A model generated the notes under the pieces. That model was not told the origin of the DNA. It made no database searches and worked only from the letters and a program-made list of their open reading frames with translations. The position numbers and the translations under genes were made by a program. From positions 1 through 47,874 of the forward strand of contig JAFPWS010000071.1 of the NCBI GenBank assembly GCA_017412705.1: DNA of 47,874 nt. The letters run 5' to 3'. Of the stretch, positions 1 through 47,874 are shown piece after piece. The stretch comes from Prevotella sp. (GTDB lineage Bacteria; Bacteroidota; Bacteroidia; Bacteroidales; Bacteroidaceae). Every line of letters starts with the position of its first letter. The first letter of the stretch is position 1.

Positions 1-105
1 AAGGACACAGGCCGCTTCTTGTACTACTTCTTTCTCTGTCTATGTAAATCTTTCAAAGAACTCTTTCTCATCTGCTCCGTCAGGGGGAATCCCTGAAAGC
101 GGGTG
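1..105 (-). other. Possible leader of an rRNA operon lying left of the window
   Basis: Read on the minus strand, this stretch follows a strong promoter and contains TTCTTTGAAAGATTTACATA and later AGTAGTACAAGAAGCGG. These resemble the leader upstream of 16S rRNA in Bacteroidales operons as I remember it. There is no open reading frame here and the 16S gene itself is not in the window, so this is inference from leader-like sequence plus promoter strength. A leader of a protein operon is the alternative. Confidence 0.4.
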
Positions 106-136
106 CAAAGGTACAACTATTTTTCTAACCAGCAAA
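106..136 (-). promoter_or_regulatory. Strong Bacteroidetes promoter reading out of the left edge
   Basis: On the minus strand there is a perfect -7 box TACCTTTG (106-113), a perfect -33 box TTTG (133-136) and a 19-bp spacer. A- and T-rich sequence lies immediately upstream. This is the best match to the TTTG/TAnnTTTG consensus in this part of the window and would drive transcription towards base 1. Confidence 0.75.
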
Positions 137-167
137 ACTTTTCCGAGAAAAATTTCAGTTTTTCATC

Positions 168-205
168 GAAAAAAGTTTGGGGCTTGACCTTCATCAAGCC
201 CCAAA
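168..205 (-). terminator. Intrinsic terminator of the OmpA-family gene
   Basis: There is a perfect 12-bp inverted repeat, TTTGGGGCTTGA (176-187) and its complement (194-205), with a 6-base loop. On the minus strand it is followed by a run of six T (A on the plus strand, 169-174). It lies just after the stop codon of the minus-strand gene at 236 and insulates the promoter at 106-136. Confidence 0.85.
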
Positions 206-235
206 TGCTATACACCTTATTATATATAATAGGGA

Positions 236-1075
236 TTAGTCTTCTGCGGGAGCTTTTCCTATGAGATCCATAAACTCATCCAGCTTCGGAGTGATGATAA
301 TCTGCGTACGACGATTGCGCTGTTTGCCCAACTCTGTCGTGTTAGGCTGGAGAGGATTGTACTCGCCACGCCCACCTGCAGTAAGACGCTTGGGGTCTAC
401 GCCATAGTCATTCTGCAGTGCCTGTACGACAGAAGAGGCACGCAGACAAGAGAGGTCCCAGTTGTTGCGGATGTTCTCGCGCTTGATGGGCACATCATCA
501 GTATTACCCTCAATAAGTACATCGTAATCCTTATAGTCCTTAATAATCTTGGCAATCTTTGACAATGTCTCAGCTGCACGCTCATTAATCTCGTAAGAGC
601 CACTCTTATAGAGCATGTTATCAGCCAACGAGATGTATACTACACCTTTGAGCACCTGAACATCAACCTCCTTGAGTTCCTCCTTCGAGAGCGAGCGGGT
701 CAGGTTGTTGGTGAGCACCATGTTCAGAGAGTCACTCTTTGACTTCACCTCCACCAGATGACGAATGTACTGGTTAGACTCATTAATCTGGTCAACCAAC
801 TTCTCTATCGATACATTGTTCTGGCTGGCATTAGAGAGGCTCTTCTCCAGTGAGTTTTGTAATGTTGCATTTGTCTTACGCAACTCAGCTACCTGCTCTT
901 CGAGGCTGGCGACACGCGTATTAGATGCAGCCAACTGCTCTTTGGTATCCTGATAGTTCGTCTGCAAAGCCTTGTTCTCTTCCTGACAAGCCACGAGTTC
1001 TTTCTTGGAAGCACAGCCAGTCATCAGCACCACTGATACTAGCGAAATCATGAAAACACTTTTCTTCATATTCAT
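236..1075 (-). CDS. OmpA-family peptidoglycan-binding lipoprotein
   Basis: The predicted outer-membrane lipoprotein has 279 residues. It starts with a signal peptide ending in MTGC, so Cys21 is the likely lipidation site. Residues about 28-95 form a polar coiled coil rich in Gln, Glu and Asn. The C-terminal half (about 150-265) is an OmpA/MotB-like domain, recognised from GNTDD, the NNWDLSCLRA segment and the QRNRRTQI motif, which in this family contact peptidoglycan. The protein probably tethers the outer membrane to the cell wall. It is a single gene with its own terminator and a TAACTTTG promoter box upstream, divergent from purL. The family is clear; the specific role is not. Confidence 0.85.
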   Translation of the reverse strand: MNMKKSVFMISLVSVVLMTGCASKKELVACQEENKALQTNYQDTKEQLAASNTRVASLEEQVAELRKTNATLQNSLEKSLSNASQNNVSIEKLVDQINESNQYIRHLVEVKSKSDSLNMVLTNNLTRSLSKEELKEVDVQVLKGVVYISLADNMLYKSGSYEINERAAETLSKIAKIIKDYKDYDVLIEGNTDDVPIKRENIRNNWDLSCLRASSVVQALQNDYGVDPKRLTAGGRGEYNPLQPNTTELGKQRNRRTQIIITPKLDEFMDLIGKAPAED

Positions 1076-1100
1076 CTGAATTAATTAATCGATTCGGTTG

Positions 1101-1108
1101 CAAAGTTA
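1101..1108 (-). promoter_or_regulatory. -7 box for the OmpA-family gene
   Basis: On the minus strand this reads TAACTTTG, a match to TAnnTTTG, 26 bases before the start codon at 1075. No clear TTTG is seen 19-21 bp upstream. Confidence 0.45.
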
Positions 1109-1213
1109 GTCATTAGACGCATTAATTCGCGTAAAGTTGCCTCGATTTAGAGATTTTTAAGTAACTTTGACATGAAATCAATGGTGTTTGACGTTCGGAA
1201 AAGTCCAAATATA

Positions 1214-1245
1214 TTTGGCTTTTCGCTCACTTATTCGTACCTTTG
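1214..1245 (+). promoter_or_regulatory. purL promoter
   Basis: TTTG (1214-1217), a 20-bp spacer and TACCTTTG (1238-1245) lie 34 bases before the ATG at 1280. The block CTCACTTATTCGTACCTTTG recurs almost unchanged upstream of the PASTA gene at about 28.6 kb. Its position inside the longer open frame from 1172 argues that the longer frame is not the real start. Confidence 0.75.
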
Positions 1246-1279
1246 TCGCCAAATTCATCATATAACAAAGTTAAAAGAC

Positions 1280-4200
1280 ATGATTTTCTTTTTCAAGACT
1301 CCACAAAAGAGTGTGATTGCCACCGAGGCGAATCACCCATTAAACGAACAAGAAGTTAAGGAACTATGCTGGCTTTACGGCGAGGCCACACTACAGAGCG
1401 ACGAGACACTGGAGGGTTATTATATTGGCCCCCGCCGCGAGATGGTGACCCCCTGGTCGACCAATGCTGTCGAGATTACGCAGAACATGGGTGTCAAAGG
1501 TATCCTCCGTATAGAGGAATATTTCCCTGTAGCCTCTGACGATGCAGAACACGACCCCATGCTGCAGCGTATGTACAATGGTCTGAATCAGGACATCTTT
1601 ACAATTAACATCCAGCCCGAGCCCATCAAGTATGTGGACAATCTGGAGGAATACAACGAGCAGGAAGGTCTGGCATTGTCGCCTGAGGAGATAGAATACC
1701 TGCACAAGATTGAGAAAGAGAATGGTCGTCCACTGACAGACTCTGAGATTTTCGGTTTTGCCCAGATTAATTCTGAGCACTGTCGTCACAAAATTTTCGG
1801 AGGAACCTTTATCATCGACGGACAGGAGATGGAGTCAAGCCTCTTCGCCATGATTAAAAAGACTACGCAGGAGAATCCCAACAAGATTCTATCTGCTTAT
1901 AAGGACAACGTAGCCTTTGCGCAAGGTCCTGTTGTTGAACAGTTTGCGCCTGCTGACCAGTCGACATCAGATTATTTTCGTGTGAAGGACATCGAGAGCG
2001 TCATCTCCCTGAAAGCCGAGACCCACAACTTCCCCACCACAGTAGAGCCCTTCAATGGTGCCGCTACAGGAACAGGCGGCGAGATTCGCGACCGTATGGG
2101 TGGCGGCGTCGGCTCATGGCCCATTGCCGGTACTGCTGTGTATATGACTGCCTACCCGAGAATCCAGGACGACAGCCGCGACTGGGAAGAGCTGATGCCA
2201 GCCCGTAAGTGGCTCTACCAGACCCCTGAACAGATACTCATCAAGGCCTCAAACGGTGCCTCCGACTTTGGTAACAAGTTTGGCCAACCCCTGATTTGTG
2301 GCAGTGTGCTGACCTTTGAGCACCAAGAATCCGCTACTCCTACCAAGTATGCCTACGACAAAGTCATCATGTTGGCAGGCGGTGTGGGCTATGGCACCAA
2401 GCGCGATTGTCTGAAGAAAGAGCCCCAGAAAGGCAATAAGGTCGTTGTGGTTGGTGGTGACAACTATCGCATCGGACTCGGTGGTGGCAGTGTGTCTTCA
2501 GTAGATACCGGACGCTACTCGAACGGCATTGAGCTGAATGCCATCCAGCGTGCGAACCCAGAGATGCAGAAGCGTGCTTACAATCTGGTACGCGCCCTCT
2601 GCGAAGAAGACAACAATCCCGTGGTTTCCATTCATGACCACGGTAGTGCAGGCCATCTGAACTGCCTCTCCGAGCTCGTTGAGGAGTGCGGTGGCGAGAT
2701 TGACATGACCAAGCTGCCTATTGGCGACCAGACGCTTTCTGCCAAGGAGATTATCGCCAACGAGAGTCAGGAGCGCATGGGCTTGCTCATCGACGAGAAG
2801 CACATCGAACACGTGCAGAAGATTGCCGAGCGCGAGCGTGCCCCTATGTATGTTGTTGGCGAAACCACTGGTGACGCCCACTTCTCGTTCAAGCAGGGCG
2901 ATGGTGTGAAGCCCTTCGACTTGGATGTTGCCCAGATGTTTGGTCACTCGCCCAAAACCATCATGCGCGACAATACGGTAGAACATACCTACGAGAACGT
3001 AACCTATAACGAAGACAGGATTGAAGAATATGTACAGCGTGTGCTCCAACTGGAGGCAGTAGCGTGCAAGGATTGGCTTACCAATAAGGTAGACCGTTCG
3101 GTTACGGGTAAGATAGCGCGCCAGCAGTGTCAGGGTCAGATACAGTTGCCCTTGAGCGACTGTGGCGTGGTAGCCCTCGACTATCGTGGTCGCAAGGGTA
3201 TTGCCACAGCACTGGGACATGCTCCTCAGGCAGGACTGGCCGACCCCGCAGCAGGAAGTGTACTTTCTGTAGCCGAGGCGCTGACAAATATTGTTTGGGC
3301 ACCTTTGGCCGAAGGCATGGAATCGCTGTCGCTGAGTGCCAACTGGATGTGGCCCTGTCGCTCACAGGAAGGTGAAGACGCCCGTCTGTATGCTGGTGTG
3401 AAGGCTTTGAGCGACTTCTGCTGCGAGCTGCACATCAACGTACCTACAGGTAAGGACTCCCTCTCTCTGACCCAGCAGTACCCCAATGGTGAGAAGATCA
3501 TCTCTCCAGGCACTGTCATCGTCAGCGCTGGTGGTGAGGTCAGCGACATCCGCAAGGTGGTAAGCCCTGTAGTGGTGAACGACAAGCACGCCTCACTCTA
3601 CCATATCGACTTCTCATTCGACGAGCAGCGCCTGGGTGGCTCCGCTTTTGCCCAGAGCCTTGGCAAGATAGGCAGCGATGTGCCTACCGTTAAGAACGCC
3701 GAGTACTTCGCCGATGCCTTCATGGCTGTCCAGCAGCTGATAGAGAAGGGCTGGGTGATGGCTGGTCACGACATCTCTGCCGGTGGTCTTATTACGACCC
3801 TGCTGGAAATGTGCTTTGCCAACACCAAGGGTGGTATGCACATCAACCTGCACGACCTCTGCCAAGATGGCGACGTGGTGAAGACCCTCTTCGCTGAGAA
3901 CCCTGGTGTCGTCATCGAGGTAAGCGACGACCACAGGCTGGACTTCAAGGACTTTATGGAAGACCTGGGCATAGGTTTCGCCAAGATTGGCTATACGGTG
4001 GAAGACAGTCGTGACATCGTCGTGAAAGCTGGCGAGAAGGAGTATTCCTTCGATATCGACGCCCTGCGCGACGTATGGTACAAGACCTCTTACCTGCTCG
4101 ACCGCAAGCAGAGCTTCAACGGCAAGGCCAAGGAGCGTTACGAGAACTACAAGCAGCAACCTCTGGAGATGAAGTTCAACCGCGACTTCACAGGTATGCT

Positions 4201-4981
4201 GAAGCAATACGGCATCTCTGCCGACCGTCGTGAGAAGACAGGCGTCAGGGCTGCCATCATCCGCGAGAAGGGTACCAATGGCGAGCGCGAGATGGCCTAC
4301 TGCCTCTATCTGGCAGGCTTTGACGTGAAGGACGTCATGATGACCGACCTCATCAGTGGTCGCGAGACGCTGGAAGACATCAATATGATAGTCTTCTGCG
4401 GTGGTTTCTCTAACTCTGACGTGTTGGGTTCAGCCAAGGGCTGGGCAGGCGCCTTCCTCTTCAACCCCAAAGCCAAAGAGGCACTCGATAAGTTCTATGC
4501 CCGCAAGGACACCCTCTCGCTGGGAATCTGTAACGGTTGCCAGCTGATGGTTGAGCTTGGCCTTACTGGTGCCAAGGGTGCCAAGATGTTGCACAACGAC
4601 AGCCATAAGTTCGAGAGCGAGTTCATCGCCCTCGATATTCCCAAGAACAACAGCGTCATGTTCGGCTCACTCAGTGGCAACAAGCTGGGCCTGTGGGTGG
4701 CACATGGTGAGGGTAAGTTCTCGCTGCCCGAGGCAGAGAGCCGGTATAACGTCATTGCCAAGTACAACTATCATGGCTATCCCGCCAACCCCAACGGCTC
4801 TGACTACGACGTGGCAGGCATCTGCTCTGAGGATGGTCGCCACCTGTGCATGATGCCCCACCTGGAGCGTGCCATCTTCCCCTGGCAGTGTGCCTGGTAT
4901 CCTGAGCGTCGTCGCATGGACGAGGTGACCCCATGGATTGAAGCCTTTGTCAATGCCCGCAAGTGGATTGAGCAGCAATGA
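1280..4981 (+). CDS. purL: Phosphoribosylformylglycinamidine synthase (FGAM synthase)
   Basis: This cytosolic enzyme makes FGAM from FGAR, ATP and glutamine in purine synthesis. At 1233 residues it is the large single-chain form that carries its own glutaminase. The N-terminal and two AIRS-like synthase halves are recognisable (SLKAETHNFPTTVEPF, GLGGGSVSS). The C-terminal class I amidotransferase has the nucleophile Cys1084 in GICNGCQLM and a His in MMPHLERA. I start it at 1280 (MIFFFKTPQ) rather than at the in-frame ATG at 1172, because a consensus promoter lies between the two. The stop overlaps the next start by 4 bases (ATGA), so chromate-transporter translation may be coupled to it, although the functions are unrelated. 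Confidence 0.95.
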   Translation: MIFFFKTPQKSVIATEANHPLNEQEVKELCWLYGEATLQSDETLEGYYIGPRREMVTPWSTNAVEITQNMGVKGILRIEEYFPVASDDAEHDPMLQRMYNGLNQDIFTINIQPEPIKYVDNLEEYNEQEGLALSPEEIEYLHKIEKENGRPLTDSEIFGFAQINSEHCRHKIFGGTFIIDGQEMESSLFAMIKKTTQENPNKILSAYKDNVAFAQGPVVEQFAPADQSTSDYFRVKDIESVISLKAETHNFPTTVEPFNGAATGTGGEIRDRMGGGVGSWPIAGTAVYMTAYPRIQDDSRDWEELMPARKWLYQTPEQILIKASNGASDFGNKFGQPLICGSVLTFEHQESATPTKYAYDKVIMLAGGVGYGTKRDCLKKEPQKGNKVVVVGGDNYRIGLGGGSVSSVDTGRYSNGIELNAIQRANPEMQKRAYNLVRALCEEDNNPVVSIHDHGSAGHLNCLSELVEECGGEIDMTKLPIGDQTLSAKEIIANESQERMGLLIDEKHIEHVQKIAERERAPMYVVGETTGDAHFSFKQGDGVKPFDLDVAQMFGHSPKTIMRDNTVEHTYENVTYNEDRIEEYVQRVLQLEAVACKDWLTNKVDRSVTGKIARQQCQGQIQLPLSDCGVVALDYRGRKGIATALGHAPQAGLADPAAGSVLSVAEALTNIVWAPLAEGMESLSLSANWMWPCRSQEGEDARLYAGVKALSDFCCELHINVPTGKDSLSLTQQYPNGEKIISPGTVIVSAGGEVSDIRKVVSPVVVNDKHASLYHIDFSFDEQRLGGSAFAQSLGKIGSDVPTVKNAEYFADAFMAVQQLIEKGWVMAGHDISAGGLITTLLEMCFANTKGGMHINLHDLCQDGDVVKTLFAENPGVVIEVSDDHRLDFKDFMEDLGIGFAKIGYTVEDSRDIVVKAGEKEYSFDIDALRDVWYKTSYLLDRKQSFNGKAKERYENYKQQPLEMKFNRDFTGMLKQYGISADRREKTGVRAAIIREKGTNGEREMAYCLYLAGFDVKDVMMTDLISGRETLEDINMIVFCGGFSNSDVLGSAKGWAGAFLFNPKAKEALDKFYARKDTLSLGICNGCQLMVELGLTGAKGAKMLHNDSHKFESEFIALDIPKNNSVMFGSLSGNKLGLWVAHGEGKFSLPEAESRYNVIAKYNYHGYPANPNGSDYDVAGICSEDGRHLCMMPHLERAIFPWQCAWYPERRRMDEVTPWIEAFVNARKWIEQQ

Positions 4982-5517
4982 ACATCTACTGGGAATCGTT
5001 CCGCACCTTCTTTAAGATTGGCATGTTCACCCTCGGGGGTGGATATGCCATGATTCCCATCATTGAGGAGGAAGTGGTTAACCGTCATCGTTGGGTGGAG
5101 AAGGAAGAGATGCTCGACCTGATAGCCATCGCGCAGAGCTGTCCCGGTGTCTTTGCCATCAATATCAGCATCTTCATAGGCTATAAGCTGAACAAGGTAC
5201 GTGGTGCCATCGCCACCGCTTTGGGCACTGCCCTACCCTCGTTTCTGATTATTCTGGCCATCGCCATGTTCTTCCATCAGTTTGAGGACAATCGCATCAT
5301 AGCCGCCATGTTTCGCGGCATCCGTCCTGCCGTGGTGGCCCTGATAGCCGTTCCTACGTTCAATTTGGGCAAGAGCGCCCAGCTGAACTGGTTTACCATC
5401 TGGATTCCCATTGTGTCGGCCCTGCTGATATGGCTCATGGGTGTGTCGCCCATCTGGATTATCATAGTGGCAGGCATTGGAGGATTCCTTTATGGGAAGT
5501 TAAGAGTTAAGAATTAA
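4978..5517 (+). CDS. Chromate transporter family protein, first half of a pair
   Basis: A membrane protein of 179 residues. It begins with the family signature FFKIGMFTLGGGYAMIPII followed by several hydrophobic segments (about 78-100, 112-125, 135-175). The CHR family exists either as one long two-domain protein or, as here, as two adjacent half-length genes. The family exports chromate in some bacteria, but in gut anaerobes the natural substrate is unknown. The ATG overlaps the purL stop. The last codons (KLRVKN) are encoded by a degenerate 7-bp tandem repeat that continues to the next gene, so the C-terminal tail looks repeat-derived. Confidence 0.85.
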   Translation: MNIYWESFRTFFKIGMFTLGGGYAMIPIIEEEVVNRHRWVEKEEMLDLIAIAQSCPGVFAINISIFIGYKLNKVRGAIATALGTALPSFLIILAIAMFFHQFEDNRIIAAMFRGIRPAVVALIAVPTFNLGKSAQLNWFTIWIPIVSALLIWLMGVSPIWIIIVAGIGGFLYGKLRVKN

Positions 5518-5554
5518 AAGTTGTCGCTTCGCGAGTAGAAATTAAGAGTTTAGC
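5499..5554 (+). repeat. Degenerate 7-bp tandem repeat between the chromate-transporter genes
   Basis: Eight consecutive heptamers are in register: GTTAAGA, GTTAAGA, ATTAAAA, GTTGTCG, CTTCGCG, AGTAGAA, ATTAAGA, GTTTAGC. They cover the last codons and stop of the first gene and end one base before the GTG start of the second. Confidence 0.75.
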
Positions 5555-5555
5555 C

Positions 5556-6134
5556 GTGATATTCCTCTATTTGTTCCTGACATTCTTCGAGATAGGCCTC
5601 TTTGGTTTTGGCGGAGGCTATGGCATGCTGTCGCTCATCCAGCACGAGACGGTAGAGCACTGGCATTGGCTGTCGCCGTCAGAGTTTACGGACATTGTGG
5701 CCATCTCGCAGATGACACCAGGTCCCATAGGCATCAACTCAGCCACCTATTGCGGCTATACTGCTATCAAGAATGCGGGCTACTCCATGCCAATGGCTGT
5801 GCTGGGTAGTGCTACCTCCACTTTCGCGCTGGTATTGCCGTCGCTCATCCTGATGGTGCTCATCAGTATGATGTTCATGAAGTATATGAAGACCACCACC
5901 GTGCAGTCCATTTTCCTGGGCCTGCGCCCTGCCGTGGTGGGTCTGCTGGCTGCTGCCACCCTGTTGCTCATGACACCCGACAACTTCTCCACTCCTCAGG
6001 AAGATGCCTGGCAGTTCGGCATCAGCTGTTTCCTGTTCTGTGCTGCCTTCTATGGAGTCATGTTCATCAAGATCAACCCCATCCGCATGATACTCTACTG
6101 CGCCATTGCAGGACTGGTGTTGCTGTATGAATAA
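5556..6134 (+). CDS. Chromate transporter family protein, second half of a pair
   Basis: A membrane protein of 192 residues with the same signature as its partner (FFEIGLFGFGGGYGMLSLIQHE) and the second conserved block MTPGPIGINSATYCGY. Hydrophobic segments follow to the C terminus. It starts with GTG at 5556; no better ATG precedes the signature. It is 38 bases downstream of the first half-gene and almost certainly co-transcribed, so the two subunits probably form one transporter. The separation is the normal two-gene arrangement, not a frameshift of one gene: each half has its own start and complete signature. The substrate is unproven. Confidence 0.85.
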   Translation: MIFLYLFLTFFEIGLFGFGGGYGMLSLIQHETVEHWHWLSPSEFTDIVAISQMTPGPIGINSATYCGYTAIKNAGYSMPMAVLGSATSTFALVLPSLILMVLISMMFMKYMKTTTVQSIFLGLRPAVVGLLAAATLLLMTPDNFSTPQEDAWQFGISCFLFCAAFYGVMFIKINPIRMILYCAIAGLVLLYE

Positions 6135-6139
6135 CAAGA

Positions 6140-6174
6140 GGGAAGCCCCTCCCCTTGGAGAGCGCCTCCCTTTT
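6140..6174. terminator. Candidate bidirectional terminator between convergent genes
   Basis: GGGAAGC (6140-6146) can pair with GCCTCCC (6164-6170) with one mismatch (a G-U pair in the minus-strand RNA). TTTT follows on the plus strand. It sits between two convergent genes. The stem is imperfect, so confidence is moderate. Confidence 0.4.
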
Positions 6175-6199
6175 GGTATTATTCCTTTACTATACTACC

Positions 6200-6583
6200 T
6201 TATTTGTTCTTCTTGTAGTACGCTACGGCCCTGCGGATGTTCTCCTGCATGGCTTTTGAGGTGAAGGTAGCTCCCGTAACGGCATCCACCTCCTCGACAG
6301 TACCTTTCTTGACGTTCATGCCCTCGTACTTAGTCAGCATGCCGTTCTTGACCTTGGCGACGTACTTCGGGCCGTCCTGCGTCTTGAGTGCGACGACCTT
6401 GACTATCTTGTTCTTTTTGATATACACCTCTACAGGCGTCGGACCCTGATAGCCTTCTACGTCCTGTGCCAGCGTGGTGGTATTGACGACATAGGTGCCG
6501 TCCTTCTCTTTTCGCATCACGTCCTGAGCACTGGCAGTGACAAAAGCCACTGCCAACAGGACGATTACCATTGTTTTTCTCAT
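6200..6583 (-). CDS. Small secreted FMN-binding-domain protein, likely covalently flavinylated
   Basis: A protein of 127 residues with an N-terminal signal peptide (1-20, ending ASAQ). The rest is one FMN-binding domain of the RnfG/NqrC type. The motif DAVTGATFTS (100-109) matches the flavinylation signature D-x-x-(S/T)-G-A-T, with Thr106 the predicted attachment residue for ApbE-type transferases. It has no membrane segment beyond the signal peptide and no Rnf, Nqr or ApbE gene nearby, so it is probably a stand-alone periplasmic or surface electron carrier. It lies 74 bases downstream of fucI on the same strand; no own promoter is obvious, so co-transcription with fucI is possible but a functional link is not established. 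Confidence 0.75.
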   Translation of the reverse strand: MRKTMVIVLLAVAFVTASAQDVMRKEKDGTYVVNTTTLAQDVEGYQGPTPVEVYIKKNKIVKVVALKTQDGPKYVAKVKNGMLTKYEGMNVKKGTVEEVDAVTGATFTSKAMQENIRRAVAYYKKNK

Positions 6584-6657
6584 TGTTCTCTTTCTTTTTT
6601 ATCGTTATCACGTCTTTTGACGATTAAACGGCAAAAAGGTTTAAACACTTATTTTTA

Positions 6658-8484
6658 TTATTTATACAGAGGCCCGAAGTTCTGACATGCTCGATAGTCG
6701 GCACCCTCCTTGTCCATACCGAAGGCATTCCAGCACGAGGGACGGAAGATGTCCTTATCCTCCACGTTGTGCATGCATACGGGGATGCGCAGCATAGCGC
6801 AGAGCGTGATGAGGTCGGCACCTACGTGACCGAAGCAAATGGCTCCGTGGTTGGCTCCCCAGTTGTTCATGACAGAGTAGACGTCCTTGAAGGCATCCTT
6901 CGCGGGGTCCAAACGTGGTGCAAACCATGTGGTGGGCCATGTGGGGTCGGTACGTTTGTCCAGGATGTCGTTCACGTTCTGAGGCAGGTCTACTGTCCAA
7001 CCTTCAGCCAGCTGCAACACGGGGCCGAGCCCTGCTACGAGGTTCAGGCGCAGCATGGTCATCGGCATGCCGCCACGAGTGAGGAAGTGCGAGCTGTAGC
7101 CACCTCCGCGGAAGTAGTCGCGGTCGGCAGGCATCCACGAGGTAGCCTTCAGACAGGCCTCCCAGTCTTCCTGCTTCATGTCCCAGAACTCCTTGATGGT
7201 AGGTTTGCCCTCGGCGTCGTTCATGGCACCGGTAGCATCCAGCGTCGTAGCACCACTATTAATAAGGTGTATGAATCCACCGGCGGCACCGCCCTCAGCC
7301 TTCCAGCCACTGACGCGCTCAACAGCCTCAGGACTCCAGTAGGTACGTATGTCGGAGAACATGACGCCACGATTGGTCAGCAGGTGTCCGAAGAGCATCG
7401 ACATTCCGTTCAGGAAGTCGTTCTCCGTAGCCAGCGTATAAGCCTCGCGCGGACCGTTCCAGTCGAACGAGGTACACATCATCGACTCAGGGAAGTCGAA
7501 GTTTGGCTTGTAGTCGGTCCACTGACGCTGACCCTGTACACCGGCAGCAATGGCGTTATGTCCGATGGCCTCTTCCTTGTAACCCATCTCCAACAGTTTT
7601 TCTGAACCCTGCATCAAGTCGCGGATAATCATCATGGTCTTCACAGTGAACTCCCAGTCCTCGTCCTTCTCCTGACGGTTCTTACCCTTACCCTTGCCGT
7701 TGAAGGTAGTCATAGGCACGCCAGGGAACAAGGGACGATCCTCGTTATAGTCGTGACCCTCCTGGGGCTTGCAGTACTTTTCAACCCACGCCATAGCCTT
7801 CTGGAACTCGTCCTTGTCGTAGATGCCGAAGTCCACACGGCGCAGAATCTCTACCAGCGAGACATACTCCGTACGCATGCCCAAGTAGTTCTGCAGGAAG
7901 TCGGCATTCACGATAGAGCCGGCAATACCCATACAGGTGTTGCCTAACGACAGATAGCTCTTGCCGCGCATGGTAGCCACCGCCTGGGCAGCACGGGCAA
8001 AGCGCAGAATCTTCTCGGCTACATCGGCGGGAATGGTGTTGTCGTTCAAGTCCTGCACGTCATGACCGTAGATACCATAGGCAGGCAGGCCCTTCTGGGC
8101 ATGAGCAGCCAGCACGGCAGCCAGATAGACGGCACCTGGGCGCTCCGTACCGTTGAAGCCCCAGACGGCCTTGGGGTACGTCGGGTTCATGTCCATCGTC
8201 TCCGATCCGTAGCACCAGCAAGAGGTGACGGTGATAGTGGCTCCCACGCCCTCGCGCTCGAACTTCTCGGCACACGCAGCACTCTCGCCTACGCGTCCGA
8301 TGGTAGTGTCTGAGATGACACACTCCACAGGCGAGCCGTCGCCGTTCTTCAGTGAGCTCTCTATCAGGTTCTTCACAGCGTTGGCCAGCGCCATCGTCTT
8401 CTCTTCCAGTCCCTCGCGGATACCACCCTGACGACCGTCAATCGTAGGACGTATGCCAATCTTCGGATAATTCTTCTTCATCAT
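6658..8484 (-). CDS. fucI: L-fucose isomerase
   Basis: Converts L-fucose to L-fuculose (and often D-arabinose to D-ribulose) in the cytosol, with a divalent metal. Recognised by [22 protein letters not shown] at the N terminus, [10 protein letters not shown] and [16 protein letters not shown] in the active-site domain, and [14 protein letters not shown]. The length, about 608 residues, is close to other FucI proteins. The frame is open to 8508, but the conserved N terminus begins at the ATG pair at 8484/8481, which I prefer. A perfect 9-bp palindrome (8509-8529) lies 25 bases upstream of this start. No fucose kinase, aldolase or permease is adjacent, so this is an orphan fucose gene in the window. 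It could also serve fucose released from host or plant glycans. Confidence 0.95.
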
Positions 8485-8508
8485 TTGTTTAAATATTGCT
8501 TTGATCAT

Positions 8509-8529
8509 TTATAAGTTTCCAACTTATAA
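8509..8529. promoter_or_regulatory. Palindromic candidate operator or hairpin upstream of fucI
   Basis: TTATAAGTT and its exact complement AACTTATAA are separated by three bases. It lies between the fucI start codon and the divergent gene's region. It could be a repressor site (Bacteroides fucose operons are known to be controlled by the GntR-family FucR) or an RNA hairpin in the leader. No regulator gene is present here. Confidence 0.5.
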
Positions 8530-8542
8530 GACGAACAAACCA

Positions 8543-8582
8543 CCCCGCTGTCATCACTGTCAGCGTCATCGCTGTCATCACT
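8543..8582. repeat. Dispersed 40-bp element, intergenic copy
   Basis: Built from GCTGTCATCACTGTCAGCG-type words. Its reverse complement matches 16385-16424 inside the GH78 gene at 32 of 40 positions, both ending in GGGG. A shorter related stretch lies at 11218-11244. Confidence 0.6.
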
Positions 8583-8674
8583 TAAGAGGAAAATCTCGGA
8601 AGACATTCGGAACATTCTTGGAAAAAACACAAAAAAAAGAACCGCCCTTGTATGTGTATTCCAAAAATAAAACG

Positions 8675-8682
8675 TATCTTTG
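8675..8682 (+). promoter_or_regulatory. -7 box for the secreted protein at 8720
   Basis: TATCTTTG matches TAnnTTTG, 37 bases before the ATG. The upstream box is weak: the nearest candidate is CTTG at 8647-8650 with a long 24-bp spacer. Confidence 0.5.
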
Positions 8683-8719
8683 CAGGCGAATGTAATGAGT
8701 CCAATAACAAAAAGGTGAT

Positions 8720-9316
8720 ATGAAAAGAATTGCTCTGCTACTGACCGCAGTATTTGCACTGCTTTCTACAGCCAGCGCCACAGGCGCCGACGCTGCGCAA
8801 GCCCAGGACGACATGGTGCTTGGCAAACTCTATTTCGTGAATCTCAAAGAGGGTGAGAAGCCCGTCATGACGGGACTGAGCCTATCTGGCAACCGTTGCG
8901 GCGACGAAGCCTTCAACAGCAAGCCATTCGCCGCCGAGGGCATCCGCTCGGTTTTCGAACTTGACGAGTGGATAGAGTTCCACCCCAAAACAAGCGTAGG
9001 AGGCGGCATCAAAGTGATGGTATTCAAGCACAAGGCCGACCAGAGTCTTTACCTGAAAAAACCATTGAACGACAAGACTCCCGGTTATATTCAAGAGCAC
9101 GACCTGAATAAAAATCCAGATGCTGAGGAAAACTATCATTGGGGCTCGTTCTACCTGCATCCTGAAGAGGTCAATCCTGGCTACTACGATTTTGTCTTCC
9201 TCTATAACAACAAGGTCTTTGCAATTATGCCAACCAAATTCTACAAGTACGAAGAAATAGAAGAGAAATCCGTTTCGGAGTTGGAGGAACTCATGAAGCA
9301 GCCGATCGGCCAATAG
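8720..9316 (+). CDS. Secreted protein of unknown function
   Basis: A protein of 198 residues with a clear signal peptide (MKRIALLLTAVFALLSTASA). I do not recognise the family. The mature part is acidic with many aromatic residues in its second half (YHWGSFYLHPEE, GYYDFVFLYNNKVFAI), which suggests a small beta-rich domain. It ends in a short charged helix (EEIEEKSVSELEELMKQ). One cysteine remains after the signal peptide, and there is no lipobox. It has its own TATCTTTG promoter box and is divergent from fucI, with no operon partner; the genes beyond it are on the opposite strand. Periplasmic or surface location is inferred from the signal peptide only. Confidence 0.7.
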   Translation: MKRIALLLTAVFALLSTASATGADAAQAQDDMVLGKLYFVNLKEGEKPVMTGLSLSGNRCGDEAFNSKPFAAEGIRSVFELDEWIEFHPKTSVGGGIKVMVFKHKADQSLYLKKPLNDKTPGYIQEHDLNKNPDAEENYHWGSFYLHPEEVNPGYYDFVFLYNNKVFAIMPTKFYKYEEIEEKSVSELEELMKQPIGQ

Positions 9317-9588
9317 TCCACGCGTATTACGCCAGAAAACGCGTTACAACGTGATATACGTTGGAGGAAAGGTAGGGTTTCGGAAATGTACAAAGGCCCG
9401 TCCCAAAAGGTTGTGAGGCACGGGGTAAAGAGTGTTGAAGTGCCGTACAAACTTAAATCCACGCCGATGATTGTTAAATCCACGTCGATGATTGTTAAAT
9501 CCACGTCGTAGATTGATAAAACCACGCCAATGATTTGTCTTTTTTTCCGAAAGTTCCTACTCAGTTGTAATACGAGCAGGGGGGAACC
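9317..9588. other. Intergenic spacer with small inverted repeats and a 21-bp array
   Basis: Between convergent genes. It holds an inverted repeat CAACGT/ACGTTG at about 9349-9365 and the tandem array at 9453-9536. No supported gene was found: the reverse frame that spans it is mainly the antisense of the barrel gene. Confidence 0.6.
9453..9536. repeat. 21-bp tandem array, four units
   Basis: Units begin at 9453, 9474, 9495 and 9516. The first two differ at one base (TTAAATCCACGCCGATGATT plus G; second copy has T for C), and the third and fourth are more diverged. It is intergenic, between convergent genes. Confidence 0.85.
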
Positions 9589-9616
9589 AAAAAAGAGACC
9601 CTTTCCGGGGGTCTCC
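9589..9616 (-). terminator. Terminator of the first outer-membrane barrel gene
   Basis: On the minus strand GAGACCC and GGGTCTC form a stem with a short loop, followed by TTTTTT. It lies 28 bases after the stop of the gene at 9644. Confidence 0.8.
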
Positions 9617-9643
9617 TCTTTATTCATACTCTCTGCGTTGCGA

Positions 9644-10210
9644 TTAGAGGTCGAACTTGTAACCAACAGTAAACTGGAACACGCTGTTGCGCTGGCTGCC
9701 GTTACTCTTGTTGATTTTGCTAACACCCAGGTTGTAACGAGCGTCGAAAACGAAATCCTTGTACTCGTAAGAGGCTCCAAAGGGAATACTGAGCTCTATG
9801 GTCTGGCAAGAGCTGGTCACTGTGGTGGTCACATTTCCTGACTTACTCTTTGCCGAAGCGATGATACCGGGCTGGAGACCTACCTTCAACGCAAAATTCT
9901 TAGTCACATAGAAATTAGCCAACAGAGGGATGTTGATTTCAAACAGCGAAAACGAATTGTCACCTTCGCCCTCGGCACCCTGCATGGAGAACAAAGCACC
10001 ACCAGAGAGTCCCACGAGGTCGCTCAGCTGATACATTACATCAGCACCGCCAACAAAACCAAATTTGATGCTGTTACCATTCACGTCACCAGCAAGGTTA
10101 GCCAGGTTGAAACCAGCCTTCGGGATAAGCGAGATGGAACCCACACTGTGCTGAGCACTTACTGAAACAGCCATACACATGGCTACTGCCAACATAAGAA
10201 TCTTTTTCAT
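9644..10210 (-). CDS. PorT-like outer-membrane beta-barrel protein
   Basis: A protein of 188 residues with a signal peptide (MKKILMLAVAMCMAVSVSAQ), then alternating beta-strand pattern with Gly and aromatic residues, ending in the aromatic strand FTVGYKFDL typical of outer-membrane barrels. It resembles the small barrel family (OMP_b-brl_2/PorT-like) common in Bacteroidales. The gene downstream of it on the map (10390) is a paralogue: both share FSMQG, GLQPG or GIQPG, SYEY-DFV or SYEYESFV, DARYN-GV and a VFQ-T-GYKF end. Each has its own promoter and terminator, so this is a tandem duplication rather than an operon. Function unknown. Confidence 0.8.
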   Translation of the reverse strand: MKKILMLAVAMCMAVSVSAQHSVGSISLIPKAGFNLANLAGDVNGNSIKFGFVGGADVMYQLSDLVGLSGGALFSMQGAEGEGDNSFSLFEINIPLLANFYVTKNFALKVGLQPGIIASAKSKSGNVTTTVTSSCQTIELSIPFGASYEYKDFVFDARYNLGVSKINKSNGSQRNSVFQFTVGYKFDL

Positions 10211-10269
10211 ATATGCAAAAATTTAATTAATAAATAATGTGAACTAAAATTCTATTTGGTTATTACCTG

Positions 10270-10301
10270 CAAAAATAAGACTTTATTCTGGAATATCCAA
10301 A
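10270..10301 (-). promoter_or_regulatory. Promoter of the first barrel gene
   Basis: On the minus strand TTTG (10298-10301), a 20-bp spacer and TATTTTTG (10270-10277) lie about 60 bases before the start codon at 10210. Confidence 0.7.
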
Positions 10302-10331
10302 CTTTTTCGTGAAAAAGTACTAATTGGCATT

Positions 10332-10361
10332 AAAAAAGGATACCCGTAGTGGATATCCTTC
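10332..10361 (-). terminator. Terminator of the second barrel gene
   Basis: AAGGATA and TATCCTT form a 7-bp stem. On the minus strand it is followed by TTTTTT. It lies about 30 bases after the stop at 10390. Confidence 0.8.
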
Positions 10362-10389
10362 CTGATATTGCGTAGTCTCTGTATTGAGA

Positions 10390-11034
10390 TTAGAGCGCGA
10401 ACTTGTAACCCAGTGTGATCTGGAATACAGAGTGACGGGGGTCAGAATCCTTCAGAGCCTTGGTCACGCCGATGTTGTAGCGAGCGTCCAGCACGAAGCT
10501 CTCATACTCGTAAGACAGACCAACGGGGATAGCGAACTGGAAGCCGTTGACACCATCAGTAATCTTGTCGTCAGAACTAATTTTCTCAGAACCACCAGCA
10601 GTTGAAACAGTTCCTTCAGTCTTCAGTTTCTTTGAAACGCAGAAACCAGGCTGGATACCAGCCTTAACGGCCAGACCCTTCACGATGTAGTACTGAGCCA
10701 GGATGGGGATGTTGATGTAGTCGAGCTTCATGGTTTGTGTGCCCTTTACTTCACCGTTAATACCAAGAATATTGAAAGGAATCACACCCTCCTTGCTCTT
10801 TACACCCTGCATAGAGTAGAACAGACCAGCGGTAACGCCGAAGTTCTCTGCTACGCCATACTCAGCCTCAACACCAGCGGTAAGACCGACGCGCATCTTA
10901 GAATTATCGACCTTCGTCATTGTAGCGAGGTTCATACCAACGGTGGGCTTCAGAGTTACCTGACCTACCTCGTTCTGTGCGTTTGCACTCAGCACGGCTA
11001 CCATCATGGCAGCAATCATCATTAACTTTTTCAT
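10390..11034 (-). CDS. PorT-like outer-membrane beta-barrel protein (paralogue)
   Basis: A protein of 214 residues with a signal peptide ending SANAQ and a barrel-like pattern ending in FQITLGYKFAL. It is a paralogue of the 188-residue barrel at 9644, about 26 residues longer through insertions in predicted loops (VPFNILGINGEVKGTQ and TEGTVSTAGGSEKISSDDK). The gene has a long leader: its -7 box TACCTTTG lies about 100 bases upstream. The loop differences are where surface-exposed parts would be expected to vary. No ligand or partner can be read from the context. Confidence 0.8.
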   Translation of the reverse strand: MKKLMMIAAMMVAVLSANAQNEVGQVTLKPTVGMNLATMTKVDNSKMRVGLTAGVEAEYGVAENFGVTAGLFYSMQGVKSKEGVIPFNILGINGEVKGTQTMKLDYINIPILAQYYIVKGLAVKAGIQPGFCVSKKLKTEGTVSTAGGSEKISSDDKITDGVNGFQFAIPVGLSYEYESFVLDARYNIGVTKALKDSDPRHSVFQITLGYKFAL

Positions 11035-11132
11035 ACGATTTACTTCTTTAAATGGATTAATACTTTTTCTAATTCATACGTTTTGTTTCCGAAGACCGTC
11101 GAATTAATCAACGGAGGTTTCGAATTCGGGTG

Positions 11133-11140
11133 CAAAGGTA
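11133..11140 (-). promoter_or_regulatory. -7 box for the second barrel gene
   Basis: TACCTTTG on the minus strand, with the same flank (GGGTGCAAAGGTA on plus) as the promoters at 106 and 28142. The -33 box is not clear. Confidence 0.55.
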
Positions 11141-11217
11141 AGAACATTTTTTGTTGTTATCGCACACATACGTTGCTTTTTCCGCAAAAAAGTGTTGTAT
11201 TCTTGATTTATATCAGT

Positions 11218-11244
11218 CGATGACGATGACAGCGACGACGGTGA
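11218..11244. repeat. Short copy related to the 40-bp dispersed element
   Basis: GATGACGATGACAGCGACGA resembles the GATGACAGCGATGAC core of the copies at 8543 and 16385. It lies 10 bases beyond the stop of the LolA-like gene. Confidence 0.4.
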
Positions 11245-11253
11245 GAGGTATTA

Positions 11254-11952
11254 TTATTTACGTACGACGACAGCGCCCGGATATTTGGAAATGTCTAATT
11301 TGAAGACGTCGTCAGAGACACCTACCTTCACGCGGTTGATGGTTACGGTCATCTTGACACCGCCTTTCCGAGCAGACATCTCGCGGACGTAGAAGTTGTC
11401 CTTGTCTATCCTGACTGTCATCTTCTTGGGGTCTTCCTTGTCGACAGGGTCGCTGAAGGTGATGACGTAGTACTTGTCCTTCAGCTTCATCGTAGCCTTG
11501 CGATAGTCCTTGTCAAAGTCGAAGGTGATGGTGTTGTCAGTCTTCTGCTTCGCACTGGTCTTGGTAATCTTCAGCGAGTCCTTCAGCTCCAGCTTCTTGC
11601 CCTTCTTCCGGGCTTTCTCCTTGACATCCTCCGATAATTCAAAGCTTTCGTACACCCACTGCTGGGTGCCGTCGAAGCCCTCTTCCATCTTCGTCACCTG
11701 CCCGAGCATCTTCATCTTGCCCTTCATCAGCGACTTTTCGCCCTTGCTCCACAGCTTCGTCTCCATGTTGCCCTTGAAAATCAGCATGCCGAGGTGGATG
11801 TTCATGTCTATCTCCAGTCCTGCGGTATTGGTCATCTTGGCATTGGTCTTCCTGATGACCTCAGCCACGTCGGCAGGAATCTGCGCCTGCACGCTCACCA
11901 GGCCGCAGAAGAGAAGGATGGCGACCAGCATCCGTTGGATAGCCTTATTCAT
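11254..11952 (-). CDS. LolA-like periplasmic protein
   Basis: A protein of 232 residues with a signal peptide ending VSVQAQ. The mature part begins with a helix containing VIRKTNAKMTNTAGLEIDMNI and then a run of beta strands with an exposed KMKMLGQ pattern, which fits the half-barrel fold of LolA/LolB-type lipoprotein carriers. Bacteroidetes encode many such proteins of unknown role, so lipid or lipoprotein binding is inference from the fold pattern. It is the last gene of the minus-strand carbohydrate operon, 19 bases after the symporter stop, but nothing ties it to sugar metabolism beyond position. Several Lys-rich segments (KEKARKKGKKLELKDS) make it very basic in the middle. Confidence 0.55.
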   Translation of the reverse strand: MNKAIQRMLVAILLFCGLVSVQAQIPADVAEVIRKTNAKMTNTAGLEIDMNIHLGMLIFKGNMETKLWSKGEKSLMKGKMKMLGQVTKMEEGFDGTQQWVYESFELSEDVKEKARKKGKKLELKDSLKITKTSAKQKTDNTITFDFDKDYRKATMKLKDKYYVITFSDPVDKEDPKKMTVRIDKDNFYVREMSARKGGVKMTVTINRVKVGVSDDVFKLDISKYPGAVVVRK

Positions 11953-11971
11953 ATTGTATGAGTGTTTTATC

Positions 11972-13489
11972 TTATTGTTTGGTGCCCTTGACGAGGAACG
12001 TCAGCAGGAAGCCCACGAGGAATATCGTGGTGGTACCCAGCACGATAGCCAGGTAGGGATGCAGGTGCGGACCTGGCAGCGACCACATGTCGGCCAGCGA
12101 TATCCAGCCAATGACCACGATGCCGCCTATGCAGCCAGACAATGCCGCCCAGCGATTGATGCGCGCAGGGATACAACCCAGCAGGAAGAGTCCAAGCATG
12201 CCTCCTGAGAAGATGCTCGACAGCGTCCACCAGGCGTCGATGATGCTTTCCACACTCAGCATGGCAATGGCCACGCAGGCGCCCAGCAGACCTACACCAA
12301 AGCTCGAGAGACGCACGATGGCGAGTTCCAGCTTTTGGTGCTTATGATGGTCTTGCGGGTCGTGATGGCGCAACTTGTCTGTCACATTACGAGCCTTTAG
12401 GAAGAACGGACGCACGTAGTCGGTCAGGATGATAGTAGCCGCTGACGTAACGGAGGTAGACACGGTCGACATACCTGCCGCAAAGATAGAGGCAATGAGC
12501 AGTCCTCTGAGGCCTACTGGCAAACCGTTGACTATGAAGTAAGGGAACACGTAGTCGGGTTTGGCCTGAATATCGGCAGGCAACGGGGCTACACCCGCCT
12601 GATAGTACGAGTACAAAGCTGAACCGATGAGGAAGAACAGGGCCGAGACAGGAATGAACAGGTAGCCTCCGAAGAGTGCCGAGAACTTAGCGTCCCTGTC
12701 GGTCTTGGCAGCATGGTAGCGTTGTACGTAGTTCTGGTCGATGCCGTAGTTCTGCAGGTTGATGAAGACGCCATAGATAAGGCATACCCAGAACGTCGAA
12801 GTCGTGAGGTCGCTGGTAAACGCACCCAACGAGAATTTGTTGCCCATGGGCGAGTTGGCCGCCAGCTCGAAGGTCTGCATGGGGCCTTCAGGCATTGAGA
12901 ACATCAAGATGCCCAAGCACAGCAGCGCTCCACCTATTAATATAATACCCTGTATGGCATCGGCCCAGATGACTGCCTTCAGGCCACCCATCATAGAATA
13001 GACGATGATGCCTATCGAGGTCAGGATGATGACGGTATGCATGTCCCAACCCATCAGAATATACATCGGAACGGCCAGCAGATAGAGGATGGAGCCCATG
13101 CGAGCTATCTGCGTCAGCAGGTAGCAGGCAGAGGCATAGAGACGTGCCCAGGCACCAAACTTCTCCTCAAGGAAGGTGTAGGCCGACACGCTTCCGCTAT
13201 GCCTGTAGAAGGGCACGAAATACTTGGCAGCGAAGTAGCTGGCAATGGGGATGGAGAGCGAGAAGACAAAGGCGTTCCAGTCGGCAGCAAAGGCCTTTCC
13301 CGGGTAGCCAATATAAGAGATGCTCGACACGTAGGTGGCAAAGATGCTCATGCCCACCACCCAGCCAGGGATGGAGTGTCCTGCTGAGGTGAATTCGTCA
13401 GCGCTGCTGCCCTTCTTGAAGAACGAGCATCCGAAGACGACGACGCCCAACGTGAAGACAATGAAGATGATGAAATCAATCAGATGCAT
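11972..13489 (-). CDS. Sodium:solute symporter, SSS family, coupled to the aldolase gene
   Basis: An inner-membrane protein of 505 residues with about 13 hydrophobic segments. The SSS family is recognised by FTSAGHSIPGWVVGMSIFATYVSSISYIGYPGKAF near the N terminus and GLLIASIFAAGMSTVSTSVTSAATI in the core. SSS transporters bring in sugars, sialic acids, amino acids and other solutes with sodium. The start overlaps the end of the aldolase gene by 10 bases, indicating translational coupling and suggesting that the transporter imports the aldolase's substrate. SiaT-type sialic acid transporters belong to this family. Given the upstream enzymes, a 2-keto-3-deoxy sugar acid is a good candidate, but the substrate cannot be read from sequence. 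The C terminus ends in a short basic tail. Confidence 0.9.
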   Translation of the reverse strand: MHLIDFIIFIVFTLGVVVFGCSFFKKGSSADEFTSAGHSIPGWVVGMSIFATYVSSISYIGYPGKAFAADWNAFVFSLSIPIASYFAAKYFVPFYRHSGSVSAYTFLEEKFGAWARLYASACYLLTQIARMGSILYLLAVPMYILMGWDMHTVIILTSIGIIVYSMMGGLKAVIWADAIQGIILIGGALLCLGILMFSMPEGPMQTFELAANSPMGNKFSLGAFTSDLTTSTFWVCLIYGVFINLQNYGIDQNYVQRYHAAKTDRDAKFSALFGGYLFIPVSALFFLIGSALYSYYQAGVAPLPADIQAKPDYVFPYFIVNGLPVGLRGLLIASIFAAGMSTVSTSVTSAATIILTDYVRPFFLKARNVTDKLRHHDPQDHHKHQKLELAIVRLSSFGVGLLGACVAIAMLSVESIIDAWWTLSSIFSGGMLGLFLLGCIPARINRWAALSGCIGGIVVIGWISLADMWSLPGPHLHPYLAIVLGTTTIFLVGFLLTFLVKGTKQ

Positions 13490-14418
13490 AGCTTACCGTC
13501 TTTGATGGGCAGTGCCTCGAGCGCCTGCTGAATCTTAGCGCGCTCAGGAGCCTCGAACTTATAGAACGGAGAGGCCACGAAGTCGTCGTTGATGATGCCC
13601 AGCAGCGAGAGGGCACACTTCAGCCCCTTCAGGTAGCTGGAGCCATGCTTGCCGACGGTATAGATAGTAGTGGATATCTGCATGATGAGCTGTTGCAGGT
13701 CGAGCACAAGATTGATGTCGCGCGCTGAGGCAGCGTCGTACATGGCCACATAGAGCTCCGGGAACATGTTGGCTCCACCGTTGATGCCACCCTGCGCACC
13801 CAGCAGCACACACTCGCCCGTAATCTCCTCAGGACCTACTAGCATGGCGAAATCCTTGCGGTGCTGCATCTTATACATGACCGACTGGAAGTAGACGGCA
13901 TTGGCCGAAGAGTCCTTGAAACCCACCACCTGCTCGTTCTGCGCTATGCGGGCCACCGTATCAGGGGCGAAGCTCACCTTCACATGCGAGGGCATATTAT
14001 AAAGGAATACGGGCAAGGGCAGCTGGGGCACCAGCTCCTCGTAGAACTGTGCCAGCTCAGGCTGACCTGTAGCGAAATAGTAAGGGGGAGCGCTGACCAC
14101 ACCATCGGCACCACAGTCGGCAGCCACCTGCGCCAGCTTGATGCTCTCGACAATGCTCGTATCGGTGATGCAGGCCAACAGAGGCAGGCGACCTCTGTTG
14201 ATGCGACACGACTCACGAATCATCTGCTTGCGCACGTCGTAGGAGAGGCTTTGCTCCTCGCCCGTCGTGCCCAGCACGAAGAGTCCATGTACACCACCTT
14301 GGATGAGGTGCTCTATGAGTCGTTCCAGACTCTCTACATCCAGCGTCTCGTTATTTACTAAAGGAGTTACCAGCGGCGGGATGATGCCGCTCAGAGGGGT
14401 TTTGAAATTGGGTTTCAT
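13480..14418 (-). CDS. NanA/DapA-family aldolase or dehydratase
   Basis: A class I (Schiff-base) TIM-barrel enzyme of 312 residues. The family markers are GTTGE (50-54), Tyr140 in FLYNMPS and the Schiff-base Lys168 in VVGFKDSS. Members cleave or form 2-keto acids: N-acetylneuraminate lyase, KDG/KDO-type aldolases, dihydrodipicolinate synthase. The segment after the Tyr (NMPSHVKVSF) does not have the arginine that dihydrodipicolinate synthase normally carries there, which points to catabolic chemistry rather than lysine synthesis. It sits between the GH78 gene (30 bases away) and the symporter (10-base overlap). No NanE, NanK or sialidase of the GH33 type is present, so sialic acid is not the obvious substrate. 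I propose Dha or Kdo released by the neighbouring GH143-like enzyme; this is inference. Confidence 0.85.
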   Translation of the reverse strand: MKPNFKTPLSGIIPPLVTPLVNNETLDVESLERLIEHLIQGGVHGLFVLGTTGEEQSLSYDVRKQMIRESCRINRGRLPLLACITDTSIVESIKLAQVAADCGADGVVSAPPYYFATGQPELAQFYEELVPQLPLPVFLYNMPSHVKVSFAPDTVARIAQNEQVVGFKDSSANAVYFQSVMYKMQHRKDFAMLVGPEEITGECVLLGAQGGINGGANMFPELYVAMYDAASARDINLVLDLQQLIMQISTTIYTVGKHGSSYLKGLKCALSLLGIINDDFVASPFYKFEAPERAKIQQALEALPIKDGKLCI

Positions 14419-14448
14419 TGCAATGTTGTTTTTACTTTTTAGACGATT

Positions 14449-16809
14449 TCATCGGGTGGTTGTCATCACTCTTTCCTGCCTTGTGTGATGGCCTGCCGAC
14501 AACACTTGACTGTCTGCCGAATAGGGCATGCGTAGGGTGGCCGCCTGTCCTTCAGGGATATCGATGTCGAGCATAAACAGGTCGTCCTTTATGCGCCAAG
14601 AGACCTTGACACCATGCGACTCGCCTCGGCACCACGTCAGGTCGCCCACAGGATGCGGAGCCAACACCACCCTTCCCTGCTCACGCCAGATGCCAAGGAT
14701 GTAAGGTACCAGCAGGTTGTTAATATGACCCATCATAAAGTGATTCATCGAGGCACCGTGCTCAGGATTCCACTGTTCCGTCAGCGTGGTATGTCCCAAC
14801 TTTATCTGGTAGCCATAGCCTGGAACATCGTAGTGGTTGAGCATCTTGTAAAGCAAATCCTGTTGTCCATGATGGATCAGGGCATTAAAGAGGTAGCGGT
14901 TACCCACATCGCCTGTAGTCAGTCTGTCGCCATGTTGGTGGATATCGGCTACCAGTTGCTGGAGCACAGCCTCACGATCGCCCTCAGGCACCAGTCCCAT
15001 CTCGAGCGCAATGGCCTGCGCACACTGGCTGCCAGTGGCATACCGGTGGGTAGCGGGGTCATAGAACTCGCGGATAAAAGCCTCACGGATGCTGTCGGCA
15101 CGCGCTTCGCCCATCAGCTTGTTCCACCAATAGTAGTGAGCTGTTGAGACGAGCGGCATGGGGGTGTTCTGTGCAAAACCTGCACGACCAGGTCCGAAGT
15201 CGTACCAGTCGCCCAAACCTTGCTTCAGGATATAGCATGAGTCTTGCGTGGCCAGATAGTCCACATAACGTTTCATCTGTGGACGATAGCGGGCGATGAT
15301 GCTGTCATCGCCATAATACTCCTTGTAGAGGAAGGGCAAGGCAATAAAGGCCCCACCCCACTCGGGCGACTCAAGGAACGGCGGTGCCCACGAACCTTCG
15401 AAGACGCACAGGTTAGGTGCTATCTCAGGCAGGGCGCCATTCTCAAACTGCGCATCGGCAATATCCTGCATGGTCTGTTCGAGCATAGAGCGACAGTCGT
15501 AGTTAGCTAACAACCCCTCGCCATTGAGCCAGTCTTGCTCCAGCCATCCCAGCTTCTCACGATGGGGGCAGTCGGTCCATACGGCTTGCCAGTTGGAGCG
15601 TATGGCGCGGTCAATCAATCGGTAGGCATTGTTGAAAAGGGGATTGGAGCACTCGAAATTGCCCGTTTTATCAGCAGCGTTGTACACAAAGCACGACTCT
15701 ATCTTTTTGAGAACCTCTATATCGCCCTCCACCTGCAGGTATCGGTATCCGTAATAGGAGAACCGCGGATGCCAGATTTCCTGATCTACACAAAGAGATT
15801 GCAATGGCACACTCTCGCAGAGAGAACCATCCCTTTTGTGTAAATTCTGCCCCTTCAGCGTATAGGTATAGTAATGGGGGCGGCCTGTCTGCTTCTGATT
15901 GACAAGTTCCTCCTTGGTCAGCGTCTCGCCAGGAGTGAGCTTCAGGCATTGGCCAGCCTTGCCCTGAACGGTAATCTCAGGAAAACCTGCCAGGTTCTGA
16001 CCCATATCGAGCACCAACACGCTGTCGTACCTGATGGTGTCCTTCACGCCATAGCGCTCCATTATCTTCACCGGATGGGCTATCTGTTTGCGCAGCTGAC
16101 CTTTGGGAGCTTCCTGAATGACTACTGGTTTCCAGCACTTGTCGCTCGCCAAGTGTTCTTCCATACGGGCATCATAGTCCTCGCCACCATAGATGCTGTT
16201 GAAGGTGATGGGTGAGAGAGCCCATTGCCACGAGGCATCGCTCACCACATTCTCCTGCTGTCCGTTCTCGTACTCCAGACGCATGCGGAACAACAAGGTA
16301 GGAGGGCCAAAGGCTATCTTCATCTTCGCATAGCGCCTGCCCTGCTCATTATAAAAGCCATTGCCCAGTAACACCTGAATGCTGAGCGATGACAGCGATG
16401 ACGAAGACGCCAATGACAGTGGGGCATTTATTGTGTAGGTATTATAATAGATGCTCTTGTCGTAGTCGCTCCACAGGGGGGCAAACTCAGCATCGCCTAC
16501 CTTCCTGCCATTCAGCGTGAGTTCGTAGAATCCCAAGCCTACGATGTGGATGGTGGCCTTGCGCACCTTACCTTTCAAGGGAACATCCTTTCTGAGGCAG
16601 ATGCTCCTGTCTGACAGCGTGTCGACTGCTGCCCAAGCCTGCTTAACCTGGGGCTCCTTCAGCTTGGCTCCTGTAAAGTTACGCCCCTGAGGCAGGTTGG
16701 CCTGTTGGCGTGTAATGGCACCAATCCACCGCGCATTCTTGAAGTCGCCTTGCGCAGCAGCTGCCAAAAGGCAAAAGGCAAAAGCCAAAAGCATCAGAGT
16801 CCGTCTCAT
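14449..16809 (-). CDS. GH78 alpha-L-rhamnosidase, secreted
   Basis: A protein of 786 residues that removes terminal alpha-L-rhamnose. It has a signal peptide (1-19), N-terminal beta-sandwich domains (about 25-330) and the (alpha/alpha)6 catalytic domain. The diagnostic GH78 block is WTDCPHREKLGWLEQDW at about 415-431. The ALPEIAP and GDWYDFGPG segments also fit. Its ATG overlaps the preceding stop by 4 bases, so it is coupled to the large multidomain enzyme. Two oddities: the hydrophobic core of the signal peptide is encoded by four near-identical 7-base units (16764-16791), and a dispersed 40-bp element (16385-16424) is embedded in frame, giving a Ser/Leu-rich stretch (LASSSSLSSLS). In rhamnogalacturonan-II, rhamnose caps the Kdo side chain, a fitting target. 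Confidence 0.9.
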   Translation of the reverse strand: MRRTLMLLAFAFCLLAAAAQGDFKNARWIGAITRQQANLPQGRNFTGAKLKEPQVKQAWAAVDTLSDRSICLRKDVPLKGKVRKATIHIVGLGFYELTLNGRKVGDAEFAPLWSDYDKSIYYNTYTINAPLSLASSSSLSSLSIQVLLGNGFYNEQGRRYAKMKIAFGPPTLLFRMRLEYENGQQENVVSDASWQWALSPITFNSIYGGEDYDARMEEHLASDKCWKPVVIQEAPKGQLRKQIAHPVKIMERYGVKDTIRYDSVLVLDMGQNLAGFPEITVQGKAGQCLKLTPGETLTKEELVNQKQTGRPHYYTYTLKGQNLHKRDGSLCESVPLQSLCVDQEIWHPRFSYYGYRYLQVEGDIEVLKKIESCFVYNAADKTGNFECSNPLFNNAYRLIDRAIRSNWQAVWTDCPHREKLGWLEQDWLNGEGLLANYDCRSMLEQTMQDIADAQFENGALPEIAPNLCVFEGSWAPPFLESPEWGGAFIALPFLYKEYYGDDSIIARYRPQMKRYVDYLATQDSCYILKQGLGDWYDFGPGRAGFAQNTPMPLVSTAHYYWWNKLMGEARADSIREAFIREFYDPATHRYATGSQCAQAIALEMGLVPEGDREAVLQQLVADIHQHGDRLTTGDVGNRYLFNALIHHGQQDLLYKMLNHYDVPGYGYQIKLGHTTLTEQWNPEHGASMNHFMMGHINNLLVPYILGIWREQGRVVLAPHPVGDLTWCRGESHGVKVSWRIKDDLFMLDIDIPEGQAATLRMPYSADSQVLSAGHHTRQERVMTTTR
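16385..16424. repeat. Dispersed 40-bp element inside the GH78 gene
   Basis: Matches the reverse complement of 8543-8582 at 32 of 40 positions. The coding strand reads the stretch in frame as LASSSSLSSLS, in the N-terminal beta-sandwich region. Confidence 0.55.
16764..16791 (-). repeat. Four-unit 7-bp repeat in the GH78 signal peptide
   Basis: Plus-strand units CCAAAAG, GCAAAAG, GCAAAAG, CCAAAAG. The coding strand reads LAFAFCLL. As 7 is not a multiple of 3, gain or loss of one unit would shift the frame within the first 20 codons. Confidence 0.8.
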
Positions 16810-19800
16810 AGCGCGTTCTTTATAATCAGTTTGCCAATCGTGTCACTATGGCCTTTCAACTGACCATCCACATAGACGTGCAGTCCTCGACCCACATGGT
16901 AGCGTGTACCGTCCTGGTCCCACACAATGCTGAGCGTATGGCCATGATAGCGCACGTTGTCCAGACAGAAGTAAGACCACTTTCCTGCAGGTAGCAGGGG
17001 ATTGACCTCCAAGGTGTTGTCCTGACGCGGACGCAGCCCACACAGGCCTGTAATGACAAGGTCGTTCCATGTCGAGTGGTTATAGTAGCGCGAGCGCTCC
17101 TGGTCGCCCTTGAGCCAATAGCCTGTGGTCTCGTCGAGGTATTCGCCTATATAGGGCTTGCCGCGCATGTGCTGGCTCTGCATGTATTTCTCCATTTCAG
17201 CGAAGTAAAGGGAGTCGAGAGGCAGTATGGTTTCCCCGATGGAAGCAGTATAGTCGTTGGCGAAGTTGGCCAATGCTGTCAGCGTCTGGCTGGTGGCAAA
17301 GGGCCATACGGCACCGTCCCACTCACATTTGCCTACACCGTGGGTGCGGAACTGGGGATGGCGACGCTCAGCAGTAGTCTGACCATACGGGGCCGAGAAG
17401 CCTTTTTCGTCGGCAGCCTGTAACCAAGCGACAGCATATTTGGTGTCATTCTTAGCCAGATGGGTATACCAGGGCATGAAGCCGATGGCCTCGCGCACGT
17501 TGGCACTGGAGTCGATGCGGTGCGTCTCGAAGAACTGGTGCTGTTCGTTCCACAGCTTCTGATGTACCTTCTCTTTTAAGTCAGCAGCCTTGTCGAAGTA
17601 GCTCTTGGCCTTGGCATCGTCGCCAGTCAGCCGGGCGATATTTCCAATGGCCATTGCATTGCCATACATATAGCTATTGATGCTGGGGCGCAGGTACTTC
17701 TTCTTCCTGCCTCCGCTAATGGTCTCTTCCATAGCGTCCTGCACATCGGCCTGCCAGTAGAGGCCTCCCTCACGGGTGTGGGTGGTCTCCCAATGGTTAT
17801 ACTCCCACTCCAGCGAGGGCAGCATAGAGACTATCCAGTCCTTACGGCCATCAACCAGATAGCGTCCCCACAGCGAATGGGCTATCCACGAGGAGTAGTT
17901 GCAGAGCTTGGCCATGGGGTTCCCGTCGTTGCCTTTATACCAGGTCTCCATGGCCTGGTCAAGGTAGACGGGGTTGTGCAGCCAGCGACTCTCATGGATA
18001 TGGTGACCCACGCCTGAGCTGATGAGGTTATACTTGTCGGCATAGGAACGAGGCACGAGAAACTCCGTCATGGCATAGCCTACGGGGGTGCGCTTCAGAT
18101 GCTTGCGCAGCGTCCACCAGCGGAAGTACCACAGTTCTTCGAAATCCTGTTGTGAGCACTCAAAGAGGGGGATGTTCTCCTTCATCCACTCCCACGCCCC
18201 GCTATTGGGGATGGCCTGCTGGATGCCCTCAGGCTCCATCTGGTTGAAGTAGTCGATGTAGTGCTTGTAGTCGTCGAAGCGGAGGAAAGCGGCGGTGGCG
18301 TCCTCGTCCAGACTCTTCGTGCGGAAACCACTAAAGGCAAATATGGCTTCCGGCTCGCGCTCGCCGGCATTTTCAAGCGTGCCATCCCAATCGGCAGGGG
18401 TGTCGATGTCGGGGAATGTGCGACGGGTTCCTGTTCGGAACATGATGCGCTCGATGCTCTCAACGGGTGCAAAAAACATGCGCTGACCGGCCTTCTTGCC
18501 GTTGATATATACCTCTATCATCCGCTTTGAGACACTTAGCACGCATTTCATGCGGAACACTTCGTTGGCACTATACTTCCCGAGGTTTCCATAGCGGGCT
18601 CCGCCCTTACAGCGGATGATGCCTTCATCGGTGAGTTCAATACGCGAGCAGGCCGTACCATGTTGGTCGAGGAATTCTATTTGAAGCAGACCGCGGTTAT
18701 TCTGCTTGGGCAAAAGCATGAATTCTACGTCCAGTTCCTTGGTGGCAGGTATCTTGCGCTCTACACGGGCATAGTCGAAGGGGTCACTGTCGCTCATAGT
18801 GAGCCAATCGCCTTCCATAGTCACTGGCGCATAGATTGGGGAGTAGATGTTCCAGGCTGTAAGCCGGGAGAGGGGAAGACTGACAGGAGATCCGTCAACC
18901 ATATTACGATTTGCAGTGAACTCGGTGCCGTCAGCATGGCTGTGGGCCTCGGTCTGCACAGGCACAGGAATGTGGGCCACCCACATGTCTTCCTTATTCA
19001 TTGAGTAGGTCACCCACAGGTCGGAGTCCTTGGGCACACCATTTCCCTCCTGGATGCCTCGCACATACTGCGGACCATACGACTTGTAGTTGCCGCCATA
19101 GCGCATGGGAGGAACCTCACCTTGTACGAGATTCAGCGTGGTATACTCCAATCCGTCCTTCGACAGCGAGATGCCCAGCGGCCAACGGTATTCAGAGGGG
19201 TTGTAGATGGTGGCATAGGTGCCATCGGTCAAGCGCTGTCCCCAAATCTTTGCATTGCTGTTGACAAAGCCCTTGGCGCGCTCAACAGGTTGTGCCCACG
19301 TGTTGCCTCCGTCGTCAGAGATGCTGGTCAGGGCATGCTTCCACAGGGAGGCCAAGCGTCCGTCGGGCAAGGTATAGTCGCAATAGGCCTTATACTCTTT
19401 GTGCAGGGGGATGAGCGGGTCGTTGCGATCGGCTTCTTCCACCCATTGCATGCGGTAGCGTGGATTGGCCAGTATCTCCTCGCAGGCCTTTTGGATGTCC
19501 TTGGGAGCCTTCGTATAGAAGGGGAAGGCACTCTTATAGGTTCCGCTCTTCACATTCCTTTCGTAGTTTCCATTCAGATAGATGAAATAGATGGGGCCGA
19601 AGGTACCGTCCTTCTTCACCTCGCGAATGACGCGTCCCATGCCATTACCATCATTGGGATCATCCTTGCGGTCGAAGGCCACACCATAGTTGCCAATGGC
19701 CCATAGCTGTCCGCTCTTAGACACATACCACCCTACACGCTGGTGCATGATGGCTATGAGGTTGTGGGCTCGCTCAAGACGGTCAGGTTTCTGAAAGCCC

Positions 19801-21026
19801 TCAGGCACCGGCACCTCAGGGAAGAGAATGGTGGGTTCTGTCCATGTATAGCCGTCTTTCGAGGTCTGCAGCATGGTGCGCGAAGGGGGAATATGCTCAT
19901 CGCTGGGGTCGCAGAGGTAGTGCACATAGAACTGGTTGTTCCAGTAGGCCATCATGGGCTGGTGGTTGTAAGTCCAGCCATCGTTGCCTGCCCGAGTGGA
20001 GTGTTCACGGTTGGCACGCAGTATCTGGATGTTATGCACACCCACCACAGGACTGAGTCCTCCATCGTGACGCTCGGGATTGCTGAGCGTAGTGCCTGTA
20101 TAGTGTATGCGGTCGTAGGCATGCAATAGGTTGTATATCAGCTGTTCAGGGGCTTTGAAGATGGTGCCGTGCTTGTGGTGCACAGGGACACTGACCTGCT
20201 TGGAGACATCCTCGAAGGTAACAAAGTCCTTGGTGAAGTGGGCACCGAAGTCCTTCAGGCGATAACGATCGTAGTATATAAGCCAGCCACCATCCACCTT
20301 CGCCGTCGTGGGACCTTCCATCATCTTACCCGTAAAGGGTTCGGAGGCCTTCGACCAGGGACCGTAGGGCGTCTTGCCGTAAGCCACCTTGATGTCACGT
20401 TCAGGACGGGTGTTGTCTTTGAGCACCATGACGTAATCCTTCTTGCCACGCTTGACCAGCGTCGCGTCAATGCACGAGAAGCCTGGGTCTATCATCAGCT
20501 TCGTAGGGGCAAAGGTCTTAAAGTCTTTCGTCGTGGTGTAGTAGAGACGATGATTGTTCTTGTGGTCTTCCTGCCCGTCAGGGAACTTGCCTGGTATACA
20601 CGAAGCCCAGACGATGACGGCTTGCTGGCGCTCGTCGTCCCAGAACAGCTCTGGGGCCCAGACGTTGACGGTAGTGGTATCGGGCATCACCTCAATGAAA
20701 CGCTCCTCGCTCCAACTCTTCAGGTCTTTCGACGAGGCATAGCCAAAGCCTCTGTCGCCACGCCAGGAACTGGTCCATACCAAATGGAAAGTACCATCGG
20801 GCGTACGGATAATGCTGGGGTCACGCATGACACGCTGCTTGCCCACCTCGGGTTTGAGCCAGGTGCCCGGAATGGAGTCCCAGTGCCAACCATCGTAGCT
20901 ATAAATGAACCTAAGCCCATCGGTAGCAGGCTCGTGAAACGAAGTTGAGACATACACTTCGCGCTGGGCAGACATGGCCAGCGCAGTAGCCAACAGGAGG
21001 AAAAAGATACAAAAACGTCTTGTCAT
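16806..21026 (-). CDS. Multidomain glycosidase: GH43-like, GH143-like (Dha hydrolase) and GH142-like (beta-L-arabinofuranosidase)
   Basis: A secreted protein of 1406 residues; signal peptide MTRRFCIFFLLLATALAMSAQ. The start at 21026 is chosen because the frame above it (to 21173) lacks signal features. Residues about 22-330 are a GH43-type propeller with all three expected acids: Asp in MRDPSI, Asp in CIDATLV, Glu in MMEGPT. About 335-745 is a sialidase-like propeller with one Asp-box (SDDGGNTW). About 745-950 is a beta-sandwich. About 960-1390 is an (alpha/alpha)6 domain (LCNYSSWIAHSLWGRYL, GVGKCEWDGAVWPFATSQ). The last three parts resemble Bacteroides thetaiotaomicron BT1020, which from memory combines GH143 (removes Dha from rhamnogalacturonan-II) and GH142 (removes beta-L-arabinofuranose from Dha). 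The N-terminal GH43-like domain is extra. First gene of the operon; GH78 follows with a 4-base overlap. Confidence 0.75.
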   Translation of the reverse strand: MTRRFCIFFLLLATALAMSAQREVYVSTSFHEPATDGLRFIYSYDGWHWDSIPGTWLKPEVGKQRVMRDPSIIRTPDGTFHLVWTSSWRGDRGFGYASSKDLKSWSEERFIEVMPDTTTVNVWAPELFWDDERQQAVIVWASCIPGKFPDGQEDHKNNHRLYYTTTKDFKTFAPTKLMIDPGFSCIDATLVKRGKKDYVMVLKDNTRPERDIKVAYGKTPYGPWSKASEPFTGKMMEGPTTAKVDGGWLIYYDRYRLKDFGAHFTKDFVTFEDVSKQVSVPVHHKHGTIFKAPEQLIYNLLHAYDRIHYTGTTLSNPERHDGGLSPVVGVHNIQILRANREHSTRAGNDGWTYNHQPMMAYWNNQFYVHYLCDPSDEHIPPSRTMLQTSKDGYTWTEPTILFPEVPVPEGFQKPDRLERAHNLIAIMHQRVGWYVSKSGQLWAIGNYGVAFDRKDDPNDGNGMGRVIREVKKDGTFGPIYFIYLNGNYERNVKSGTYKSAFPFYTKAPKDIQKACEEILANPRYRMQWVEEADRNDPLIPLHKEYKAYCDYTLPDGRLASLWKHALTSISDDGGNTWAQPVERAKGFVNSNAKIWGQRLTDGTYATIYNPSEYRWPLGISLSKDGLEYTTLNLVQGEVPPMRYGGNYKSYGPQYVRGIQEGNGVPKDSDLWVTYSMNKEDMWVAHIPVPVQTEAHSHADGTEFTANRNMVDGSPVSLPLSRLTAWNIYSPIYAPVTMEGDWLTMSDSDPFDYARVERKIPATKELDVEFMLLPKQNNRGLLQIEFLDQHGTACSRIELTDEGIIRCKGGARYGNLGKYSANEVFRMKCVLSVSKRMIEVYINGKKAGQRMFFAPVESIERIMFRTGTRRTFPDIDTPADWDGTLENAGEREPEAIFAFSGFRTKSLDEDATAAFLRFDDYKHYIDYFNQMEPEGIQQAIPNSGAWEWMKENIPLFECSQQDFEELWYFRWWTLRKHLKRTPVGYAMTEFLVPRSYADKYNLISSGVGHHIHESRWLHNPVYLDQAMETWYKGNDGNPMAKLCNYSSWIAHSLWGRYLVDGRKDWIVSMLPSLEWEYNHWETTHTREGGLYWQADVQDAMEETISGGRKKKYLRPSINSYMYGNAMAIGNIARLTGDDAKAKSYFDKAADLKEKVHQKLWNEQHQFFETHRIDSSANVREAIGFMPWYTHLAKNDTKYAVAWLQAADEKGFSAPYGQTTAERRHPQFRTHGVGKCEWDGAVWPFATSQTLTALANFANDYTASIGETILPLDSLYFAEMEKYMQSQHMRGKPYIGEYLDETTGYWLKGDQERSRYYNHSTWNDLVITGLCGLRPRQDNTLEVNPLLPAGKWSYFCLDNVRYHGHTLSIVWDQDGTRYHVGRGLHVYVDGQLKGHSDTIGKLIIKNAL

Positions 21027-21058
21027 GTTACATACATTATTTATTAATAGACGAAAAA

Positions 21059-21090
21059 TTTGGTTGTTTGTAACTAAATCCGTACTTTTG
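21059..21090 (+). promoter_or_regulatory. GH127 promoter
   Basis: TTTG (21059-21062), a 20-bp spacer and TACTTTTG (21083-21090), 25 bases before the ATG at 21116. Confidence 0.7.
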
Positions 21091-21101
21091 CCGACAGAAA
21101 G

Positions 21102-21132
21102 CAAAACTATAACATATGAAACGATTATCAAC
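21102..21132 (-). promoter_or_regulatory. Candidate promoter of the glycosidase-aldolase-symporter operon
   Basis: On the minus strand TAGTTTTG (21102-21109) matches TAnnTTTG. A GTTG (21129-21132) lies 19 bp upstream, inside the first codons of the GH127 gene. The two divergent promoters overlap, so both transcripts would start in the same 20 bases and could be controlled together. Confidence 0.5.
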
Positions 21133-23167
21133 CCTCGTGCTTGGCCTGGCCATCCTGTTGACAGCACAAGCACAAAACAGAACTAACGGCTATCCCATTA
21201 GCCAAGTACCCTTCACTGCCGTCAAGGTGACGCCTAACACCTTCTGGGGCGACCGCATCCATGCTGCCCGCGAGGTCACCATACCGTTGGCCTTCTCGAA
21301 GTGTGAGAGCGAACACCGCTATGAGAACTTCACCATGGCAGCCTATACCCTGCAACACCCTGGCCATGAGGGACTGAAGACGCCCAAGTGGGATGTATCG
21401 AAATTCATGGGCTTCTCGTTCGACGATACGGATGTGTACAAGACCATCGAAGGCGCCAGCTACGTGCTGCAGACCTATCCGGACAAGAAACTCAAGGCCT
21501 ACATTGACTCAGTGCTCGACGTGGTAGCTGCTGCGCAAGAGCCTGACGGCTACCTCTATACCGCTCGCACCATCAATCCTGCGCACCCGCACCAGTGGTC
21601 AGGCAAGAAACGCTGGGAGGTTGAGGAGGTGCTGAGCCATGAGCTCTACAACCTGGGCCACATGGTGGATGCCGCCTGCGCCCACTATCAGGCTACAGGG
21701 TCGGACAAGTTCCTGAACATTGCCAAACGCTATGCTGACTGCGTCATCCGCGAGGTAGGCCCCAATGCAGGACAGGCCTGCGTGGTACCTGGCCACCAGA
21801 TAGCAGAGATGGCCTTGGCCCGCCTCTATGTGCTGACGGGTGAGAAGAAATACCTGGACGAAGCGAAGTTCCTTTTGGACTATCGCGGGAAGACGAAGAT
21901 TCACGACATCTATTCACAGAGCGACAAGCCCATCCTGGAGCAGAAAGAGGCATGGGGTCATGCTGTACGTGCAGGCTATATGTACGCCAGCATCGCTGAT
22001 GTAGCAGCACTGACGCAAGACTCTGCCTACCTGAAGACCATTGATACCATCTTTGAGAACATCATCTCTAAAAAGTATTACATTACAGGTGGCGTAGGAG
22101 CCCGCCATCAGGGTGAAGCTTTTGGCGCCGACTACGAGTTGCCCAACCTGACTTCCTACAACGAGACATGTGCAGCCATCTCGATGGTCTACCTTTTTCA
22201 TCGCATGTTCCTGTTGCATGGCGACGCCAAGTATATCGACTGCATGGAGCGTACCTTGTATAATGGTGTCATCAGCGGCATGTCTGTCGACGGAGGACGC
22301 TTCTTCTATCCCAACCCGCTGTCGTCAGATGGCAAGTATGCCTTCAATGCGGATAACACCGTAGAGCGCCAGCCTTGGTTCGGATGCGCCTGCTGTCCCT
22401 CAAACCTGTGCCGCTTCATCCCCTCGCTGCCTGGATATATGTATGCCGTCAAGGACCGCAACCTCTACGTGAACCTGTTTGGAGGCAATACGGCAACCAT
22501 CAAGGTAGGTGGCAAGGATGTCGTGCTGGAACAGCAGACCAACTACCCTTGGGAGGGCGACGTAAACATCAAGGTGGTAAGCAACAAGGCCAAGGCTTTC
22601 AACATGATGGTACGCCTGCCTGGCTGGGTAGACCGGTCGCCAGTACCCTCTGACCTCTATCGCTTTGCTGATGACGTGCTGGGCAGTTACAGCGTGAAGG
22701 TGAATGGCCAGGAGGTGAAGGCTGAGCTGACCAAGGGTTATCTGAACCTGAATCGTCAGTGGAAGAAGGGCGACGTGGTGACCATCCGTTTCGACATGCC
22801 CGTACGTACCGTAAAGGCCAACCATCACGTGATAGACGACCGTGGACGCATCGCCGTGGAACGCGGCCCGCTGGTGTATTGTGCCGAGGGAGCAGACAAC
22901 AAGGACTTCAGCATCTTCAACTTCCTGATGCCTCGCCAGCCCCGCTTCAACGTCACAGAGCGTCAGATCAATGGACTGCGCGATGTCACCTTCAAGGTCA
23001 AGGCCATAGAGGCCAATGGCCAGACGGTAAGCACCAACAAGCAGGGCGAGGCTACCGTTCAGCCTGCTACGCTGACCATGATACCTTACTATGCCTGGAA
23101 TCATCGTGGTCCAGGGCTGATGGAGGTATGGATGCCACAAAGCATCAGTGCCCTCGGCAATTACTAA
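21116..23167 (+). CDS. GH127 glycosidase (beta-L-arabinofuranosidase or aceric acid hydrolase type)
   Basis: A secreted protein of 683 residues with a signal peptide ending TAQAQ. The GH127 (DUF1680) fold is recognised by the N-terminal FWGDRIHAARE, the catalytic-domain GAASYVLQ-like helices and FDMPVRTVKANHHV in the C-terminal sandwich. The zinc-thiolate active site is intact: Glu350 and Cys352 in NETC, and the pair Cys426-Cys427 in CACCPSN, equivalent to the Glu, Cys and Cys-Cys residues known in HypBA1, where one Cys is the nucleophile. The family includes beta-L-arabinofuranosidases and, from memory, the aceric acid hydrolase of rhamnogalacturonan-II breakdown; sequence alone does not decide between them. 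Divergent from the GH143/GH142-like gene across an 89-bp shared control region, so the two are probably co-regulated. Convergent with the next gene, 9 bases away. Confidence 0.9.
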   Translation: MKRLSTLVLGLAILLTAQAQNRTNGYPISQVPFTAVKVTPNTFWGDRIHAAREVTIPLAFSKCESEHRYENFTMAAYTLQHPGHEGLKTPKWDVSKFMGFSFDDTDVYKTIEGASYVLQTYPDKKLKAYIDSVLDVVAAAQEPDGYLYTARTINPAHPHQWSGKKRWEVEEVLSHELYNLGHMVDAACAHYQATGSDKFLNIAKRYADCVIREVGPNAGQACVVPGHQIAEMALARLYVLTGEKKYLDEAKFLLDYRGKTKIHDIYSQSDKPILEQKEAWGHAVRAGYMYASIADVAALTQDSAYLKTIDTIFENIISKKYYITGGVGARHQGEAFGADYELPNLTSYNETCAAISMVYLFHRMFLLHGDAKYIDCMERTLYNGVISGMSVDGGRFFYPNPLSSDGKYAFNADNTVERQPWFGCACCPSNLCRFIPSLPGYMYAVKDRNLYVNLFGGNTATIKVGGKDVVLEQQTNYPWEGDVNIKVVSNKAKAFNMMVRLPGWVDRSPVPSDLYRFADDVLGSYSVKVNGQEVKAELTKGYLNLNRQWKKGDVVTIRFDMPVRTVKANHHVIDDRGRIAVERGPLVYCAEGADNKDFSIFNFLMPRQPRFNVTERQINGLRDVTFKVKAIEANGQTVSTNKQGEATVQPATLTMIPYYAWNHRGPGLMEVWMPQSISALGNY

Positions 23168-23176
23168 TCGGTATCG

Positions 23177-24049
23177 CTATTGGCGGTTAAGAAATTCCAA
23201 TATGGATCGGTTGAACTCGTTTGGCCGTTCCATATTCAGCATATGGCCACAATCGGGAATGACGACATAGCGCCCATGCTTCAGATACTGCAGCTCGCGG
23301 GGTTTACCCTTCTTACCCTTCACCTCGTTCCCGCCACGTAAGAGCAAGGTGGGCGTGGTGTTTTCCTGCTTGGTCAGTCGCTGCCAGGCCTCACGACCAT
23401 AGAACAGACGTACCTCCTTATGGAGTGGTTGCCAGGCTGTCCAGTCTTGTATCATCCGCGTCAGGGGCTTGCGCATCCGTTCGCGCTGGCTACCACCACT
23501 CGACATCAGCTGCCCGGTCCATTCCTCCTTCATCTTGCCCACACCCTTTGCCTTCAGGGCTGCTATCTCCACATCGCGCTTGGCGCGCTCTGCGGAGTCC
23601 ATAGGCTCGCTGGGACCTTTCGAACTGCGAATGCCTCCACTGGCCATCACACAACTGAGCAGTCGGTCAGGATATATGGCCAGCATGTCGCCAGCCACAA
23701 ATGCGCCCATCGACAGTCCCACCACGTGTGCCTTGCCGATATGCAAAGAGTCCATCAGCGTTATCACGTCGTCCACATGGCAGAACTGCAAGTCCTCACG
23801 TTGCGCTGACGAAAGACCATAGCCTCGGAAATCCATACGCACCAGACGGAAGTGCTTTGAGAGTGGACGCCATTGCTCGTCCCACATACGTCGGTCCAGC
23901 GAATGACCATGCAGCAGCACCATCGGCTCGCCCTTGCCACGCTCCTCATAATACACCTGTCCACCACCGGAGACAGGGACAAAACCCTTGTGGGTGGCAG
24001 CACAGCCGGTCAGCAGCAAAAGCGTTATAAAAAGGCAGATATTCTTCAT
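23177..24049 (-). CDS. Alpha/beta-hydrolase lipoprotein
   Basis: A protein of 290 residues. A lipoprotein signal peptide ends LLTGC, with Cys16 the lipidation site. The alpha/beta-hydrolase fold shows the oxyanion segment LLHGHSLDRRMW, the nucleophile elbow GLSMG with Ser113, and the catalytic His in CGHMLNMERP near the C terminus. It therefore looks active as an esterase, peptidase or lactonase anchored in a membrane; the substrate is unknown. The open frame extends upstream to 24316, but that part is antisense to sufS and lacks signal features, so I start at 24049. The -7 box TAACTTTG (24058-24065, minus) is almost at the start codon, giving a very short leader. It converges on the GH127 gene; a sugar-ester role is possible but unsupported. 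Confidence 0.85.
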   Translation of the reverse strand: MKNICLFITLLLLTGCAATHKGFVPVSGGGQVYYEERGKGEPMVLLHGHSLDRRMWDEQWRPLSKHFRLVRMDFRGYGLSSAQREDLQFCHVDDVITLMDSLHIGKAHVVGLSMGAFVAGDMLAIYPDRLLSCVMASGGIRSSKGPSEPMDSAERAKRDVEIAALKAKGVGKMKEEWTGQLMSSGGSQRERMRKPLTRMIQDWTAWQPLHKEVRLFYGREAWQRLTKQENTTPTLLLRGGNEVKGKKGKPRELQYLKHGRYVVIPDCGHMLNMERPNEFNRSILEFLNRQ

Positions 24050-24053
24050 TCTG

Positions 24054-24085
24054 TTTGCAAAGTTACGAAAAATTTCGTAGCTTTG
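24054..24085 (+). promoter_or_regulatory. sufS promoter, overlapping a divergent promoter
   Basis: TTTG (24054-24057), a 20-bp spacer and TAGCTTTG (24078-24085). The minus-strand TAACTTTG of the hydrolase gene (24058-24065) lies inside this promoter, so the two should compete. Confidence 0.7.
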
Positions 24086-24112
24086 CATGCAAAAACCAAA
24101 AAGAAACGAAAA

Positions 24113-25327
24113 ATGTACGATATCAACAAGATACGTGAGGATTTTCCCATCTTGTCGCGCCAGGTGTATGGCAAGCCGTTGGTGTACCTTGACAATGCCG
24201 CTACCACACAAAAACCCCTCTGTGTGCTCGATGCCATGCGCGAGGAGTACCTGAACGTCAATGCCAACGTCCATCGTGGGGTGCATTACCTCAGCCAGCA
24301 GGCTACCGACCTGCACGAGGCTGCACGTGAGAAAGTACGTGCCTTCATCAATGCCCAGAAGACGGAGGAGATAGTCTTTACGCGAGGCACGACCGAGGCC
24401 ATCAACCTGATAGCCTCATCGTTCTGCGACTCACAGATGAAGGAAGGCGACGAGGTATTGGTAAGCGATATGGAGCACCACTCCAACATCGTTCCCTGGC
24501 AGTTGCAGGCCCAGCACAAAGGTATCGTGGTCAAGCACCTGCCCATCAGCGACAAAGGAGAGCTATTGCTCGATGAAATCGACCGTTTTCTTACCGAGAA
24601 GACCAAAATCGTCAGCATTGCCCATGTCAGCAATGTGTTGGGAACCGTCAACGATGTGCAACGCATTGTCGCCGCAGCACACCAGCATGGCATACCCGTT
24701 ATGGTGGATGCTGCCCAGAGTGCGCCCCACATGCCGATTGATGTGCAATACTTGGATTGCGACTTCCTGGCTTTCAGTGGTCATAAGATGTATGGCCCTA
24801 CAGGAATTGGCGTGCTCTATGGCAAGGAAGCATGGCTCGAGAAGCTGCCTCCCTATCAAGGAGGGGGCGAGATGATAGACAAGGTGTCGTGGGAGCGTAC
24901 CACCTTCGAGCGCCTGCCCTTCAAGTTCGAGGCAGGAACCCCTGACTACATTGCCACACACGGCCTGGCTACAGCTATCGACTACATCAACCAGATAGGC
25001 ATCGCTGACATCAATGCCCACGAACAGGAGCTCACGCGCTACTGCATGCAGCAGCTTCACACCATCGATGGCATGCGCCTCTTTGGCGAAGCAGAACACA
25101 AAGACGCTGTCGTCTCGTTCCTCGTGGGCGACATCCACCATCTGGACATGGGTACCCTACTCGACCGTCTTGGCATAGCAGTACGTACCGGCCACCATTG
25201 CGCCCAACCCCTGATGGACAGACTTGCCATCAGTGGCACCGTCCGTGCATCCTTCGCCCTCTACAACACCAAAGACGAAGTAGACACCCTCGTCGCAGGC
25301 ATCCGCCGCGTCAGCCGGATGTTCTGA
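24113..25327 (+). CDS. sufS: SufS-type cysteine desulfurase
   Basis: A cytosolic PLP enzyme of 404 residues that takes sulfur from cysteine for iron-sulfur cluster assembly. The PLP lysine is Lys225 in SGHKMYGPTG, and the persulfide cysteine is Cys363 in RTGHHCAQP. Both are close to the E. coli SufS numbering (226 and 364). The N terminus LVYLDNAATTQKP is typical of group II desulfurases. I start at 24113, after a consensus promoter; the longer frame from 23873 runs through that promoter. No sufB, sufC, sufD or sufE lies next to it, whereas these genes often cluster. It is followed by a strong terminator, so it is transcribed alone. A selenocysteine lyase role is a less likely alternative. 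Confidence 0.92.
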   Translation: MYDINKIREDFPILSRQVYGKPLVYLDNAATTQKPLCVLDAMREEYLNVNANVHRGVHYLSQQATDLHEAAREKVRAFINAQKTEEIVFTRGTTEAINLIASSFCDSQMKEGDEVLVSDMEHHSNIVPWQLQAQHKGIVVKHLPISDKGELLLDEIDRFLTEKTKIVSIAHVSNVLGTVNDVQRIVAAAHQHGIPVMVDAAQSAPHMPIDVQYLDCDFLAFSGHKMYGPTGIGVLYGKEAWLEKLPPYQGGGEMIDKVSWERTTFERLPFKFEAGTPDYIATHGLATAIDYINQIGIADINAHEQELTRYCMQQLHTIDGMRLFGEAEHKDAVVSFLVGDIHHLDMGTLLDRLGIAVRTGHHCAQPLMDRLAISGTVRASFALYNTKDEVDTLVAGIRRVSRMF

Positions 25328-25421
25328 AGACAAATATCTTTTAAGCTATCCCGACTCATCCAGAGCCAAAACGCTTGGATTTTGATTTTAACATATTAAT
25401 TAATACCCTTTCGGGTGGAAT

Positions 25422-25451
25422 GGTGGCTTGGATTAGGAGCCACCGTTTTTT
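25422..25451 (+). terminator. sufS terminator
   Basis: GGTGGCT (25422-25428) and AGCCACC (25438-25444) form a perfect 7-bp stem with a 9-base loop, followed by GTTTTTT. Confidence 0.88.
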
Positions 25452-25582
25452 CTTCGTTTTTCTGATTTCTGCCCAGTTCGTCGATGTTTTTGCCAGTGTC
25501 CGCGGGTTCAAAAAAGGAAACATTGCAACTACATCTAACCATATAACCCGACGGGCCTCAAAGACCTATCAACAAAGGGCTG

Positions 25583-25716
25583 GGCGTGGGTTATATGTCC
25601 CCAGCCACATATAACCCAGATATAACCTACATATAACCTTGACTTATGCCTATCAGGTTATAGGTGGGTTACATGTGGGTTATATCTCCAAAGAACATAT
25701 AACCCGCCTAAAACCC
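25583..25716. repeat. Phased 11-bp array with orientation switches
   Basis: ACATATAACCC-type units lie at 25607, 25618, 25629 and 25695, all on one 11-bp grid (25695 is exactly 8 units after 25607). Inverted units GTGGGTTATAT lie at 25586 and 25675. Forward and inverted units can pair into hairpins. Confidence 0.75.
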
Positions 25717-25760
25717 TTTCGTCACTGTGGTTTGAAGGGGGTTGGGTTATATGGTTACAA

Positions 25761-25826
25761 ACTCCTGCTTACATTACGAGTAACTCCTACTTACATTACG
25801 AGTAACTCCTGCTTACATTACGAGTA
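25761..25826. repeat. 22-bp tandem array, three units
   Basis: Units of ACTCCTGCTTACATTACGAG plus TA begin at 25761, 25783 and 25805; the middle one differs at one base. An inverted partial copy (GTAATGTAAGCA) follows at 25841-25852. Confidence 0.88.
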
Positions 25827-25850
25827 AAGGGTGCTCAGTCGTAATGTAAG
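25821..25850 (+). repeat. 30-bp dispersed element, copy A
   Basis: Starts CGAGTAAAGGGTGCTCAGTC. The reverse complement of 45194-45223 matches it at 28 of 30 positions. The first bases overlap the end of the 22-bp array. Confidence 0.85.
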
Positions 25851-25871
25851 CATGCTTCAGTTGGCTACTGA

Positions 25872-26558
25872 CTATACCCGGCCTTCCTCATGGTAACTGT
25901 AGTAGCTGCCATCGGTAAGGATAACGTGGTCGAGGAAGCGAATGCGCATAATGTCGCAGGCCTGGCTCAGTGACCGGGTCAGGCTGTCGTCGTTTGCGCT
26001 GGGTCGCAGATTGCCTGAGGGATGGTTGTGACAAACAGCTATGATAGTGGCATTGGCTAAAACGGCCTCGCGCAGAATGATGCGGATGTCGACGCTGACC
26101 TCTGTGATGCCTCCATGCGAGATGCGCATTTTCCTGATGAGCCGGTAGTTGTGGTTCATCAGCAAGAGCCAGAACTCCTCAACGTCCAGGTCTTGCAGCA
26201 GGGGGTGCATATAATTGTAGATGCGGGTGGCCGTGCCCAAATCGGGGCGTTCTTCAGGCGACCCCATCTGTCGCCGCTTGCCCAGTTCGCAAGCAGCGAG
26301 GATGGTAATGGCCTTGGCCTCGCCCACTCCATTATACTGCACAAGCTCGTGGATGCTTTTCTTGCCTAATGTATTAAGGTTATTGTTGCAGTCGGAAAGG
26401 ATTCGCTTCATCAGTGTTACTGCATCCTCTCTTGTCGACCCTGAACCCACCAGTATGGCCAACAGCTCGGCATCGCTCAACGATGCCGGTCCCTGGCGCA
26501 TGAGCTTCTCACGGGGACGGTCTTCCTCTGCCCACTGGCTGATGTTCAGCTTATCCAT
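25872..26558 (-). CDS. radC: RadC/MPN-family protein
   Basis: A protein of 228 residues. It has an N-terminal UPF0758/RadC helical part with a helix-hairpin-helix-like segment (LVQYNGVGEAKAITILAA) and a C-terminal JAB/MPN metalloprotease-like domain. The zinc motif is complete: His177, His179 and Asp190 in HNHPSGNLRPSANDD. Despite the name, a DNA-repair role for this family is not established. I start at 26558 (MDKLNISQW), since upstream codons belong to the glycosyltransferase gene. It overlaps the end of that gene by 8 bases and is the last gene of the efp-GT2-radC operon. The downstream side is the repeat-rich spacer. Confidence 0.92.
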   Translation of the reverse strand: MDKLNISQWAEEDRPREKLMRQGPASLSDAELLAILVGSGSTREDAVTLMKRILSDCNNNLNTLGKKSIHELVQYNGVGEAKAITILAACELGKRRQMGSPEERPDLGTATRIYNYMHPLLQDLDVEEFWLLLMNHNYRLIRKMRISHGGITEVSVDIRIILREAVLANATIIAVCHNHPSGNLRPSANDDSLTRSLSQACDIMRIRFLDHVILTDGSYYSYHEEGRV

Positions 26559-27528
26559 GCTTGACGTCACAGTTCTTCCACCAAGACTCAAGGAAACCCA
26601 CGCCATAGCCTATAAGCTGCACGAAGACGGCAGGAATGGAGATAAGCCCTACCTTCAGACTCTTATTGCGAATGGTGGAGTCGATGAATATCAACAGGAC
26701 ATAGAGTGCCAACGGAAGCAATGACATGCCGCAGGTAAAGGGTGCCAGCACGAGCAATCCGAGGGTGCCGAGGGTAAAGACCGAAGGCAGGGCATGAACA
26801 GGCTTGAGGGCTTCCGGATACTTTTTCCAGAGGTTGATGCGGGCTATACCGCTGTTGTACACCTGCCGCCAGAACTTGCGGAAGTCGGTACGACGCTTGT
26901 GCCACACCCATGCTTCAGGAAAGAGGCGACAGCTGTAGCCTGCCTTGTAGATACGGATGGAGAAGTCGATATCCTCACCGTAAAGCGACATCTTCGAAAA
27001 GCGCATGGGCGAAAAGCCTCCCAAGGCCAGATAAGCCTCGCGACGCACACCCATATTGAAGGAACGCGGATAGAACTTGTCGAGCTGCTTCTTGCCGCCA
27101 CGGATGCCCCCCGTGGTGAAGAAGCTGGTCATGGCATACGAGATGGCCTTCTGGATGTCCGTAAACGACTCGTGGGCAGCATCAGGGCCACCCCAGGCAT
27201 CAGACGGCTGGCGTTGCAGCTCGTCGTCGACTGCCTGCAAAAAGCCTGTGGGCACGACAGCGTCGGAGTCGAGAATGATGACATACTCGCCCTGGGCGCG
27301 CTCCACACCATAGTTACGGCTCTGCCCCGGGCCGCTATTCTGCTTGAAGTAATAATGCAAATCAAGGATGTCTGCGTACTTGTCGCAAACATCCTTGCAG
27401 GGAATCTGTGAACCGTCTTCTACAATAACAACCTCGAAGTCCTTGAACGTTTGGGAGCAGAGGCTCTCAAGCAACTCGTCCACTTCGTCAGGACGATTGT
27501 AGACAGGAACAATGACCGAGTATTTCAT
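26551..27528 (-). CDS. Family 2 glycosyltransferase, membrane-attached
   Basis: A protein of 325 residues. The GT2 catalytic domain begins at the N terminus (YSVIVPVYNRPDEVDELL). The nucleotide-sugar-binding acids lie in VVIVEDGS and IILDSDA (about 87-93), and a second conserved region includes GEDIDFSIRIYKAGY and WVWHKRRT. Two hydrophobic segments at the C terminus (about 245-285) anchor it to the membrane. The donor and acceptor are unknown; such enzymes usually build surface polysaccharides. It is an odd partner for translation factor EF-P: the gene begins 2 bases after the efp stop, and it overlaps radC by 8 bases, so the three are one transcript. Confidence 0.9.
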   Translation of the reverse strand: MKYSVIVPVYNRPDEVDELLESLCSQTFKDFEVVIVEDGSQIPCKDVCDKYADILDLHYYFKQNSGPGQSRNYGVERAQGEYVIILDSDAVVPTGFLQAVDDELQRQPSDAWGGPDAAHESFTDIQKAISYAMTSFFTTGGIRGGKKQLDKFYPRSFNMGVRREAYLALGGFSPMRFSKMSLYGEDIDFSIRIYKAGYSCRLFPEAWVWHKRRTDFRKFWRQVYNSGIARINLWKKYPEALKPVHALPSVFTLGTLGLLVLAPFTCGMSLLPLALYVLLIFIDSTIRNKSLKVGLISIPAVFVQLIGYGVGFLESWWKNCDVKHG

Positions 27529-27530
27529 CC

Positions 27531-28097
27531 TTACTCCTTGGCACGAGCCAGATAAGAGCCGTCGCGGGTGTCTACCTGAATCAGGTCGCCCTCGTTGATG
27601 AACAGAGGCACGCGGACCTCCACACCGGTCTCCAGCGTAGCGGGCTTCAGGGTGTTGGTTGCGGTGTCGCCCTTGATGCCAGGCTCGGAGTGAGTAACGC
27701 GAAGAATGGTCTTTACGGGCATCTCGGCATAGAGGATGGTACCATCGGTCGTGTCGCTAACCACTGACACTACGTCGCCTTCCTTCATATACTCGTGGCC
27801 GATTACCAAGTCGTTGGCAATGGGAATCTGCTCGAAAGTCTCCTGATTCATGAAGATACGACCTTCCTGGTCCTCATACAGATACTGATAGTCACGATGC
27901 TCGATAACAACGTCCTCCAGCTTCTCACCAATGTTGTAGCGACGCTCCAGCACGCGACCGTCGGTGACGTTCTTCATCTTGATAATCATGATGGTGTTAC
28001 CCTTGCCAGGCTTGCGATGCTGGAAGTCAATGCAAACCCAAATGGCACCGTCCATACGAATGGCGGTTCCTTTCTTAATGTCTTGTGAATTAATCAT
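27531..28097 (-). CDS. efp: Translation elongation factor P
   Basis: A protein of 188 residues, the standard length. EF-P relieves ribosome stalling at runs of proline. The N-terminal KOW-like domain carries the loop KPGKGNT, with Lys32 at the tip where post-translational modification occurs in several bacteria. The central and C-terminal OB domains follow, ending VDTRDGSYLARAK, typical of the family. No modification enzyme (EpmA, EpmB or EarP) is in the window. It is first in the efp-GT2-radC operon and divergent from rpmH. Confidence 0.96.
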   Translation of the reverse strand: MINSQDIKKGTAIRMDGAIWVCIDFQHRKPGKGNTIMIIKMKNVTDGRVLERRYNIGEKLEDVVIEHRDYQYLYEDQEGRIFMNQETFEQIPIANDLVIGHEYMKEGDVVSVVSDTTDGTILYAEMPVKTILRVTHSEPGIKGDTATNTLKPATLETGVEVRVPLFINEGDLIQVDTRDGSYLARAKE

Positions 28098-28141
28098 AAA
28101 TAGTACTATTATAATAATGTAATCATCGCGTTTAGCGGGTG

Positions 28142-28149
28142 CAAAGGTA
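28142..28149 (-). promoter_or_regulatory. -7 box for efp
   Basis: TACCTTTG on the minus strand, 45 bases before the efp start, in the recurring context GGGTGCAAAGGTA (plus strand). Confidence 0.6.
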
Positions 28150-28156
28150 CGAAATA

Positions 28157-28191
28157 ATTATGAATTATGAGATATGAATGATGAATTTTTG
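28157..28191. repeat. Degenerate 7-bp repeat between the efp and rpmH promoters
   Basis: In-register heptamers ATTATGA, ATTATGA, GATATGA, ATGATGA, ATTTTTG. They occupy the upstream regions of both divergent promoters. Confidence 0.6.
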
Positions 28192-28199
28192 CAAAAAAA

Positions 28200-28231
28200 C
28201 TTGCATATTTCGGAAATAATGCGTAATTTTG
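28200..28231 (+). promoter_or_regulatory. rpmH promoter
   Basis: CTTG (28200-28203), a 20-bp spacer and TAATTTTG (28224-28231), 45 bases before the ATG at 28276. Confidence 0.6.
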
Positions 28232-28275
28232 CAGCCCAAATCGACAATTATAACATAAAATAAGGATAGAAAACA

Positions 28276-28431
28276 ATGAAAAGAACATTTCAGCCGCACA
28301 ATCGCCGCCGCGTAAACAAGCATGGCTTCCGTGAGCGCATGGCAACAAAGAATGGTCGTCGCGTATTGGCTTCTCGCCGCGCTAAGGGCCGCAAGAAGTT
28401 AACTGTATCTGACGAGCATCACGGAAAGTAA
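28276..28431 (+). CDS. rpmH: Ribosomal protein bL34
   Basis: A basic protein of 51 residues. The N terminus [18 protein letters not shown] and the central [19 protein letters not shown] are diagnostic of L34, a component of the large ribosomal subunit. The C-terminal tail [10 protein letters not shown] is slightly longer than in many species. It is preceded by its own promoter and followed by a terminator hairpin. The usual rnpA-yidC neighbours are absent; next to efp is the arrangement seen here. Confidence 0.96.
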
Positions 28432-28487
28432 ATTCCTTCCCCGACTTAGGTCGAAGCGTGGCGCGCCGGTCAGCGTAAACGTATAAG

Positions 28488-28525
28488 AATTGGGTGTATT
28501 TTCTAAGAAATATATCCAATTTTTT
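28488..28525 (+). terminator. rpmH terminator
   Basis: AATTGG and CCAATT enclose a second stem (TATTT/AAATA), followed by TTTT. It lies 57 bases after the rpmH stop. Confidence 0.65.
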
Positions 28526-28526
28526 G

Positions 28527-28638
28527 TTTTTGCTCGCTTATTCGTAGCTTTTCGCTTGAGCGAGAAGGTACTTTCGTTCGAAAATAAAAAGAAAAAAACG
28601 TTTTTCTTTTGTATTTTGCTCACTTATTCGTACCTTTG
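28527..28638 (+). promoter_or_regulatory. Duplicated promoter block upstream of the PASTA gene
   Basis: The 25-bp block at 28527-28551 (CTCGCTTATTCGTAGCTTTT end) repeats at 28614-28638 (CTCACTTATTCGTACCTTTG end) with 22 of 25 matches. The downstream copy has a perfect -7 box, TACCTTTG, at 28631-28638, with TTTG at 28608-28611 (19-bp spacer). It is the likely active promoter, 32 bases before the ATG. The upstream copy has TAGCTTTT and may be decayed. Confidence 0.7.
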
Positions 28639-28669
28639 CCTTCGATATGCAAGAGAAGAGAATGTGAAT

Positions 28670-29323
28670 ATGAAAAAATTCCTTGGTAAAATATTCAGCA
28701 GCTACCTGTTGCTTCACTTCTTGGCAATGGCGCTCTTCGTGGCGCTGTTATTCATGGGAGTGAAGTACGGACTGGACTATTATACCCATCATGGTGAAGG
28801 CATTGTCGTACCTGAAGTAAAGGGCATGACCTACTCGAAGGCCCGTATGCTGTTGGAAGAAGACGGGCTTGTCATACTGGTCAGCGACTCAGGCTACAAC
28901 AAGACGCTGCCGGCTGACTATGTCCTGGCACAGACACCAGGTTATGGCATGAAGGTGAAGCGCGGCCATATTGTGTATGTCACCGTCAACTCTCCCTCAT
29001 CTCCTGTATTCACCATCCCAGACGTAGTGGACAACAGCAGTCTTCGCGAGGCAGAGGCCAAGCTGATGTCCATGGGCTTCCGTCTGTTGCCCGCCCAGAA
29101 GGTTCAAGGCGAAAAAGACTGGGTTTACGGTATTGTCTGTCGTGGTCGTCGCGTGTCTAATGGCGACCGCATTCCTATTGATTATCCGCTGACCCTGCTG
29201 GTAGGCAGTGGCAACATTAGCGATATGGAAGACTATGAGTATGTGGAATCGTCATACGCCGCATCCGAGAATGACCTGGTTGACGAGTTTGAGGAAGTGA
29301 AAGCACCTCCTGTTGCATATTGA
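28670..29323 (+). CDS. PASTA-domain membrane protein
   Basis: A protein of 217 residues with a short cytosolic N terminus, one transmembrane helix (about 12-34) and two PASTA domains outside the membrane (about 46-110 and 114-182), followed by an acidic tail (DLVDEFEEVKAP). PASTA domains bind peptidoglycan or beta-lactams in other proteins. There is no kinase or penicillin-binding domain attached, so this is a stand-alone receptor or scaffold. It precedes rluD (1 base gap) and ddl, an order familiar in Bacteroidales, and ddl makes the D-Ala-D-Ala of the wall precursor. The start at 28670 follows a consensus promoter; the longer frame from 28490 crosses promoter and terminator sequence. Confidence 0.85.
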   Translation: MKKFLGKIFSSYLLLHFLAMALFVALLFMGVKYGLDYYTHHGEGIVVPEVKGMTYSKARMLLEEDGLVILVSDSGYNKTLPADYVLAQTPGYGMKVKRGHIVYVTVNSPSSPVFTIPDVVDNSSLREAEAKLMSMGFRLLPAQKVQGEKDWVYGIVCRGRRVSNGDRIPIDYPLTLLVGSGNISDMEDYEYVESSYAASENDLVDEFEEVKAPPVAY

Positions 29324-29324
29324 C

Positions 29325-30383
29325 ATGATAGACGAGGAACTGGACGATATTGAGCTGAGCACAGGCGAGGAAGACGGGCAACTGTATGAGCATCTGCGCA
29401 TGGAAGTAGACCGTGGGCAGGAGCCGGTGCGTATAGACAAATACATGTCAGAGCACGTACAGCACTCCTCGCGTAACCGTATCCAGAAAGCTGCCGATGC
29501 AGGGTTTATCCATGTCAACGACAAACCCGTCAAGAGCAACTACAAGGTGCGGCCCGGCGACATTATCACATTGATGCTCGACCGTCCCCACTACGATACG
29601 ACCATCGAGCCAGAGGACATCCCCCTTGACGTGGTCTACGAGGACGACCAACTGATGGTCATCAACAAGCCAGCAGGGCTGGTGGTACACCCTGGTGTGG
29701 GCAATTTCCACGGAACACTGGTCAATGCCATAGCCTGGCACCTGCGCAACCTGCCTTCCTACGACCCCAACGACCCGTCGGTAGGCTTGGTACACCGTAT
29801 AGACAAAGACACCAGCGGCCTGTTGGTGGTGGCCAAGACCCCGGAAGCCAAGACGGAGTTAGGCGCCCAGTTCTTCAACCACGACACGCACCGTTCCTAT
29901 CAGGCTCTGGTTTGGGGTAACCTGACGGAGGATCAAGGACGCATTGAAGGTAACATCGGCCGAGACCCGAAGGACCGTCAGCGAATGACGGTTTTCCCAT
30001 CAGGTTCCGACATCGGCAAGCATGCCATAACCCACTATCGGGTGTTGGAGCGCTTCGGCTATACCACCCTCGTCGAGTGCCGTCTGGAAACAGGCCGCAC
30101 CCATCAGATACGTGCCCACATGAAGCATATAGGCCATCCGCTGTTTGGCGACGAGCGATATGGTGGCATGGAGATTCTGCGCGGCGAGCGTACAGCCTCC
30201 TATAAAGCCTACATCCAGAACTGTTTCAAGCTCTGCGGGCGTCAGGCACTACATGCCAGGACACTGGGCTTCGTCCATCCCGTTACCCATGAGCAGATGG
30301 ACTTCACGTCACCACTGGCTGACGACATGGAGGCACTCATAGAAAAATGGAAAAAGTACATAAAAGGAAACAATACACTATGA
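29325..30383 (+). CDS. rluD: RluD-family 23S rRNA pseudouridine synthase
   Basis: A protein of 352 residues. It has an N-terminal S4 RNA-binding domain (RIDKYMSEHVQHSSRNRIQKAADAGFIHVNDKPV) and the RluA/RluD catalytic domain. The catalytic Asp lies in HRIDKDTSGLLVVAK, and the RTHQIRAHMKHIGHPLFGD motif is diagnostic. It converts uridines in 23S rRNA to pseudouridine. I start at the ATG at 29325; an upstream TTG at 29313 in the same frame overlaps the PASTA gene and is less likely. The stop overlaps the ddl start by 4 bases (ATGA). The acidic N-terminal stretch before the S4 domain (DEELDDIELSTGEEDG) is longer than in many homologues. Confidence 0.93.
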   Translation: MIDEELDDIELSTGEEDGQLYEHLRMEVDRGQEPVRIDKYMSEHVQHSSRNRIQKAADAGFIHVNDKPVKSNYKVRPGDIITLMLDRPHYDTTIEPEDIPLDVVYEDDQLMVINKPAGLVVHPGVGNFHGTLVNAIAWHLRNLPSYDPNDPSVGLVHRIDKDTSGLLVVAKTPEAKTELGAQFFNHDTHRSYQALVWGNLTEDQGRIEGNIGRDPKDRQRMTVFPSGSDIGKHAITHYRVLERFGYTTLVECRLETGRTHQIRAHMKHIGHPLFGDERYGGMEILRGERTASYKAYIQNCFKLCGRQALHARTLGFVHPVTHEQMDFTSPLADDMEALIEKWKKYIKGNNTL

Positions 30384-31369
30384 ACAATTTGAAACGTAAC
30401 ATTGCCATCGTTTGTGGTGGCGACTCTTCAGAGCACGATGTGTCGCTGCGCTCGGCACAAGGTCTTTACTCGTTCTTCGACAAGGACCGATACAACGTCT
30501 ACATTGTCGACATCAAGGGACAGGACTGGCACGTCGAGCTTCCCGACGGCACAACGGCACGCATTGACCGCAACGACTTCTCATTCATGGAAGACGGTAA
30601 GGCCAAGCTGTTCGACTACGCCTATATCACTATTCACGGCACCCCTGGCGAGAACGGTATCCTGCAAGGTTACTTCGACCTGGTGGACATCCCCTATTCC
30701 ACCAGTGGCGTCCTGGTAGAGGCCATGACTTTCGACAAGTTTGTGCTCAACCAGTATCTGCGTGGCTATGGCGTATCGGTTGCCGACTCGCTGCTGATTC
30801 GTCGCGGCTATGAGCATCTGGTCAGCGAGGATGAGATAGAACAGCGCATTGGCATGCCATGCTTCGTCAAGCCTGCTGCTGACGGCAGCTCGTTCGGTGT
30901 CACAAAGGTAAAGAACAAGGACCAGCTGGCTCCTGCCATCCGCAAGGCCATGATGGAAAGCGACGAGGTGATGGTAGAACAGTATATGGAAGGCACGGAA
31001 GTGACGATGGGCATCTACAAAACCCATGAGAAGTCCGTTCCCTTTCCTATCACCGAGGTCGTCACGCAGAATGAGTTCTTCGACTATAATGCCAAATACA
31101 ACGGCCAGGTACAGGAGATTACTCCTGCCCGCATCTCAGACGATACAGCCCGTCGTGTTCGCGAGATTACCAGTCACATCTACGACATCCTGCATTGCAA
31201 CGGCATTATCCGCATTGACTACATCATTTCGAAAGAAGGTAAGATATCGATGCTTGAGGTGAACACCACCCCAGGCATGACTGCTACCAGCTTCATTCCC
31301 CAGCAGGTGAAAGCCGCCGGTTTGGAAATGAAAGATGTCCTGACAGATATTGTAGAGAACCAGTTCTAA
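30380..31369 (+). CDS. ddl: D-alanine--D-alanine ligase
   Basis: A cytosolic ATP-grasp enzyme of 329 residues that makes D-alanyl-D-alanine for peptidoglycan. The N terminus NIAIVCGGDSSEHDVSLRSA contains the substrate-binding Glu and Ser-Glu-His. The ATP-grasp core includes PCFVKPAADGSSFGVTKV, and the C-terminal LEVNTTPGMTATSFIPQQ has the metal-binding Glu-x-Asn. An AAAAGGA sequence lies 12 bases before the ATG at 30380. The frame's earlier ATG at 30347 lies in rluD and is not preferred. It is translationally coupled to rluD. Confidence 0.95.
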   Translation: MNNLKRNIAIVCGGDSSEHDVSLRSAQGLYSFFDKDRYNVYIVDIKGQDWHVELPDGTTARIDRNDFSFMEDGKAKLFDYAYITIHGTPGENGILQGYFDLVDIPYSTSGVLVEAMTFDKFVLNQYLRGYGVSVADSLLIRRGYEHLVSEDEIEQRIGMPCFVKPAADGSSFGVTKVKNKDQLAPAIRKAMMESDEVMVEQYMEGTEVTMGIYKTHEKSVPFPITEVVTQNEFFDYNAKYNGQVQEITPARISDDTARRVREITSHIYDILHCNGIIRIDYIISKEGKISMLEVNTTPGMTATSFIPQQVKAAGLEMKDVLTDIVENQF

Positions 31370-31394
31370 TAAAGAGTGAATAATTGCTGTCGCC

Positions 31395-32564
31395 ATGAGT
31401 AATCCTGCGCCTAAAGAGTTTGACGAGATACGTCCTTACGAACCGTCGGAGATGAAGCAGGCCTTCGAGGAACTGCTGAACGACAGGCAGTTCTCTGCGC
31501 TGCTGAAAGGTTTTGTCCCCTGGTTGCCCAAGGGACTGCGCAACGGTTTGTTGCGACTGGCCTTTACGGGTGTCAAGACACCGCTTGACTTCCAGCTGCG
31601 CTTCATGAAGCCCGTAGTAAAGTATGTCATCCGCAAGCATACCGACGGTTGCACCTTCGACGATTCAGAGCTTAAAGACGGGAATGCCGCCCATCGCGAG
31701 CAGCGCTACACCTTCCTCAGCAACCATCGCGACATTGTGCTCGACTCTGCATTCCTTGACGTCATGCTTAACAAGCACAACTATCCTACGACGGTAGAGA
31801 TAGGCATTGGCGACAACCTGCTTATCTATCCCTGGATTAAGCGTCTGGTACGCATGAACAAGGCGTTTACCGTCCGTCGTGGGCTGACGGCACACGAGAT
31901 GATGCGTTCCTCGCAGCTCATGAGCAGCTATATCCACTATGCAGTAAACCAGAAACATGAGAACATCTGGATAGCCCAGCGCGAAGGACGAGCCAAGGAC
32001 TCCAGCGACCATACCCAGGATGCCGTGTTGAAGATGCTGGCCATGGGAGGTGACGTGAGCGAGCTGAATATCGTGCCGCTGACCATCAGCTACGAGTACG
32101 ACCCCTGCGACTACCTGAAGGCACAGGAGTTCCAGCAGAAGCGTGACAACCCTGCCTTCAAGAAAAGCAAGCAGGACGACCTGGACAATATGAAGACAGG
32201 CATCTTCGGCTACAAGGGGCGCGTACACTACCATTGCGCCAAGCCCGTCAATACATGGCTCGACGAACTGCGCCACCTGCCTCGCAATGAGTTTTTCGCA
32301 CAACTCAGCCAGCACATTGACAGAGCGATACATCATCACTACCGTCTCTATCCCTGTAACTATATTGCACTCGATATGCTGGAGGGTTCTTTAAATCCGA
32401 AAGCCTCTGCCCACTATACCGAGGCCGAGGTGCAACGCTTTGAACAGTATCTTGCCGGCCAGCTGGCCAAAATCAATATTCCTAACAAGGACGAGGCTTT
32501 TCTCCGCGAACGCATGCTGACCATGTATGCCAACCCCGTCCGCAATTATCAGACTACGCTATGA
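31395..32564 (+). CDS. PlsC-like glycerolipid acyltransferase
   Basis: A protein of 389 residues. The acyltransferase motifs are NHRDIVLDSAF (the H-x4-D catalytic pair, about residue 112) and QREGRAKDSSD (phosphate-binding EGR, about 198). It transfers fatty acyl groups to glycerol-3-phosphate or lysophosphatidate, or to another lipid, at the inner membrane. It is longer than the usual PlsC (about 240 residues), with extra N- and C-terminal parts, and no clear membrane helix was seen. Downstream of ddl by 25 bases and overlapping the next gene by 4, it belongs to the same operon. The precise acceptor is unknown. Confidence 0.85.
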   Translation: MSNPAPKEFDEIRPYEPSEMKQAFEELLNDRQFSALLKGFVPWLPKGLRNGLLRLAFTGVKTPLDFQLRFMKPVVKYVIRKHTDGCTFDDSELKDGNAAHREQRYTFLSNHRDIVLDSAFLDVMLNKHNYPTTVEIGIGDNLLIYPWIKRLVRMNKAFTVRRGLTAHEMMRSSQLMSSYIHYAVNQKHENIWIAQREGRAKDSSDHTQDAVLKMLAMGGDVSELNIVPLTISYEYDPCDYLKAQEFQQKRDNPAFKKSKQDDLDNMKTGIFGYKGRVHYHCAKPVNTWLDELRHLPRNEFFAQLSQHIDRAIHHHYRLYPCNYIALDMLEGSLNPKASAHYTEAEVQRFEQYLAGQLAKINIPNKDEAFLRERMLTMYANPVRNYQTTL

Positions 32565-33211
32565 AGAAACTAATTTATGCCGCCATTCTTTTGTTGGTTG
32601 CCTGCCAGACCGACAGCTATGACAAGGGTGAGGGTCAGTATTCACTGATGCAGGGCGACTTTGCCGACCTCATTATCGACGGGCAGAAGCAGGGAGTGAG
32701 TTTCCAGACTGACGAGGGCGACAGCTATCAGCTGGTTCCCCCCTACACTGCCAAGTGGATTGCGACGGCAGACACCACCTATCGCGCTATTATATATTAT
32801 AATAAGGTGGCAGACCATCAGGCAGAGCCGGTGGCCGTGGGGACAGTAGTCACCCTGACACCTATAGAGCATTGGCGCTATAAGGAGCAGCCTCAGGACC
32901 CTCTCGGATTCGAGAGTGCCTGGATAGCCAAAAACGGCAAGTATCTGAACTTAGGGCTGCTGATGAAGACAGGACGCATTGACGACGAGGAATTGCCCCA
33001 TAACATAGGACTGGCACAAGATACCGTCATGGTCAATGCTGACAACACAAGAACAGCCTACTATCGGCTGCTGCACAGTCAGAACGGCATTCCTCAGTAT
33101 TACACTAACCGTCGCTATGTCAGCATCCTGCTCCCGCAAGCGTTGCCCGACACCATCCACTTCCAATTGGAAACCTACGAAGGTACTGTCAAGAAGACCT
33201 TTATTCCCTAA
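32561..33211 (+). CDS. NigD-like lipoprotein
   Basis: A lipoprotein of 216 residues; the lipobox LVAC puts the modified cysteine at position 15. The mature part is beta-rich and resembles the NigD-like family of Bacteroidales, with an N-terminal small barrel (DGQKQGVSFQTDEGDSYQLVP) and a C-terminal immunoglobulin-like part (RYVSILLPQALPDTIHFQLETYEG). Function unknown; the family was named from a bacteriocin-associated gene in Prevotella nigrescens, but no bacteriocin genes are here. Its start overlaps the acyltransferase stop by 4 bases. It is convergent with the OPT gene (4 bases between stops). Confidence 0.65.
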   Translation: MKKLIYAAILLLVACQTDSYDKGEGQYSLMQGDFADLIIDGQKQGVSFQTDEGDSYQLVPPYTAKWIATADTTYRAIIYYNKVADHQAEPVAVGTVVTLTPIEHWRYKEQPQDPLGFESAWIAKNGKYLNLGLLMKTGRIDDEELPHNIGLAQDTVMVNADNTRTAYYRLLHSQNGIPQYYTNRRYVSILLPQALPDTIHFQLETYEGTVKKTFIP

Positions 33212-33215
33212 GCCC

Positions 33216-35102
33216 TCATTTCTTCGTGGCTTTGATGAAGTAGACAATCAACAAGATATAAGCTGCGAGTGAGCACAGCTCAGAGAGAGGATTGGCCCAC
33301 CATTGCGCATAGTCAAACGAGATACCGCCAAAGCGCAGCAAGGCACTGAGCACACCCATCAAGGCACCACCGGCAATAAAGCCCGAGGCTATGAGGTTAC
33401 CCTTCTCACCACGCTGCTTGTTGACCTCTTCATCCTTCGAACGAGTAGTGACATACCAGCTGATGGCACCTCCTATCACCAATGGAACATTCAGCTCCAT
33501 GGGGATAAACATACCCAGTGCAAAGGCCAGTGCCGGCACCTTGCAAAGCGTGAGGATGACGGCAATGACAGCTCCGAGGGCATAAAGAGGCCAGGGGGCT
33601 CCCACACCATTCATCAGGGGGTCGATGACAGCAGCCATGGCGTTGGCCTGTGGCGCTGCCAAGGCGCCAGAGGCAAAGCCGTAGGTCTCGTTTAGCAGCA
33701 TCATGACGCCACCTACTGTCGCTGCGCTGACCAGCGTGCCCAGGAACTTCCATGTCTCCTGCTTTTTAGGCATCGTGCCACACCAGGAACCTATCTTCAG
33801 GTCCGTAATAAACGAACCTGCCATTGAGAGTGCCGTACATACCACGCCACCCATGATAAGAGCGGCTACCATGCCACCCGTACCTTTCAGTCCTACAGCA
33901 ACCATTACGACGGAAGCAAGTATAAGGGTCATCAGCGTCATCCCCGATACAGGATTGGAGCCTACAATGGCTATCGCATTCGCCGCTACTGTGGTGAAGA
34001 GGAAGGCGATGACTGCCGTCAGGACAATGGCGACAAGGGCAAACAGCAGATTACCGTCCATCACTCCAAACCAGAAGAAGAGGAAGGTCGCCAACAGCGT
34101 GATGACAGCAGCAATGGCAATAAACCTGAAGGGCAAATCCTGGCTTTCAGCTGTTGGCTCCTGGCTGTTGGCAGAACTGTCACCAGCCTTGGTCGCCAAA
34201 CCGACAGCGCCTTTGATGACGCCCCACGATTTGATGATGCCAATAATACCTGCCATGGCAATAGCGCCAATACCGATGCTCTTTCCATAAGACACGAAGA
34301 TGGTCTCTGGCGACATGTCACCCACAGCAGTGGTAATGGCGGGGTTCCACTGGTTGAGCACGGTGTCAGGAAACAGCAGAGCCATACCCGGCACGACGAG
34401 CCACCACACAAACAATGAGCCCAGCGTGATGATGAGTGCATAACGGAAGCCGATGATATAGCCAAGGCCCAGCACCGCAGCACCCGTATTGTTCTTGAAC
34501 ACCAGCTTAGCCTTCTCTGCCAGGTCGTCGCCAAAGGGCAGCATACGCGAGGTTACGTTCTCGTTCCACCAACCGAAGGTGGCCACAATGAAGTCGTAAA
34601 GCCCGCCTATCAGTCCTGCGAAAAGCAGAGGCTTGGCCTGGCTGCTACCCTCGTCGCCACTCTTCAGCACCTGTGTGGTGGCGGTAGCCTCAGGGAAGGG
34701 GAACTGCTCCTGTGGTGCCTCAACGAAATAGCGACGGAAGGGAATGAGGAACAGGATGCCTAACACGCCACCCAACAACGAGGCGATGAATATCTTCAGG
34801 AAGTCGGCAGACATCTCAGGGTATTTTGCTTGCAGGATATAGATGGCAGGCAGCGTAAAGATAGCACCTGCCACTACCGCACCTGAGCAAGCACCGATGC
34901 TCTGGATGATGACATTCTCACGCAACGCATTGCTGCGCTTGGCAGCTGCCGACACACCAACGGCAATGATGGCAATAGGAATGGCTGCCTCGAACACCTG
35001 TCCTACTTTCAATCCAAGATAGGCTGCAGCAGCCGAAAAGAGCACGGCCATGAGTACACCCCATGTGACAGACCATGCATTCACTTCATTCTTCTGTTTC
35101 AT
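33216..35102 (-). CDS. OPT-family oligopeptide transporter
   Basis: An inner-membrane protein of 628 residues with about 14-16 hydrophobic segments. OPT family features include AYLGLKVGQVFEAAIPIAI near the N terminus, and NPVSGMTLMTLILAS in the second half. The bacterial OPT group carries peptides, possibly also metal chelates. I start at 35102, 8 bases after the malY stop; the earlier ATG at 35126 overlaps malY. A soluble loop (SSANSQEPTAESQDLPF) is encoded by a degenerate 7-bp repeat and looks like a late insertion. As third gene of the DUF3737-malY-OPT operon, it may bring in sulfur-containing peptides for MalY, which is speculation. Confidence 0.9.
   Translation of the reverse strand: MKQKNEVNAWSVTWGVLMAVLFSAAAAYLGLKVGQVFEAAIPIAIIAVGVSAAAKRSNALRENVIIQSIGACSGAVVAGAIFTLPAIYILQAKYPEMSADFLKIFIASLLGGVLGILFLIPFRRYFVEAPQEQFPFPEATATTQVLKSGDEGSSQAKPLLFAGLIGGLYDFIVATFGWWNENVTSRMLPFGDDLAEKAKLVFKNNTGAAVLGLGYIIGFRYALIITLGSLFVWWLVVPGMALLFPDTVLNQWNPAITTAVGDMSPETIFVSYGKSIGIGAIAMAGIIGIIKSWGVIKGAVGLATKAGDSSANSQEPTAESQDLPFRFIAIAAVITLLATFLFFWFGVMDGNLLFALVAIVLTAVIAFLFTTVAANAIAIVGSNPVSGMTLMTLILASVVMVAVGLKGTGGMVAALIMGGVVCTALSMAGSFITDLKIGSWCGTMPKKQETWKFLGTLVSAATVGGVMMLLNETYGFASGALAAPQANAMAAVIDPLMNGVGAPWPLYALGAVIAVILTLCKVPALAFALGMFIPMELNVPLVIGGAISWYVTTRSKDEEVNKQRGEKGNLIASGFIAGGALMGVLSALLRFGGISFDYAQWWANPLSELCSLAAYILLIVYFIKATKK
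34139..34173 (-). repeat. 7-bp repeat coding for a loop of the OPT transporter
   Basis: Plus-strand heptamers CCTGGCT, TTCAGCT, GTTGGCT, CCTGGCT, GTTGGCA, in register. They encode NSQEPTAESQD between two hydrophobic segments. Confidence 0.65.
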
Positions 35103-35109
35103 ATGCTTC

Positions 35110-36264
35110 TTATTTTCTATATACATTTTCTGTTCGCTTTAAGGCCTCCATGAGGACGCTGCGCGGGCAGGCCAGGTTGATGCGCAGATAGCCTTCCCCG
35201 CTCTTTGGACCATACATCGTTCCCGGGTTGAACCACACCTTTGCCTCCTGGAGCAAGTGGTCACAGTATGCAGCGACGTTATTGCTGCATGACGACACAT
35301 CTACCCAGGCCAGGTAAGTACCCTCCATCGGCATGACCTTCCATAAGGGCAGATGCCGGCCGCAGAAGTCGCAAAGTGCCTTGTAATTGTCCCAAAGGTA
35401 GAGGTTGAGGGCGTCTATCCAGTCCTCACTGTCATTATAGGCAGCCTTCACAGCCTCTGGGGCAAAGGGGTTGACGTCGCATACCTCATTGATATTGATG
35501 GCACGGTCCAGACGGCGACGTGTCGCAGCATCCCCGCAAATGATATTGGCCATCATCAGACCTGCTATATTGAACGACTTTGACGGCGAGTTCAGGATGA
35601 CGGCATCGGCATCGACGGTCCCCATCGGCACGAAGGTGTTGCCTGGCATGACCAGCTCACAGTGTATCTCGTCGCTGACTATCCGTACCTGATGTTTCTT
35701 GCAGATGTCGCTCATGCGCCTGAGTTCCTCCCGGCTCCAGACACGACCTGTCGGATTGTGAGGATTGCAGAGCAGGAAGACGGTAGTCTTCTCGTCGGCA
35801 CACTGCGTCTTAAAGTCCTGCCAGTCTATCTCAAACCGCTTCCCGTTGGTAAATTGCAATACACTTTCTGCCACCTCGCAGCCATTATTCTTAACACTAC
35901 TGAAGAAGCAGTTGTAGTCGGGTGAGAGTATCAGCACCCGTTCCCCAGGCATGGTCAAGGCCTTGATGGCTACAGACATGGCAGGTACAACACCGATGGT
36001 GTAAAGCATCCATTCACGCTTGATCTTCCATTGGTGACGACGCAGGAACCACGAGATGACTGCAGCATAGTAGTCTTCCTGCACATAGGTATAGCCAAAC
36101 ACAGGGTGTTCGGCACGCTTCCTGACGGCCTCCTGAATAGCGGGAGCCACAGCAAAGTCCATGTCAGCCACCCAAAGGGGGATGACATCTTCCGAAGCCG
36201 ACTCATCCCATTTCACGCACCCTGTACCACGTCTCTCTATGATTTCGTCAAAGTTGTATGCCAT
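35110..36264 (-). CDS. MalY/PatB-type PLP-dependent C-S lyase or aminotransferase
   Basis: A cytosolic PLP enzyme of 384 residues. Fold type I aminotransferase features: ADMDFAVAPAIQ, Asn in CNPHNPTGR, Asp in VSDEIHCEL and the PLP lysine Lys229 in NSPSKSFNIAGL. MalY/PatB members cleave cystathionine or cysteine conjugates to thiol, ammonia and a keto acid. I start at 36264 (MAYNFDEIIERRGTGCVKWD); an ATG three codons earlier is also possible. DUF3737 lies 19 bases upstream, a pairing often seen. OPT follows after 7 bases. Maltose-regulator activity, as in E. coli MalY, is not implied. Confidence 0.88.
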   Translation of the reverse strand: MAYNFDEIIERRGTGCVKWDESASEDVIPLWVADMDFAVAPAIQEAVRKRAEHPVFGYTYVQEDYYAAVISWFLRRHQWKIKREWMLYTIGVVPAMSVAIKALTMPGERVLILSPDYNCFFSSVKNNGCEVAESVLQFTNGKRFEIDWQDFKTQCADEKTTVFLLCNPHNPTGRVWSREELRRMSDICKKHQVRIVSDEIHCELVMPGNTFVPMGTVDADAVILNSPSKSFNIAGLMMANIICGDAATRRRLDRAININEVCDVNPFAPEAVKAAYNDSEDWIDALNLYLWDNYKALCDFCGRHLPLWKVMPMEGTYLAWVDVSSCSNNVAAYCDHLLQEAKVWFNPGTMYGPKSGEGYLRINLACPRSVLMEALKRTENVYRK

Positions 36265-36299
36265 ACTTATCACTTATCGTTTATCACTTCCTCACTTCT
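36265..36299 (-). repeat. 7-bp repeat at the DUF3737-malY junction
   Basis: Plus-strand heptamers ACTTATC, ACTTATC, GTTTATC, ACTTCCT, CACTTCT. The array covers the last codons and stop of the DUF3737 gene and runs up to the malY start codon. Confidence 0.75.
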
Positions 36300-37129
36300 A
36301 TCACGCAGTTGTTCGGCTGACGGACATATTCGTCAATGGTGACCGAACCTATTGAGTCTGCCACAATATGCCCTGAAGTAGGATTCTTGATGTTCTCAAT
36401 ATGCCCACGGATGTCAGCCTCGACGGTAGAATATTCAAACATGCGGTCACAGGCCTTGTCGATGGTGCAGTTCTCCAGCACCAGGTTCTCCGTATAGCAC
36501 AGCAACTGTTCACCAGCCAGATGACAGTTCACCAGCCGCACGTTCTTGGAGTGCCACGCCAGGTACTCGCCATCCAGCGTCGAGTCGTAAACGGACACAT
36601 TCTCGCACTCCCAGAAAGAGTCCTTCGTCAGGATGTCGGCATGGTGCACCTCTACGTTCTTACAGTATTGGAACACGTACTTGGCATCACTTTTCAGACC
36701 GTCTACATAAATGTTCTGCGAGAACATGAAAGGATAGGTGCCTCCATGCAGGCAGACATCTTTCAGCTTCAGGCCGTCTACCTTCCAGAAAGTCTCGTCA
36801 GCATCGCAAATCTTGACATCCTCCAGCTCCACATTCTTCATCTCGCGGAAGAACTTAGGACCATCAATACGACAACGACGCATCACCAGGTTGTCAGTAT
36901 ACCAGATGGCAGAGCGCGACCCTTCTGCAAAGTAGCAGTCTTCTATCAGCGCTCCATCAACGTGCCACCAGGGATATTTACCATAGAAACGGCAGTCCTT
37001 GGCCTCGATGTTACGGCATTGCTTGATGCCTGACTCACCGTCATTGATGGTGATGCCTTCCAGACGGGTATCTTCTATTCCAAAGAGCGGACGCTCGCCC
37101 CCGAATTCCTTGTTCTTGATTAGTTCCAT
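36284..37129 (-). CDS. DUF3737 right-handed beta-helix protein
   Basis: A protein of 281 residues with no signal peptide. It is built of repeated short strands with aromatic, Asn and Cys positions every 20-23 residues (for example VELEDVKICDADETFWKVDG, LKLKDVCLHGGTYPFMFSQ), which predicts a right-handed beta-helix. It matches DUF3737, a family that often accompanies MalY-type enzymes, so a carbohydrate or small-molecule role is unclear. Function unknown. It is the first gene of the operon, only about 19 bases below its -7 box. Its last codons are in the heptamer repeat. Confidence 0.8.
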   Translation of the reverse strand: MELIKNKEFGGERPLFGIEDTRLEGITINDGESGIKQCRNIEAKDCRFYGKYPWWHVDGALIEDCYFAEGSRSAIWYTDNLVMRRCRIDGPKFFREMKNVELEDVKICDADETFWKVDGLKLKDVCLHGGTYPFMFSQNIYVDGLKSDAKYVFQYCKNVEVHHADILTKDSFWECENVSVYDSTLDGEYLAWHSKNVRLVNCHLAGEQLLCYTENLVLENCTIDKACDRMFEYSTVEADIRGHIENIKNPTSGHIVADSIGSVTIDEYVRQPNNCVIEVRK

Positions 37130-37154
37130 ACGTTAATAATTCATTAAAGCGATG

Positions 37155-37162
37155 CAAAGGTA
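37155..37162 (-). promoter_or_regulatory. -7 box for the DUF3737-malY-OPT operon
   Basis: TACCTTTG on the minus strand, 25 bases before the start codon. No TTTG at 19-21 bp; the nearest lies at 25 bp (37188-37191). Confidence 0.55.
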
Positions 37163-37175
37163 CAATTTTTTTTCG

Positions 37176-37183
37176 TACCTTTG
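37176..37183 (+). promoter_or_regulatory. -7 box for miaB
   Basis: TACCTTTG, 22 bases before the miaB ATG, preceded by a T-run. It is only 13 bases from the minus-strand -7 box, so divergent transcription starts overlap. Confidence 0.55.
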
Positions 37184-37205
37184 CCGGCAAATAAGAATTT
37201 TTAAG

Positions 37206-38549
37206 ATGAAGAAACTATATATCGAGACTTACGGCTGTCAGATGAACGTAGCCGACTCCGAGGTAGTGGCCAGTGTCATGCAGATGGCTGGCTATGAGTC
37301 TACCGAGTCGTTGGACGAGGCTGATGCCGTATTTCTGAACACCTGTTCGGTAAGAGACAATGCCGAACAGAAAATCTATCATCGCCTGGATGCGCTGGCA
37401 GCAGAACGCAAAAGACGCGAAAAAGCCAATAGCGAAAAGCCAACTGCCAACGGCCTCATCATAGGCGTACTAGGCTGTATGGCAGAGCGTGTCAAGGACG
37501 ACCTCCTGCAGAACCACCATGCCGACCTTGTGGCAGGCCCTGATGCCTACCTCTCGCTGCCCGACCTTATAGCACAGGCAGAGACAGGTCATAAGGCCAT
37601 GAACATCGAGCTGTCTACTTCAGAGACTTATCGTGATGTGGTTCCCCAGCGTCTGCATGGCGCTAAGATTGGAGGCTTCGTAAGCATCATGCGAGGCTGT
37701 AACAACTTCTGCCACTACTGCATCGTACCCTATACCCGTGGCCGTGAGCGCAGCCGTGACCTGGAGAGCATCTTGAGAGAGGTGCGCGACCTGCGAGACC
37801 GTGGTTTCAAGGAGGTAACATTGCTCGGACAGAATGTCAATTCCTATTTGGGAGCTGACGGTATTTCCTTCCCACAGCTACTGCGCCGAGTGGCCGAGGA
37901 GGCTCCCAATATGCGTGTCCGCTTTACCACCTCACACCCTAAGGACATGAGTGACGAGACGTTGCAGGTCATTGCCGAGATGCCCAATGTCTGCAAGCAT
38001 ATCCACCTGCCTGTCCAGAGTGGCTCAGACCGCATCCTGAAACTGATGAACCGCAAGTACACCCGTGAGTGGTATCTGGGCAGGGTGGAGGCCATCCGCC
38101 GCATCATCCCTGACTGTGGTTTGTCGACGGACATCTTCGTAGGCTACCATTCTGAGACGGAAGAAGACCACCAGCTCTCGCTGAACCTGATGCGGGAGGT
38201 AGGCTACGACTCTGCCTTCATGTTCAAGTATTCAGAACGCCCAGGCACCTATGCCTCCAAGCATCTGCCTGACGATGTTCTTGAGGAGGAGAAGATACGC
38301 CGGCTCAACGAGCTCATCGCCCTGCAGACCGAGATATCAGCCCAGCAGAACAAGAAAGACGAGGGCAAAGAGTTCGACGTGCTCATAGAAGGCTTCTCGA
38401 AGCGCAGTCGTGAGCAGCTCATGGGACGCACCGAGCAGAACAAGGCTGTCGTCATTCCCAAAGGCTCACACCATATTGGCGAAACCGTCCGTGTCAAGAT
38501 TACAGCCTCCACCAGTGCCACGCTATTAGGAGAAATAGTCCAATCGTGA
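37206..38549 (+). CDS. miaB: tRNA-2-methylthio-N6-dimethylallyladenosine synthase
   Basis: A radical SAM methylthiotransferase of 447 residues that adds a methylthio group to i6A37 of tRNAs. The N-terminal cluster cysteines are Cys11, Cys47 and Cys91 (YGCQMN, NTCSVR, LGCMAE). The radical SAM cysteines are Cys165, Cys169 and Cys172 in RGCNNFCHYC. The C terminus (380-447) is a TRAM domain. The start at 37206 fits MKKLYIETYGCQMNV. A polar insertion (EKANSEKPTANG, about 72-83) lies between the second and third N-terminal cysteines and is encoded by a 7-bp repeat. It leads the miaB-exporter-transferase cluster. Confidence 0.95.
   Translation: MKKLYIETYGCQMNVADSEVVASVMQMAGYESTESLDEADAVFLNTCSVRDNAEQKIYHRLDALAAERKRREKANSEKPTANGLIIGVLGCMAERVKDDLLQNHHADLVAGPDAYLSLPDLIAQAETGHKAMNIELSTSETYRDVVPQRLHGAKIGGFVSIMRGCNNFCHYCIVPYTRGRERSRDLESILREVRDLRDRGFKEVTLLGQNVNSYLGADGISFPQLLRRVAEEAPNMRVRFTTSHPKDMSDETLQVIAEMPNVCKHIHLPVQSGSDRILKLMNRKYTREWYLGRVEAIRRIIPDCGLSTDIFVGYHSETEEDHQLSLNLMREVGYDSAFMFKYSERPGTYASKHLPDDVLEEEKIRRLNELIALQTEISAQQNKKDEGKEFDVLIEGFSKRSREQLMGRTEQNKAVVIPKGSHHIGETVRVKITASTSATLLGEIVQS
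37421..37455 (+). repeat. 7-bp repeat coding for a loop of MiaB
   Basis: Heptamers AAAAGCC, AATAGCG, AAAAGCC, AACTGCC, AACGGCC in register, encoding a Lys/Asn/Glu-rich insertion. Confidence 0.6.
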
Positions 38550-38565
38550 AATATCTAATTGTCCA

Positions 38566-40395
38566 ATGAAAGAGTTTCTGAATGTGCTGAGGCGTTTCGT
38601 GCCTCCCTACAAGAAGTATCTGGTGCTGTCGGTGGTGTTCAACGTCCTGTCGGCAGTGCTGAATATCTTCTCGTTTGCTGCTCTCATCCCTATCCTGCAG
38701 ATACTATTCCAGACCAGCGATGCGGAAACAGCCACAGCCTATATGGCATGGGACTGGAGCAACATTCAGGAGGTACTCATGAACAACATGAACTATTATG
38801 TGAATGGGCTGATAGCCGACTACGGGCAGACCACCACTCTCTTGCTGATAGGCATCTTCCTGGGTGTGATGACAGCCCTGAAGACCGGAGCCTACTTCCT
38901 CTCTGCCGCTACCATTATCCCCATCAGGACAGGCGTGGTACGCGACATCCGCAACCAACTGTACCAAAAGATTACCGCCCTCCCGCTGGGTTTCTTCTCC
39001 GAAGAGCGCAAGGGCGACATCATTGCCCGCATGAGTGGCGACGTGCAGGAGATAGAGAACTCCATCATGTCCAGCCTGGAGATGCTGTTCAAGAACCCCA
39101 TCCTCATCATCAGCTACTTTGCCGCCCTTATCTTCATCTCATGGCAGCTAACACTCTTCACCCTCATCATCGTACCCATCATGGGTTGGTTCATGGGCTA
39201 TATCGGACGTAAGCTGAAGGCACAGAGCATCAAGGCCCAGTCGCTGTGGAGCGACACCATGAGCCAGGTGGAGGAGACCTTAGGCGGACTGCGCATCATC
39301 AAGGCCTTCTGCGCAGAAGGCAAGATGAACCGCCGCTTCGACCAGATTAACTCTGCCTACCGCGACGACATCATGAAGGTCAATATCCGCCAGTCGTCAG
39401 CACACCCCATGTCGGAGTTCCTGGGCACGGTAATGATTGTCATCGTGCTGTGGTTCGGTGGTGTGCTGGTACTGAACTACCAGGCTCTCTCCGGTCCTAT
39501 CTTCATCTACTATATGGTGATGCTCTACTCCATCATCAACCCGCTGAAGGATTTCTCGAAGGCAGGCTATAACATCCCCAAGGGACTGGCCTCGATGGAG
39601 CGTGTTGACAAGATACTCATGGCTGAGAACACCATCAAGGAGGTGGCCCAACCCAAACAGCTGAAGAGCTTCGAGCACCAGATAGAATTCCGTAATGTCT
39701 CATTCCGTTATGGTGAGCAGTGGATATTGCACAACATCAACCTCATTATTCCCAAGGGCAAGACCATTGCCATCGTGGGCCAGTCGGGTTCCGGCAAGTC
39801 TACCTTGGTAGACCTCATCCCGCGCTACTACGATGTACAGGAGGGTGAGGTACTCATCGACGGCATCAATGTCAAGGACCTGGGCATCTACGACCTGCGC
39901 CAGCTCATAGGCAATGTCAATCAGGAGGCCATTCTCTTCAACGACTCCTTCCGGGCGAACATCTCGTTTGGCGTAGACAATGCCACTGACGAGCAGATTG
40001 CCGAAGCTGCCAGGATAGCCAATGCCTACGACTTCATCATGCAGTCAGAGCAGCAGTTCGACACCAACATCGGAGACCGCGGAGGGCGTCTCTCCGGTGG
40101 TCAGCGCCAGCGTGTCTCCATAGCCCGTGCCATCCTGAAGAATCCTCCTATCCTCATCCTCGACGAGGCTACCTCAGCCCTTGACACCGAGAGTGAGCGA
40201 CTGGTACAGGATGCCCTGGAGCGACTGATGAAGACACGTACCACCGTGGCCATTGCCCACCGACTCTCTACCATTAAGAATGCCGACGAGATTTGTGTGC
40301 TGCACGAAGGACGCATCGTAGAGCGGGGCACACACGAGGAGCTGTTGGCCATCAACGGCTACTATAAGAACCTGAACGACATGCAAAGCCTGTAA
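38566..40395 (+). CDS. MsbA-like ABC exporter (fused permease-ATPase)
   Basis: A protein of 609 residues. The N-terminal transmembrane domain has about six helices (residues 15-330). The C-terminal ATPase has Walker A GQSGSGKST (about 404-412), signature LSGGQRQR (about 508), Walker B ILILDEATSALD (about 528) and the H-loop AIAHRLST (about 563). This single-chain half-transporter type forms a homodimer that flips lipids or exports peptides. Its neighbours (two LTA-synthase-type transferases, a glycosyltransferase and, further on, an LpxL-like acyltransferase) favour lipid A or a related glycolipid as cargo, but the cargo is not proven. The gene is 16 bases after miaB and 2 bases before the next. 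Confidence 0.88.
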   Translation: MKEFLNVLRRFVPPYKKYLVLSVVFNVLSAVLNIFSFAALIPILQILFQTSDAETATAYMAWDWSNIQEVLMNNMNYYVNGLIADYGQTTTLLLIGIFLGVMTALKTGAYFLSAATIIPIRTGVVRDIRNQLYQKITALPLGFFSEERKGDIIARMSGDVQEIENSIMSSLEMLFKNPILIISYFAALIFISWQLTLFTLIIVPIMGWFMGYIGRKLKAQSIKAQSLWSDTMSQVEETLGGLRIIKAFCAEGKMNRRFDQINSAYRDDIMKVNIRQSSAHPMSEFLGTVMIVIVLWFGGVLVLNYQALSGPIFIYYMVMLYSIINPLKDFSKAGYNIPKGLASMERVDKILMAENTIKEVAQPKQLKSFEHQIEFRNVSFRYGEQWILHNINLIIPKGKTIAIVGQSGSGKSTLVDLIPRYYDVQEGEVLIDGINVKDLGIYDLRQLIGNVNQEAILFNDSFRANISFGVDNATDEQIAEAARIANAYDFIMQSEQQFDTNIGDRGGRLSGGQRQRVSIARAILKNPPILILDEATSALDTESERLVQDALERLMKTRTTVAIAHRLSTIKNADEICVLHEGRIVERGTHEELLAINGYYKNLNDMQSL

Positions 40396-40397
40396 GT

Positions 40398-42224
40398 ATG
40401 CTGCAACGAGCCCTGTACCTGCTGAAGACCTACCTGCTGACGACACTTCTCTTTATCGCCGCCAAGGTGGTGTTTATGTGCTGCAACGGACAAGGGCTCT
40501 TTACCATTGGCGATATGGCCGATGTTCTCTGGCATGGACTCTCGCTGGACCTTAGCACGGCCCTCTACCTTCTGATAGTACCCTTTCTTGTGGTGGTAGC
40601 CAGCATCTTTCTTGACAAAGCCAAAATCCTGGGACACCTCCTGCGCGTCTACTATGCCTTGGCAGCCTTGGCCTTGTCCCTGGCCTTCGTGGCCGACACC
40701 AGCCTCTATCAGTTCTGGCAGTTCAAGCTCGACGCCTCCTGCCTGCAGTATTTAGAGACACCAACGGAAGCCATGGCCAGCGTGTCGTGGGGTTATCTGC
40801 TGCTGAGGCTCATCGTGCTGCTCCTGTTGGTATACCTCATCTACCTGTGCTATACCCGTCCTCGCTGGAACATCACCGTCAGCAAGCACCGCATCGTCGA
40901 GACGCTGACAGCAATGGCCTGCATCCCGCTGATAGTCATTGGCATCCGTGGCGGACTGGATGAGTCGACTACCAACATCGGACAGGTGTACTATTCGCAG
41001 AACCAGTTCCTGAACCATTCGGCTGTCAACCCCGTGTTCTCCTTCCTCTCGTCGTTTGAGAAGACAGCCAACAACATTGTCGACTATAACTACTTTACAG
41101 ATAGCAAGTGCCGCCAACTGACGGAAGGTCTCTACCCCACAGACTCAGAGGCTACAGACACCCTGCTTACCACCCAGCGTCCCAATATCGTCATCGTGCT
41201 GATGGAGAGCGCTGGCGGTTTCTTCTCTGACGTCATGCCCAACCTGCAACAACTGAAACGCGAGGGCATCGACTTCACCAACTGCTATGGCAACACGTGG
41301 CGCACCGACCGCGGCACCGTCTGCACCTACAGCGGCTACCCCTCCTTCCCTACCTCGTCAGTCATGAAGATGCCCAAGAAGACGAACTGTCTTCCCAGCA
41401 TTGCCTCGACGCTTCAGCAACAAGGCTACCACACCTCTTATCTCTATGGGGGCGACATCAACTTCACCAACATGCGCAGCTATCTGGTGGCCACGGGGTG
41501 GGAACAGCTGACCTGGAAGGCCGACTACAGCGCAGAGCAGCAGGAGTCGTCCCAATGGGGCGTCAGAGACGACATCACCTTCAACACCCTCTACCAGCAA
41601 ATTACGTCGATGGCAACGCCACACGCTCAAAGAGAGAAAGACCAACGCTACCTCTTCGGCTTTTCCACCCTCAGCTCCCATGAGCCCTGGGATGTGCCTA
41701 CACACCAGTACGACGACGAGATACCCAATGCCTTCCATTATCTGGACCAGTGTCTGGGCAACTTCATAGCCAAGCTGAAAAAGACTCCCCAATGGAAGGA
41801 CCTGCTCGTCATCTTCCTGCCTGACCACAGCATCGACTACGGCAGCTACACGGAAACAGTCCGTGAGCGCAACAAGATACCCATGGTGTGGGTAGGAGGT
41901 GCCGTCAAGGCTCCCCGACAGGTTACCAGCCTCTGCAACCAGACCGACCTTGCCGCCACCCTGCTGGCACAGTTAGGCCTGCCGCACTCCCAATTCCGTT
42001 GGAGTCGCGACGTGCTGAGCCGCACCTACCGCTATCCCTTCGCCGTGCATAACTACAACAACGGTTTCTCGCTCACCGACTCCACAGGGTTCATGGGCTA
42101 CGACCTCGACTCCCGGCGCATCATTGTCAACGAGAGCAGCGACGCCCCACGACTGGAGCGAATGGGCAAAGCCATCCTACAGGCCACCACCTCAGACTTA
42201 AAAGCATTAGGAACCAAAAACTGA
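40398..42224 (+). CDS. LTA-synthase-family membrane sulfatase-fold transferase (Thr type)
   Basis: A protein of 608 residues with five N-terminal transmembrane helices (about 8-180), then an alkaline-phosphatase-fold domain outside the membrane. The metal and nucleophile positions are recognisable: Glu270 in LMESAGGF, Thr303 in WRTDRGT (the Thr nucleophile position of LtaS) and Asp476-His477 in LPDHS. Members transfer phosphoglycerol, phosphoethanolamine or similar head groups to lipids or glycans. Bacteroidales do not make lipoteichoic acid, so the acceptor is probably lipid A, a surface glycan or another envelope molecule. It is followed by a divergent paralogue 7 bases away. Confidence 0.82.
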   Translation: MLQRALYLLKTYLLTTLLFIAAKVVFMCCNGQGLFTIGDMADVLWHGLSLDLSTALYLLIVPFLVVVASIFLDKAKILGHLLRVYYALAALALSLAFVADTSLYQFWQFKLDASCLQYLETPTEAMASVSWGYLLLRLIVLLLLVYLIYLCYTRPRWNITVSKHRIVETLTAMACIPLIVIGIRGGLDESTTNIGQVYYSQNQFLNHSAVNPVFSFLSSFEKTANNIVDYNYFTDSKCRQLTEGLYPTDSEATDTLLTTQRPNIVIVLMESAGGFFSDVMPNLQQLKREGIDFTNCYGNTWRTDRGTVCTYSGYPSFPTSSVMKMPKKTNCLPSIASTLQQQGYHTSYLYGGDINFTNMRSYLVATGWEQLTWKADYSAEQQESSQWGVRDDITFNTLYQQITSMATPHAQREKDQRYLFGFSTLSSHEPWDVPTHQYDDEIPNAFHYLDQCLGNFIAKLKKTPQWKDLLVIFLPDHSIDYGSYTETVRERNKIPMVWVGGAVKAPRQVTSLCNQTDLAATLLAQLGLPHSQFRWSRDVLSRTYRYPFAVHNYNNGFSLTDSTGFMGYDLDSRRIIVNESSDAPRLERMGKAILQATTSDLKALGTKN

Positions 42225-42230
42225 CCGCAC

Positions 42231-44183
42231 ATGATGAACATCCGTCGTTTTCCGCTACTGGCACCCCTGGCCGCAACCATCTGCAACCTGCTGATGCTCT
42301 ATGTGGTCTACTTCCTTGCACGCATCGTCTACCTGCTGGTCAACTACAGCTACTTTTCCCAAGGGCTCACCATAGGTCATCTGCTGGAGATGCTGGGAGG
42401 TGGCCTGGTGTTCGACACGTCAGCCATCCTCGTCACCAACATCCCTTACATCGTGCTCATGCTGTTGCCCTGGCACGGCAAGGAGACCAAGGCCTACCAC
42501 ACCCTATGCCGTACCGTCTTCCTTCTCATCAACGGAGCAGCGCTGGCAGTCAACCTCTGCGATGCTGTCTACTTCCGCTTTACCATGCGACGGACTACCA
42601 CCACCGTCTTCAGCGAGTTCTCCAACGAGGGCAACTTGGGTTCCATCTTCTTGACGGAAACCCTCAGCCACTTCTATCTGGTCATCATCTTTGCCCTGGC
42701 CGTCTGGGCACTCTATAAGCTCTATCGCGACAGCGGACTGAGCAGACAGGACTACCGCTGGTGGCACTACGACGCAGCAACCCTGCTGTCGCTGGCTGCC
42801 GTGGCACCCTTCGTGGTGGCAGGTATCCGTGGCGGCTTCACTACTGCCGTACGCCCCATCACCATCTCCAATGCCAACCAGTACGTGAACCGCCCCGTAG
42901 AGGCGGCATTGGTGCTGAACACGCCCTTCTCGCTCTATCGTACCATCGGCAAGAACGTCTTCGAAGTCCCTACCTACTATGCTGACCAACAGGAGATGGC
43001 CTCCGTCTACTCGCCCCTGCATACCCCCAGCGACACTCTTCCTTTCACTAAGAAAAACATCGTGGTGCTTATTGTCGAGAGCTTTGGCCGGGAGTATATC
43101 GGAGCCTTGAACAAAAACCTGGAGCAGGGCCGCTACAAAGGCTACACCCCCTGCGTCGACTCGCTGATAGCCCGCAGCACCACCTTTACCCGCTCGTTCT
43201 GCAACGGACGTAAGAGCATCGACGGCATGCCCAGCATCCTCAGTAGCATCCCCATGTTCGTCGAGCCTTTCTTCCTGACACCAGCGTCTATGAACCACGT
43301 CAGCGGCATTGCCTCGCTGTTGGCTGGCGAGGGTTACGAGACGGCCTTCTTCCACGGAGCCCAGCGCGGCTCCATGGGTTTCATGGCCTTTGCACGCGCC
43401 ACAGGGTTCCAGCAGTATTATGGACGCGAGGACTTCGACGACGACAAGCGCTTCTCCGGCGATACCGACTTCGACGGTACGTGGGCCATCTGGGACGAGC
43501 CCTTCCTGCAGTACTACGCCACCAAGATGTCTGAGATGAAGGAGCCTTTCATGACGGCAGTCTTCACAGCCTCTAGCCATCATCCCTATGTGGTGCCTGA
43601 GAAGTACAAGGACACCTACCCCGAGGAAGGCATCGTCATCCATAAGTGCATCCGCTATACCGACATGGCTCTGGGACGCTTCTTCCAGACTGCCAGCCGG
43701 CAGCCGTGGTTCAAGAACACCATCTTCGTGCTCACCAGCGACCATACCAACCTCACCGACCATGCCTACTACGAGACCGACCTGGGAGGCTTCTGCTCAC
43801 CCATCATCATCTACGAACCAGGCCGTGCACCTGAGATGCAGGACAAGATAGCCCAGCAGATAGACATCCTGCCTACCGTCATGGGCCTGCTGCACTACCC
43901 CAAGCCCTACTTCGCCTTCGGCATCGATGTGCTCAACACCCCGGCGGAAGACACCTGGGCCGTCAACTACCTCAACGGCATCTACCAGTATGTCAAGCAT
44001 GGCCACGTCCTGCAGTTCGACGGACAAAAGACCAAGGCCCTCTATAGCCTTACCGACTCGCTCATGCAGCATAATGTCATGGGCAAGGTGCCTCAGCAGC
44101 AACAGATGGAGCGCGAGGTCAAGGCCATCATCCAACAGTACATGGAGCGAATGACACAAGACCGTCTGACCACTACCCCCTAA
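42231..44183 (+). CDS. LTA-synthase-family membrane transferase (Ser type)
   Basis: A protein of 650 residues, also with five transmembrane helices (about 8-215) followed by a sulfatase-fold domain. Catalytic-site positions: Glu283 in LIVESFGREYIG, Ser329 in NGRKSIDGMP where LtaS has Thr, and Asp504-His505 in TSDHTN. The two neighbours share only the fold and motif order, so the duplication is old. Head-group transfer to an envelope lipid or glycan is the expected role, but the Ser position may indicate a different donor or hydrolysis. The start could be 42231 or the next ATG, 42234. Followed by the GT11-like gene after 20 bases. Confidence 0.82.
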   Translation: MMNIRRFPLLAPLAATICNLLMLYVVYFLARIVYLLVNYSYFSQGLTIGHLLEMLGGGLVFDTSAILVTNIPYIVLMLLPWHGKETKAYHTLCRTVFLLINGAALAVNLCDAVYFRFTMRRTTTTVFSEFSNEGNLGSIFLTETLSHFYLVIIFALAVWALYKLYRDSGLSRQDYRWWHYDAATLLSLAAVAPFVVAGIRGGFTTAVRPITISNANQYVNRPVEAALVLNTPFSLYRTIGKNVFEVPTYYADQQEMASVYSPLHTPSDTLPFTKKNIVVLIVESFGREYIGALNKNLEQGRYKGYTPCVDSLIARSTTFTRSFCNGRKSIDGMPSILSSIPMFVEPFFLTPASMNHVSGIASLLAGEGYETAFFHGAQRGSMGFMAFARATGFQQYYGREDFDDDKRFSGDTDFDGTWAIWDEPFLQYYATKMSEMKEPFMTAVFTASSHHPYVVPEKYKDTYPEEGIVIHKCIRYTDMALGRFFQTASRQPWFKNTIFVLTSDHTNLTDHAYYETDLGGFCSPIIIYEPGRAPEMQDKIAQQIDILPTVMGLLHYPKPYFAFGIDVLNTPAEDTWAVNYLNGIYQYVKHGHVLQFDGQKTKALYSLTDSLMQHNVMGKVPQQQQMEREVKAIIQQYMERMTQDRLTTTP

Positions 44184-44203
44184 CCCTTTAAACCACAAAC
44201 AAT

Positions 44204-45019
44204 ATGATTTTCGTACGCGACAAGGGACGCATGTGCAACAACATCCTGCAGTATGGCCACCTCTATGCCTGGGGCAGGGAACACGGACTGACGACCATGT
44301 CCATGCGCTTTGCCTACAAATACCAGTATTTCCACATCTGCGACACGCCATACCATAATCCCCTGACCTACGTCTGCGCCAAGTATGCTGCCAAATGGGG
44401 CCTCATACCCACCGTCAGCTTCCACGAAAAGGATGCCGATACCACCCCTCAGGAACAGCAGATGTTGCGCCACCGCTTCCTGGTGGCAGAAGGGTGGGAA
44501 GCCAGATGGTACGACCTGTTCCTCAAGTACAAAAAGGAGATCCTCGCCCTCTTTGCCTTCCGGGAGCGGGTCACCCAGCCCGTCGACCAGCAGCTGGCAA
44601 GCCTTCCCAAGGCCGACCTACGACTGGGCGTACACATCCGTCGCGGCGACTATCGCACCTGGAACGGAGGACGCTATTTCTATACTGACGAGCAGTACCT
44701 GCGCCCCATCAGCCAGTTCATCAGCCAGCACCCAGACCAGCGGGTGCAAGTATTCATCTGCGGCAACGACCCCTCACTCGACAAGGAGTTCTTCACCCAT
44801 AGGCTCTCCTCAGCAGAAGTCTACTTCCCTGAGGGCAACCCAGGTCAGGACCTCTATCTGCTGTCCTGCTGCGACTACCTCATGGGAGCTCCCAGCACCT
44901 TCTCACTCGTAGCCTCTATGTACCACGACACCCCACTCTATTGGATCATGGACGCAGAAGCCCCCCTCACCGAAACCTCCTTCGGCACCTTCGACGAACT
45001 CTTCCGACATATCCTTTGA
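44204..45019 (+). CDS. GT11-like (alpha-1,2-fucosyltransferase type) glycosyltransferase
   Basis: A cytosolic protein of 271 residues. The motif HIRRGDY (144-150) is the GDP-fucose-binding H-x-R-R-x-D motif of alpha-1,2- and alpha-1,6-fucosyltransferases. The N-terminal RMCNNILQYGHLYAWG resembles the GN-x-x-x-QY start of GT11. The C-terminal LSCCDYLMGAPSTFSLVASMY corresponds to a conserved family motif. It would add fucose (or a similar sugar) to a surface glycan. Last gene of the miaB-exporter-transferase cluster. The fucose link with fucI, 36 kb away, is only thematic. GT family is fairly sure, donor less so. Confidence 0.65.
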   Translation: MIFVRDKGRMCNNILQYGHLYAWGREHGLTTMSMRFAYKYQYFHICDTPYHNPLTYVCAKYAAKWGLIPTVSFHEKDADTTPQEQQMLRHRFLVAEGWEARWYDLFLKYKKEILALFAFRERVTQPVDQQLASLPKADLRLGVHIRRGDYRTWNGGRYFYTDEQYLRPISQFISQHPDQRVQVFICGNDPSLDKEFFTHRLSSAEVYFPEGNPGQDLYLLSCCDYLMGAPSTFSLVASMYHDTPLYWIMDAEAPLTETSFGTFDELFRHIL

Positions 45020-45126
45020 AAAAAAATATTTTCTTAAAAACTCGAAATTTACCTTCACCTTTCACTCTTGTGAATGTAACTTATTGTGCTATAAAGCGTT
45101 AACTGAATTTAAAACCATCATCAATC

Positions 45127-45170
45127 CTTCACTTTTCCGTCACTTTTCCGTCACTCATCCTTCACTTTTT
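45127..45170. repeat. 11-bp array, left arm
   Basis: Four units of 11: CTTCACTTTTC, CGTCACTTTTC, CGTCACTCATC, CTTCACTTTTT. Bases 45138-45168 are complementary to 45273-45303 at 28 of 31 positions, forming a long inverted repeat. Confidence 0.85.
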
Positions 45171-45193
45171 GCTTTAGTGGCACCTAAAGAGCA

Positions 45194-45223
45194 CTCACAT
45201 TACGACTGAGTACCCTTTACTCG
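45194..45223 (-). repeat. 30-bp dispersed element, copy B
   Basis: The reverse complement matches 25821-25850 at 28 of 30 positions. Here too the element touches the edge of a 22-bp array. Confidence 0.85.
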
Positions 45224-45286
45224 GCATGTAACTGATGCTTTGTCGGCATGAAAATCATGCTTTCTCGGCATGAAAGTGACGGATGA
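45221..45286. repeat. 22-bp tandem array, three units
   Basis: Units begin at 45221, 45243 and 45265, each starting TCGGCATG. The first two also share ATGCTTT; the third merges into the 11-bp array. Confidence 0.8.
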
Positions 45287-45338
45287 GTGAAGGAAAAGTG
45301 AAGGATAAGTGAAGGTTTAGTGAAGGTATAGAAGCGGC
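45273..45338. repeat. 11-bp array, right arm
   Basis: Six units of 11 in register: AAAGTGACGGA, TGAGTGAAGGA, AAAGTGAAGGA, TAAGTGAAGGT, TTAGTGAAGGT, ATAGAAGCGGC. Inverted relative to the left arm at 45127-45170. Confidence 0.85.
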
Positions 45339-45478
45339 TTAAATCATTGGGATACAATCGTTTAACTATAAAAAAGTGAAGGATGAAGGTTGATTTTAAG
45401 TTTTCCATAAAATTTTTCGCTGAGCAGTTTGACAAAATCAGGGCTCTGCAAGGGGGTTTTGAGCCGTTCTCTGCCGAA

Positions 45479-45544
45479 CTTTGCCCGGCTCAATGACTGG
45501 CTTTGCCCGGCTCAATGACAGTCTCCGCCCGGCCCAAGCCACCC
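45479..45544. repeat. 22-bp tandem array, GC-rich, three units
   Basis: Units begin at 45479, 45501 and 45523. The first two share CTTTGCCCGGCTCAATGAC; the third is diverged (CTCCGCCCGGCCCAAGCC). Confidence 0.82.
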
Positions 45545-45545
45545 C

Positions 45546-45660
45546 TTGCATTTTGCTCGGTTTTCACTACCTTTCTCCCTTGGAGAATGTAGGATGCACC
45601 TCGAAAATGAAAGAAAAATTGTTTTTTTCTTTGCATTTTACTCGGTTTTCACTACCTTTG
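45546..45660 (+). promoter_or_regulatory. Duplicated promoter block upstream of the LpxL-like gene
   Basis: A 29-bp block at 45546-45574 repeats at 45631-45659 with one mismatch. The downstream copy has TTTG (45630-45633), a 19-bp spacer and TACCTTTG (45653-45660), and is the likely promoter, 28 bases before the ATG. The upstream copy ends TACCTTTC and has CTTG instead of TTTG, so it should be weaker. Confidence 0.7.
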
Positions 45661-45688
45661 CAAAATAACTATTAAACAGAGAGTTTTG

Positions 45689-46606
45689 ATGTACTATATA
45701 GTTTTTGCGTGCTGGTACGTGCTGTCGTTGCTTCCGCTACGCATCCATTATGTATTGTCTGATGCACTATATCTGATTATCTATCGGCTGGCGGGCTATC
45801 GGACAAAGGTGGTGAGAAGCAATCTCTCGTCGTCGTTTCCTGAAAAGTCGGCTGCCGAACTGAAAAGAATAGAAAAGGGGTTTTACCATTGGTTTTGTGA
45901 CTACATAGCCGAAACGGTCAAGATGTTCTCCATGTCGGAGAAACAGATTAGGTGCCGTATGCGCTTTGAGGGTATAGAACAAATAAACAACGATTTAAAA
46001 AATCAACGCTGCATAACCGTCTATTTGGGACATTACTGCAACTGGGAGTGGGTATGCTCCTTAGGTCTTCACATTACTGCTGGCACAGCTGCTCAACTCT
46101 ACCATCCACTGGAAAGCAGACTCTTCGACCGTCTATTCCTCTATTCCCGTGAGCGTTTCAAGGCGCATTCAATAAACATGGACGATGCCTTTAAAGTGCT
46201 AGCAGATTGGAAAAAGTCTGGTCGCTATACTGTTACTGGCTACATCTCTGATCAGGTACCTGGCTATGCAAGCATGCACTATTGGCCTTGGTTTCTCAAT
46301 CATGACACTCCTGTTTACACGGGTGCTGAGCGTATAGCCCGCATCCTAGATACTTCTGTTTATTACTTCGACATTGAGCGTCCCCGCCGCGGTTATTATG
46401 TCGCAAAAGTTGTGAAGATATGTGACAGCACAAAGGATTTGCCAAAATTCGCCATCACAGAGCAATACTTCCGTTTGTTGGAGAATAGTATCCTTCGTAC
46501 TCCTGAACTATGGCTTTGGAGTCATAATCGCTGGAAACGCACTCGCAAGCAATTTAACGAGCGCTTTACTGAGGAAGAACGAAAAAGGATACTTAATAAA
46601 TTATAA
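45689..46606 (+). CDS. LpxL/HtrB-family lipid A acyltransferase-like protein
   Basis: A protein of 305 residues with an N-terminal membrane segment (about 1-34) and the LpxL-type acyltransferase domain. The catalytic H-x4-E pair is His115 and Glu120 in GHYCNWE. The downstream SDQVPGY and WLWSHNRWK segments are typical of the family. It adds secondary acyl chains to lipid A precursors at the inner membrane. The start is the ATG at 45689; a TTG one codon earlier is not needed. Codon use becomes more AT-rich towards its 3' end, and the next gene, 2 bases downstream, is distinctly AT-rich. Confidence 0.88.
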   Translation: MYYIVFACWYVLSLLPLRIHYVLSDALYLIIYRLAGYRTKVVRSNLSSSFPEKSAAELKRIEKGFYHWFCDYIAETVKMFSMSEKQIRCRMRFEGIEQINNDLKNQRCITVYLGHYCNWEWVCSLGLHITAGTAAQLYHPLESRLFDRLFLYSRERFKAHSINMDDAFKVLADWKKSGRYTVTGYISDQVPGYASMHYWPWFLNHDTPVYTGAERIARILDTSVYYFDIERPRRGYYVAKVVKICDSTKDLPKFAITEQYFRLLENSILRTPELWLWSHNRWKRTRKQFNERFTEEERKRILNKL

Positions 46607-46608
46607 AA

Positions 46609-47481
46609 ATGAATTATTTTTACTATCGCAAGAAATTATACACTTTTATCTTCGGCACTTGGAGAAGTGTTGTATATGATATACGTTCACTTTTCCCCAC
46701 TAAAATGCCGAATGCAGGAACTATTCCAATAGATATCGTCATACCCATCATAGACAAGGATCTTGATATCCTTCCTTTTTGTCTCGAAGGATTACGGAAA
46801 AATTGTAATAATATCATTGATAATATCTATCTAGTAGCCCCCCCACATCAACCAATCATTGACCTTGCCAATCAGAATGGCTTAATTTTTGTAGATGAAA
46901 ATCTAGTTTTAGGTTATTCTGTAAAAGATATAAACTGTATCGACCGGTCTGGTAATAATATAAGTGGCTGGATATTTCAGCAATTATTAAAACTCTCTGG
47001 TTGTGTAGGTTCTAACAGATACTATGTTACAATAGATGCGGACCATATTCTCATGCGTCCTCATACTTTTGTCACAGACAAGGGCAAATCAGTTTTCTAT
47101 GTATCTAAAGAATATTACTACCCATATTATATTACTCAAGAAGCTTTAACAGGGCATTTCCCTTTTCAACATCTTTCATATATTGCTCACAAAATGGTTT
47201 TTGATAAAAATCAAATTCAGATATTACATAAGATCTTAGAGAGTGGAAAAAAGAAAAGCTGGGATCAAGTAATTATTGACACATTTAAGCAAACGCCTAT
47301 GGGATCTTTCTCGGAATTTGAACTATATGGGCATCTATATCCTGCAAGTCACAAAAAACGCATACTATGGCAGCAAAAGGAATTAAGAAAAGGCTCTAGC
47401 GTTTTGAGCTTTGAAGGATTATCTGCAAGATACTCCAGTTTCCTTTCAATTACATTCCCTGATTACCGTAAAATAAAATAA
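46609..47481 (+). CDS. DUF6492-like putative glycosyltransferase
   Basis: A cytosolic protein of 290 residues without signal peptide. After a short N-terminal helix, the motif PIDIVIPIIDKDLDILPFCLEGLRKN starts a Rossmann-like domain similar to nucleotide-sugar transferases, and VTIDADHILMRP provides a D-x-D-type metal site (about 144). It resembles DUF6492 proteins found in polysaccharide clusters. The gene is visibly AT-rich compared with everything to its left, a common sign of horizontally acquired surface-glycan genes. It follows the LpxL-like gene by 2 bases and converges on the GT2 gene. Function is inferred from fold pattern and position only. Confidence 0.6.
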   Translation: MNYFYYRKKLYTFIFGTWRSVVYDIRSLFPTKMPNAGTIPIDIVIPIIDKDLDILPFCLEGLRKNCNNIIDNIYLVAPPHQPIIDLANQNGLIFVDENLVLGYSVKDINCIDRSGNNISGWIFQQLLKLSGCVGSNRYYVTIDADHILMRPHTFVTDKGKSVFYVSKEYYYPYYITQEALTGHFPFQHLSYIAHKMVFDKNQIQILHKILESGKKKSWDQVIIDTFKQTPMGSFSEFELYGHLYPASHKKRILWQQKELRKGSSVLSFEGLSARYSSFLSITFPDYRKIK

Positions 47482-47493
47482 GTCTACTTACCA

Positions 47494-47874
47494 TTATCTA
47501 TCATTAATATTTTGTTCAAATTTCTTAGAGAGAAAGACAAATTGGTAATATCCTTCAAGCATGGCTTTTATAAAACCAGGCTTTCCGTCTAATATTGCCC
47601 CTTTTAGAATGTAAGCCTTAAAGAAGCGGAAGAAAGGTCGCCACAATAAAGCGATTGTCCCATAATGCTTATGCTGCTTCCTATCCAACTCGTTTCGAGT
47701 ATATTGATTTGTCTTACTTACAATATTCTCCACAGAGTCATTAGCAAGATGCTCAAAAGCCAGTTCTTTTTGCTTGGCAGGGATTTTCTCTATGTGTCCA
47801 TCGACCACTGGCATGCAATGGATAATAGGAGGCCAATGAGTCTTGTCTTTACGGAAGAAACGCAGGATATGGTC
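47494..47874 (-). CDS. C-terminal part of a WaaE-like family 2 glycosyltransferase (cut by the window edge)
   Basis: The frame is open from 47494 to the last base, so the N-terminal catalytic part lies outside. The 126 visible residues include DHILRFFRKDKTHWPP and HEHLAND-like FEHLANDSVENIVSK, then YTRNELDRK, RPFFRFFKAYILKGAILDGKPG and GFIKAMLEGYYQFVFLSKKFE. This is the typical tail of LPS-core glycosyltransferases related to WaaE/KdtX, with an amphipathic helix that associates with the membrane. The internal Met at 47814 is not the start. An inner-core sugar transfer to lipopolysaccharide fits the LpxL-like neighbour. Confidence 0.75.
   Translation of the reverse strand, partial: DHILRFFRKDKTHWPPIIHCMPVVDGHIEKIPAKQKELAFEHLANDSVENIVSKTNQYTRNELDRKQHKHYGTIALLWRPFFRFFKAYILKGAILDGKPGFIKAMLEGYYQFVFLSKKFEQNINDR

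What the first reader, a model, noticed from the sequence alone, without database searches (positions are those of the whole stretch)
11972..14418. Aldolase-symporter pair likely for 2-keto-3-deoxy sugar acids (Dha or Kdo)
A Schiff-base aldolase of the NanA/DapA family overlaps a sodium symporter by 10 bases, immediately behind enzymes that should free Dha and rhamnosyl-Kdo from pectin. The route for uptake and cleavage of Dha in gut bacteria is, as far as I know, not defined. This pair is a concrete candidate: enzyme releases the acid, symporter imports it, aldolase splits it to pyruvate and a smaller acid or sugar.
Basis: inference. Interest (0 to 1): 0.75.

Follow-up and report, generated by a model that had tools for sequence, protein, structure and literature searches.

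The report
Kdo uptake and cleavage gene pair
Next to genes that dismantle the pectin RG-II, a rumen Prevotella carries a sodium-driven importer and an aldolase that most likely take up and split the rare plant sugar acid Kdo, a step of gut pectin digestion for which we found no described genes.

Summary
The pair is real. A PF00701 aldolase (ALD1, 13480-14418 -) overlaps an SSS symporter (SSF1, 11972-13489 -) by 10 bp, directly behind GH78 and a BT1020-like GH143/GH142 gene. ALD1 is neither DapA nor NanA: the genome has a separate dapA, ALD1 lacks both NAL sequence blocks (which nanL-type genes of relatives largely keep), and it branches apart. In two samples of Bacteroidales genomes ALD1 co-occurs strongly with GH143.

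The evidence points to Kdo rather than Dha. (i) L-fucose isomerase, which also isomerises D-arabinose (the predicted other half of Kdo), lies on the same strand near ALD1 in 33 of 109 loci, from two separate lineages. (ii) Two other genomes add a ribulokinase, and four loci a sialic-acid-anomerase-like protein. (iii) SSF1 keeps the carboxylate-binding Ser and Arg of the sialic acid symporter SiaT but not its tail and N-acetyl contacts.

A second pair, ALD2-SSF2, fits Dha better: its operon has Fe-ADH, PdxA-like and D-threonate-kinase-like genes, its symporter has two lysines in the pocket, and 8 of 9 carrier genomes have GH143. The window genome lacks ALD2 at the cut-off used.

No activity was measured. 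A new variant built from known parts.

The parts
13480..14418 (-). ALD1: Schiff-base aldolase (PF00701), proposed Kdo aldolase giving pyruvate + D-arabinose
   Evidence: GPEE at NanA positions 189-192 in 68 of 68 redundancy-filtered ALD1 rows
11972..13489 (-). SSF1: sodium:solute symporter, proposed Kdo importer
   Evidence: closest solved protein 5nv9 (SiaT); keeps Ser60, Arg135, Asn247 equivalents
14449..16809 (-). GH78-type alpha-L-rhamnosidase
   Evidence: Pfam Bac_rhamnosid6H 6.3e-79
16806..21173 (-). Fusion of an N-terminal arabinosidase-like (BT_3657-like_N) domain with a GH143/GH142 BT1020-like protein; real start probably near 21026
   Evidence: a separate gene of about 300-326 aa precedes the BT1020-like gene in several relatives
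6658..8508 (-). FucI, L-fucose (D-arabinose) isomerase; proposed to take the D-arabinose half of Kdo; same strand, about 5 kb from ALD1, not in the same tight block
11254..11952 (-). Protein of unknown family 19 bp behind SSF1; no role assigned
   Evidence: no Pfam family at E 0.001

Best explanation
ALD1-SSF1 is a Kdo uptake and cleavage module tied to RG-II breakdown. Outside the cytoplasm, GH78 and other hydrolases expose and free Kdo from side chain C (inferred; the Kdo-releasing enzyme is not identified). SSF1 imports Kdo with sodium, its conserved Ser/Arg pair holding the single carboxylate (inferred from residues). In some relatives a YhcH/NanQ-like protein opens the ring (inferred). 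ALD1 forms a Schiff base with its conserved lysine and splits Kdo into pyruvate and D-arabinose (inferred). FucI isomerises D-arabinose to D-ribulose (a known activity of L-fucose isomerases) and, where present, a ribulokinase makes ribulose phosphate (inferred). Shown here: gene order, clade, signatures, co-occurrence and linkage. Not shown: any activity.
For: Not lysine synthesis: the window genome has two PF00701 genes, one a clear dapA (335 bits, cut-off 206); ALD1 scores 175, below the cut-off. Not a NAL by motif: GPEE in 68 of 68 and [IV]NGG in 67 of 68 ALD1 rows, whereas five nanL-type rows from relatives have G[QL]DE and [IV]GGT. Tree of 57 hand-picked rows: ALD1 (28) apart from NanA/NanL (6, 100/97) and DapA (7, 100/99). 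Four relatives hold nanL-type loci; three of these four (G540, G536, G166) also hold ALD1. Co-occurrence with GH143: 10 of 13 ALD1 genomes against 15 of 295 overall (order sample, Fisher 7e-13) and 11 of 13 against 29 of 301 (family sample, 6e-11), not corrected for kinship. FucI in 33 of 109 loci (32 within 10 kb), all on ALD1's strand. By genome: within 13 kb of ALD1 in 8 of 33 (against 14, 16, 36). In the 14 genomes with positions for ALD1, dapA and FucI it is near ALD1 in 7, near dapA in 0. Linked FucI fall in two separate groups; one is a five-row clade from four families, and two of those genomes (G548, G166) also keep an unlinked FucI. G008: LacI-ALD-SSF-FucI with a divergent ribulokinase; G166: FucI-DUF386-ALD-LacI-ribulokinase. 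DUF386 within 10 kb in 4 of 32 unnamed loci. MFS transporters at three nanL loci are 59-60% identical to the one beside ALD1 in G064, whose relatives sit at ALD1 in G219 and G005. SSF1 keeps Ser60, Arg135, Asn247 and replaces Thr58, Gln82 and Phe243 of SiaT in 96 of 96 rows (SiaT contacts from passages of PMC5931594). Passages: NanA and human NPL cleave KDO (PMC13220900); FucI acts on D-arabinose (PMC6894278); YhcH opens Neu5Ac and KDN (PMC8141875).
Against: 76 of 109 loci show no FucI in the stretch read (of 65 loci with at least 9 kb on both sides, 40 lack it). DUF386, LacI and ribulokinase are near ALD1 in 0 of the 77 named loci (window included). Of the five loci of the FucI clade, four (L165, L174, L192, L193) show none of the labelled RG-II or GH28 genes within 10 kb, so their Kdo could come from LPS; G008 does have a partial BT1020-propeller match next to its FucI. 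In G536, G019 and G008 the linked FucI is the only long FucI found, so it is not shown to be dedicated. G166 has no symporter in the stretch read (L165). In the window FucI is 5 kb away with other genes between, it is the genome's only long FucI, and none of the genome's four FGGY kinases is a ribulokinase by NCBIfam (assembly 86% complete). 33 of 109 loci have no labelled RG-II or GH28 gene within 10 kb. The nanL-type control also misses the NCBIfam nanA cut-offs, so missing those is weak evidence. The SSF1 pocket pattern is shared by symporters of the sister pairs ALDx in 4 of 4 rows at Ser60, Arg135, Asn247 and Asn250, so it is not specific to Kdo. In G111 an MFS-amidohydrolase-dehydrogenase trio lies divergently beside ALD1. 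An added anomerase was not needed for KDO cleavage by NanA/NPL in vitro. ALD1 and ALDx were separated after the searches; counting both, 12 of 19 have GH143. Fisher values ignore kinship. No activity data.
Confidence: 0.62

Rival explanations
1. The window pair serves Dha: SSF1 imports Dha released by GH143 and ALD1 splits it to pyruvate and a four-carbon aldehyde acid.
For: ALD1 co-occurs with GH143, the Dha-releasing family (activity recalled), and sits in the same block in the window; the window genome has GH143 but no ALD2 at E <= 1e-60.
Against: A separate pair, ALD2-SSF2, comes with Fe-ADH, PdxA-like and D-threonate-kinase-like genes, as expected for Dha. SSF2 has Lys at SiaT positions 135 and 250 in 7 of 7 rows; SSF1 has Arg and Asn there in 96 of 96. 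ALD1 keeps Glu at NanA 192, which could repel a second carboxylate (inference). FucI has no evident use for a four-carbon acid.
Confidence: 0.13
2. ALD1-SSF1 scavenges Kdo from lipopolysaccharide rather than from plant RG-II.
For: Four of the five loci of the FucI clade lack labelled RG-II genes within 10 kb; kdsA and a KdsD-type gene lie close to ALD1 in L184, and similar genes by sequence in L185 and L188.
Against: Strong GH143 co-occurrence and physical linkage: GH143 propeller within 10 kb in 22 of 109 loci, GH78 in 32 of 109 at half coverage or more.
Confidence: 0.11
3. ALD1 is a 2-keto-3-deoxy-L-fuconate (or related deoxy-sugar acid) aldolase of an oxidative L-fucose or L-galactose route.
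For: FucI linkage; the MFS-amidohydrolase-dehydrogenase trio beside ALD1 in G111 (the last two named by eye and similarity); DHDPS-family enzymes act on such acids in other bacteria (recalled).
Against: Similar genes also follow GH143 and GH78 in G133, which has a single PF00701 gene, the dapA-like one. FucI belongs to the non-oxidative route. No sugar-acid dehydratase was seen beside ALD1, but neighbours were only partly annotated.
Confidence: 0.08
4. A sialic acid (Neu5Ac/KDN) lyase and transporter.
For: Fold family and SiaT similarity; the window genome has no other PF00701 gene besides dapA.
Against: Lacks the NAL blocks that nanL-type rows keep in DE and GGT; separate nanL loci coexist with ALD1 in G540, G536 and G166.
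Confidence: 0.03

Closest known systems
Protein of PDB 4xky, deposited as dihydrodipicolinate synthase (B. thetaiotaomicron, species recalled)
   Same: 72% identical over 296 residues, same GPEE and NGG signature, falls inside ALD1
   Different: Deposited as DapA; by clade and signature here that name is probably wrong
Sialic acid catabolic module: nanA/nanL + transporter + YhcH/NanQ + epimerase or kinase
   Same: Same logic and fold family: importer, anomerase-like protein in some loci, Schiff-base pyruvate aldolase, enzyme for the released aldose
   Different: 27.5% identity to E. coli NanA, 25-26% to two nanL-type proteins, NAL blocks not met, FucI where nan loci have an epimerase
SiaT (PDB 5nv9), SSS sialic acid symporter
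   Same: Closest solved relative of SSF1; carboxylate-binding Ser60 and Arg135 kept
   Different: Thr58, Gln82 and Phe243 replaced by Tyr/Phe, Leu/Ile and Gly
Kdo aldolase EC 4.1.2.23
   Same: Predicted reaction, Kdo to pyruvate + D-arabinose
   Different: Recalled as an activity without an assigned gene; not checked in a database
RG-II loci of B. thetaiotaomicron type with BT1020 (GH143/GH142)
   Same: GH143/142 gene followed by a GH78 gene, as in L195, L196 and L198-L202
   Different: In the window the upstream arabinosidase-like part is fused to the BT1020-like part, and ALD1-SSF1 follows directly

Membership tests
DapA (4-hydroxy-tetrahydrodipicolinate synthase) | Reaches the NCBIfam dapA cut-off (206 bits) | tested here: not met
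   175 bits; the genome's other PF00701 gene scores 335
DapA (4-hydroxy-tetrahydrodipicolinate synthase) | Arg at the position of NanA 142, the PSR motif (role recalled) | tested here: not met
   Arg in 7 of 7 DapA rows, His in the window ALD1
N-acetylneuraminate lyase | Sugar-binding block G[FYPV]DE | tested here: not met
   GPEE in 68 of 68 rows; nanL-type controls GQDE or GLDE, so the second letter varies but DE holds; block from passages of PMC4016182
N-acetylneuraminate lyase | Aldol-cleavage block [I/V][G/S][S/G]T | tested here: not met
   [IV]NGG in 67 of 68, VSGG in 1; nanL-type controls [IV]GGT in 5 of 5
N-acetylneuraminate lyase | Groups with NanA/NanL in a tree | tested here: not met
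   Separate branches; the tool warned of long branches
N-acetylneuraminate lyase | Reaches NCBIfam nanA cut-offs | tested here: inconclusive
   ALD1 126/281 and 102/382, but the nanL-type control also misses them, 147/281 and 121/382
Schiff-base pyruvate aldolase (PF00701) | Catalytic Lys and Tyr (NanA K165, Y137) | tested here: met
   K and Y in ALD1
Kdo aldolase (EC 4.1.2.23) | Cleaves Kdo to pyruvate and D-arabinose | not testable with these tools
   Needs a purified-enzyme assay
SSS sodium symporter | Pfam SSF match and sodium-site residues | tested here: met
   PF00474 1.9e-38; Ser342, Thr343 in 96 of 96, Asp182 in 80 and Glu in 16 of 96
Sialic acid symporter SiaT | Direct Neu5Ac contacts Thr58, Ser60, Thr63, Gln82, Arg135 | tested here: not met
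   Ser60 and Arg135 kept, Thr63 is Ser, Thr58 and Gln82 replaced, each in 96 of 96
RG-II utilisation locus | GH143/GH142 protein present and linked | tested here: met
   In the window; GH143 propeller at half coverage or more within 10 kb in 22 of 109 loci, window included

The most novel reading that the evidence does not exclude
Bacteroidales that eat RG-II carry two parallel modules for its two ulosonic acids. Module 1 (window): SSF1 + ALD1, with FucI and in some species a YhcH-like anomerase and a ribulokinase, takes Kdo to pyruvate and ribulose phosphate. Module 2 (not found in the window genome): SSF2 + ALD2 + Fe-ADH + four-carbon acid kinase + PdxA2-like dehydrogenase takes Dha to pyruvate and, through D-threonate, to dihydroxyacetone phosphate. 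D-threo is the configuration that Dha carbons 5 and 6 would give after reduction of carbon 4 (worked out by hand).
Probability: 0.5. Interest if true: 0.82.

Novelty: new variant of a known kind. Interest (0 to 1): 0.72.

Why it matters
RG-II is the most complex pectin and its glycosidases are known, but how gut bacteria use the freed Kdo and Dha is, as far as our searches show, not described. This gives candidate genes for both acids, each with a one-enzyme test, a likely gene for a Kdo aldolase, and a reason to recheck 4xky-type proteins named DapA.

Tried and rejected
Lysine or sialic acid role: rejected. The shorter (about 480 aa) FucI-domain proteins near ALD1 in G631 and G646 were not counted as support: in G631 the gene sits with a glycerol-kinase-like FGGY kinase and split transketolase genes, an arrangement I recall from apiose catabolism. 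The 43-46% relatives (ALDx, 6 of the 19 order genomes hit) were kept apart: different motif (GTE or GSE) and 2 of 6 have GH143. A first count gave GH143 near ALD1 in 33 of 109 loci, but its label accepted matches to the N-terminal domain alone; the stricter count is 22 of 109. The wider label count, 76 of 109 loci with an RG-II-type or GH28 gene within 10 kb, also accepts partial matches, and no background rate was computed for these common families. Early gene calls missed genes under spurious antisense ORFs, so counts use the later caller. No structure prediction or fold search was run, since a 72% identical chain is already in the PDB. Those bearing on Kdo or Dha use (8, 10, 33, 39, 72) showed, in listings of at most 20 titles, none that describes it; one search found no paper for six phrases. 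The Nature 2017 RG-II paper and the PNAS 2016 DUF1537 paper are not held, so a description there is not excluded.
Full report
What is there. On the minus strand of the window four genes lie head to tail: a BT1020-like GH143/GH142 protein (16806-21173), a GH78 rhamnosidase (14449-16809), a PF00701 aldolase (ALD1, 13480-14418) and an SSS sodium symporter (SSF1, 11972-13489). The junctions are a 4 bp overlap, a 30 bp gap and a 10 bp overlap.

What ALD1 is not. The window genome has two PF00701 genes. One is a clear dapA (335 bits, cut-off 206). ALD1 scores 175 and misses the dapA, nanA, archaeal KDG-aldolase and KdgD cut-offs. For nanA this is weak evidence, because a nanL-type control also misses its cut-offs. 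The motifs are stronger: ALD1 has GPEE in 68 of 68 redundancy-filtered rows and [IV]NGG in 67 of 68 (VSGG in one), where N-acetylneuraminate lyases are described with G[FYPV]DE and [I/V][G/S][S/G]T (passages of PMC4016182). Five nanL-type rows from relatives have G[QL]DE and [IV]GGT. In a tree of 57 hand-picked rows ALD1 lies on the other side of a 97/90 split from NanA/NanL and DapA. ALD1 itself has 74/79 support because a sister group (ALDx) is close, and the tool warned of long branches. Four relatives carry nanL-type loci with an epimerase-like gene and, variously, an MFS transporter, nagB or a NanQ-like gene; the epimerase and anomerase names are below their NCBIfam cut-offs. The best PDB hit, 4xky, deposited as dihydrodipicolinate synthase, is 72% identical and falls inside ALD1.

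Link to RG-II. In 295 genomes drawn from the order, 19 match at E <= 1e-60: 13 ALD1 and 6 ALDx by tree and motif, a split made after the search. Fifteen hold a full GH143 propeller; 10 of the 13 and 2 of the 6 are among them (Fisher 7e-13 for ALD1). In 301 genomes of the family 13 hold ALD1, 29 hold GH143 and 11 hold both (6e-11). Without the window genome the values are 1e-11 and 6e-10. They ignore kinship, and 4 and 2 genomes with weak propeller hits were not counted as GH143. Of 109 ALD1 loci read (the window, 76 named and 32 unnamed; 4 skipped), 97 have the symporter within 300 bp on the same strand. A GH143 propeller at half coverage or more lies within 10 kb in 22 of 109 and GH78 in 32 of 109. 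By looser labels 76 have some RG-II-type or GH28 gene within 10 kb and 33 have none, several of these in short stretches. The named loci are close Prevotellaceae relatives, so they are not independent, and overlap between the named and unnamed sets was not checked.

Why Kdo. Aldol cleavage of Kdo gives pyruvate and D-arabinose (established chemistry); NanA and human NPL cleave KDO (passages of PMC13220900). L-fucose isomerases also act on D-arabinose (passages of PMC6894278). FucI is the notable neighbour: 33 of 109 loci (32 within 10 kb), all on ALD1's strand. By genome, FucI lies within 13 kb of ALD1 in 8 of 33. In the 14 genomes where ALD1, the dapA-like gene and FucI all have positions, it is near ALD1 in 7 and near dapA in 0. 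In a 43-row tree the linked isomerases form two groups: five sequences from four families in one clade (SH-aLRT 97), and a Prevotella plus G111/G211 clade (100). G548 and G166 hold both a linked and an unlinked FucI, the unlinked one in what looks by gene sizes and an MFS match like a fucose operon; G536, G019 and G008 hold only the linked one. G008 has LacI-ALD-SSF-FucI with a ribulokinase on the other strand; G166 has FucI-DUF386-ALD-LacI-ribulokinase, without a symporter in the stretch read. DUF386 is the YhcH/NanQ family, which opens Neu5Ac and KDN rings (passages of PMC8141875); the member linked to ALD1 in G548 scores below the anomerase cut-off (95 against 160). DUF386, LacI and ribulokinase occur near ALD1 only in unnamed loci (4, 5 and 4 of 32, two of the four kinases being weak matches of 31-32%), in 0 of 77 named ones. 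In G219, G005 and G064 an MFS transporter sits at ALD1; MFS transporters at three nanL loci are 59-60% identical to the G064 one.

The symporter. SSF1's closest solved relative is SiaT. Of the Neu5Ac contacts described (passages of PMC5931594), 96 of 96 SSF1 sequences keep Ser60, Arg135 and Asn247 and have Ser for Thr63, while Thr58, Gln82 and Phe243 are replaced. That fits one carboxylate held as in SiaT, with a different tail and no N-acetyl group. The kept residues are shared by the symporters of the sister pairs ALDx (4 of 4), so the pattern is not specific to Kdo, and the alignment near position 82 crosses a gap.

The Dha module elsewhere. Beside GH143 in G208 and G108 is a second pair, ALD2-SSF2 (25% and 39% identical to the window pair over their aligned parts), followed by Fe-ADH, PdxA-like and 'IADDxTGAAE' kinase genes. 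NCBIfam was run on these three in G208 and in G111: several Fe-ADH models, all below cut-off; pdxA above one cut-off and D-threonate 4-phosphate dehydrogenase below cut-off; D-threonate kinase best but below cut-off. G108, G064 and G006 show the same three genes by sequence, G219 and G211 by size, G282 in part; G131 does not. ALD2 is in 9 of 295 order genomes, 8 of which have GH143. All 7 SSF2 rows carry Lys at SiaT positions 135 and 250, two basic residues, as a dicarboxylate might need. By hand, cleaving Dha and reducing the aldehyde gives D-threonate, the substrate of that kind of kinase. The window genome has no ALD2 at E <= 1e-60, so its own use of Dha is open.

Weak points. No activity is known. 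The window's FucI is 5 kb from ALD1 with other genes between and is the genome's only long FucI. No ribulokinase was found among four FGGY kinases in this 86% complete assembly. Four of the five loci of the FucI clade show no labelled RG-II or GH28 gene within 10 kb, although G008 has a partial BT1020-propeller match beside FucI, so LPS Kdo is a possible source. An added anomerase was not needed for KDO in vitro.

Novelty. All parts belong to known families; the combination is new to us. Ten paper searches over an open-licence library listed no paper that describes Kdo or Dha use by gut bacteria; the main RG-II paper is not in that library.

Noticed in passing
16806-21173: The BT1020-like protein is fused to an N-terminal arabinosidase-like domain that is a separate gene of about 300-326 aa in several relatives; in some other families the GH143 and GH142 parts are separate genes too (L171, L172).
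   Followed up: partly
L265, L264, L267, L268, L269: ALD2-SSF2-FeADH-PdxA-kinase operon, candidate Dha route through D-threonate.
   Followed up: yes
L216 14173-19091: Isomerase-like gene, glycerol-kinase-like FGGY kinase and split transketolase genes next to ALD1, like an apiose pathway (recalled); a similar kinase-isomerase pair is on contig C64 of the window genome (L314).
   Followed up: partly
L176-L180: Sister aldolase-symporter pairs (ALDx) beside BNR_2-like genes; possibly for another ulosonic acid.
   Followed up: no
L184, L185, L188: Kdo synthesis genes (kdsA and a KdsD-type gene, checked by family in L184 only) within a few genes of ALD1, with a GH28-like gene between them in L184.
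   Followed up: partly
L171 8227-9315: BNR_2 protein between ALD1 and GH143 genes; candidate Kdo-releasing hydrolase.
   Followed up: no
PDB 4xky: Deposited as dihydrodipicolinate synthase but falls in the ALD1 clade; probably misnamed.
   Followed up: partly
21116-23167: GH127-type beta-L-arabinofuranosidase on the opposite strand beside the GH143/142 gene.
   Followed up: no
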